A DNA stretch of 64,000 bases, taken from the NCBI RefSeq assembly GCF_002878395.1, contig NC_061115.1:215332963-215396962 (forward strand), written 5' to 3'. Numbering within the stretch: the first letter of the stretch is position 1; every line of letters starts with the position of its first letter. Under the pieces are notes generated by a model. That model saw nothing but the letters and a program-made list of their open reading frames with translations. It had not been told where the DNA came from and searched no databases. The translations under genes were made by a program, and so were the position numbers. Positions 1 to 64,000 of this stretch are shown here, one piece after another. The DNA comes from Capsicum annuum. Its lineage: Eukaryota > Streptophyta > Magnoliopsida > Solanales > Solanaceae.

Positions 1-206
1 TTTCTTATTGTGCTCTTTTAGTGTCTTGAGGCAGGAGTACGACGTGGTGGTGAGGTTCAGTTTCTTGTAATGCTTTTTTTCTTGTAAGGTTCAGTTTTCA
101 CTGTTGTGTAATATATTCTAAATTAATTTGTAGCAATTACTCCAGAATTAATCAACTTTTCTTCTTTCATGTAATTAAAAGCCCTATACCAACCAAATTT
201 TGAGAC

Positions 207-1391
207 GCGGGGGGGGTGAATGAAAAATTGGACGTTTGGAGGCAAACCCTTGAATCTAAGGGGTTCAGGGTGAATAGATCCAAGACGGAGTATATGGAAG
301 GCAAGTTTAGTGTCTTGAGGCAGGAGTACGATGTGGTGGTGAGGTTGGAATCCCAGGATGTTTGTAAGAGAGAATAGTTTTAAGTATCTTGGGTCTAAGA
401 TCCAGATTGATGAGGATGTCTCTAATCGTATTGGAGCAGGATGGATGAAGTGGAGACTCGTTTCAGGAGTGTTGTGTGATAAGAAGGTGCCCTTAAACTT
501 AAAAGGCAAATTCTACCGAGTGACAGTCCGTCCGGCCATGCTCTATGAAGCGGAGTGTTGGTCAGTCAAGAACTCACACCTCCAAAAATTGGTGGCGGAA
601 ATGAGAATGCTGCATTAAATGTGTGGACTTACTAGAGGGGATCAAGTTAGGAATGAGATTATTCGGAAGAAGGTGGGAGTGGCTTCAGTGGAGGATAAGA
701 TGCGGGAAGGAAGATTGAGATGGTTTGGGCATGTGATGAGGAGGGGCACGGATGCCTCAGTTCGTAGGTGTGTGAGGCTAGCTTTGGATGGCTTCAGGAG
801 AAGTAGAGGTAGGCCGAAGAAATACTGGACGGAGGTGATTAGACATGACATGGAGCAGCTACAACTTACTGAGGACATAACCCTAGATACGAAGGTGTGG
901 AGGGCGCGGATATAGGGTAGAAGGCTAGTGTGAGTGTGTGGGTTGTAGCAAGTAGTTAGGTGATTTTCTTGTGTAGCCGGGTTAGTATTCTTTGGACTGT
1001 GTCCATAGGTAGGAGTCTCTAGCCAGGAGAATTTGGGTGTGGTGGGTGTCTTTGGTCTGTGTGTGTATGTTCCTACTTGGTGAGTGTCCTATTTCTTAGT
1101 CCTTATTTCGTAGTGCTCTTATTTCTCTTATCTCGCATTTTCTATGATTTCAATTTTTGCAATTTTATTCCTTATTTCTATTATGTCATCCATCCTGCTG
1201 CTTGTTTCATTACGACCTTGTTTACTATTCTTTATCTTGAGCCCAGGGTCTATCGGAAATAGGGTCTATCGGAAACAGCCCCTCTACTTCTTCGGAGATA
1301 GCAGTGTGGACTGCGTACATCTTACCCTCCCCAGACCCCACTTTGTGGGAACACACTGGGTTTGTTGTTGTTGTTGCTGTTGTTTTTGTTA
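207..1391 (+). mobile_element. RTE-clade LINE, 5'-truncated, with broken RT C-terminus
   Basis: Positions 212-912 encode the C-terminal part of a non-LTR reverse transcriptase polyprotein. Recognisable stretches are [36 protein letters not shown] and [10 protein letters not shown], which recur in better-preserved copies at 38302-38900 and 44122-46929. The frame is broken near 355 and by a TAA stop around 616-618, so this copy is dead. A 3' UTR follows, ending in a conserved module (about 1300-1365) and a TTG-rich tail (1360-1391), the usual end of solanaceous RTE LINEs. The upstream 20-58 repeats 310-345, so the 5' side is rearranged or is a second fragment. The RTE assignment rests on recalled family features, not a search. 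Confidence 0.85.
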
Positions 1392-1983
1392 AAATAGTAG
1401 TACTAGAGCCTCTGAAATGTTAATATTAGCAAAAATAAATTCCATCACCAGCTAATAGCCACATGCTACCTGCCCGGATTGCATCGGTCAACATTCTAGT
1501 GGCACTACTGCTATTAGTCTATTACCAGCGAACATTCAACAATACGGCGCCGTTTATAGTGATCCTTCTGGCAGCCACTTGACCACTTCTTTGGCCATCT
1601 ACGATGACTTAAGTAAAACACTTCCCAAAACGTCTTCATTCTTTCTGGGTTTCATTTTATGTAACGATGTTCCTATGAGGGGAATCAGAGAGTGTTTCCT
1701 TGATTACGATTGTCTCAAACTATTCTTAAATATTTTGCGTTATCCAGATCCATATCACCTTACATCTTCCCAGGCTTTGTAGTTGGTAACTGAGGAAAAA
1801 CTACTACTTGTGTGCTGCAAAAACTTCCTTTCTACTGTATAATTACTCATGGCTTTTCAGAAAAAAAATTGCTACACAGCTTTTCTTTCTAGTGACCTAT
1901 CACTATTCCGGTGATAATTATTCCAATGATTTTTGTGCACTAGTTTTCTTTGACAAATTAAACAACATCATATCCAGTGCAAT
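1392..1983. other. Unassigned spacer between two LINE remnants
   Basis: Ordinary complexity, no long frame and no repeat that I recognise. The short open frames here carry no recognisable domain and have no splice context. Confidence 0.5.
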
Positions 1984-2960
1984 CCCATCGGTCCCACCGG
2001 TGGGGTCTGGAGAGGTTAGGAGTGTACGCAGACCGCAGTAGAAGGTTTCCGAGAGACCCTTGACTCAAGTAACGCATACCAAAACAGTTTTAAAAAAGAA
2101 ATCAAATACAAAAGTAAAGCATTCAGCAAATAAATAGAGAAATCATTACAAGGCATTCAGAAAAGAAAAAAAAAACGATAATAGAAGCAAGGAAACAAGA
2201 AGCAGTAACAGAAATTGAAGGACCACAAACTACAAGACTAGAACTAATGCTACTGGTATGCAAGGAGACCTGTCTAGTCAAAGAGGCTTCTAACTAACCT
2301 TCTAACCTTTATCCTCGACCTCCATATCTTCCTATCTTAAGGTCATATCATCATATCATCGGTAAGCTGAAGATGTGCCACGTTCATCACCTCTGCACAA
2401 TACTTCTTTGGCTTGCCTCTACCTCGGCTCAAACCAAGCCTCTAATCAAACCCACCACTGCCAACCTCACACCTCCTCACCAGGCATGCCTGAACTATCT
2501 CATACTCTCATACCTCATCTTGTCCACCACAGGTCACTCCCACCTTATTTCATCCCAAATTTAATGTATTCTAGTGTGCCCACACATTCAACTCAGCATC
2601 CTCATTTCCATAACTCTCATCTCCCAAACTGAGAGTTCTTAACTTGCCAAGACTATGCGCCACAATATGGTCGGCCTGATAGTACACTCTTATTGCACAA
2701 AACGCCAAAGGCGAACCTTCATTTTATCCCCCACGCCAATAACATGACCATGTGTGGCAATCATTATCGATCTCTCCATTTCCTTAACTAAAGACCCAAA
2801 ATACTTAAAACTCCCTGTCTAAGGATGGCTAGAGCATCAAACCTCATTTCCAACGCCAACGTCATGTATTACATCCCTAAACTTACACTCTAAATGTTCA
2901 ATTTTGGTCTTTCTCAACCTAAGCCATTTACACCACAAGGTTTGTCTGCACACCTCTAGC
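1984..2960 (-). mobile_element. Strongly decayed RTE LINE, minus strand
   Basis: The 3' module of the RTE family appears in reverse at 1984-2062 (a variant of the GTGGGGTCTGG motif followed by a CGCAGACC-like block). Moving right, 2290-2640 is a diverged antisense copy of the RT C-terminal coding region; the reverse complement retains fragments of the [19 protein letters not shown] and GRPKKYW blocks. No frame stays open. Much more diverged than the copies in the Sec23 introns, so probably older. The right boundary is uncertain. Confidence 0.65.
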
Positions 2961-3369
2961 CTAGTGTTAATTCATCCTCCAAACAAATTCATTAAACCAT
3001 TTAACATCAAAATTCAACATAAAAGCCATATTTTTAAAAAAAATCAAAACATCTTAATCACAAACCTAAACATATCAACTAAATTAAAAGAAAAGGAAAT
3101 ATAGTCTCTAATACTTAAAATTGTCTTCCTATTCATCCTCCAAACAAGTTCGCTAAACTCTCTTAACATCAAATTCAAATAAAAACCATATTACTTAACA
3201 TCAAAACATCTCAATTGCATACCTAAACCCTTTACACTCGATTTATCTCCATACCTCTAGCCTAGCGTTAATTCACACATCAAATTGAACATAGAAAACA
3301 CAATTTTTAACATCAAAACATCTAAACCACAAACATAAACACATCAACTAACTAAAAAAACAGAAAATA
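2961..3369. repeat. Degenerate repeats leading into the minisatellite
   Basis: Short blocks such as CCTCTAGCCTAG and AACATCAAAACATCT occur two or more times at a spacing of 150-300 bp. The last block (ACTAACTAAAAAAACAGAAA) recurs inside the minisatellite at about 3905 and 4025, so this stretch and the array share history. No coding signal. Confidence 0.5.
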
Positions 3370-5100
3370 AACAGTTCCTAAGTTAATACTGTATTATTTT
3401 TACAACCTTAGTGTCCGCGCCAGCTTTCTCACACCTCAAAAAAAAAACAGTTCCTAAATACTCAATTTATAACCCCTAGTGTCCGAGTCGGCTTTCTCGC
3501 ACCTCGAAAAAAAAACAAAAAACAAAAAAAAGTTCCTAAGTATTCAATTTCATGACCGTAGTGTAAAAGTCAGCTTTCACGCACCTCGAAAAAACAAAAA
3601 AAAAAAAACAAATAAACAGTTCCTAAATATCTAGGCCAGCTTTCTCGCACCTCGGAAAAACAAAAAAAGAGTTCCTAAATATTCAATTTTACGACCGTAG
3701 TGTCCGAGCTAGCTTTTCTTGCACCTCGAACAAATCGAAAAAACAGTTGCTAAAAAACAACGAGTGGTGTTAATTTTACCTTCTCGATACAATTCAGAGT
3801 TGAAATATATGTCAAATTCATTAAAGCTTTGAGCATTAAATTCAACATAAAAGACACAATTTTAAACTTCAAAACATCTCAACCACAAACCTAAACACAT
3901 CAACTAACTAAAAAACGGAAAATAAACAGTTCCTAAATATCTAGTCCAGCTTTCGCGCACCTCAAAAGAACAGTTACCTCACAAAAACAGTTCACATCTC
4001 AATTACAAACCTAAACAGATCAACTAACTAAAAAACAGAAAATAAACAGATCCTAATTTAATAATTTTTACGACCATAGTGTCCGAGCCAGCTTTCTCAC
4101 ACCTCAAAAAAGAAAACAGTTCCTAAATACTCAATTTTATAACGCTAGTGTCCGAGCCAGCTTTCTCACACCTCAAAAAAAAAAAAAAAGTTCCTAAATA
4201 CTCAATTTTATAAAGCTAGCGTCCGAGCCAGCTTTCTCACACCTCCAAAAAAAAAAACAAAAATATAGTTCCTAAATATTCAATTTATAAACCCTGGTGT
4301 CCGAGCCGGCTTTCTCACACCTCCAAAAAAACAAAAAAAAACAGTTCCTAAATACTCAATTTTATAACCCTAGTGTTCGAGCGAGCTTTCTCGCACCTCA
4401 AAAAACAAAAAAAGTCCCTAAATATTCAATTTTATAACCCTAGTGTTTGAGCCAGCTTTCTCGCACCTCAAAAAAAACAGCTCCTAAATACTCAATTTTA
4501 TAACCCTAGTATCCGATCCAGCTTTCTCGCACCTAAGAAAAACAAAAAAAAACAGTTCCTAAATACTCAATTTTATAACCCTAGTGTCCGAGCCAGTTTT
4601 CTCCCACCTCCAAAAACAAAAAAACAGTTCCTAAATCTTCAATTTTATAACTCTAGTGTTCGAGCCAGTTTTCTCGTACCTCCAAAAAACAAAAAAAAAC
4701 AGTTCCTAAATACTCAATTTTATAACCCTAGCATCCGAGCCAGCTTTCTCCCACCTCGAAAAAACAAAAAAACAGTTCCTAAATATTCAATTTTATGACC
4801 GTCGCACCTGAAAAAACAAAAAAAACAGTTCCTAAATGTTCAATTTTACGACCGTAGCGTCCGAGCCAGCTTTCTCGCACCTCAAAAAAACAAAAAAACA
4901 GTTCCTAAATATTCAATTTTATGACCGTCGCATCTCGAAAAAAAAAAAAACAGTTCCTAAATGTTCAATTTTACGACCGTAGTGTCCGAGCCAGCTTTCT
5001 CACACCTCAAAAAACGAAAAAACAGTTCCTAAATATTCAATTTTACGACCGCAGTATCCGAGCTAGCTTTCACGCACTTACAAAAAAACTCAAAAACAGT
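3370..5100. repeat. Minisatellite of ~65-80-bp units containing a SINE 3'-tail block
   Basis: About 22 units are visible, each with a CAGTTCCTAAATA start, a CAATTTTATAACC middle, a GTGTCCGAGCCAGCTTTCTC block and a GCACCTC plus poly-A/CAAA end. Unit length varies mainly in the A-run. The block from ACCGTAGTGTCCG through GCACCTCGA matches, in reverse orientation, the 3' end of the tRNA-derived SINE seen more intact at 43884-44104 (GATGTCCGGTCAGCTTGC ... ACCTCGA). A partial copy of the sequence just right of the array (5110-5157) also appears inside it at about 3755-3810, so the array expanded together with flanking DNA. Confidence 0.85.
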
Positions 5101-5134
5101 AACTAGAAATCAACAATTGCTGTGTTAATTTTAC

Positions 5135-5303
5135 CTTCACGAGACAATTCGGAGTTGATATTGACGGAAGGCAAACCGGAGTCGGAGTAAAACGGAAAAG
5201 ACGAATCTACCCTCGGATCGCCGCCAACAACTCCATCATGTGAAACCCTAGAAATCAACTGCTGCTGCTGTTGCTGCCGTGGATCGCTTTGCAGCGACAA
5301 CAT
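5135..5303 (-). CDS. Possible orphan first exon (Gln-rich N-terminus), gene unknown
   Basis: An ATG at 5303 opens a 56-codon frame starting MLSLQSDPR followed by six glutamines. It has ordinary coding composition and ends at a good minus-strand donor (GAAG|GTAAAATT; exon edge at 5135). The region upstream (5304-5420) looks like a plausible leader. Downstream on the minus strand lie the minisatellite and two LINE remnants, and no matching second exon is visible in the window. It is either the first exon of a gene continuing left of position 1 across a repeat-filled intron, or a gene fragment. I do not recognise the protein. The poly-Gln run and acidic/serine composition are not diagnostic. Confidence 0.35.
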
Positions 5304-5439
5304 CGCGATTGTTACAACATACGCTATGTGAAAAGAGGAAAGAGGAATTTAGCAGAAGTTATTTTTGCAACAAAAATAATGTTTTTGTGGTATCAATTTT
5401 GAGAAATGGAGAATAAATAAAGGGGGGAAATTGGAGGTG

Positions 5440-5760
5440 AGGGCTATTACTTGGAATTAATTGAGCTGCGAATAGAATGATTATTGAAAAATAGGAAGAA
5501 AGATAAGTATCATGTGAAATTAATTAATGTGTGTATAAGTTAGCATGGATAGAATGGTTATTAAAAATAGGAGGAAAGGTGAGCATTATATGAAATTAAT
5601 TGATGTCTGTGCAAACTAACGTGAATAGAATGATTATTGAAATATAAGGCGAAAGGTGAAAACTAACGTGAATAGAATGATTATTGAAATATAAGGCGAA
5701 AGGTGAGTATCACGTGGATTTAGTATGCAAGGATTATTATTTAGGAAAAATAATATAAAC
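5440..5760 (+). repeat. Tandem multimers resembling a SINE 3' tail
   Basis: Three to four imperfect repeats. Each has a GGTGAGTAT(C/T)A-type block, GAAATTAATTAATGTGTG, a TAAGTTAGCATGGATAGAAT-type block and GATTATTGAAA. The 52-bp unit at 5656-5707 is an almost exact duplicate of the one before it (5604-5655). Block order matches the last ~75 bp of the SINE at 43884-44104, read in the SINE sense direction. Confidence 0.6.
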
Positions 5761-6329
5761 ATATATCTTAATGTATCATAGTTACATTAATTTTCATTTT
5801 TATAAAGTAATTATAAAAATCTCAGTAGATTATGCATTTTTATTAAATATATCATTAGTTAATTATGTATCTCAATAGATTCAAAATTAAAAAAATATAT
5901 AGAGCGAATTATGCATTTTTATGAAAGAAAATATATATTTTTTTTATGTATTGTGTATATCAACAGATTTAAAATCACAAAAAATATAGCAAAAGTTAAT
6001 TATGTATATTTGCAACAAATCTATATATATGAATTTTTTTCTTTGTATATATCTATTAAATTGAATCTTGACACAAGTAAAAACCTTGGTTCAGTGGCAA
6101 AGGGTTCAAACTTTCACACAGGGTTTGAGACCTATTCACAATAGGTTTTTAATTTATTTTTTTGCTTTCTGCGTTTGAATCCCCTAGTAGAAATTATGCC
6201 TCCGTCACTGATATCAAATGCTAACTATGTATCTCGACAAATTCAAAATCGAGATTTTCAGTAATTATGTAAAATATCAAATTTATTTATAATTAAATTT
6301 TAAATTGTCTTGATTTATGTTGTTTGCTA
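5761..6329. other. AT-rich stretch with a tRNA-like segment and a hAT-type end
   Basis: Mostly AT-rich. Around 6085-6135 a GGTTCAGTGGCAAAGG / GGGTTTGAGACC pair resembles Pol III boxes of a SINE head. At about 6190-6209 the sequence ending CCTCCGTCACTG reads in reverse like a hAT terminus of the CAGTGACGGAGG type. I found no matching opposite terminus. No gene. Confidence 0.35.
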
Positions 6330-6680
6330 TGTGAAATTAGTTTATGTGTAAACTAGCACAAACGTCATGAAGGAAATGGTTATTTTAAAAAGAGAGAGAG
6401 AGAGGTGATTGATTTCACGTGAGATTCCTTGATGTGTGTATAAACTGATACGAACAATACGATTATTAAAAAAGAAAAATAGAGGTGATAGATATTATAT
6501 GAAATTAATTAATATACGAATAAGCTGATACAAATAATAATATTATTTCTTTTTAAAAAATGTAGGATTATATTTAAAATTAATCAATGTGCATCTAAAC
6601 TGATACGAACCATATAATTATTAATTTATATGGACGTAAACTAGCAAAAACAACACGATTATTCAGAAAAGTTTTTTTTG
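6330..6680 (+). repeat. Second block of SINE-tail-like tandem repeats
   Basis: At least three more degenerate units carry the block order of 5440-5760: AGAGGTGATAGATATTATAT, GAAATTAATTAAT, a TAAACTGATACGAACAATAC variant and GATTATTAAAAAA. Units are spaced roughly 90 bp and are more diverged than those at 5600-5710. Confidence 0.5.
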
Positions 6681-6931
6681 AATTTGAGGGAATGAATTTT
6701 CCTTTGGGTAATTAGTGTAAGAATGACTATTGTGCTTTGTAGTTACGAGCTATTTTCTTATTGGTGTTTTGTGAAAAGACAATATTAACCTCGTATAATG
6801 GTCTGACACATATGGGATGTTTGTTTTTGGTCGGTTTGACCACTTTATTATTGCATAATGCATACGCGTGTATTTTTATTTAGAGCTACTTCATGTGATT
6901 TTAATTGTCACATTTTGAAGTGACACATTTT

Positions 6932-7222
6932 AGACCCCATTTGGTCATAAAAATTATTTTTTTCGAAATTGAAGATTTGGAGTTGAAGATGAAATTAGAG
7001 TAGAAATTGTGTTTGATCATTAATATAAATTAAAGATATTTTTAAAATTTTGTAAAAAAAGTATAAGTAAAAAAAGTGAAAACAAGTAAAACTTATTTTC
7101 ACTTTTTCAAATATTTTTTTAGAATTGGAGTTGAAAAATTCATGGTCAAATGCAACGTGTTTTCGTTTTTTTCACTAAAGTGAAATAATTTTTCGGAAAA
7201 AAAAAATTATATGGCCAAACGG
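6932..7222. mobile_element. MITE with ~25-bp inverted ends (hAT-like)
   Basis: The left end CCCATTTGGTCATAAAAATT is inverted at the right end (AATTATATGGCCAAACGG). The interior is AT-rich and non-coding. Length about 290 bp. A related copy interrupted by a LINE/SINE tail lies at about 48990-49350. The target duplication is not clear. Confidence 0.6.
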
Positions 7223-7238
7223 CTACTTAATAGAGGTA

Positions 7239-7498
7239 CCCCATTCGATTTTAGTTGTTACATTTTAAATTGACACATTTATTAAGAAAAATAATTAATA
7301 CGTAACATAATTATTTTATTATAATACCTCTATTAAATAATGCTTATATTATATCTTAAAATTAATTTTAAAAAAATAATTAACGTTAAGGGTAAAATAT
7401 AAATAAAAAAGTTATCTTCTATTGATATGTCAAAAATGACAAGTAAAAATAGAAACTTAATTAAAAAATTAGTGACAAGTAAAAACGAACGGAGAAAG
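7239..7498. mobile_element. Stowaway-like MITE, TA target duplication
   Basis: TA dinucleotides flank both ends (7237-7238 and 7499-7500). The left end CCCCATTCGATTTTAGTTGT and the right end ACGAACGGAGAAAG are degenerate inverted relatives of the C(T)CCC(T)CCGT-type plant Stowaway terminus. No coding. The interior resembles the outer MITE at 32509-33165. Confidence 0.6.
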
Positions 7499-8390
7499 TA
7501 ATTTGATTCACCAACAAAGTAATTTTTGAATTGGGTGAAAATTATTTTCATCCTCTAATTTTATTTTAAAAAGTAAATTTTTTCTCAACTCTAAATAAAT
7601 GTCACGTTGTAAAATAAATAAGTACTACGTAGAATAAAGAAGAAGAATATTTATTATTTAAAATTGAGGGAATGTTTGATTTTTGTAAACGATTTTCACA
7701 CTTTTGGATTATAATTTTAAGATAATGAAGGTGTTTGATTTGACTTTTAAGCTAGTTAAATTTACTTTTAGTTTTTTTTGTAACTTGTTTTGAATGTCTG
7801 GTAAAATTGAAAAAGCACTTAAAAGTATTTAGTCTTTATTTTGTTCAAATTAGCTTATGATTTATAAGTCAAAATTTATTAAGAATTTGTCTGAATTGAC
7901 TTATTTTAGATGTTTTGAAGTGAAAATAGTTTTTAAGGATTCTTGTAGTGTTTGGTTTTAAAAAAATTAGAAAACAATGTTTATAAGTACTTGTTTTTAA
8001 GTCAAACAATAAAAAATGCCAAAACTCATAATTCGGATTTCTAATTTATAACTTTTAACTTATAGGAGTAGTTAATTATTTTGACTTATAGTAATTTTTA
8101 TATAGTTTTCAAACATATAAATTTTATTTCAAAAAGCTTAAACATTTTACGTGAACTTAAATTGTTTGGCTCTTGAAATATGAATTGTGCCACATAAATT
8201 GGGATAAAAAGAATATCTAATGATGTATTTTTCAATCTTATATATAAAATATTAAACTATCGCCTCATATTAGCAATAACTTAATCAACTGAAACTGATC
8301 ATCATGAGATTTTAGGTATAATTTCCAACAAAAACAAACACTAGGTGAGTTCTATCCATTCGTCCTAGTTTTAATGGACAAAGTTACTTG
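7499..8390. other. AT-rich intergenic DNA
   Basis: No open frame of note. 7680-8130 has repeated ACTTATAAGTCAA-like words in both orientations, suggesting an old hAT-type MITE, but I cannot set its ends. Confidence 0.4.
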
Positions 8391-8430
8391 GTAATAATTG
8401 TTAGTAGGTATCCCGTGGAATAAATAAACT

Positions 8431-8762
8431 CAGAGTCGAAGCCAGAATTTTCACAAATGGGTTCAAAGTTTGAAGAAAAATCAATCGAAGAGAGTTCAAC
8501 ATTCATTATATATACATAAGATATAATTTTAGGGACCGGTAAATTTGTTGTCATGTGACCAGGAGGTCACAGGTTCAAGCCTTGGAAACAGCCCTTAGCA
8601 GAAATGTAAGGTAAGGCTGCGTACAATACACCTTTATGGTGGGACCCTTCCTCGAACTCTGCACATAGTAGGAGCTTTAGTGCACCGAACTACTCCTTTG
8701 ATGTATAAATAGTATAATTTTCCACCGAATGGGGTTTGATGAACCCCCATGCTCCGCCCTTG
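8431..8762. mobile_element. hAT-type MITE inserted in a SINE
   Basis: The left end CAGAGTCGAAGCCAGAATTT and the right end CCATGCTCCGCCCTTG (reverse: CAAGGGCGGAGCATGG) are the degenerate hAT termini common in Solanaceae. The flanking 8-mers (AATAAACT and CCATGGAT) do not match, so the target duplication has decayed or my ends are off. An Au-like SINE sits inside it. Confidence 0.5.
8533..8700 (+). mobile_element. Au-like tRNA-derived SINE
   Basis: A Pol III B-box-like GGTTCAAGCC sits at about 8572 with a tRNA-like head upstream. It is followed by GTAAGGCTGCGTACAATA, a TGGTGGGACCCTTCC block and GGAGCTTTAGTGCACCGAAC, the body of the Au SINE family as I remember it. A diverged second copy lies in reverse at 31434-31592. 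Confidence 0.7.
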
Positions 8763-9000
8763 CCATGGATTAATCAAAGTGCGCGCAAGCTGGTCCGGAC
8801 ACCACGATTGTTAAAAAAACGTTCTTTATGCACCAAAATTCAGAGTTTAAGTTGGTGAAACAACTCTTATTTTGATGTTGAACTCATATCAACTAATTAA
8901 CTTGAAAAAAATACTGTTTATGAATAGTGATGTTGAAATGTTCTTCTATTTAGATGAAATCAAATGATTATTTATATACAAGCTCAGTTGATTTACAGTA

Positions 9001-9246
9001 CTTCCTCCGTTTTAAAAATAATGACCTATTTTGACTTGGCACAAAGTTTAAAAAAATAAAGAAGACTTTTGAATCTTATGACCTTAAATTAAAGTTGTCA
9101 AATGTATCTAAATGCCCTTTAATCTTGTAGTAATAAACATGTCATGTGGAAAGTTGAAGTTAAAGTATTACCAAAAAAGGAAAGGGTCATTCTTTTTTAA
9201 ACGGATTAAAAAGAAAAGTAGGTCATTCCTTTTTTAAACAGAGGGA
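9001..9246. mobile_element. Stowaway MITE
   Basis: The left end CTTCCTCCGTTTTAAAAATA and the right end TTTTTTAAACAGAGGGAG are inverted repeats with the plant Stowaway consensus. The left flank is TA; the right flank is AA, a probable decayed TA duplication. About 246 bp, non-coding. Confidence 0.75.
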
Positions 9247-9871
9247 GAAATTTTTTCTATAAAATTTTGTGAATATATAACCTAAAGGTAATGAAGCTCT
9301 TGGAAAATATATTTCAAGAACAAAAATATATGAAGAAAATCGCAATGATGAAAAGCTTAATAATTCGAACAACGAACACATAATTAAAGGCTCGAAATAT
9401 GCATGAAACGTTTTCTTAAAAATGATATTTGCTCTCTTTCCTCTGCGAGATTGCTAGCGGATTGTATGCAAATAGTTTTAGTTGATGCGGCAAGCCTATG
9501 AAATTCTGTACTAAGCAAATAGTCAACCAACTAATGAAAGGATACAATCTTTCAATTAATTTAAGTTAAACAAAAATCCAACAGAAGCCTCATGATCCAA
9601 GTAAAGATGAATTTATGGTGTTTCAAAATTGTTGTTTTTCTCTTGCAAGGTAAGTTGCGCAGACTCTTCATTTTTTATGTTGCATCCGTATCTAATTCTT
9701 CAAAAATATACTAATATTGGCGAATTCGACATGCACCCATTGACACTTCTGACGGGTCCGAAAAACATAGCTTGCAAGTATGCATATGATTTAGTGGGAC
9801 TTGTTTGTAGCTGCAAGCTGTGTGTTATAGCAATGTAGATGTTCATATGGATTCACCATCGTAGAAGAGTT
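9247..9871. other. Unassigned intergenic DNA
   Basis: No recognisable gene or repeat. A 69-codon frame (9629-9838) has no homology I know and no splice context. Confidence 0.4.
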
Positions 9872-9995
9872 ACAACAACAATAAAACAATATACCCAGTG
9901 TATTCCCACAAAGTGGGGTCTTGAAGGTAAAGCCTATGCAGCTCATACCACTACCTCAGATGAAGTAGAGAGGTTGTTTCCGATGATCATAGAAG
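9872..9995 (-). mobile_element. RTE/TS-type 3' tail fragment
   Basis: CAACAATAA followed by CCCAGTGTATTCCCACAAAG, TGGGGTC and a TACCTCAGATGAAGTAGAGA block is the reverse complement of the conserved 3' module seen at 1300-1391. Only the tail is present, so this is a heavily 5'-truncated LINE copy or a TS-type SINE sharing that tail. Confidence 0.7.
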
Positions 9996-10045
9996 AGTAG
10001 ATAAAGATTTAAAATTATCACATCAACGAGAGAGTGCATTGCAAG

Positions 10046-11029
10046 CAGGGGCGGATCTAATAGGGGTTCAGGGGTGGCATGGCACCCGCAAACTTCAATC
10101 AAAAAACGATGTGTATATATATATTTTGAAGAAAATCGGTATATTATTTAAGTGTCACCCGGTGCAGCAGTTGAGGAAGTAGTGTCAGTGGCAAATGCGC
10201 TGACATTTCACGTAGTATACCAGAGTTCAAATCTATACGCTAGCATTATTTTGTTACTTTTTGATCGCTCTTCTATTTTCTGTAAGCTTTTTTCCTCCTG
10301 ACTTAATCTTTGTTTGACTCTCTTTTTTTTTTTGGTATTCTTTGTTTAAGAATTTTTAACTTAAGTGTAGAACATAGTTGAAGATTCCTTCTTCCTTCAA
10401 ATTTATAGTTAACCTCTCCTCGTAAATCATAATAATGATGCTTGGCTTGATGTTATAATTTCTTAACAATAGAATTGGAAATATCCATTGAATGTTGACA
10501 ACTATTTTGTACTTTCACGCTGACTGATAAGTTGAATTTAACTCTTGTTTACACAATTTATAGTAATTACAACAACAACAACAACAAATTCAGTGTATTC
10601 CCACATAGTGGGTTCTGGGGAGGGTAAAATATATGCAGTCCATACACTACCTCCGAAAAAGTAGAAAGGTTGTTTTCGATAGTTTTTATAATAATAATCA
10701 AATTTTTGTTATTTGATCTATTTGTCTATACAAATTGAAAAGACAAATAATCAAATCGAAACCCAAAGTCTATAAAATTGATAGAATATTTGTCTTATTT
10801 GGGGCAGTGTTAATAGCAAAACTTAAAGCAAAAAATTAACTGATTTCCAACTAAATTCGAAAAAATTAGGTTCTTCGATAATGTTTCAATGAAATTTTCC
10901 TTCAAAAATCTCTTACTAACAAGCCAAATTTCAGTGGGACGCTCATAAAAAGTATCTTTTTTGAGTAGTAGCTTTAACGTTAAAAGTGACATGACACCCG
11001 CAAACTCAAAATTCTAGATCCGCCTCTGA
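10046..11029. mobile_element. Non-autonomous hAT element with perfect 8-bp target duplication
   Basis: The element starts CAGGGGCGGATCTA and ends TAGATCCGCCTCTG, giving 14-bp terminal inverted repeats with one mismatch. ATTGCAAG flanks it exactly on both sides (10038-10045 and 11030-11037), the 8-bp duplication expected for hAT. The 984-bp interior has no transposase. About 55 bp in begins an AT run, then a tRNA-like segment (A-box-like CAGTGGCAAATGCG near 10186, B-box-like GAGTTCAAATC near 10224) and a T-rich stretch. A LINE/SINE tail has inserted at 10566-10690. The element at 34869-35935 has the same termini and layout. Confidence 0.9.
10566..10690 (-). mobile_element. RTE/TS-type 3' tail nested in the hAT element
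   Basis: An ACAACAACAACAACAA run followed by TCAGTGTATTCCCACATAG, GTGGGTTCTGG, GCAGTCCATACACTACCTCC and AAAGGTTGTTTTCGATAG. This is the reverse complement of the conserved tail module, so it postdates the hAT insertion. Confidence 0.75.
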
Positions 11030-11225
11030 TTGCAAGCAACGTACACATTAAGATAACATAAGATGTCGCTTGAAATGACTGGGCCTAGTATCTCCAGATG
11101 CAGCATTTACAACTGGTGATTGTGCTGCATATGAAAACTGATGCGAAGGGGTATTCATTGTTCAATTATGAATTAGTTACACACTTGTTCCGATCTAAAG
11201 TTACTAGTAATAGTACTTAAACCTG

Positions 11226-11928
11226 TGTAGACACGTAATTTTCTCCCTCCTTGAAAGCATTTTTTACCGTTTCTCTCATTTTACCACGTATCCTATCCAC
11301 GTGGTAATTTTTTCGCAAGAAAACAAAATAAATAACTACCTCATCATTTTATTTATTTATTTTATTTTTATCTTTATCACATTTAACAAATCCTAACAAA
11401 TTTTATCTTCTTTTGAACAGACTAACAACTCTTCCTATCAAATTTTGACATATCACACACCCCTACCCCCTTTCTCTCACTACCCCTAGACCTCCTCCCT
11501 ACCCCAGTCACGTTTTCACTGGTTAACATATATACACAAATATTTCATTCACAAAAAGGGGGGGCATATACAGAATGGGGGACCATTTTTTCTTTTTTCT
11601 TTTTTTTATATAAACCAACTGAATACACACATACACGGGGAGCTTCCCTTTTTCTTCACCAAGACATCCACCCACCAGAAAATTGATACGTATACACACT
11701 CTTAAATTTTTTTCACCTAACACACATAAATCATCTTCTCCTCCACAAAATTTCAGGCACGAATTCCAGTCATTCACACCCACACACTCACTATCACAAA
11801 AAAATGAGACACTCTTACAGAATTCTCACTCACCGCTACACACACACATACTCTTTGAGAGGAAAAACAGTCCCTCATCCCCTCTTTGACTAAAAATCGC
11901 ACACCCCACATGAGAATGGATGTAGATT

Positions 11929-11960
<32 letters not shown>

Positions 11961-13440
11961 CATGAACAGAGTGAAAGAGTGAGACGAGAGAGACGGACGG
12001 GGTTTGAATAGGCGAGGGTGGACAGAAATCGCCAAGAATCAGGTGGGTCAAGTTTTTCCCAGTGACCTGTTTGCCGGACCTGTCTGTTTCTAAATATTTT
12101 CAGGTGGCTCTAGCTAAAGAGCATCGAAAATCGCCGAAGATCTGACCATTTTATCAATTTCTGCCCATCGTTGCTCTCACCGAAATCTCTTTGTCTCATT
12201 TGATTTCGGTTTAGATTCGGTAAGATTTTGGATGCGAGTGTTCTCGGTTTTTGTAGATTTAGTCTCGGGTTGTTCGTTATTTCTTCCTTCTTAGGATTCA
12301 AATCTTACTGGGTTGTTATTCCTCAATATCGGAGTTGGAGTTGGTCACTGTTGAGGCCCTATTCGGAGTTCTAAAGTTCGGGTCTTCTTAAATCTTATTA
12401 CCAATGAAATCAGTTCTTCAAAGGTCCATCTCTTAACTCTACTTTTGAATTATACCGAGGTGGTTAATATCATGATTTTGTGATGTGGTTTTGAATATTT
12501 TGAGCAAAATGTTGATTGCTGTTGTGGATGTGAATGATTGGTATGCTAAAATGTTTGAGTCCTCGTTTGGGTATGTGTTCGATATTGATTTCAGATGTTG
12601 AAAAAGTAATTTGATAGTCGAATTGGTTGTTTGGGGGTCGAAATCGAAAATTGATAATCGAATAAGTTGAAGGTTGTTTATTTTAATTCATTACTGAATA
12701 TTGTTGAATTGGATAGCATCACGATAGGTTGAAGTCGATAGGCAAATTATAGGTTTTTGGGGTAGGCAAATTTAGAATTGGGGGGATTATTGAAATGTTT
12801 GAAATGTTTGTTGAATGTCTTATTTACCGCATTTGAAAAGTGTATTCATTTAGTCGGAGAATGCCCCGAGGTATTTGTATTTATTCACCGGAGAATGCCC
12901 CGACGTACTATGTTGGTGAAAGATGATCGTGATGAAGGCCCGAGGCATCGGGTAAAACAATGGAATGTAGTTTAGAATTAGCCTAGAATAGAGTAGGTTT
13001 ATGTTTTTCGTATTTTTTATTTTTGGGGACTATATAATTGGACAGAACACTAAATTTTGGATTATTTTGTTTGATTTTGCTTGATTGATTGTTGTGCGTG
13101 CATTGTGTGGTTTATACACTCGTAGTGTCAAATTAGTCGATATGCTCCACCAAGCGACCGTGGTTGAACCATGGGATCGAGGGATGCCTAACACCTTCCC
13201 CTCGGTCAACAGAATTCCTTAGTCGAAATCTCTGTTCGTGGATCAATTTTATAAAGTCAAAACCATTTTGAAAAAGGATATCCAAGGGTGACTTGACACA
13301 CCCAATTTATGCCAAGTGGAGACTCTGAGTTTTGAATATAAATAATCTTTTTCGAAACAAATCTTCATTTTGTCACTTAAGAAATAAAACCCTTTCGAAC
13401 TTAAAATCTGAATCTTTTGGACAAAAAAAAGGGTGTGATA
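11226..13440 (+). repeat. 5' LTR of the gypsy-type element
   Basis: A 2.2-kb repeat aligned along its length with 21010-23201. It contains a TATATAAAC TATA-like box at about 11608, conserved in the other LTR near 21388, and a GA-run at about 11931-11953 that is longer here than in the 3' LTR. Short open frames inside are not conserved between the LTRs and are not genes. Confidence 0.92.
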
Positions 13441-13444
13441 GCTG

Positions 13445-13461
13445 TGGTGACTCTGCTGGGG
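13445..13461 (+). promoter_or_regulatory. Primer binding site, tRNA-Arg type
   Basis: TGGTGACTCTGCTGGGG begins four bases after the LTR. It is complementary, with two mismatches, to the 3' end of plant tRNA-Arg(ACG) as I remember it (PBS form TGGCGACTCCGCTGGGG). This primer choice is known for Tat/Ogre-lineage elements. Confidence 0.75.
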
Positions 13462-15244
13462 AGTTTTCAGAATTCGAGCTTATTTTTTTGGAGTAGTATC
13501 GGCTTAGTTTGACATTATGGGTGTGTAAACCTTGTTTGTGTTATTGTTTGTTGTTTATTTTATCATTGTTGAGTGCCTACATGTTCTTTGTTTACAGTTT
13601 TTCTCTTGTGTGTTACCACTTTATATCTGGCATCATGTGCATAACCCGAGTCAATTCTTTCTGCAACAAGTCCCAGAGTGCACATTGTGCGCACGAATTC
13701 TAGTTGAGTCACCCTTATTTTAGGAAGGGGAACCGTTGGATGTATGGAGTAGGTGGAAAGCAAAGCAGTCACTATCGACCATATGCTCCCCATAACGGCC
13801 TTGTTAGTAAACCCCAACGTAGGTCAGCCTTTAGGTCATGCTTATGTGCATCATATTGAGACTTAGCGGGGTCCATTTGGTCCTTTGTAGGAGACTCTCC
13901 TCTAAAGCATCCCTACGTGCTAATTGTTGCATTTTTTAGGGTAATAGGGTCATTTGACGGACTGATTTGGGGAAAACATGTGCTAGAATTAAAGAAAGGT
14001 GTGTTAGGCATGGAAAAAAAAAGAAAAAAAGAGAAAAGGTGAATCAAAAAAGAGTTTCGTAGTTTTTAGGTTCTTTATGACTTTTGTTTTTCACAATTCA
14101 AAAATTAAAAAAAAAAGATTTTTTTTTACTTTTTGCACTCATTTTTCAAAAATAAAAAAAACATCAAAAATATTTTCCTTTTCTTTCATTTAGCAAGCAT
14201 TCACAATTCAAAAACTCCAAAAAGATTTTTTTAGGAGCTTTTTATAAAAGCAAAATTCAAAAAAAAAGGTGATAGAAGTTTTGTACATTTCATATAACGA
14301 AAATACCAAAAAAAATTTCTTTCATAGCTGTTGGTGTCATTTTTTCTGTGAAGTGTCAAATTGAAAACTCAAAAAAAGATTTTGTTATGTTGTTCATCGT
14401 GTGTCTTTGGCCGTGCCTCAAGTTTGGGTGCAGTCTATTATTTAATCATTAATTGTCCAATCTGGACGAACTACACACCCCTGATTCTCTTCTCTCTAGA
14501 GTGAGATACGTAGGCAGCCTATTGTTGGTTCGGGGATCTTATTTCAAAAATATTTTTCTTCACTCTTCATTTAGAGTAGGTGCCTATGCATCAATAAAAG
14601 AAAACTACAAAAAGTTTTTCCTTTAATAGTTTTAAGTTTCATTTTGGTATGAAATGTAAAATTGAAAACCCAAAAAGATTTTCTTTGGTAATCGTAGGTT
14701 TCATTTTGTATAGAAATCTGGAAAAAAAAAATTAAAAGATTTTCTTCACTCTTTATTTAGAGTAAATGTCATATACATCTTTAAAAGAAAACCACAAAAA
14801 AGATATTCCTTTAATAGGTTCGAGTTTCATTTTCCCATAAAATTTAAAACTGAAAACCCAAAAAGATTTTCTTTGGTAATCATAGATTTCACTTTGAATA
14901 GGGATGTTAAAGCTGAAAAATTCAAAAAATATTTTCGTCAATTCTTTTGACAAATTGTTATTTTCTTTTCTTCTTAAAGTTTCAAGAAAAAACAAACAAA
15001 CAAAGAGTTTAATTGACCATTTTGGCAAGACTTCACGAACTACGCACACCTAATTCTCCTCTTTTGGGAGTGAGATACGTAGGCGCCCTTCTTGGGTTCG
15101 GTGATCTTTTTTTTTTAAAAAGAGAGATTTTGAGAAAACGTTGAACTCTAACACATTTGCAATCTCTTGTTAAGTTAGTTTGAGGTGGTTGGTTTGTGGC
15201 ATTTTGGCTGGTCCTCCATATTGCACCAAGTCACAGAGAAGGCT
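13462..15244 (+). other. Long leader between PBS and gag
   Basis: Non-coding, A/T-rich. A block with GAGATACGTAGGC preceded by a GATTCTC(T/C)TCT-type word occurs near 14465-14550 and 15035-15110. It recurs downstream of gag at about 18085-18160, so it marks a repeated internal module of this element. Confidence 0.6.
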
Positions 15245-17067
15245 ATGGCCAACAAGGATACCGAGTTTATTGTCACTAATCAGATAGAGAGTTCGGGAAA
15301 TGAGAATTTAGGATATAATGAAGAGATTCAGAAATTAAGGCAGCAAATGATAGAAATACATCGAGCTTGGGCTAATGGGTTGTCGCCTCCTCCAGTTTCC
15401 ACTGATAATCTGGAATATCTTTCTAGCTTGCCTCCCGTGTCACATGCACAATTTCCCATTTTTGTTGATATGTCGCAACATGCATCAGGATCGACTCCGA
15501 GGCAACAATATCCAACCACTTCCAATGTTCATTTCCTCGCTCCCCAATCCAAGACTACCACATACTCGGCTCTACCTGTTGTTCATGCTTTTGCGGCGCC
15601 ACTCCCACCTAAAGCTCCTACTTTTGATGTTCATCCACAAGTTGTGCCTCCCTACTCTACAAGAGATCCTTCATTGAATATTACTGGTGATCAGCGTTAC
15701 ACTTCCGAACCTACATTCAAGTTGACTGGTCTTTACAGTGATACTCACCCGCCTGAATTTTCTCCTAGCACTGAGAAGCCTGTTATGACAGAAGAACAAG
15801 AGGAAATGACCAGAAAATTGAGAAGTTTGGAACTGGCTATGATGAACTTTCAAGGACTTGGGGGTTACAAAAGTGTATCATATAAGGACTTATGCATGTT
15901 TCCAGGTGTCAACCTTCCCCCTGGCTTTAAAATGCCAAAGTTTGAGAAATATGACGGACATGGGAACCCAGTGTCACATTTGAGGCACTATTATAACCAA
16001 TTAAGAGGTGCTGGAGGGAAGGAAGAACTACTCATGGCTTATTTCGGGGAGAGTCTTTCAGGCTTGGCTTCGGAATGGTTTGTTGACCAAGACATCGACA
16101 AGTGGATTAGTTGGAATGACCTAGCTAATGAATTTGTGCAATAATTTCAATACAATGTGGAGTTGATCCCCAACAAAAAATCCCTAAATAGTATGAAGAA
16201 GAAGAATACTGAGAGCTTCAGGGAGTATGTGATCAGATATCGCGAACAAGCTGCTAGAGTGAAATCGCCAATGAAAGAAAGCAAAATAGTGGAGGTGTTT
16301 ATTCAAGCGCAGGATGAAACATATTATCAACACTTGATACCTGTATTGGGCAAGTCATTTATTGAGGTCCTTAAAATAGGGGAGAAGATAGAAGAGGGAA
16401 TTAAGATGAATCGCATTGTGAGTTTTGCTACATTGAAAGAGACTACTCAAACAATTCAAAAGGGTTCAGGAAGTGTTGGGGAGACAAAGGATGAGGAAGA
16501 TGCATCTGCTATTGTAGTCGGACAGCGGGAACGGTCAAGAAGACTCCGTTGTCATCACTCTCAGGAAAAAACCCAAGTTCATACCCAAACTCCACATAAT
16601 CACTCCCAAAATCCATTCTACTCTGCTCTTCCACCTTCATATCCAGTATATAACGCACAGCTATATGTTCAACCCCCATCTTACCCACAGTGGAACGTCC
16701 TCTAACTCCACAAACATACCAAAACCCTTCTAAGCCTAATTTTTTATCCAAGCCAAACGATGAAATGAGGCAGAAGTCGAAAGATAGCTTCACACCAATT
16801 GAAGAGTCGTATGCCAGTTTATTTTAGAGATTGGTATAATGGGACATGATTACTCCTCTCCTTGGGTGCATTCTTAATCGGCGTTCAAGAAATTTTGATC
16901 CTAATGTGCGATGTGCGTATTATTCTGATGCTCAGGGTCATAGTATTGAAGATTGCTGGGCTTTGAAAAGAGAAATTGAAAAGATGATTCAAGATAGATC
17001 AATTATGGTGCAGAACATTGACAGTGAGAAAAACTCTAGTCACGCTGATATGCAAACTAGTGGCTAA
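15245..17067 (+). pseudogene. gag of gypsy-type element, broken
   Basis: The first ATG of the frame at 15245 opens MANKDTEFIV. The protein has a coiled N-terminal part, a proline/serine-rich linker (about 15400-15780) and the Ty3-gypsy Gag core: PPGFKMPKFEKYDGHG, YFGESLSGLASEWF, then past the stop FREYVIRYREQAARVKSPM. A TAA at 16142-16144 replaces an expected glutamine codon; the frame continues beyond it to 16705. A frameshift follows, and 16846-17067 carries the end of Gag with a CCHC-like element (CAYYSDAQGHSIEDCWALK). One nonsense codon plus at least one shift means no full Gag is made. No pol follows. Confidence 0.85.
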
Positions 17068-19480
17068 GATGTCAGGCTGAGCAATTGAGAAGTCACCCCT
17101 CTCCCTCTTAGAAAGAGGTCTGGTAGTTTGTTTTGTTTTATTTTTTGTTATCCAAATTATTTTAGGGTTGTAGTTCGGGATCTATCTTGTTTTGTCCATT
17201 TTGTCGTTATGTTCAAACCCTTCTATCTTTCATTTTAATTAAATAGAGTGTCCCTTTTTTCCTTTGTATTTTAAATATGTGTTTCGTTGTTTTCTTTCCA
17301 CAATACATTTTAGGTTAATTCTAGTGATATGACATGCTAGCGGAATTTTCAATCAAATCTTAAAATTCAGTTTAAGCATGACCATTGAATCAGAGAGTTA
17401 AAGTTAGGAAAAGAGAACATCTGAGAAAATAGGTAGAGTGCTGAGACATTTGGTGACAAGTTCAAACCTTCTTTGAAAATTAAGGCAATTATTTTGAGAA
17501 TCACAAGAATAACTTGATCATCAATTGAAAAACATTGCTCAATTAGGTCAAATAGCGGATGTGTGATCTCGAGGGATAGAAAAATCAACTCCACGAAAGC
17601 GTGATGAGTCATTCAATGTGAGGGATGTACAATAAATGTGGAGTTGTATGTTGACAAGCATAGAAAAAGAGGTGACACACATGGTCAGTTAAAGTTAGTG
17701 CTGTAAAAAATGTCACAAATAATCTTCATCTCTCACTTTCACATTGCATGATATGTACTAGCATTTTCAAAGATTGATATTACGAAAGCATTTCATTCTG
17801 CTATCCAAATATCGCATCATCCTTTGTTTACCCCATTTGAGCTTTAGTCCTATTTTCTTTCATACCCCTCTTTTGGAATCAAGATAGAGTCAGCAAAGCT
17901 CAAAATAAAAGTGTCAAGCAAAACAATAGAGTCAGAAAAAGTTCAAAAAAAAAAGAGAAGAAAAAGAAAATATGTCCAAAAAGAAAAAAAAGAAAAAGAA
18001 AAGTGTCAAGACAAATAGAGTCAGAAAAAAACAAAGAGAAAATAGTGTCAATAAAAGAAAAATCAGATCAAAAGAAAGAACAAGCTGCCAGAACTACGCG
18101 TGACCTGATTCTCCTCTTTTGGGGGTGAGATATGTAGGTTGCCCTACTCAGGGCTCGGTCCAACCAAATAAACAATTTAGAATTGCCTAGTCAAAAGGAA
18201 CTGGGACATGAGTTGATCCTCATTGTTTTAGTCGATTCCAAAAGTTGTAAGTCCCACCCCACTTCAAGTGTTGCTTGGGCCCCATGCCATCCTTTCTTTC
18301 TAGCCCTATCTAAAAGCCAAGTTACAACCAAAGAAAGACCTTCGGATCAATCTTTAAGAATGTTAAGGCTAAGCATGCAATGGATGTGATGACACATTTT
18401 AGGAACTACTCGTCTTCCTCAGCATAAAAAATTAGGAGAGAAATAAAAATGAGAAAGTTTTATTGGTGAAAACCCTCACGGGCACCATAAGGCGATGGTA
18501 ATTTGAGACAGATAAAAATGAGAGTCTTATTGGTGAAAACCCTCACGGGCACCATAAGGCGAGGGTAAGTTGAGAGAAAAATGAGAGAGGCTTGTTGGGC
18601 GAAAATCCTTCAATGTGCCACTAGCCGAATGAGCTCTTCGAATGCAATAGGTTTAAGCAAGTAACTTAGTTTCAGAGCCATTAACTCAACAACAATTGGT
18701 AGAAAGTTTGGATGAAAAGATCAGGCATCTTGATCCAAAATGCATGGCATAATCATTAGAGTTGACTGTCATTTCTAGATAAATTTTTCATTTCTTTATT
18801 TCAAATGGGGACATTCATTGCCTTTTTTTTTCTCTTTGTTTTTGTTTTATTTTTCTTAAGTCAGTTATCCAAATAAAAATCATTGTCATTTTTCTCTTGT
18901 CTTTGAGTCAAGTCCATGTCAAAACAAGTGAGAAAAGATTTCAAAATTGGCTACCAGCTCATTCAATTACACAGAACAAGACAAAATCCAGCACATGAAA
19001 AAGACATGATTGTGAGCCGAAATAAGACATGCAAGAACTTTTGTCAATTGTCTGGGAACTCATGAAAATAACAAGGTTCAAAGGGTTTATTTGAGAAGCA
19101 TGGCAAAGCAGAGATACCGTATTTTTTTCAGTCACTCTTAATAATCTGAGTTCGGGTCAATGATTCAACAAGTCAATGATATATGCTAATAGTTGAAAGC
19201 AAGGTTAAATGTGATGAGGGAAAGAGCGATCGCTACAAAAACTAAAGCCACAAACCAGCCACCACGTTTTAAACTCACAAGTTTTCTTTGATGAAACAGG
19301 AAATATATTACCTTCAAATCAAGGATTTTAAAGCCTAAACATCAAGGCCCGTAATTTCTTACTTTTACAAATGCAGGAAGCGATGTTGCTGCACAGGTTT
19401 GATAATTAAATCATGATTAAAATTCATCATCTTATATCCCTCAGAGATACACTTTCTTGTCCAGGGATTTTAGTTTTCAT
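17068..19480 (+). other. Non-coding interior of the gypsy-type element
   Basis: No polymerase or integrase frame on either strand. 17935-18070 is A/G-rich low complexity. 18445-18580 holds two tandem copies of a ~62-bp unit (TTGGTGAAAACCCTCACGGG ... CACCATAAGGCGA), with a weaker third copy. The GATATGTAGG module lies at about 18090-18160. Confidence 0.6.
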
Positions 19481-19499
19481 TTCCTGGGTGATACACTTC

Positions 19500-20455
19500 T
19501 TAAATTGAACCTTCACTCCTAGAAGACGTACCTTCTAGTCGAGTCATTCCATTTGACTCTTAGAAGACGTACCTTTTAGTTGAGTTATTTCCCTTGATTC
19601 CTAGGAGACGTACCTTTTAGTCGAGTCATCTCCTTTGATTCTTATAAGATGTACCTTTTAGTCGAGTTATTTCCCCTTTGATTCCTATAAGACGTACCTT
19701 TTAGTCGAGTCATTCCCCTTAATTCCTATAAGGCATACCTTTTAGTCGAGTCATTCCCTTTGATTCCTATCAGACGTACCTTTAAGTCTAGTCATTCCCT
19801 TTGGTTCCTATAAGACATACCTTTTAGTCGAGTTATTCCCCTTGATTTCTATAAGACGTACCTTTTAGTCGAGTTATTTTCCTTGATTCCTATAAGACGT
19901 ACCTTTTAGTTGAGTCATCCTCCTTTAATTTCTATAAGATGTACCTTTTAGTCGAGTCATTTCCTTGATTCCTATAAGACGTACCTTTTAGTTGAGTCAT
20001 CCCCCTTGATTCCTATAAGACGTACCCTTTAGTCGAGTCATCCCCCATGATTCCTATAAGACGTACCTTTGAGTTTAGTAATCCCCCTTGATTCCTAGAA
20101 GACGTACCTTTTAGTCGAGTCATTCCCCTTGACTCCTATAAGACGGACCTTTTAGTCGAGTCATTCCCTTTGACCCCTAGAAGACATACCTTTTAGTCGA
20201 GTCATTTTCTTTGATTCCTATAAGACGTACTTTTTAGTCGAGTCATTCCCTTTTATTCCTATAAGACGTACCTTTTAGTCAAGTCATTCCTCGACCCCAA
20301 GAAGAAGTACCTTCTAGTCGAGTCATCTCCTTTGATTCCTATAAGACGTACCTTTTAGTCGAGTCATCCCATTTGATTCCTATGACGTAGCTTTTAATTG
20401 AGTCATCCCCTTTGATTCCTATAAGATGTACCTTCTAGTCGAATCATACCAATTA
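19500..20455 (+). repeat. 42-bp tandem array inside the LTR element
   Basis: About 22 head-to-tail units, each TTGATTCCTATAAGACGTAC followed by CTTTTAGTCGAGTCATTCCC. Units vary by point changes and 1-3 bp indels. It lies between gag and the 3' LTR, where tandem arrays are known in Tat/Ogre elements. Confidence 0.92.
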
Positions 20456-20514
20456 AATCATAGAAGATGCATTTCTTTATTTACGATATTTTTCTTTTTA
20501 GTTTTGATATGATT

Positions 20515-20745
20515 TCAGGAGCCCGTCTGAAGAACAGGGCGAATAAATGAAAAGTCAAGCAACAAGGTGAAGAAATTGAAAGTAAACATATTGAAAAAAT
20601 AACAAGTCAGGAACCCACCTGAAGAAAAGGGTGAAGAAATTAAAAATCAAGCAACAAGTGATAAAATTGCAAGTCAGGAGCCCGCCTGAAGAATAGGATA
20701 AAGAAACTGCAAGTCAGGAGCCCGCCTGAAGAATAGGGTGATGAA
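20515..20745 (+). repeat. Second short tandem array before the 3' LTR
   Basis: Four to five units of about 45-60 bp built on CAGGAGCCCGCCTGAAGAAT followed by an AGGGTGAAGAAAT(T/C)-type segment. It is followed by the A/T-rich end of the interior and the polypurine tract. Confidence 0.75.
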
Positions 20746-20995
20746 GTAATGAGTCAAGAGTCACGGAAAGCTGCATAGATATAGTTTTTGTAATTTCATT
20801 TATGTTTTTAACTTGTAATTTTTATTTTTCTCTGATGTAATGACAGAGTCGCGGACCGAAACCTCGACGGGACCACACTCGACTCTCCAACTCGGTTGTC
20901 CTTCTTTCTTTTGTTTCTTTTTTTGAATAAATGTCGGGTCAAAATTCTGTCTTGCTGTCTACTTCTTTGTATGAAAACACTTCGTGCTTACATGC

Positions 20996-21009
20996 AAAGA
21001 GGGGCATGA
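20996..21009 (+). promoter_or_regulatory. Polypurine tract of the gypsy-type element
   Basis: AAAGAGGGG followed by CATGA lies directly before the 3' LTR start at 21010, the expected site for plus-strand priming. Confidence 0.7.
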
Positions 21010-23201
21010 TGTAGACACGTAATTTTGTCCCTCTCCAAAAGTATTTTTACTGTTTCTCCCATTTTACCACGTATCCTATCCACGTGGTAATTTTTTTCGC
21101 GAGAAAACAAAATAAATAAACCACCTCATCATTTTATTTATTTATTTTATTTTTATCTTTATCACATTTAACAAATCCTAACAAATTTTATCTTCTTTTG
21201 AACAAACGAACAATCCTTCCTATTAAATTTTGACACATCACACATCCCTACCCCCTTTCTCTCACTAACCCTAGACCCCCTCCCTACCCCAGTCACGTTT
21301 TCACTGGTTAACATATATACACACAGATTTCATTCACAAAAGGGGGAGCATATACAGAATGGGGGACCATTTTTTCTTTTCATTTTTTATATAAACCAAC
21401 TGAATATACACATACACGGGGAGCTTCCCTTCTTCTTCACCAAGACATCCACCCATCAGAAAATTAATACATACACACACTCTTTCATTTTTTTCACCTA
21501 ACACACATAAATCATCTTCTTCTCCACAAAATTTCAGGCACGAATTCCAGTCATTCACACCCACACACTCACCATCATAAAAACATGAGACACTTTCATA
21601 GAATTCTCACTCACCACTGCACAAACACATTCTTTGATCAAAAAATAGTCCCTCATCCCCTCTTTGACTAAAAATCGCATACCACATACGAGAATGGATA
21701 TAGATTGAGAGAGAGAAAGAGAAAAAGTCATGAACAGAGTGAGAGAGTGAGACGAGAGAGACAGATGGGGTTTGAATCGGCGAGGGTGGACAAAAATCGC
21801 CAAGAATCAGGTGGGTCAAGTTTTTCTCGGTGACCTGTTTGCCGGAGCTGTCCGTTTCTAAATATTTTCAGGCGGCTCTAGCTAAAGAGCATCAAAAATC
21901 ACCGGAGAGCTGACTATTTTGTCAATTTTTGCCCATCGTCGGAATCTCTTTGTTTCGTTTGATTTCGGTTCAGATTCGGTGAGATTTTAGATGCGGGTGT
22001 TCTCAGATTTTCATAGATTCAGTCTCGGGTTATTCGTTATTTCTTCCTTCTTAGGATTCAAATCATACTGGGTTGTTATTCCTCAATATCGGAGTTGGAG
22101 TTGGTCACTGTTGAGGCCCTATTTGGAGTTCTTAAGTTCGGGTCTTCTTAAATCTTATTACCAATGAAATCAGTTCTTCAAAGGTCCATCTCTTAACTCT
22201 ACTTTTGAATTATACCGAGGTGGTTAATATCATGATTTTGTGATGTGGTTTTGAATATTTTGAGCAAAATGTTGATTGCTGTTGTGGATGTGAATGATTG
22301 GTATGCTTAAATGTTTGAGTCCTCGTTTGGGTATGTGTTTGATATTAATTTTGGATGTTGAAAAAGTAATTTGATAGTCAAATTGGTTGTTTGGGGGTCG
22401 GGATCGAAAATTGATAATCGAATAAGTCGAATGTTGTTTATTTTGATTCATTACTGAATATTGTTGAATTGGATAGCATCACAATAGGTTGAAGTCGATA
22501 GGCAAATTATAGGTTTTTGGGGTAGACAAATTTAGAATTGGGGGGATTATTGGAATGTTTGAAATATTTGTTGAATATCTTGTTTACCGCATTTGAAAAG
22601 TGTATTCATTTGGTCGGGGAATGCCCCGAGGTATTTGTATTTATTCACCGGGGAATGCCCCGACGTACTATGTTGGTAGAAGATGATCGTGATGAAGGCC
22701 CGAGGCATCGGGTAAAGCAATGGAGTGTAGTTTAGAATTAGCCTAGAAGAGAGTAGGTTTATGTTTTCTGTATTTTTTATTTTTCGGGACTGTATAATTG
22801 GACAAAACACTAAATTTTGGATTATTTTGTTTGATTTTGCTTGATTGATTGTTGTGCGTGCATTGTGTGGTTTATACATTCGTAGTGTCAAATTAGCCGA
22901 TATGCTCCACCAAGCGACCGTGGTCGAACCATGGGATCGAGGGGTGCCTAACACCTTCCCCTCGGTCAATAGAATTCCTTAGTCAGATTCTCTGTTCGTG
23001 GATCAGTTTTATAGAGTCAAAACCGTTTTGAAAAAAGATATCCAAGGGTGACTTGGCACGCCCAATTTATGCCAAGTGGCGACTCTGAGTTTTGAATATA
23101 AATAATCCTTTTCGAAACAAATCTTCATTTTGTCACTTACGAAATAAAACCCTTTCGAACTTAAAATCCAAATCTTTTGGAGTTAAAAAAGGGGTGTGAC
23201 A
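21010..23201 (+). repeat. 3' LTR of the gypsy-type element
   Basis: It matches 11226-13440 throughout, with scattered substitutions and small indels; the GA-run is shorter. It ends TGTGACA at 23201, followed by the ACCTG target duplication. The visible divergence shows this is not a very recent insertion; an age would need an alignment. Confidence 0.92.
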
Positions 23202-23363
23202 ACCTGTATATGGCGTCTCAAGTGTTGGATCAACCTTCCTCTCTTTCTTCATTCTTAACTTGTTCATTTCCCATTGTTTCCCTCGGAATGTGTTTTATAA
23301 TGCACTTTCTTGATATACATGCACGTTGCAGCGATGAGTTCTAGGACTGGTATAGGAACTACT

Positions 23364-23706
23364 TGTTGAACACCGAACATCTCAGGTCGAACACTGACAC
23401 TTGAGAAAATTACTAAACCGAGACCTCACGAAAATAAACAAGAAAAGATGCTATAGAGAAAGAAGAGAAGTAAGCAATAGATAATTTTGTATTGCTTGGT
23501 ACATCTTACACAGTGAACTTAAAGCCTATTTATAGGCAAATGACTACACAATTATATGGACACACATTTGCTACGTGTACCATATATTTACACCACACAT
23601 TTATTTTATTATTGAACAAACATATAACCACACACTTATTTTATTATTATATCAACTACCACTTGCATGTTGGCCGCCATTATTTGTTGGGTTTGTATTT
23701 TTAACA
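23364..23706 (-). repeat. Copia 3' LTR (minus orientation)
   Basis: Nearly identical to 28047-28390. The adjacent interior at 23707-23716 reads on the minus strand as the purine tract GAGGGGGAG just before the LTR. Confidence 0.88.
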
Positions 23707-23826
23707 CTCCCCCTCAAACCCAACTTCCATCTTAGTCTTCATTCCTAGTTGATAAGAGAAGCTATCGAGCTTGTTGCCGCTCAAGCCTTTTGTGAACAGG
23801 TCTACAACTTGATCTTCTATTTTGAC

Positions 23827-26800
23827 CTACACTATTTGTATTTCTTCTTTAAGAACCTTTTCACGGATAAAATGGTAATGCACCTCCACGTGTTTGGTCC
23901 TTGCGTGGAACACCGAATTCTCCGCTAAATGTATTGCCGATTGGTTATTGCTATACAAAAGAATTGCATACTCCAATGGTTGATGCAAAACCTTCAAAAT
24001 TTGGGTAAGCCAAGTACTTTCCTGAGCTGCCATCGCCGCTGCTCGGTACTCTACTTCTGTTGTTGACAACGATATAGTTGGTTGCCTTTTGCTACACCAA
24101 GAAATTGCTCCAGATCCAAGCATAAACACATACCTTGTTGTTGAATGTCGGATGTCATGATCACCATCATAGTCAGCATCAGAGTAGGCAGCTAATTTGC
24201 AATCTCCACCTTTCTTGTACAAGATACCATAGCCAAGCGTACCCTTGACATAACTCAAAATCCTTCGAACTACTTCCAAGTGAGGCTTCTTCGAATTTTG
24301 TATGTATCGACTCATCACCCCAACTACAAATGAAATGTCGAGTCTCGTAAGTGTTAAGTAGATCAAACTTCCAATCAATTGTCGATACATAGTTGCATCT
24401 TCCAAGTTCTTCCCTTCATGAGCACACATTTTGACATTCTGCTCAATTGGAGTTGAAATCGGCTTGCAGTTAGTCATTCTAAAAATTTTCAACAAATCTT
24501 TGGAATACTTTTGCTGGTGTAGAAAAATTCCTTCTTCAGTACGATCAACCTCTAAGCTGAGGAAATGCTTGAGTTGACCCAATTCTTTCATCTGGAATCG
24601 AACAGATAAGTTCTCCTTTGTTCGAAGAATTTCATCTTCACAATCTCCCGTGATGATCAAATCATCGACATATACTAGTACTATAGCTAATTTTCCTCCA
24701 TTTGCTTTGACAAATAAACTAGGATCTGCAGGTGCCACCGAGTAACCACTATGCGTAAGAAATTCAGCAATCTTACGATACCAAGCTCTCGGTGCTTGTT
24801 TCAACCTATAAAGAGCCTTCCGAAGCTTACAAACATATTTAGGATGGTTTTAACTTCGAAAACCCATCGGCTGGTCCATGTAAATCTCCCGATCTAACTC
24901 TTCATGCAGAAATGCGTTCTTCACATCCATCTGCCACAGGTTCCAATCTTTACTAGCTGCTAGAGCCAGTAGGACACGTACAATTTTAAGCTTTGCCACC
25001 GGGATAAACGTTTTATCATAATCTAGCCCATATTGTTGAAAGAATCCTCGAGTTACCAGTCGAGCCTTGTGCCTCTCAATCGATCCATCTTACGACGTTT
25101 TATCTTGTAAACCCACTTGCACGAGATAGGATTCATATCTCTTGACTTTGGAACTAGATCCCAAGTGTGATTTTGTTCAAGAGTAGCAATCTCCTCTTTC
25201 ATTGCTTTGGTCCATTCTAGCTTTTGAGATGCTTCTTCAAATGTCTCCGGCTCTTTTGAATCGACCTCCTCCGATATAGCAACATTAGCATATTTTGGAT
25301 TCGGCTTCAGAACTCTTGTTGATCTTCTAAGTGGAGTTGATGCTTCCACTTCACAAGGTTCGCCATCTTCGCTTGGATGATGGTATATACTGGTTTACCA
25401 TGGATTCTGAGTTGCGCTTTCTTCGACATCTCCACTATCATCAACAACATCAGTTTTACCCAGACTCATCTGAATTTATGAGGACTGTAATTCATCTTTC
25501 AGAGTATCTGAATCAGGAAATATCTCCTTATCTGAGGACCACCATGAAGAAGCTTTATCAAATACTATATTTCAGGATGTGTAGCATTTTCCCGTTGTAG
25601 GATCACAACATCTCCACTTTTTTCTCTGACTATCGTAGCCAACAAAGATACACCTTACAGCTTTCTTGTCCATTTTGCTACGTAAGTGATCAGGCATAAA
25701 TACATAGCATACACATCCAAAAACTCAAAAATAGCTAACTGTAGGCTTCTTGTTCCATAGCTTTTCAAAGGGTGAAAGGAAATGTAACTTTTGTTCAGGA
25801 AGCCTATTGATTACATACGATGCAGTTCTCATCGCTTCTGCCCAAAAACGTCCCGGTACATTCCTTGCATAAAGCATACTTCGACATATTTCTGCCAGGT
25901 GCCTATTCTTCCTTTTTGCAACATCATTTTGTTGTGAAGTGTTTGCACATGTGAACTGATGGCGTATTGACACTCCTGAAGAAAGTCAAAAAACTCATCT
26001 GAAGTATATTCTCCCCCATTACCAGTGAATAGACATCCAATGCCTTTGTTGACCTCTGCTTCTAAAACCTTTTTAAATTCTTTGAATCTTGACAGAGTCT
26101 CCGATTTTTCCTTCATAAAATAAACCCACATATCAGGAAAAATCATCAATAAAGGTTACCATGTACTTCATCCGACCAATGGAGGCTTGTTTAACAGGTC
26201 CAAACACACCAGACTGGGTTAACTCTAATGGTTCCTTTGCTTTAAATTTGGAATCTTCATACGGGAATTGATGAGCCTTCCTATATTGACAGTCTGCACA
26301 GATTGTGTCTGTTTTTACCTCAAGTTTAGGAAGTCCTTTTAGCATCGACTTCCTCATCATCACATCTAGCTTGGAATAGCTAACGTGACTCAGCCGCATG
26401 TGCCACAAGTATGTTGTCTCGTTCCTTCTTGTCTTCTCTACGTATGTCGTTTCTGCTGACATCATATAGACTGACTCTAATCTTCATCCCTTCATCACTG
26501 GCTCCTTGGAAATCTCAAGGTCACAATATACCTTCATATCTTATGGACCAAATAGAATAAAATAGCCTGAAGATGTTAACTGTGAAACCGAAAGAAGATT
26601 TTTCTTCATCCCCGAAACATGGTAGACATTTTGAAGTGCCACCTCGATACTGTTGTTATGAGGAGACACCACTGTATTACCAACATGAGCAATTGGTAAC
26701 TTAGAGTTGTTTGCGATCACCACCACAGGACTTCTCTTGTATTTTGATAAGTTTTGCAACTTATCTTTATCGCCCGTCATATGGTTCGAGCAACCTGAGT

Positions 26801-27773
26801 CAACGATCCAGTCATTTTCATAATTGATTTTACTAGATGTTGTTGCTGTAAGGGCTAACTCCTCCTCTTCAGCAGCAAAGGATGACTTCACATCCCATTC
26901 TTCTTCACTGTTGGAGGTAACGACATTACCTTCCACAGATTTTTCCTTCGACCGACAGGTCTTTGCCATGTGGCCCTTTTTCCTACATTTGTAACAATCC
27001 CCTTCAAATCTTTTCTTGTTTTCATATTTCTTCGAGTCTCCCCTTCACGAGTGCTTCCTTTGCCTTGATGACCTTTTGATTCATCATCATTTTTCTTGGA
27101 TCCATAATTCTTTCACTGTTTGAAATTTTGCTTGCCTTTATTGGCGTAGAGTGCCTCTTCTTCATTCTTTAGTGAGACTCCTCCCATTTGTTTAGCTAAT
27201 GCTTCTTGACCAGCTAATAAATTCTCGAAATCTACAAGTGATGGTTGATTTTGCCATCCCTGTACTGCAGCGACAAAGCTTCTGTATTCTGGCTTCAGAC
27301 CGTGGATGATAATTCATTTCATCCTAGCATCATTAATACTAGCCTCTGGATCCAGTTTAGAAGTCTCTCGACACAGTGACTGCACTTTGTGGAAATATTA
27401 TGCAATAGTCATATTTCCTTAAGTCACCGACAATAACTCGCTTTCAAGAAGTTGGAACTTAGAGTCGCTCTTCTTCTAGAACAGCTTGGCGAACGTATCC
27501 CAAGCTTTATTTAGGGTCTTTGCATCTCGGATTTTCTCTAGCAAATCCTTCTCAACAGTTGTTTTCAATGCAAACATTGCTTTCCCTGCTTTTTATTTTC
27601 CATTTTCTCAACGTGCCGTTTGCATCCTCTGCTTCTGGTTGTGTTACTTCGGTTCCGTTGACAACCTCCCGTAGGTCTTGCCCTTGCATATACGACATTA
27701 TGCAAGTTGACCATGTGTTGTAATTGTTGTTGTTGAGCTTCTCCATTCCGCCGACAACATGTAGGTCTGTCAT
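23827..27773 (-). pseudogene. Copia polyprotein remnant (gag-pol)
   Basis: Reading from 27773 (ATG, MTDLHVVGGMEKLNNNNYNTW), a UBN2-type copia Gag is interrupted by shifts and stops. A CCHC zinc knuckle ([14 protein letters not shown]) spans about 26955-26996. The protease motif is [10 protein letters not shown] (about 26790). The GAG-pre-integrase and integrase core lie at 25725-26465 and are broken into three frames. RT begins near 25250 (TWDLVPKSRDMNPISCKWVY), has an in-frame TAA near 24853, and includes the catalytic YVDDLIITG (about 24670). RNase H follows to 23827 with [10 protein letters not shown] and [15 protein letters not shown]. Clearly non-functional. Confidence 0.88.
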
Positions 27774-28029
27774 CGTGCCGTCGGAATACTATCAAGGCTG
27801 AACACGAACTATACTTCACACGGACAAGCACCGAGCAAGCTAGGAACCTTCGAACAAACACCAACCGAGCGAGGAACCTTCGAACAAACTCCAACAGAGT
27901 GAGGAACACTATGTATTAAGAGTGTCTCGTACAAAGGTTAGTGAACGAGTGGAAAAATTTCCTTCATGTGAAAGATCAGACAATGCTGCAATCACGGGAC
28001 AATTCAGGAAAAATTATCACTCCTCCAAC

Positions 28030-28046
28030 CAAGGTCTGATATCAAT
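28030..28046 (-). promoter_or_regulatory. Copia primer binding site
   Basis: Directly inside the minus-strand 5' LTR the sequence reads TTGATATCAGACCTTGG, a slightly degenerate form of the TGGTATCAGAGC initiator-tRNA-Met site used by many copia elements. Confidence 0.6.
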
Positions 28047-28390
28047 TGTTGAACACCGAACATCTCAGGATCGAACACCGACACTTGAGAAAATTACTAA
28101 ACCGAGACCTCAAGAAAATAAACAAGAAAAGATGCTATAGAGAAAGAAAAGAAGTAAGCAATAGATAAGCTTGTACTGCTTGGTACATCTTACACAATGA
28201 ATTTAAAGCCTATTTATAGGCAAATGACTACACAATTATATGGACACACATTTGCTACGTGTACCATATATTTACACTACACATTTATTTTATTATTGAA
28301 CAAACATATAACCACACAATTATTTTATTATTATATCAACTACCACTTGCACGTTGGCCACCATTATTTGTTAGGTTTGTATTTTTAACA
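28047..28390 (-). repeat. Copia 5' LTR (minus orientation)
   Basis: Pairs with 23364-23706. On the coding strand it begins TGTTAAAAATACAAACC and ends GGTGTTCAACA. Confidence 0.88.
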
Positions 28391-28711
28391 CAATTTTCAC
28401 CAACGAGTGCTCGAAGGTGCATTTCAGATATGTCTTTATGATGAAATACCAGCTAATATTAAGAGAAAGAAGAATAACGAAGATGAGTAGCCTCTTCAGG
28501 GCTGATACATGGATACTATACTATCGCAATCCAGCCAAGTTTTGACGTCATTCCCAAAGGTATAACTGATAGCAAGGACGCAACTTTATCTTTTAATTGA
28601 ACCCACCAAGCAAGTTTCATATTCTATCATAACTTCCACCCGAGCCACCTAGCTCCCTAGTGGGTCTCTACATAGGCAGAAAGTTGGCATTACCAAATAT
28701 TTCTTTTCCTG
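28391..28711. other. 3' flank of the UGT gene
   Basis: No gene seen. It holds the presumed 3' UTR of the minus-strand UGT gene and unassigned sequence up to the copia element. Confidence 0.4.
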
Positions 28712-30205
28712 TTAAGATGACATATTTCTTCTACAAAGTAGTGTAGATATGAAATCATCCAATGCTTTAACAGAAGAACCTTTGAAATCCCCCTCTTCTT
28801 TAACAACACCTCTAATACACATCCCAATTTCATTAGCCTTTTCATTCATTTCTTTCCCTTTTCCACTTTCACCCAAAACAATATCTACCACTTTCTTCAC
28901 CTCCTCTTTTTCAATATCACTTGAATTCCATTTAGTTAACTCAATACAAACCCCCATTTCCTCCATCAACATCTTTGAATTAAAAGCTTGTTCGCTAGCC
29001 AAAGGCCAACTAATAATAGGCACCTCTTGACTCAAACTCTCCAATACCGAATTCCATCCGCAGTGAGTCAAGAATGCACCAGTTGATGGATGACTCAAGA
29101 TTTGCAATTGTGGTGCCCAAGACTTCACTAGTAGACCTTGTTGGCTAGTTTCCACTCTTTCTTGAAAACCTTTTGGTAACCATTCAGGTCTAAACTCACC
29201 TTTTATGTCAAATCCAATAGGTGGCCTAACCACCCAAATGAATGGCCTTTCACTATCTTCCAACCCCAAAGCCAATGCCATCATTTGAGAAGTGCTAATA
29301 GTGTTTTGTGAACCAAAAGATATGTAAACAACAGATCTTTGAGGGTGTTTGTTTAACCATTCTATGCATTCTTCTGGTGACAATCCATATTCTTTTCCAA
29401 TTCTTGGTTCAAAGATTTGATCTTTTTCGCCTTTCTTGAGCATACATTGAGGAAGCAAAGGTCCAATGCACCAAACAGGAAGTTTAGTAAGATTCTTGAT
29501 TGCTTTAACCCCCTTAGGTTCAATCTCCTCAACACTATTACACAAGAATCCTATACAATCCAAAGAAGGTGATAGCAAAGATTTAAACTCTTTGGACCAA
29601 GTGTCATTACCATTTGCCGATTTCATGAAATGATGAAGTTGATCAACACTGAAAAAACAGCAAGAATCATCAAATCCTGGCATTTTGAAAACACCATCAT
29701 GAGTGGCTAATAAGTGAGGGAGATTTAGCCATAGTGACAAATAAGCTGCTGTCCCATAAGCACTAGCAGTGGTTAAACTCACATTGTAAGTACCACAAGA
29801 TCTTGCAACTTCACTAGCAAATCCCATAAATGTATCAGAAACTACACAAAGTGGAGGCTTACCATCTTTTTCAATAATCTCTATGATCACTTTCCTGAGT
29901 GGTTCTCTAAGAGATAATGTAGACTTGAAAATTGTCATCATGTCTTTTAAAGGCAAGGCTTCTGTGTTCTCTATATTAGGTGATAAACCATGTTGAGAAC
30001 TATTATAAGGAAGTGAAACTAAAGAAATGTTATTTGAAGCTTTGGCTATAGTCGAACTAAGATATTTGACATTCAAAGGGGTGCTAACAAGAGTGATTTT
30101 GTAGCTAGTTCGTTCTTGGGTTTTTTCGGCTAAGGCTAGGAAAGGAATCATATGGCCAATTGCAAGAAATGGAACCATTACTATATGTTCTTGATGGTTA
30201 CTCAT
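28712..30205 (-). CDS. UDP-glycosyltransferase, UGT92-like, intact and intronless
   Basis: A complete 497-aa family-1 glycosyltransferase from ATG at 30205 to TAA at 28712, a usual length for the family. It should transfer a sugar from a UDP-sugar to a small hydrophobic acceptor in the cytosol; the acceptor cannot be told from sequence. The catalytic His is His18 in FLAIGHMIPFLALA and its likely Asp partner is Asp124 in CVVSDTFMG. The 44-residue PSPG sugar-donor box spans 363-406, from WAPQLQILSH to WPLASEQ, with HCGWNS intact. A final Gln in the box fits UDP-glucose use, a family rule rather than proof. N-terminal motifs such as SLVSLPYNSS and ENTEALPL are typical of the UGT92 (92A1-like) group. 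No signal peptide or membrane segment. A decayed UGT75-like gene lies 1.4 kb away on the same strand but belongs to another subfamily, so this is not a recent tandem pair. Confidence 0.95.
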   Translation of the reverse strand: MSNHQEHIVMVPFLAIGHMIPFLALAEKTQERTSYKITLVSTPLNVKYLSSTIAKASNNISLVSLPYNSSQHGLSPNIENTEALPLKDMMTIFKSTLSLREPLRKVIIEIIEKDGKPPLCVVSDTFMGFASEVARSCGTYNVSLTTASAYGTAAYLSLWLNLPHLLATHDGVFKMPGFDDSCCFFSVDQLHHFMKSANGNDTWSKEFKSLLSPSLDCIGFLCNSVEEIEPKGVKAIKNLTKLPVWCIGPLLPQCMLKKGEKDQIFEPRIGKEYGLSPEECIEWLNKHPQRSVVYISFGSQNTISTSQMMALALGLEDSERPFIWVVRPPIGFDIKGEFRPEWLPKGFQERVETSQQGLLVKSWAPQLQILSHPSTGAFLTHCGWNSVLESLSQEVPIISWPLASEQAFNSKMLMEEMGVCIELTKWNSSDIEKEEVKKVVDIVLGESGKGKEMNEKANEIGMCIRGVVKEEGDFKGSSVKALDDFISTLLCRRNMSS

Positions 30206-31433
30206 TTTTTCTCACAAATTATTGGAAAAAGTTGTAGAAATTTTATTAGGACAAGAAGTGGTAGAAAGATATGTATTAGGCTGATAAGAAGGTAGAAGAC
30301 AAAAGTGAATTGAGTTTGCTGTTATCATTCCAAACCATTTTTATGCTCATTTATGTGTCACCTATCGAATTTTAAAAAGATTGAAGATTTCAGGCCCAAA
30401 TTTATTGTCCAACTTAAATTGCTTGACTCTTGAAAAACGAAAAGTATATAAAATGTACATGGTAAGTACATGGAAACTTGCTTAAGAGAAAGCCAACCTA
30501 CTTTTAATTTCATTTAAAATGGTCTCACAATTTTAGGATTAGGAAACATGTTAGAGATGGAGTATATCGACAGTCCTTTAAATTTATCATTTATTTTGTT
30601 CAGATACTAGAATTATATTCTGTTTTAATTCAGCATGTGAAACATGGTAATATGAAACCAAATTGGTTGGGACCACTACGAATATTGAATAAGTAAAAGA
30701 TTAAAAAAAAATAATTCTAAAGAATACCGTTAGGTAAGTGTCATGAAATGGATAAAATCTCGAGCAAGTGACAAATATAGCCTGTCATTTACAAGATTGG
30801 TACAAGATTTATAACGGCAGAATCTTTTCAACATATGGGCCTCCATTCATATTTTATTACGATTTTCTTTACTTTCCTTTAACTTAGCCGGAGATCTATC
30901 AGAAATAATTTTTCTACTTCTTTAAGTTAGTGGTATAGACTGCACACACTATACCTTCCCGAGACCCTACTATGTGAGAATACACTGGGTTTCTTATTGT
31001 TGTTGTTAACTATTAACAAAAGGCAAACTTGAACCGTTATGCAAAGATCAAGCAAACACGAAATCAATATTTGAAATTTATGAGTTTTAAATTTTAATAT
31101 TTAATACGTACATCTTGCATCAAAATTAAGAACAAATTTGTACCAACGTATAATAGGAGGATATATTTGGACACCTAAAATATAATGAGAAGTACATTTA
31201 GACTATTTCTGATAAAACTGAAGTATATTTGACCTTAGTATTTTTAATAGTTATGTACATAGAACCCTTAAGATATTAATATTATTTTGTATAAAATAGA
31301 CTCAAATGTAATACTAGCTCTTTTTTTTTTTATCAAATATTCTCTCATACTTGCAATAACTTATAAAATTGCCAATCAACTCAAACTAGGCATTTCAAGT
31401 TTCTCTGTGCACCAAAATTGAGGTCAATCCAAG
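30206..31433. other. UGT upstream region and spacer
   Basis: This holds the promoter side of the minus-strand UGT gene. I see no convincing TATA box within 100 bp of the ATG. 30340-30880 is AT-rich and unassigned. 31060-31380 is AT-rich with no gene. Confidence 0.4.
30889..31011 (+). mobile_element. RTE/TS-type 3' tail fragment
   Basis: GGAGATCTATCAGAAATAA, then a TAGTGGTATAGACTGCACAC block, ACCCTACTATGTGAGAATAC and ACTGGGTTTCTTATTGTTGT. The conserved tail module in plus orientation, ending in TTG repeats. 5'-truncated. Confidence 0.7.
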
Positions 31434-31592
31434 AACTAGATATGCCTCACAACAACAATATTATAGTCTGGTGCATTAAAGCTTTTACTATGCAGGGATC
31501 CGGTGAAGGATCCCGACCACAAGAATCTATTATATGCGGTCTTGCCTTACATTTCAACCGGGGACTGTTTCCACGACTTGAACCTATTACCT
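31434..31592 (-). mobile_element. Au-like SINE copy, minus strand
   Basis: The reverse complement reads AATAGGTTCAAGTCGTGGAA (B-box region), then AAATGTAAGGCAAGACCGCA, a GTGGTCGGGATCC block and an AAGCTTTAATGCACCAGACT end. Same family as 8533-8700. It abuts the 3' end of the UGT pseudogene. Confidence 0.65.
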
Positions 31593-32508
31593 TTTTATAT
31601 AAGAATTGTTAACAAACTCTCTAAAAACTTGTTCAAGTTATTATGTGATGAGCCTCCAACTTTCATAGCATCCATAGCCAAATCTCTATATTTCTTCACA
31701 TTTCTTTTAATTTCATTTCCTTTCTCTCCATTCCCCATTACAATTTCCAAACACCTCTTTAACTCTTCTCTTTTTACAATTCCTTCTTCTTTTGCTCTTG
31801 CTCTTACTCCTATTCCCCAAACATCCTCCACCATCTTGATGTTTGTCATTTGGTCTGAAAATTGTGGGTATCCAATTAGTGGCACACCGGCCACCGTGAT
31901 TTCTACAGTCGAATTCCATCCACAGTGAGTCACGAAACATCCAATCGACTTATGAAAAAGTACCCGTTAAAAATTTACCATTAATTAAGTAAAAATAATA
32001 GCATGTGCTACCGTTTAAACTTGTCAATGAAATGATCACACAGTTAATTCAGCAAATAATAAAGTCACAAATTATATAATTAAATTTCAAATAGCCAAGC
32101 AAATATCAAATTTCAAACGTTTGATAATATAGCATACTTAGAAAACCCAATGTTGGATTCATCTTTTATATTTTAGATTCCGCACAAGTGGTTGAACATC
32201 TTCATCATCAACCGACAATTTGAAGGTTCAAGTCATGTTAAAGGGTAGGTGGGAACACTATTAATCCTCCTACTTTTAAAAGAAGAAAATAACTATACCA
32301 TGCAAACTTTTTTAAGAAAAAAAAAAAAAAGAAAAAGATGGTTCAGTGCACAAAATTTCCGTTATATGCAAAGTTCGAAAAAGGCCGAGCCATAAGGACT
32401 TTCCTCACCGACGTCGGCATCACATGAGCCCGACCATTCCAAAAGGGCACGACCAGGTTCAAGACAGGCACGACCATCTTACCATGAAAAATTCAAAGAG
32501 ATGGGAAT

Positions 32509-33165
32509 ATACTCCGTTCGTTCATAATTAGTTGTCACTTTTTAACTTGACGCACTTATTAACAAAATAATGATTAACATGGTGATTTTACCGTATTATC
32601 CTTATTAATTGATGTTTAGTACTTCCTCCGTCCCAAATTGAGATGGCACATTGATTAAGAAAAATAATTAATAACATGGCTAGTTTACCATAGTACCACT
32701 ATTCAATTAAATGATGTTTACATTTTAATTTGAAGAAAAAGTAACTAATGCAAAGGGTAAAACATGGTAAAAAAATTTTATCTCTTCTTGATTAATGAAA
32801 AAAATAAGTAAAATGGAAAATCAAATTAGGAAATTTGAGACAGATAATTTGAGACAGAGGGAGTAATAGGTATTGAAAAATAATTTGGAGAAGTAATAAT
32901 TAATGTCAAGGGTAAAATTTTTTTAAAAAAAATGTCTTAAATTTCTTGATGTGTTAAAAGATCAGCAAACTAGAGCGCATGCCCATCAGTTAGCTCGGTT
33001 TTTGAGTTCTATGATTTATACTATGGAGTGAATACTAGATCCCCATCTTTGATTTATGATGTACTCAACTTTGATTCGACTAATAATTGATCGAATTGTC
33101 TTTTTAAAAAAATGACAATTAAAAATAAAAATTCAATTAGAAAAAACTGACAACTAGAGTAGAAA
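32509..33165. mobile_element. Stowaway-like MITE, itself interrupted
   Basis: The left end TACTCCGTTCGTTCATAATT and right-side sequence ACTGACAACTAGAGTAG are the degenerate ends of a Stowaway-like element related to 7239-7498. A second MITE sits at 32622-32863 and about 130 bp of unrelated DNA at about 32960-33095. Confidence 0.5.
32622..32863. mobile_element. Stowaway MITE with TA target duplication
   Basis: It starts CTTCCTCCGTCCCAAATT and ends AATTTGAGACAGAGGGAG, inverted repeats of each other. TA flanks both sides (32620-32621 and 32864-32865). 242 bp, nested in the 32509-33165 MITE. Confidence 0.85.
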
Positions 33166-33345
33166 TTTTTAAAATTAAATCAAATTTATGTAAAAATAAA
33201 TTTTTAATTAAAATGGGAAAAAAATTTAAAAAAAAAAGTTTAAAAAAATTAATAATTAAAAATTAATAAATTAAATTTTAATTTAATAATTTTTTAATTA
33301 AATTTTTAAAATAATTTTAAAAAAAAAATAATTATTTTTAACTCA
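33166..33345. repeat. A/T-only low-complexity tract
   Basis: Almost pure A/T with runs of AATTAAATTTTAATTTAATA. It sits at the break point of the UGT75-like pseudogene. Confidence 0.6.
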
Positions 33346-33622
33346 TAAAATGGCCTTTCACTTTCCAATAAACCTTGCAAAATCTCTTCCTTTTGCTCCT
33401 CCCTTAACACTACTATACTCCCAACATAAACAACCGAACCCTCGGGTTTCGTGTCGAGCCACGTGCAATAAGGTTCACATTTTTCAAACAAATCACACCC
33501 GAACAACGTGTCTTCAAGGTCACATCCGTAGTAAGCTGAAGGAAGCAAACGCCCAATCGAACAAATCCCCAACACCTCGAGAATTTTCAAGGATTTCTCT
33601 TTCAATTTATCGAAAGTATTAA

Positions 33623-33904
33623 GGAAAAAGGCATCGTTTTCACCCCAAACTATATCCAAAAGGTCGAAGTCACACCTAAATTATATTAGTAACCTATTAC
33701 ACACCTAAACTATAAAAAAGTGAAACTATTTACACCCTGTCAGGGTACCACCACTTGCATGTGGTGTAGTGTTTTACACGCTCTGTCACGTCAGTAAAAA
33801 GTATCACTTTTTTATAATTAAGGTATGTAATAGGTCACTTATATAGTTTAGGTGTGGATTCGACTTTTCGACTATAGTTTGGGGTGGAAACGATGTCTTT
33901 TTCG
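33623..33904. mobile_element. Foldback MITE with ~90-bp inverted ends
   Basis: The left arm GGAAAAAGGCATCGTTTTCA then CCCCAAACTATA is inverted at the right (TATAGTTTGGGGTGGAAACG then ATGTCTTTTTCG). The arms run about 90 bp each. A short internal dyad (CCACTTGCATGTGG) lies near the centre. TTA may be the target duplication. The same terminal sequences bound the 9.9-kb element at 49970-59849. It interrupts the UGT75-like pseudogene. Confidence 0.75.
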
Positions 33905-34065
33905 TTAATGTTTTTAGCCGTTTACTTTTGTTATTTAATAGGCTGGACGCGCCTAAAATAAGTGTAACACATACGCCTTAAAATGAGGGTCGCGGGGAGG
34001 TAATAATGTTAAGGTGTGTAATAGGTGACTTGTATAATTTATGTATGGCTTAGACTTTTCTTTGT
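33905..34065. repeat. Isolated copy of the giant element's right-terminal segment
   Basis: TTTTTAGCCGTTTACTTTTG, GGCTGGACGCGCCTAAAATA, GTCGCGGGGAGGTAATAATG and AAGGTGTGTAATAGGT match 59640-59800 in order and orientation. It directly abuts the 33623-33904 MITE. Confidence 0.65.
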
Positions 34066-34814
34066 AGTACTAATAAGAACAGGATCACGATCATCCTGTG
34101 TTCGAGATTTTGTATTTGTTCCCTCATTATAGGGATCATGAGAGATGAATAAGGATCATCCTTCAACATGAAGGAAGGAACTTCATCCCGTGAAAATAAG
34201 GGAAGTTCCGGTAATTTTACTGGAAATGATTGCTCGATGATCTCGTCATTATTGATCGCAAACAAATAGTGGTGATAAATAGCTAAAGCAGTAGCAGACT
34301 GAATTGACAGAAAAGCAGACGGCACGTTTACCTCACGCGCCGCTTCTGCAACCCAAGGTAATAGAATGTGTATATTAAACAAGTAAGCGGATGACCTGTC
34401 CCGTCACCGGCACATTTATCGAGGAGTTTTTTGAGATTTTTCGATCCCACGCGCCTTAAATCACTTAAATATTCACCGAGGTCCGTTTTAGGTGCGTCTT
34501 CGTCGTAGCCATCGGAGAATGAGTCGTAGAATATGTTATCCATGATCGGAGGATTGTTGATTTTGTTGAAGCCGTCGACAGTGGTGGCGAAGGTGCATCA
34601 GGCGCCGGCGCGTGTGATGTTTTTGGCTAGTTGGAGAGTGGGATTTATATGGCCTTGGGAGGGAAGAGAAATGATACGGAAATGATGTTGTTTCATCGTT
34701 TTAGGGAGTTTCACTATTTTTGACTAATGCTCGACAAAACAAACATGACATTATTGGATATTTATGGAAATTGGATTTATATAAAGGTTAGTTTATACAT
34801 AATTATGTCTTGTT

Positions 34815-36020
34815 TGTTATACTATTATTTATCCTAAGTCGAGGTTCATCGAAAACAGTCTCTCTACTCAGAGACGGATTCAGGATCCGAACTTACCGGG
34901 TGTCAAGTAAACTTATCGATAATTCAATCAGACTATTTATCTTTCCGGTCTATAGGATAATTAACAAATCAATCAATAATAAAAGAACAGTAATAAAATG
35001 ACCAAACTTAAACTTTGAATAATATTACTAATATTCATAATTCATTACAATTGCCCACGACGAGTTTTCATATTCTGAAAACGATCAGTGATGACATCAT
35101 TACTTACATTTGCAAATACATCACGCTCTATGTAATATACTAAACAATCATTTAAATATTGATCACACTAATTTTTGTCCTTCCCTGCTTTTTTGTATTT
35201 GTGTCAATCTTTTTGGCCAAAGTTTAGAATTGATATATAATAATTGATATGTGTATGAATATATTACCAAAGTATGGATGAGAGAGATTAAATTATTTTT
35301 AACAACTAATGAAATTAAAAAAAAAAGTCAAAACAATAATTAATTATTTAATTAAGTCAACTTAATTAGCAGTTAAGTCAACTTAATTAGCAGTATGTGC
35401 TTGAGCTGCACAATTGCTCCCTTACAAAATTTCACAATTTGCTTCAAGAAAAGAAATAATAAGACCTTACCTTCTTGCATAGAATATTCTTGGTTAGGAA
35501 TGATTGATGAACAAAGAGAAGCAAGAACAAGAATAATTCACAAAAGAATGGTCTTGAGACTGATGTGGAAAATGGAAAGCCAATTGAAAATAGTGTGTAA
35601 TGTTATTACACTCTTTCAAGTCATTTGTATGTGGCTAGGCCTATCTTTTATTTTCGTTATTTTGGGCCCAAGGCCTAACAATTGTTTGAAGTTTGATGAA
35701 TGGCTTAACAGCCAACAAAAATTGATTAAAAAAGTAATGCAGCAGAGGTCGAACCCGCGACCTTTGGGCCCTTCAAAACACATCTCTACCACTTGCTCTA
35801 GATACCACTTTGTTATTGTGAGTGGCGGATTTATTATTTGAATATATCAGTGTATATATACCTATATAGAGAGAGAGTCCGTCGAAGTTTGTGGGTGGCG
35901 TGCCACCCCCACGGCAATGAATAGATCCGCCCCTGTCTCTACTTCACATGAGGTAGTGGTACACTTTACCCTCCCTAGCCCCACTATGTGAGAATATACT
36001 GAATATGTTGTTGTTAGTAT
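34815..36020 (+). mobile_element. RTE LINE 3' end, split by a hAT insertion
   Basis: 34820-34868 carries LINE 3' UTR (ATTTATCCTAAGTCGAGGTT, CGAAAACAGTCTCTACT). 35936-36020 carries the rest (TCTCTACTTCACATGAGGTA, ACTATGTGAGAATATACTGA, TTGTTGTT). Removing the hAT and one TCTCTACT copy joins them into the usual tail. A weaker tail copy in the same orientation lies at about 36080-36165. Confidence 0.8.
34869..35935. mobile_element. Non-autonomous hAT element, perfect 8-bp target duplication
   Basis: It starts CAGAGACGGATTCAGG and ends AATAGATCCGCCCCTG. TCTCTACT flanks it exactly (34861-34868 and 35936-35943). 1,067 bp, no transposase. Read from its right end it repeats the layout of the element at 10046-11029: terminus, GGGGGTGGCACGCCACC, AT run, a tRNA-like segment (A-box AGTGGTAGAGATG at about 35782-35800 and B-box GGGTTCGACCTC at about 35743-35763, both on the minus strand), then a T-rich run. 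The two are inverted members of one family. Confidence 0.9.
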
Positions 36021-37699
36021 CAAGTAACTCCCTCACTCACATTATCGATCCCATGCCTGAATAGTGGAGGATGGTCGCTGAGGTCAATCAAAAACAATCT
36101 CTACCTTATAAAGGGATGTGTACATCTTATCCTTCTAAATTTCTTTGAATATGTTATTGTTATTATGTATTGCATTGATAATGTCTAACAGAAACATTCT
36201 AGTATCATATATTCAATTGAAACATATTGTAATTTCAATTGTCCAAATTTTAAGTCTAAGATGTTCAATTGAAACATGCCGTAATTTGAGTAGTCAATAT
36301 ATTCGGCCCAATATTTTATAAGTCAAGCAAAGTTGCCGACAAGCCTAATAAGTTATTGGCTTCTTTCCTATATATATTCCTGTTCAAGAAAACTATTGAT
36401 TCAATAGTTTTGCTTGAACTTGTCGAGATGGGGCTCTTATGCTATTGGTAAGTTAGGATACTAGCCTTGGGGGATTTTAATCAAATTGTTTGTTTACATA
36501 TGGTGTAGCAATAAAAAAAGACTAAAGTTTAACCAACAGCAGCTGGGGTGAAATGGTAATACTCTTACCAACAGCAGCTGGGGTGAAATGGTAATACTCT
36601 TTCATTTTGACCAGAGCCTCAAAGGAGGAAAGGCATACGGTGGTTCCCTAGACACCCAGAGAGGAGAAAGGGCGTAGTAATAGATAAAATGCTTCGGAGT
36701 TGAAAATCAAGATAGATTCAGAGATTTCCGAAACTGCTGCTGAAACTACCCGGAGATTTTCGAAACTGCTGCTGAATCCATGGGCGGGCAAGAGAGAACC
36801 AGTCTTCAACACGAATCCGGATTTAATCGGACTCCAATGTCGGATATCGAACACCAGAGTGGGAAAAGAAAAAAACGAAAAAAGAGTAAAGCTTGGATTT
36901 TTTTTCAACCCGATTCACCCTCTACGTGCCCTTTACTTGCGATTTGCCTTTCAAACGGAGTGATCTTTAGGTTTTTTCCTTCAAAGGTCTTTAATTTTTG
37001 CCTAGTGAGGCATAATTTCTTTAGAAGCTGAAGTCATGCAGAGGCATAACTTAGTAGGATATTATGATACGAACCAACACAAAATAGGGGCAAAAGTTGC
37101 AAATGACCCATGTAAATCCTGTTTTCTCTCTGAACATCAATCAAATACTTAGCATGACATAAAGGAAACAAAATTGTCCACAGATGTATATGGGGATATA
37201 CTATAAATTATGAATGAAGCCCAAAATAAGCAAATGTTATCAAAGACTTCTCCTACCCTACAAGCCTTAATCCCAATAAACTACAACTATAAATTCAATA
37301 CAAAAACAGCACAAACTCTTTGCCTGGTAATGACCAACAAAAAAAAAAAGGAAGTTGCCGACATAAACTATCTTCTCGTTCAACAGCCTGAGGAAGCAAA
37401 ACATGCCATTTGACTTAAAACATAGCCCCCTTCTGATATAACTATAGAGAACAATGAGTCGATTTACCCATTTATTTTCACAGGAAGCAAAAGTACCTCC
37501 TCATACCTGAAAGAATGTCATATATGTAGTTCTAGTTTTCCAATAATATCTGGTTCAAACCTCTCAGCTTACGGATGACAGGAAGATGATGGTGTAACTT
37601 CCGACAAGAGGCTAGCGCGATAGATGAGGTAAACTCAATTAAGATTTTTCACATAACTGAGATGAGCATTAACAGTAAAGCTCCACCTTTCTTCTTGTG
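36021..37699. other. Intergenic DNA and presumed Sec23 3' UTR
   Basis: 36533-36602 holds two tandem copies of a ~35-bp unit (ACCAACAGCAGCTGGGGTGA ...). 36640-37030 has gene-like composition; a plus-strand frame from the ATG at 36780 starts MGGQERTSLQHESGFNRTPM and has a basic KRKKRKKSK run. I cannot identify it and saw no clear exon partner. 37400-37699 is the likely 3' UTR of the minus-strand Sec23 gene. Confidence 0.4.
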
Positions 37700-48710
<11,011 letters not shown>

Positions 48711-48960
48711 TAGATCCGACAAGAAGGACAAAGGAGGATATGAAAAAGATTTCGGTTTTTTCGATGTTGTAAGATCGCGCGACCCCGGAAGGGGGAGTGG
48801 GGGTAGGGGGTCACGCTGAGGGAAGGAGGAGAAAAACAGTCAAAAGAGTAGGGAGATTGGGAAGAAGAGGGGGATTTTTTTAGCTAATATTAGTGAGGTG
48901 AGTTTGGTTGTAGAAATATGACAATCTTAGAATGAATTTGGAGATTGATCAACTTGACAC
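48711..48960 (-). promoter_or_regulatory. Presumed Sec23 leader/promoter
   Basis: On the coding strand this is pyrimidine-rich (CCCCCTACCCCCACTCCCCC at about 48791-48810), as often seen near plant housekeeping gene starts. No TATA box is evident. The boundary is arbitrary. Confidence 0.35.
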
Positions 48961-48984
48961 AAAATAGTAAGCATTTGATCATAA

Positions 48985-49350
48985 TAGATAAAACTTTTAA
49001 AATTATAATTAAAATTGAAGTTGGAGATGGAGTTGTGTTTGAGCATTATTTTTTTCTTTTTAAACTTTTGAAAACAATAACAATAAATTCAGTGTATTTT
49101 CACAAAATGGGATCAGCATAAAGTGTACTCAATCCATGTCACTGCCTTAGATAAAGTAGAGAGGTTTTTGATAAACCTCCGATTCAGAACAAATAATAGC
49201 ATAATCAACAAACAAACAGAAAATATAAAAGCACGTAACAAAAATAGATTTTGAAATTCTCATGAACAAACACCTCAATTTTACTAAACTAATATAATTT
49301 CTCAAAAAAAAAAAGTTAAAAAAAAAACTATAACCAAATGGGTCCTTAAT
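48985..49350. mobile_element. hAT-like MITE interrupted by a LINE/SINE tail
   Basis: The left part (GAAGTTGGAGATGGAGTTGT, GTTTGAGCATTATTT) and the right end (ACTATAACCAAATGGGTCC) resemble the MITE at 6932-7222. Between them, at about 49070-49190, lies an RTE/TS tail in reverse (TTCAGTGTATTTTCACAAAA, AAAGTAGAGAGGTTTTTGAT). Confidence 0.5.
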
Positions 49351-49504
49351 ATTTTGAGAGACGTATTGAATAATGAATATAATTAGTATAACTAATTATA
49401 ATTGAATAGTGGTCCAATGAAGTTCGGTTGAGCGACATAGGTCTTAGGTTAAATTCATAACAGATAAAAACACTAAGTGATTTTTTTTCATCTGTTCTAA
49501 CTTT

Positions 49505-49620
49505 GGTGGAGAAGTTACTTGGTATCTGATATTGGTAGGAGATGACATACATCTTGCGAAATTAATCGAATGCACGCAAGCTAGCTCGGACATCACGATT
49601 ATAATGGATACGAACAGATA
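49505..49620 (+). mobile_element. SINE 3' fragment
   Basis: TTGGTAGGAGATGACATACA, AATTAATCGAATGCACGCAA and GCTAGCTCGGACATCACGAT match the 3' half of the SINE at 43884-44104, diverged. Confidence 0.55.
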
Positions 49621-49969
49621 AATTATCCTTAGATTTCTCAAATTGAACAAGTATAGTTAAACATCTATTTCTAATATATAGTGAACAAGTAAAGATGGAC
49701 AAAAAGAGTAATAGATGTTACTATTAATGAAGTATTAAATATTACTATTGGCATGTAATATATAAAATGTGTCTTCTAACTTGACTTAACCATGCATCTC
49801 TGTCGTTAAACTTTGTATGTATACAGGCACGTTTAAATATTTATAAAGTTGAACAAGCAAATACATGTATTATATATGATCAATTTATGTACTACGCGAC
49901 ATCTTATATATATTATGTTGCATGGGATGTATGTGTCTACTTTTTTAGTTTTATACACATTCTGAGTTT
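49621..49969. other. AT-rich spacer
   Basis: No gene or recognised repeat between the SINE fragment and the giant inverted element. Confidence 0.4.
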
Positions 49970-50329
49970 GGGAAAAATCATCGTTTCCACCCCAACTTAT
50001 ACACTAAAAATCTAGGTCACACCTAAACTATCGCAGTGACCTATTACACACCTAAACTATAAAAAAAGTGGAACTATTACCTTCTCACGACAATCATGCC
50101 CAAGTTTAATGAATGGAGTGTACTCCACTCATCCTGTGATGATGCCGCGAGTTTTATTTAATTCTTCTATTTAATTAATAAATAGCCCTTGTGATTAAAA
50201 ATAAATAACTAAAAGATATTCAACAACTCCTCCTTCTTCACTTCACTTATTCTTTGCTTCACTTTCCCTTCAAAACCAAGAAAATTCCGATGACAAAAAA
50301 TATCCATCAATTCACCATTAAAAATATGA

Positions 50330-50715
50330 AATTATTGAATTGTTTACTTATTCTTTGCTTCACTTTCCCTTCAAATCCACTTCCTTCTTCACTTTCTTCT
50401 CTTCATCAACAACTCCTCCTTCTTTTACTCACTTAATCAAACAATGCAAATCTTGTATCAAAGCCAAACTCATTGTCACCGAGGCTTTTCACCTTCAACA
50501 GACTCGAAATACAATCATTTGGATGATGCTAATAAGGTTTTTGAGTTAATGGAGGTGAAAGATGTGGTTTCTTGGAACGCTTTGGTAACTACGTATTCTC
50601 AGATTGGACGATTTGACGAGGCTTTGGGATTGTTTGAGAGGATGAGCGAAGAGGAGATTGAATGAATGTTGTAACATATAGTGTTGTGATTTCAGGTAAT
50701 GCACAGAGGGATTTA
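50330..50715 (+). pseudogene. PPR protein fragment (PLS-type, At5g16860-like)
   Basis: The first part, around 50385-50480, resembles a PPR N-terminus (SFTHLIKQCKSCIKAKLI). It jumps directly to mid-protein repeats in the frame through 50444-50660: DDANKVFELMEVKDVVSWNA, LVTTYSQIGRFDEALGLFER, MSEEEIE. A 1-nt loss near 50662 shifts the frame; beyond it NVVTYSVVISGNAQRDLG is still readable. So this is a deleted, frameshifted copy of a PPR gene, normally an organelle RNA-binding protein. The At5g16860-like label is from memory. It sits ~360 bp inside the left end of the giant element, as expected for captured host sequence, though it may have been there first. Confidence 0.8.
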
Positions 50716-51629
50716 GGTTAGGGAAACTCATTGCAATTTATTTTTGTGTTTGTAACTGCAATTTTTTTAACAGTTGTGCGGATTTGTGGAGGGTTTTGTA
50801 ACTTTGGATGTTAACAATGGTGATTTTGTGATTTCGATGATAATTTTAGTAGTGGATGTTGAATTTTATGGTGGATGTTTGTGATTTTTGTGATATTAAT
50901 GGTTGTGTTGTGATTCCGATAATGAAATTTATGGTGGATTCTTAAAAATATTGTGGTAAGATTTGAGTTTGATGATAATGGTGTCAATGGTGATGTTTTA
51001 ATGGTGATTTTGGTGAAGAAGAAGCAATTGAAGAATATGGGACTCACATATTAAAATAAATAAAAAATCAATTTTATTGATATTTTTTCAATTGAAAAAA
51101 TAAAAAAAATAAATTTTATTAACATTTAGTTACCAATTCTTCAAACAAATGATCTTCAATTTTGATTCTTCAATTTTAATTTTGAAAGACAAATTTGGGA
51201 ATTAGGGTTCTTAATTTGTAGGGGTTTTGGGCTCTAGGTGACAAAAGAGTTTTAAAATAAAGTGTGGGTGACACAAGACTTAATAATTGAGTGGAGGTGA
51301 CAATTACTTTATTAAGGATTAAGAAAGTAAGAAAAATTTGAAAATAACACACAAGTTTTTTAATTTACACTTTGATCCAATGTAAAACCTAATATAAGTA
51401 GAAATGGAGGGAAAAAAGGCACATTTCTCTCTCTTCTCATTTATTGGAGTTTTCTCTCTCTTCGTAATTTTTGTTGTTCATTGTTGTTGTTGCTTTATTC
51501 ATCATCTTCTTCTTCATTATCATCATCTTGTTCTTCATTATCATCTCTTCTCGCTCATCATCATCATCTTCTTGTTGTTGAACACTGTTGTTACCGCTAC
51601 TATTGCTACTTGATCAATTTTTTTTAGGT
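50716..51629. other. Unassigned DNA inside the giant element
   Basis: G/T-rich on the plus strand at 50760-51010 with repeated GGTGATTTTGTGAT-like words, then A/T-rich. 51480-51600 is a TTG/ATC trinucleotide-rich tract. No gene seen. Confidence 0.4.
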
Positions 51630-52115
51630 CAAATTTATTCGTATATCACTTGGGAATTACTTATAGGTGATTTTAGTAAGTAAAGTTATAATTTTTAGTT
51701 GAATTTCTCATCTGGGTGTATCTGCTACTACTGTTTTTTCAACAGTAGATAAAACATATAACGTGAATCCAACAGATGAGTAATTTATTGCACAGATGAG
51801 TAATCTGTTACAACATATTGACTAATCTATTGCAACATATTGACTAATCTGTTGGATTTGTATTATAGTGTTGCAACATAAATCCAACATATGGGTCACC
51901 TGTTGCAACAGACTAGTTATATGTTGCAACAGATTACTCACTTGTTGCAATAAATGACTCATATATTGGATTCATGTTGCAGGTTCTATAAATTGTAGCA
52001 GTAGAAAATATACCAAATAAAAAATTCAACAAAAATCATAATTATACTTACAAAATCACCTATGAAGTAATGTCCAAGTGATATACGAACAAAATTTGAC
52101 CTAAAAAAATTCTAA
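51630..52115. repeat. Inverted repeat (left sub-hairpin)
   Basis: TTTTTTTAGGTCAAATTTAT through GTTGAATTTCTCATCTGGGT (51645-51720) is inverted at about 52010-52110 (AAAAATTCAACAAAAATCAT to GACCTAAAAAAATTC). The loop (51740-51990) is made of TGTTGCAACA/CAACAGATGAGTAATCTGTT units. A similar arrangement at 58560-59050 mirrors it. Confidence 0.75.
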
Positions 52116-52740
52116 AAATTTCAACAGGGGCACAACGAATAGGTGAAACACATGAAAAATTTCATGAAACAGGTAAAAAAGACAAAAATAGTGTATCATA
52201 CATCAAATGCAAAAGGATCGAGGGGACAAGCATTTGAGTTCTCCTAAAAACATTTAAGTTCCCTGGTATTTTAATTGTTTTCTAATGGATAACCCATCTA
52301 TTATAGCAGATTTTCTATTTGTTTGATAATTTTCAATAGATGAATCATCTGTTGCAACATGTTAGTCATCTGTTGATTCAAATTAAGCAATTATTAGTAA
52401 TAGCTAAATTGATTTAGCTAAATTAAAGACAAGTCTTTAAGACAATGGGACAAACATTTGAGTTCTCCTAAAAATATTTGAGTTCCCTGGTATTTCAATT
52501 ATTTTCCAACAGATCACCTATTTGTTGCAACAAGTTAGTCATCTGTTACAATAAATGCTTATAACAGGTTAGTCATTTGTTGCTTCAAATTAAGCAATTA
52601 TTAATAATAATTCAATTTATTTAACTAAAATTGAAGACAAGACCTTAGACAAGGGTGAAAACGTTTGAGTTCTCCTAAAAAATATTTGAGCTTTAGTATT
52701 TTAAATTACTTTTCAACACATATTTTGTCTATTTAGTAAT
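52025..52740. repeat. Left arm of the large inverted repeat
   Basis: CATGAAAAATTTCATGAAAC, ATACATCAAATGCAAAAGGA, GTTCTCCTAAAAACATTTAA and later AGGGTGAAAACGTTTGAGTT appear in reverse order and orientation at 57945-58640. It is a mosaic of 30-50-bp shared blocks with CAACAGATGA-type repeats between them. Confidence 0.8.
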
Positions 52741-52939
52741 TTCCAACAGATGAATCATATGTTGCAACAACTTAGTCATCTGTTGCAACAGATGTCTATA
52801 TCTGTTTGATAATTTTCAATAGATGAATTAGTTGTTGCAATAAGTGAGTCTTTTGTTGCAACAGATGTTTATATCTGTTTGGTCATTTCCAATAAATGTT
52901 TTTATTTGTTTGGTCATTTCCAACAGATTACTCATCTGT

Positions 52940-55900
52940 TGTAACATGTTAGTCATCTATTGATTCACATTAAGTCATTATTAGTAATAACTAAATTGAT
53001 TACTAAAATAAAATATGAATTAATAAGTTCAATTACAATTTCAATTAATCTCATGGTAATTACACGATCAACTAGGTATGTTCGTCCTGAGTAGAGTGAT
53101 CAATTGACCAATTTTATTTGAAATGATTCAAACTAAGTCATCATTAGAAATAGCTATATTGATTTAACTAAAACTAAAGATGAATTAGTAAGTTCAATTA
53201 CAATTTCAATTAATCTCATAGTAATTACATGATCAACTATGTGTATTCATCTCAAGGAGAGTGATTAATCAACCAATTTTATTTCGAATGATTCAAATTA
53301 AGTCATTATTAGTACTAAATAAATTGATTTTGACTAAATTAAAGATGAATTGATAAGTCCACTAACAATTTCAATTAATCTCAATAATTAAATGATCAAT
53401 TAAGTGTTTCATCCTTAGTAGAATAATTAATTGACCAATTTTATTTTAAATGATTCAAATTAAGCCATTATTAGTAATAACTATGTTGATTTAACTAAAA
53501 TTAAACATGAATTAATGAGTTCACTTACAATTTTAGTTAATCTCATCGCAATTACTTGATTAACTAAGTGTATTCGTCTAGAGCAGAGTGATCAATCGAC
53601 CAATTTTATTTAAAATAATTCAAATGAAGATATTATTAGTAATAACTAAATTGATTTAACTAAAATTAAAGATAAACTTACAATTTCAGTTAATCTCATA
53701 GTAATTAAATTATCAACTAAGTGTATTCATCATGATTAGAGTGATCAATTGACCAATTTTATTTGAAATGAATCAAATTAAGCCATTATTCGTAATAACT
53801 AAATTGATATAACTAAAATTAAAGATGAATTGATAAGTTCACTTACAATTCCAATTAATCTCATAGTAATTACATGATCAACTATGTGTATTCGTCTCAA
53901 GGAGAGTGATTAATCAACCAATTTTATTTCGAATGATTCAAATTAAGTCATTATTAGTAATAAAGAAATTGATTTTGACTAAATTAAAGATGAATTGATA
54001 AGTCCACTAACAATTTCAATTAATGTATTCGTCCTTAATAGAACTATCAATTGTAAATTTTATTTAAAATGATTCAAATTAAGCAATTATTAGTAATAAC
54101 TAAATTGATTTAACTAAAATTAAAGACAAGACCTTAGACAAGGGGACAAACATTTGAGTTCTCTTAAAAACATCCGAGCTTTAGTATTTTAGATTATTTT
54201 CCAACATATATCCTATATGTTTGATAATTTTCAACAGATGAGTCATCTGTTGCAACAACTTAGTCATCTGTTACAACAGATGTCTATATTTGTTTGATAA
54301 TTTTTAATAGATGAGTCATTTATTGCAACAGGTTAGTCATCTGTTACAGCATATGTCTATATTTGTTTGGTCATTTCCAACAGATGTCTTTATCTGTTTA
54401 GTCATTTTCAACAAATTACTTATTTTTTGCAACATGCTAGTCATCTATTGATTCGTATTAAGCCATTATATTAGTAATAACTAAATTTATTTAACTAGAA
54501 TTAAACATGAATTAATAAGTTCAATTACAGTTTCAATTAATCTCGTGGTAATTACACTATCAACTAAGTGTGTTCATCCTAAGTAGAATGATCAATTGAC
54601 CAATTTTATTTAAAATAATTAAAATCAAATCATAATTAGAAATAACTATATTGATTTAACTAAAATTAAAGATGAATTAGTAAGTTGACTTACAATTTCA
54701 ATTAATTTTATAGTAATTACATGATCAACTAAGTGTTTCGTCTTAAGTAGAATGATCAATTAACCAATTTTATTTGAAATAATTAAAATCAAGCAATTAT
54801 TAGTAATAATTAAATTAATTTAACTAAAATTAAAGATGAATTGATAATTTTAATTTCGATTTCAATTAATCTCATAGTAATTACATGATCATCTAAGTGT
54901 ATTCGTCTTGAGTAAAGTGTTAATTGATCAATTTTATTTGAAATGATTCAAATTAAGATATTATTAGTAATAACTGCATTGATATAACTAAAATTAAAGA
55001 TGAATTGATAATTTCAATTACGATTTCAATTATTCTCATATTAATTACACGATCATCTTAGTGTGTTCGTTCTTAGTAGAGTGATCAATTGACTAATTTT
55101 ATTTAAAATGATTCAAATTAAGCCATTATTAGTAATAGCCAAATTGATTTAAGAATTACAATTTCAATTAATCTCATAGTAATTACATGATCATTTAAGT
55201 GTATAATCTATTGCAACAAATTTAATCTGTTGTAATAGATGAGTCATTCATTGAAAATTATCAAACAGATATACACATATATTGTAATAGATTAGTCATC
55301 TGTTGTAACAAATGTCTTTATTTGTTGGTCATTTCCGACAGATGACCAATCTGTTGCAACATATGGCTTTATGTGTTTGTTATTTCCAACAGATTACTAA
55401 TTGTTGCAACAGGTGACTAATCTGTTACAACAAACGTCTTTGTCTGTTTGGTCATTTTCAACAGATTACTCATCTTTTGCAACATCTTAGTCATCTATTG
55501 ATTCATATTAAGTCATTATATTAGTAATAACTAAATTGATTTAACTAGTATTAATAAGTTTAATTACTGTTTCAATTAATCTCATGGTAATTACACAATC
55601 AACTAAGTGTGTTCGTCCTAAGTAGAGTGATCAATTGACCAATTTTATTTGAAATGATTCAAACCAAGCCATAATTAGAAATAACTATATTGATTTAACT
55701 AAACTTAAAGATGAATTAGTAAGTTCACTTACAATTTCAATTAATTTTATAGTAATTACATAATCAACTAAGTGTTTCGTCTTAAGTAGAATGATCAATT
55801 GACCAATTTGATTTGAAATAATTAAAATTAAGCAATTATTAGTAATAACTAAATTGATTTAACTAAAATTAAAGATGAATTGATAATTTAATTACGATTT

Positions 55901-56080
55901 CAATTAATCTCATAGTAATTACACGACCATCTAAGTGTGTTCCTCTACAGTAAAGTGTTAATTGACCAATTTTATTTGAAATGATTTAAATTAAGACATT
56001 ATTAGTAATAACAACACTGATTTAACTAAAATTAAAGATGAATTGATAAGTTCAATTACGATTTCCATTAACATGTTGCA
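52940..56080. repeat. Satellite-like monomers of ~163 bp in three blocks
   Basis: A unit with TTATTAGTAATAACTAAATT, GATTTAACTAAAATTAAAGA, TCAATTAATCTCATAGTAAT, TACATGATCAACTAAGTGTA and GAGTGATCAATTGACCAATT recurs. Copies begin near 52979, 53136, 53304, 53466, 53632, 53787, 53953, 54467, 54625, 54793, 54962, 55124, 55513, 55672, 55837 and 55999. Spacing is mostly 155-169 bp. Blocks are separated at about 54180-54440 and 55205-55500 by CAACAGATGA-type repeats. Confidence 0.88.
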
Positions 56081-56304
56081 ATAAATGAGTAATCTGTTGG
56101 AAAAGACCAAACAGTTAAAGACATTTGTTAAAAATGACCAAACATATATATACATCTGTTGCAATAGATGACTAATCCGTTGCAATAACTGACTCATCTA
56201 TTGAAAACTATCCAACAAATATAGACATCTACTGCAACAGATGATTAAATTGTTCCAACATATTACTCATCTATTGAAAATTACTAAATAGACAAGATGC
56301 ATGT

Positions 56305-57947
56305 GAACTCAGAACCAAAATGAGCCACAAAATTTAAAAATTGACATATTTAAAAAGTTACCAAAATAGACTAAACGTAATAATTTGTTACATTTTCTAT
56401 TTTTTCTTAACGGTCAACCAACGGAGTTGGCTTTTACAAAAACGTAAGAATTTCTTACGTTTTACATTTTTTTGTTGTAAAACGTAAGAAATTCTTACTT
56501 TTTATAAAAAAAATATAAAACATAAGAATTTCTTACGTTTTACATGATGACCGAGGAAAAAATGCAGTGAATTATCAAATCAATTAAAAAGATACTAAAA
56601 AATGAGTTGTTCAACATAACAAAAAGTTACGTTCTTAACTTTTTTATAGCAGTGGTCCCTCACCCACAATTTCCTTTTCCACAAATGTCCCATCACTTCT
56701 ACTTTTTCCTCTTTTTACATACGATAATTATGAATATTTTGATTAGTTAAATTTATTTATATTTCACATGTAGTTTAAATAATTTATTTTTTTCTCTGTG
56801 TAATAAATCTTTACGTTTTACATAAAAAAAATTAAAAATAGAAGTATCAATTATCTCATTAACTTAACAATTTTCTTATATTTATTCTATATAAAAAATA
56901 ATCACTTTTATCCTTACTTATCCGATTTCTCTCTAAAAAAAATTATACTTTTGATTTTTTCTCTACTCCAAAATAGTGAAATGTTGAACTATCGTCGATC
57001 AAGTATGCTACTATATACAAGAATTATATTTTTTTGGTGTGTTAAAAATATGAAATTAATTTTTTCGGATAGTGATTCATCGTAGTTTTCAATTAGTGTT
57101 TCGATTAGGATATTGAGGAGACTCACATGCACAAATACGTTTCATATTATAATTAGCATATTTGATCGAAGTAGTAACATATTTGATACTTGTATATATT
57201 ATTACCTAAAAAAATATAATTCTTGTATATAGTAGCATATTTGATCGATGATAATTCAACATTTCACTATTTTGGACTAGAGGAAAACTCAAAAGTATAA
57301 TTTTTTTAAAGAGAAATCGGATAATTAAGGATAGAAGTGATTATTTTTTTTTGATATAGAATAAATATAAGAAAATTGTTAAGTTAATGAGGTAATTGAT
57401 ACTTCTTTTTTAATTTTTTTTTATGTAAAACGTAAAAATTTATTAGAAAAAATAAATTATTTGAACTACATGTAAAATACAAATAAATTTAACTAATAAA
57501 AAAATTCATAACTATCATATGTAAAAAGAGGAAAAAGTAGAAGTGATGAGACATTTGTGGAAAAAAGAATTGTGGGTGGGGGACCACTGGTATAAAAAAG
57601 TTAAGAATGTAACTTTTTGTTACGTTGAACAACTCTTTTTTTTTGAACCTTTTTAATTAATTTGACAATTCATTGTATTTTTTCCCTCGGTTATTGTGTA
57701 AAACGTAAGAAATTCTTACGTTTTATATTTTTTTTATAAAACGTAAGAATTTCTTACGTTTTACAAAAAAAATGTAAACCGTAAGAAATTCTTACGTTTT
57801 TGTAAAAGTCAACTCCGTTAGTTGACCGTTAAGAAAAAGTAGCAAACATAATAAATTATTACGTTTAGCCTATTTTGGTAACTTTTTAAATAGGTGGCCT
57901 ATCTCGGTCACTTTTTTAATTCTGTGGCTCATTTTGGTTTCGAGTTC
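56305..57947. repeat. 1.6-kb hairpin with ~735-bp arms
   Basis: GAACTCAGAACCAAAATGAG at 56305 is inverted as CTCATTTTGGTTTCGAGTTC ending at 57947. Pairing continues inward to about 57037 on the left (CTACTATATACAAGAATTAT) and 57205 on the right. The loop is about 167 bp. Each arm contains nested palindromes of the form ACGTAAGAATTTCTTACGT. The sequences just outside (GACAAGATGCATGT and ATATGTTGAAAAG) rejoin into the inverse of 52726-52750, so this hairpin looks inserted into an existing repeat. Confidence 0.88.
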
Positions 57948-58640
57948 ATATGTTGAAAAGTAATTTAAAATACTAAAACTCAAATATTTTTTAGGAGAAC
58001 TTAAACATTTGTCCCCTTGTCTAAGGTTTTGTATTAAAGACTTGTCTTCTATTTTAATTAAATTAATTTAGTTATTATTAATATTTGCTTAATTTGAATA
58101 AATAAATGACTGACCTATTATAAACATCTGTTGCAATAGATGACTAACTTGTTGCAACAAATAGATAATCTGTTGGAAAATAATTAAAATCTAGGGAACT
58201 CAAATATTTTTAGGAGAACGCAAATGTTTGTCCCATTGTCATAGAAACGTCTTTAATTTTAGCTAAATCAAGTTAGTTATTACTAATAATTGCTTACTTT
58301 GAATCAACAGATGACTAGCATGTTGCATTAGATGATTCATCTTTGAAATTATCAAACAGATAGAAAATCTGTTTTAACAGATGGGTCAACTATTAGAAAA
58401 CAATTAAAATATTAGGGAACTTAAACGTTTTTAGGAGAACTCAAATGCTTGTCCCCTTGATCCTTTTGCATTTGATGTATGGTATATTATTTTTGTCTTT
58501 TTTACCCGTTTCATGAAATTTTTCATGTGTTTTACTTATTCGTTGTGCCCCTGTTGAAATTTTTTTAAAAAAAAATTAGGTCAAATTTTGTTCGTATATT
58601 ACTTGGACATTACTTCATAGCTTATTTTGTAAGTAAAATT
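57945..58640. repeat. Right arm of the large inverted repeat
   Basis: Counterpart of 52025-52740: ACTCAAATATTTTTTAGGAG, CTTGATCCTTTTGCATTTGA, GTTTCATGAAATTTTTCATG and TAGGTCAAATTTTGTTCGTA in inverted order. Confidence 0.8.
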
Positions 58641-58689
58641 ATAATTTTTGTTGAATTTCTTATTTGGTGTATCTACTATTACTACAATT

Positions 58690-58990
58690 GATAGAACCTG
58701 CAACATAGATCCAATATATGAGTCATCTATTGCAACAAGTGAGTAATTTGTTGCAACAGATGACCCATATGTCGGATTCATATTACAACACTATAAAACG
58801 AATTCAGCAGATGAGTAATCTGTTGCAACATATTAGTCATATATGTTGCAACAGATTACTCATTTGTTGCAACAAATTAGTCATATATGTTGCAACAGAT
58901 TAGTCATATATGTTGCAATAGATTACTAATTTGTGCAACAGATTAGTCATATATGTTGCAACAAATACTCATCTATTGGATTCACGTTAC
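58690..58990. repeat. Dense TGTTGCAACA / CAACAGATGAGTAAT repeats
   Basis: Short dyad-symmetric units (ATCTGTTGCAACAGAT-like) packed head-to-tail, e.g. TTGCAACAGATTAGTCATAT repeated four times at 58850-58960. The same word family fills 51740-51990, 52330-52560, 52730-52960, 54220-54430, 55210-55500, 56060-56280 and 58080-58400. Confidence 0.85.
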
Positions 58991-59050
58991 ATGTTTTATC
59001 CATTAGTAAAAAACAACAGTAGCAGATACATCCAGATAAGAAATTCAACT

Positions 59051-59734
59051 AAAAAGTAACAAACATTAAAAAAAATAACAAAAAACATAAAAAAATAGCA
59101 AACACCAACAAATCAAGTTCCTGATTTTCGTCATAACTTAAAAGCCCTAATTTTTTACTTGTGAAAATCGACAAGAAACACTGAAGAACTCGAAGTTGTT
59201 GTCGCCGGAGAATATTGTCACGTCGACTGACGGTTGAAAGTCAAAAAGGAATGGGCAAGAACTCAAAACTATTTGTTGCCAGAGGTTGAAGTAACACAAG
59301 ATTGAAGAGAGAAATTTGATAAGTTGATGGTTGAGAGAAGTTAGGGAGAGAAACTATCAAGAGAACAGAGAGAGAGATTTGCAGAGGGATGGAAGTTTTG
59401 TGGGTGTGGGTTAATTTGTATTTTTGAAAAGATTAAAAAGTTTAGAAAATATTAATCAAGTCCACAATTAACCTAATCAAGTTTTTTAATTCTGTTTGAC
59501 CCTTTAAATTGGTCAATGTCACTAATCCTTCATTCAAGACTTAAAAGACATCTTTCCTTCAATTTTCTCTAGTTTGGAGCCCTAAATTGGCTTAAATAGG
59601 AATTAGGTTCAATAGATCAGTTGGAAATTAAAAGTACTGTATTTTTAATGTTTTTAGCCGTTTATTTTTGTTATTCAAAAGGCTGGACACACCTAAAACG
59701 AGTGTAAGAAACGTGCCTTAGAATGAATGTCGCG
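59051..59734. other. Unassigned DNA inside the giant element, right side
   Basis: 59100-59420 has a more gene-like composition with AAGCCCTAATTTT and a GA-rich stretch, but no frame or domain I recognise. 59640-59734 is the subterminal segment also found at 33905-34000. Confidence 0.4.
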
Positions 59735-59849
59735 GGGAGGTAATAGTTCTATTTTTTTATAGTTTAGGTGTGTAATAGGTTATTACGGTAGTTTAGGTGT
59801 GACCTATACTTTTAGTATATAGTTTTGGATGTAAACGATGACTTTTCCC

Positions 59850-62068
59850 TTTTAAGTTTCTATATATGCACATTTAAAGTTGGAGGTCGTAGATGCGAGT
59901 TGAGGTCGAGTTAGATGACAAATTTATTTATCATGCCATTACTATTTGTATTGTAAATTATATAAAAAAATATTTATTTGATAATTTTATTTGGGCCAAA
60001 TACTTATACGACTCGTTAAACTCGCTCAAAATTTTCATTTATAATCTTAAATTTAGCTTTATTTCAACTGAACATAATATCATATGCATTTAATTCATAT
60101 TGGACACAACAAGCCAAAAATGCATTCAATAAATAAAGGCAGAATACATAATTGGTGCTCTGAACTTGTCAATTCCTTCGTAATCAGGCAATGTTCCCAA
60201 TGAACACCAGAACCTATCATAAAGTGTCGCTATTAAACACTCTAGTCCGACCCAGCACATATCTTTTGAAGATGAGCCTTAGTGATTAGCTAACACTCTA
60301 ATTCATATAATAAAGATGATCTAAGCACCAAACTGCAAAACTTACCTTTACGCATAATACTGCATATGTGAATTTTCATTTCACTAAAGCTATATGTGCT
60401 AGCACGGCCCCCTCAATATCTTTCTCCATATATTTGGTGACTAATGGTCGTATTAATCACTGGTAGCAATTATTACGAATGAAGCACTCATACAACATGT
60501 TTTGTTCTCAGTTTAATATCAACAAAAAAAATAGAGCTCCAAATTAAGTTATTCGGCCTTGGATGTGAGTATTTAAGATGGATGCGGATCTGAAAGTTGA
60601 ATTTATCAAAATTTAAATTTTAAGATGCGAAGGGTGTAAATTTGATTATGAATATGAATGTAGCGATTCGACTAGAAAAAATCAAATATTATAAATATAG
60701 AGTATAAAGATATTTTAAAAATTCACTTTTGATTTTACTTATTCAATTAACAATCCGTTTGGATGGTGTTTTTGCATGGTATGATATGGTATAGTTACTA
60801 AAAGACCCATGTTTATTTTGATTGTTTCTTAAAATGTATGGTATGATATAGTTTAATTTCATGATTTAATAATCATGAAGACCCTCACTTTATGTAACCA
60901 CCGATTTGATAGTATCCATGATTTGTTTATTTTTTTTAATATGTCCTTACTTAATATTGTATAATCCCATTTTAACTTTTACCTTATATTATTAACTCCA
61001 CCTCTTACCCCAACACTCCCCCTCCCCAAATTTTTCTTTTTAAAAAATTCAAACTTTTTACTTATTCCACTCCTTACCTCGACCCGACCCCACCCCAACC
61101 AAAACCCTAACCCATTTTTAAAAAAAAAAAAATCAAAAACTTTTTCTTACCCCACCCTCACCCTCCAACCCCTTCCCCCCTACTAAACCTCCTTCCCCAC
61201 AAACTTCTATTTTCTTTTTAATATTATTTTTAAAATCTTTCAACAAATTTTCTTACACCACTTCAACCCCCAACATCTCGCCCCAACAATTTTTTTTCTT
61301 AAAAATAAAACTTTTTTTCTTGTCTCACCACTACCCCACCCCTACTCCAGTACCCCCTTCTTATTTATTTTTTTAAATAACTTTTTCTCTTATCCCGCCT
61401 CCTTTATCATATTTATTTTTATTATTTTGTGTTAAATATATACGGATATTTTTAAAAAATATTTTGCTACTTGCATAACGAACACAAGAAAATAAATAGG
61501 AAATAATTTATTTTTCTACAAAATATTTTTTTTAATTCCATAACGAACACAACCCGTAGTATACACAAAAGATGCATTCAAACTTTGTACTTGTCGTTGG
61601 AGTCACGTCTCAAAACATTAAAAAAAAATTGTTACTACAAAAAATAGTCCAAAAAAAATAAAATTTGTTACTACAAAAAATGAACCCAATTATATTTATT
61701 TTGATCTACTATTTTATTGACTTTATTAGAATTTATATAAATTTAACAACTTAATATATCTGTATGACACAAGTTATGACAAGTTAAAAAAAATATTATT
61801 TTATTAATAATTATTGATAAATTTAATATATATAAATTTAAAAACTTAATATATCTATATAACACAATATATGGCAAATTATGAAAAAAATTTATTTTAT
61901 TGCTAATAGTTATCGATAAATTTAACATTTATAGTAATTAAAAGTATTTTAATAAATTTACCAGTTATAATATAATATCATACTATCAGGCCAAATAATA
62001 AAATTATTATTAACCAACTGTTATCAATATAATCAATATCCAAACATTGTATTATACCATATATATAA
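59850..62068. other. AT-rich intergenic DNA with pyrimidine-rich tract
   Basis: No gene. 60980-61370 on the plus strand is rich in C and T (CCCCACCC-type runs). 60754-60800 (GTTTGGATGGTGTTTTTGCA) and 62030-62065 (inverse ATGTTTGGATATTG) could be ends of an old TIR element with AT-rich interior, but the match is short. 61760-61970 has repeated TTAATATATCTATATAACAC-type words. Confidence 0.4.
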
Positions 62069-63533
62069 GAGAAAAAACATTTTTCCCTCCTGAACTTGTC
62101 CTCCAAACTCACTTTAGCACTTAAACTTAACTTTCATTTATTTACCCCCTTAACATCTTTAAAGTGTATTTGTTTGACCCCTAAAGCTGATGTGACATTT
62201 TTTTTTAAAAAAAGGCGCATTTATTTACTAAAAAAATTAATTTCAGTAATATTATATTTAAAATATAATTAATTTTTTTTAAAAAAATTAAAATTAAAAT
62301 AAAAAAAATGGACACTTTTTTCTTCTTTCTTCTTCAAATCATCATCAACAACAACACCCAAACCTCCATTAACAACCTCAATTTTTTTTTTACTTTCCTC
62401 CATTAACAACACCACCCAAGAACAACACTTTCCTTTAATTTTTTTTTACTTTCCTCCATTTACAACACCATCCAAGAACAACACTTTTCTTTTAATTTTT
62501 TTCACTTTCCTCCGTTAACAACAACACCCAAGAACAACACTTTCCTTTAATTTTTTTCACTTTTCTCCATTAACACCACACAAGAACAAACATGAAAACA
62601 CTATAACTTTCTCCATTGAACACCATCCCAACCTTCAATCCAACTCCCTCAAAATTTAGAAACAAATTAAATTAAATTGATGATTTTATTTTTGAATAAC
62701 TTATCACTAATGAGATTTCTTTTGAATTTTTTTGTTAGTAAGACAATTTGAAAAAATTAATTTTAACTTGATGAAAGTATTTTTGTGTTTGAATAAGAAA
62801 GAAGAGGTGAGGGTGGGGCGCTGGAAGGGAGAAATAACGGGGGGTAGGGGGCTGGAAGGGTTGGGGCAGAAAGGGGAGAAAGAATGGCGGGAGGGGGGGT
62901 TGGAAGGGGAGAAAGAACGGGAGGTGGGGTGGGGGGCTGGAAGGGAAGAAGAGCGGGGGGGAGGGGGGGCTGGAATGTTGAAAGAGATTGGGAGGAAAGG
63001 TTGAATTTTTATTATATATATATATAAATAGTACATGGATATTTTTTATTTTTAAAATATAAATGCATAAAAATAATTATATAAAATATATATTATTAAA
63101 TGAAAATGGGGTAGGGGTGAGGCATTTTTTATTTAATATGTATATATATATATATCTATATATATATATATATATTAAAATAGTACATATATATAAATAG
63201 TAAATATATATTTTTTGATTTTTAAAACAAAAATACATAAAAATTGTATGTGTGTGGGACTTTTTTTTTTTTAAATCCTAATTTCTTACATGGCAATGAC
63301 TTGGAACTGATGTGGCATTGATTTGGCACTGACATGACGCGTGTGTAACTCACTCTCCATTGTGAAAGTAGTATTCAGTTTTGAGGGGTGAAACAAATAC
63401 ACTTTAAAGATGTTAAGGGGGGTAAATAAACAAAAGCTAAGTTTACGTGTTAAAGTGAGTTTGGAGGATAAAAATTAAGTTTAAGTGCTAAAGTGAGTTT
63501 GGAGGACAAGTTGGGGGGGAAATGTCTTTTCTC
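62069..63533. mobile_element. 1.47-kb long-TIR element, 9-bp target duplication (MULE-like)
   Basis: The left end GAGAAAAAACATTTTTCCCT, then CTTGTCCTCCAAACTCACTT, ACTTAAACTTAACTT and CCTTAACATCTTTAAAGTGT, is inverted at the right end, about 115-160 bp of TIR. The right TIR contains an extra duplicated ~40-bp block (GTGAGTTTGGAGGA twice). Flanking 9-mers are TATATATAA (62060-62068) and TAGATATAA (63534-63542), 8 of 9 matching. 9-bp duplications and long TIRs fit Mutator-like elements. No transposase. The interior has CAACAACACC runs, a G/A-rich tract (62806-63000) and TA microsatellites (63138-63176). Confidence 0.85.
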
Positions 63534-64000
63534 TAGATATAATAATGTATGATGCAGTGCCGTAAATACTATATCCAAAGTGTAGAGTAGTATTAGGAGT
63601 TTCTTTTATCTTAGTAAAAAAATTACTAGTGTTGGAAAGTGGATAATAGGTGGCTGCCTATGTAGTGCAAAGTCTGTGTCAGCACGGATCCAACAGTAGA
63701 ACATGTGAATTACAATTTTTAAGTTTTAGGATTCATCTTGGAGTAGAAAATTTGAGCAGTGGAATATTTTCATTAGTATGAATGAGCTGAGGGGATCACA
63801 GTTGAAACCTTTTTTTAACCTTCTTGTTGAATTTTGTGATCAGAAATATAAAGAAAGAAGAGACGTAAATTTGATGAAATAGCTTAAATCAATTATCCAG
63901 TAGATTATTGATTTTCAATATCGCAAAGATTAAAAATCATGTTAACTTACCCAATAAAGAGAATACACACCTTAGATTCGCTATTGTTTTGTTTAATTAT
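63534..64000. other. Unassigned spacer at window end
   Basis: No open frame or repeat recognised. Confidence 0.4.

What the first reader, a model, noticed from the sequence alone, without database searches (positions are those of the whole stretch)
49970..59849. Giant 9.9-kb non-autonomous inverted element with a captured gene fragment
Matching inverted ends 9.9 kb apart enclose nested inverted repeats, satellite monomers, a hairpin and a PPR gene piece, with no transposase. If it moves as one unit, this is an unusual composite transposon that carries its own satellite array and host sequence. Seen: the inverted ends and interior. Inferred: that they belong to one element.
Basis: partly seen in the sequence, partly recalled or inferred. 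Interest (0 to 1): 0.75.

Follow-up and report, generated by a model that had tools for sequence, protein, structure and literature searches.

The report
Jumping gene nested inside another
In a pepper-like plant genome, what looked like one giant 9.9-kb mobile element is a small common gene-fragment-carrying element split by a second, 8.3-kb one, and that second element belongs to a large family packed with short repeated DNA signals of the kind some plant transposons use to fight silencing.

Summary
The inverted ends (49970/59849) are real and belong to one element, but that element is only about 1.5 kb long. In 16 of 20 fetched sister copies the window's left part (to about 51220) adjoins its right part (from about 59570); none of the 20 carries the middle at that site. 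The 8,349-bp middle (51221-59569) is a second transposon with its own 9-bp target duplication. A copy on another chromosome matches it end to end (93.1% over 8,009 columns), with the same inverted arms, satellite and inner fold-back. Two longer relatives share its termini: one encodes MULE transposase and SWIM domains plus, convergently, DUF1985, a domain of VANDAL anti-silencing VANC proteins; the other DUF1985. It has no TIRs. A short motif (ATCTGTTGCA, often 21 bp apart) is dense in noncoding parts of the members read and rare in the background examined. Best reading: a VANDAL-like non-TIR MULE family of a Solanaceae (probably Capsicum), whose non-autonomous members carry motif arrays resembling VANC targets. 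Nesting and family are shown; the anti-silencing role is inferred.

The parts
49960..49969 (.). left target duplication of the outer element, TTCTGAGTTT
   Evidence: 8 of 10 match to 59850-59859 TTTTAAGTTT; relatives with 9-10-bp duplications
49970..51220 (+). left part of the outer, about 1.5-kb non-autonomous MULE-type element; TIR 49970-50097
   Evidence: in 16 of 20 fetched copies the inner edge of this part adjoins 59579-59849 with a 2-29-bp gap
50513..50662 (+). captured PPR gene fragment, about 50 codons then a stop; part of the outer element and shared by part of its family
   Evidence: Pfam PF01535 9.4e-11; stretch found in 12 of 20 sister copies
51212..51220 (.). left 9-bp target duplication of the insert, TAATTTGTA
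   Evidence: 7 of 9 to 59570-59578; empty sites of sister copies
51221..59569 (+). the insert: 8,349-bp full-length non-autonomous VANDAL-like (non-TIR) MULE
   Evidence: same termini in C12, C2, C4, XA, XB copies; 93.1% over 8,009 aligned columns to the C12 copy
51689..52951 (+). left internal arm of the insert, with 21-bp motif repeats
   Evidence: inverted match to 56069-56305 plus 57948-59058
52961..56071 (.). 163-165-bp satellite array inside the insert, with interspersed motif-rich blocks (e.g. 54204-54439)
   Evidence: TRF; same array in the C12 and C2 copies
56069..56299 (-). right internal arm, inner part (before the inner fold-back)
   Evidence: inverted match to 52717-52951, 84%
56300..57951 (.). 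inner 1.65-kb fold-back element (two arms of about 740 bp, 88%) lodged in the right arm of the insert and carried by other family copies
   Evidence: present in the C12 and C2 copies; its loop lies at the window's spacing from a terminus in 9 further copies, 10.1 kb away in a tenth
57952..59058 (-). right internal arm, outer part
59059..59569 (+). right terminal region of the insert; end ...CTTCAATTTTCTC
   Evidence: 4,038 first-look candidates, 40 scored, the 39 others 91-93%
59570..59578 (.). right 9-bp target duplication of the insert, TAGTTTGGA
   Evidence: equal to the empty site in 6 of 12 sister copies, one base off in the other 6
59579..59849 (+). right part of the outer element; TIR 59723-59849
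59850..59859 (.). right target duplication of the outer element, TTTTAAGTTT

Best explanation
Two DNA transposons are nested. First, a roughly 1.5-kb non-autonomous MULE-type element with 128-bp TIRs and a captured PPR fragment inserted at 49970/59849. Later an 8.35-kb non-autonomous, TIR-less MULE of a VANDAL-like family inserted into it at TAGTTTGGA (51221-59569). The second element is one of a large family; longer relatives with the same termini carry MULE transposase domains and, in convergent orientation, a DUF1985 (VANC-domain) gene, and transposase from such relatives presumably moves it in trans. Its body has almost no coding content: inverted arms, a 165-bp satellite, a nested fold-back and many copies of a short motif (ATCTGTTGCA / TGTTGCAACA), often 21 or 42 bp apart. 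I infer that these arrays are binding sites for the family's DUF1985 protein, which would keep such copies open to transposition despite host methylation, as VANC does for VANDALs. Shown: nesting, termini, target duplications, amplification as a unit, coding relatives, motif enrichment. Inferred: trans-mobilisation and binding by the DUF1985 protein.
For: Nesting: the outer halves adjoin in 16 of 20 sister copies, insert at that site in 0 of 20; empty site TAGTTTGGA exact in 6 of 12 copies, 8/9 in the other 6. Insert as a unit: C12 copy 93.1% over 8,009 columns, all seven sections 90-95%; C2 copy colinear with a 3-kb gap of N. Target duplications of 9 bp: C4 9/9, C12 8/9, C2 7/9, window 7/9; XA 9/9 and XB 7/9 read by eye from the flanks printed, placing the start of each run of G to fit. 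No TIR: best alignment of the two terminal regions scored 30 against a shuffled maximum of 32. Coding relatives: XB has PF10551 4.2e-12, SWIM 2.4e-9 and DUF1985 1.4e-12; XA has DUF1985 2.5e-17 and 4.7e-19. A DUF1985 copy on C1 shares the insert's right end over 711 columns at 91%. Transposase and DUF1985 hits lie within 20 kb in 9 pairs, XB included, all convergent, 0.22 expected. Motif WCTGTTGCA: 16, 22 and 29 copies in the insert, XA and XB against shuffled means of 0.08, 0.36 and 0.38; 1 in 54 kb of the window outside; 0 of 29 (XB) and 0 of 22 (XA) inside the coding spans tested, where about 6 and 3 would fall by length.
Against: The window's own duplications are imperfect (7/9 and 8/10). 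XA and XB are only 72-81% like the insert at the terminal matches, so neither need be the present helper; no transposase was found in XA among the frames tested, and the closest DUF1985 relative was read only at its right end (2.7 kb). The motif was chosen on the insert, XA and XB themselves, and the C12 and C2 copies are close relatives of the insert, so its enrichment is not an independent test. Motif sharing could reflect descent of a 21-bp repeat rather than selection for binding. VANC motifs in VANDAL21 run in one orientation (PMC5735166, passages); here the insert has 7 forward and 9 reverse, XB 18 and 11, XA 19 and 3. The 165-bp satellite itself holds almost no motif. Periodicity at 10.5 bp is clear only in the insert. 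The long inverted arms could instead make double-stranded RNA and attract silencing. No methylation, small-RNA or binding data were available.
Confidence: 0.82

Rival explanations
1. One reading: one 9.9-kb composite transposon that carries satellite, hairpin and PPR piece and moves as a unit.
For: Inverted ends with matching orientation and 8/10 flanking repeats.
Against: 16 of 20 sister copies have the two outer parts adjoining without the middle; the middle occurs elsewhere with its own termini and duplications.
Confidence: 0.03
2. The insert is a non-autonomous non-TIR MULE, but its motif arrays have no role: they are by-products of replication slippage at a 21-bp unit, and the DUF1985 gene in relatives is an unrelated passenger.
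For: Tandem repeats expand by slippage; XA, XB and the insert share a 21-bp unit by descent; the 165-bp satellite itself holds almost no motif.
Against: The motif stays while backbones and periods of motif-bearing arrays differ (21, 51, 73, 135, 149, 359 among others); none inside the coding spans tested; spacings in the insert cluster at multiples of 10.5 bp (R 0.62, 21 non-independent pairs; weaker in XA and XB, 0.36 and 0.31); convergent DUF1985 linkage.
Confidence: 0.35
3. The insert acts as a silencing source: its 1.26-kb inverted arms and the fold-back make hairpin RNA and small RNAs that silence the coding relatives, as Mu killer does for Mutator (Mu killer recalled; that non-autonomous copies often induce silencing of autonomous ones is in passages of PMC10398659).
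For: Long internal inverted arms and the fold-back are kept in the C12 and C2 copies.
Against: The family has nonetheless thousands of first-look terminus candidates (3,235 left, 4,038 right); no transcript or small-RNA data.
Confidence: 0.25

Closest known systems
VANDAL / VANC anti-silencing MULEs of Arabidopsis (Hosaka 2017 PMC5735166, passages; Sasaki 2023 PMC10398659, abstract and passages)
   Same: MULE transposase, degenerate or absent TIRs, DUF1985 protein, short motif in noncoding tandem repeats, motif not found in the coding spans tested
   Different: Solanaceae-like host; different motif (ATCTGTTGCA against YAGTATTAY or AGTTGTCC/AGTTGTAC); both motif orientations in the insert; long internal inverted arms, a 165-bp satellite and a nested fold-back; the member in the window has no genes
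MULE-Solanaceae_1 clade (Dupeyron 2019 PMC6446971, table row seen in a passage)
   Same: 9-bp duplications, no TIR, SWIM finger, extra antisense gene
   Different: the row lists an unknown ORF and a PMD antisense gene; here the convergent gene has DUF1985; clade membership not tested by tree
Pack-MULEs, for example the tomato elements of Ferguson and Jiang 2012 (PMC3310237, abstract)
   Same: the outer 1.5-kb element: MULE-type TIRs, 9-10-bp duplications, captured gene fragment, multicopy
   Different: single TIR at each end; interrupted here by another transposon
Tetris, a fold-back transposon linked to satellite DNA in Drosophila virilis (PMC4079207, search listing only)
   Same: transposon with long inverted repeats and internal tandem repeats
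   Different: here the arms are internal, about 470-510 bp from the ends, and the element is a plant MULE

Membership tests
MULE superfamily (outer 1.5-kb element) | 8-11-bp target duplications and TIRs | tested here: met
   128-bp TIR at 85%; 10/10 duplications in L013 and L018, 9/10 in L010 and L026, read from 15 copies printed (the other 11 not tallied); window 8/10
MULE superfamily (outer 1.5-kb element) | related autonomous element with MULE transposase | not tested
   no coding relative of the outer family was sought
Pack-MULE (outer element) | carries a fragment of a host gene, shared by copies | tested here: met
   PPR domain in the window and in L015; stretch in 12 of 20 copies; parent gene not located
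VANDAL-like non-TIR MULE (insert) | 9-bp target duplication | tested here: met
   6 copies examined: C4 9/9, XA 9/9, C12 8/9, C2 7/9, XB 7/9, window 7/9 (XA and XB read by eye)
VANDAL-like non-TIR MULE (insert) | no or degenerate TIR | tested here: met
   best alignment of the two terminal regions within the shuffled range
VANDAL-like non-TIR MULE (insert) | MULE transposase with SWIM finger in members sharing the termini | tested here: met
   XB: PF10551 4.2e-12, SWIM 2.4e-9; none found in the window copy
VANDAL-like non-TIR MULE (insert) | DUF1985 protein gene in members | tested here: met
   XA, XB and L039
VANDAL clade proper | transposase groups with Arabidopsis VANDAL in a tree | not tested
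   no Arabidopsis transposase sequence was fetched
VANC anti-silencing system | family-specific short motif in noncoding tandem repeats | tested here: met
   motif chosen on the same members
VANC anti-silencing system | motifs arrayed in one orientation (VANDAL21) | tested here: not met
   insert 7 forward, 9 reverse; XB 18 and 11; XA 19 and 3
VANC anti-silencing system | protein binds the motif and removes methylation | not testable with these tools
   needs binding and methylome data

The most novel reading that the evidence does not exclude
A Solanaceae genome carries its own VANC-type anti-silencing system with a new target motif, ATCTGTTGCA set on helical turns of DNA, and its most successful passengers are 8-kb gene-free elements that are essentially mobile motif and satellite arrays with built-in inverted arms, carrying both the anti-silencing address and a potential silencing trigger in one unit.
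Probability: 0.4. Interest if true: 0.75.

Novelty: new variant of a known kind. Interest (0 to 1): 0.52.

Why it matters
It shows how two unrelated transposons can pass for one giant composite, and it gives a high-copy, recognisable family in a crop-family genome in which the idea that transposons evolve sequence-specific anti-silencing can be tested outside Arabidopsis. The non-autonomous copies are natural motif arrays without genes, so cis and trans effects can be separated. It also documents a satellite array that is dispersed as cargo of a DNA transposon.

Tried and rejected
Single composite element: rejected as an origin. The ends as two independent MITEs: rejected, since each has only its mate at full length here and sister elements have both ends; a short MITE with the same TIRs does lie at 33605-33914. 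Short TSDs (TTT or TTAA, PIF or piggyBac style): considered, dropped after the 10-bp duplications of sister copies. Inner arms as a separate fold-back inserted in the VANDAL-like element: no duplication was seen at 51689/59058 (by eye), and XA and XB match across 51689, so the arms are treated as part of the element. Target duplication of the inner fold-back: not resolved. Junction searches for a second composite copy, the search with the outer right end, with 50420-51330 and with the arm 52110-52330: not answered, machine busy. Ulp1 domain in the DUF1985 gene: not found in the 8 proteins sent, chosen from 73 frames printed (71 of at least 70 aa from XA and XB, plus 2 from L039); not excluded. 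The 2022 EMBO J paper on eudicot anti-silencing systems (10.15252/embj.2021110070) is not held; that it reports DUF1985, DUF287 and Ulp1 domains, helical motif periodicity and anti-silencing of non-autonomous copies is recalled, not read. A Solanaceae VANC-type motif was not seen in the listings (15 of 112 papers listed; 10 of 299), which is weak evidence of absence.
Full report
Observation. The window lies in a 3.21-Gb assembly.

The outer element. The left end (201 bases) has 1,613 first-look candidates in the genome; the 40 scored, the window's own among them, all begin at query base 1-4, so 49970 is a true terminus. I fetched 10 kb inward from 20 of the 39 others, the best-ranked ones less one short contig. 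In 16 of 20 the window's left part adjoins its right part with a gap of 2-29 bases; in four (L016, L020, L021, L025) the mate part was truncated, interrupted or not found; none of the 20 has the window's middle at that place. Of the 16, 15 are 1.38-1.74 kb end to end and one (L024) is 6.27 kb. The PPR stretch is in 12 of the 20: of the 16 joined copies 9 have it nearly whole, one in part and six not at all, so it marks a subfamily. The family has 128-bp TIRs and 9-10-bp target duplications (10/10 in L013 and L018, 9/10 in L010 and L026, of 15 printed; the others not tallied). The window's copy has an 8/10 duplication.

The seam. Twelve printed empty sites read ...TTCTTAGTTTGGAGCCC... or close variants; TAGTTTGGA is exact in six and one base off in six. 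In the window this is TTCTTAATTTGTA, then 8,349 bp, then TAGTTTGGAGCCC: a 9-bp duplication with 7/9 matches. The insert runs from GGGGTTTTGGGC to TTCAATTTTCTC. Its 10 stop-free frames of 60 or more codons (longest 92) match no Pfam family above cut-off.

The insert is a family that moves as a unit. Its left end has 3,235 first-look candidates (40 scored; the 39 others 94-96%), its right end 4,038 (40 scored; the 39 others 91-93%). Three left-right pairs were found by coordinates, on C12, C2 and C4. The C12 copy (8.18 kb) aligns over the whole length at 93.1% (8,009 columns), each of seven sections at 90-95%, including arms, satellite and inner fold-back. The C2 copy is colinear with a 3,000-base gap of N. 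For C4 only about 6 of its 15.4 kb was read: the left 4 kb matches the insert, a 1.8-kb stretch in the middle does not, so it probably has further inserted sequence. The inner loop gave 808 first-look candidates; 39 others were scored, nearly all matching only its first 120 of 172 bases. Among placed hits (35 loop, 32 left, 29 right), the loop lies 5.76-5.98 kb from the left end in five copies, 10.1 kb in a sixth, and 2.53-2.63 kb from the right end in four; the window has 5.8 and 2.4 kb. The fold-back is therefore shared cargo of many copies. Target duplications: C4 9/9, C12 8/9, C2 7/9; XA 9/9 and XB 7/9 by eye from the same output. In C4 the left duplication is preceded directly by about 50 bp of the right end of another copy.

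Coding relatives. Two longer elements have both termini in the right orientation: XA (C3, 17.3 kb) and XB (C11, 13.45 kb), 72-81% like the insert at the terminal matches. XB encodes a MULE domain (4.2e-12), a SWIM finger (2.4e-9), a sub-threshold MuDR DNA-binding domain and, on the other strand, DUF1985 (1.4e-12); XA has two DUF1985 frames (2.5e-17, 4.7e-19) and no transposase among the frames tested. The XB transposase piece resembles a Solanum tuberosum protein (65%). Genome-wide, DUF1985 relatives gave 14,866 first-look candidates and transposase relatives 8,725, 150 scored each. Of 128 placed transposase and 112 placed DUF1985 hits, nine pairs (XB, the source of both queries, among them) lie within 20 kb, all convergent, against 0.22 for random places (maximum 2 in 500). 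One DUF1985 copy on C1 lies 1.9 kb inside a right end that matches the insert's at 91% over 711 columns, linking the gene-free subfamily to a coding one.

The motif. Ten-mers such as ATCTGTTGCA (15, 20 and 27 copies in the insert, XA and XB; 2 in 286 kb of background) and TGTTGCAACA (18, 12, 7; 0) are shared by all three although most of their interiors do not align. WCTGTTGCA stands at 1.3-2.5 per kb in five family members against shuffled means of 0.04-0.38, with 0 of 29 (XB) and 0 of 22 (XA) inside the coding spans tested (2.9 of 13.5 kb and 2.4 of 17.3 kb). The motif was picked on three of these members, so this describes rather than tests. Spacings of the shorter core favour 21 and 42 bp (within one base of a multiple of 21 in 9 of 21, 10 of 26 and 22 of 51 pairs; 3.0, 3.7 and 7.3 expected); in the insert they cluster on multiples of 10.5 bp (R 0.62), more weakly in XA and XB, 0.36 and 0.31. 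In VANDAL21, VANC binds a short motif arrayed in one orientation in noncoding tandem repeats, and VANC proteins carry DUF1985 (PMC5735166, passages); VANDALs have degenerate TIRs (PMC10398659, passages). Orientation differs here: insert 7 forward and 9 reverse, XB 18 and 11, XA 19 and 3. The match in anatomy is close; function is untested.

Verdict. Nesting about 0.97; VANDAL-like family about 0.85; motif arrays as targets of a VANC-type protein about 0.4-0.5.

Noticed in passing
window 33605-34059: A roughly 310-bp MITE (33605-33914) with the same TIR family as the outer element, abutted by a second, degraded right end of that family (33905-34059).
   Followed up: partly
window 201-1380 and 44122-45502: Long inverted pair, 87-98% alike in pieces, about 43-45 kb apart, with further weaker copies at 38299-38907 and 46695-46928.
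   Followed up: no
window 19510-20447: 41-bp tandem array of about 23 copies; another array of about 75 bp at 4066-4800.
   Followed up: no
G000:C4 near 206508460 (L036): About 50 bp of the right end of one family copy, then the 9-bp AAGTAACTT, then the left end of the next copy: neighbouring copies share a target duplication.
   Followed up: partly
window 51619-52109 and 58645-59054: Each arm of the insert holds a palindrome of about 410-490 bp made from the element's own subterminal sequence.
   Followed up: no
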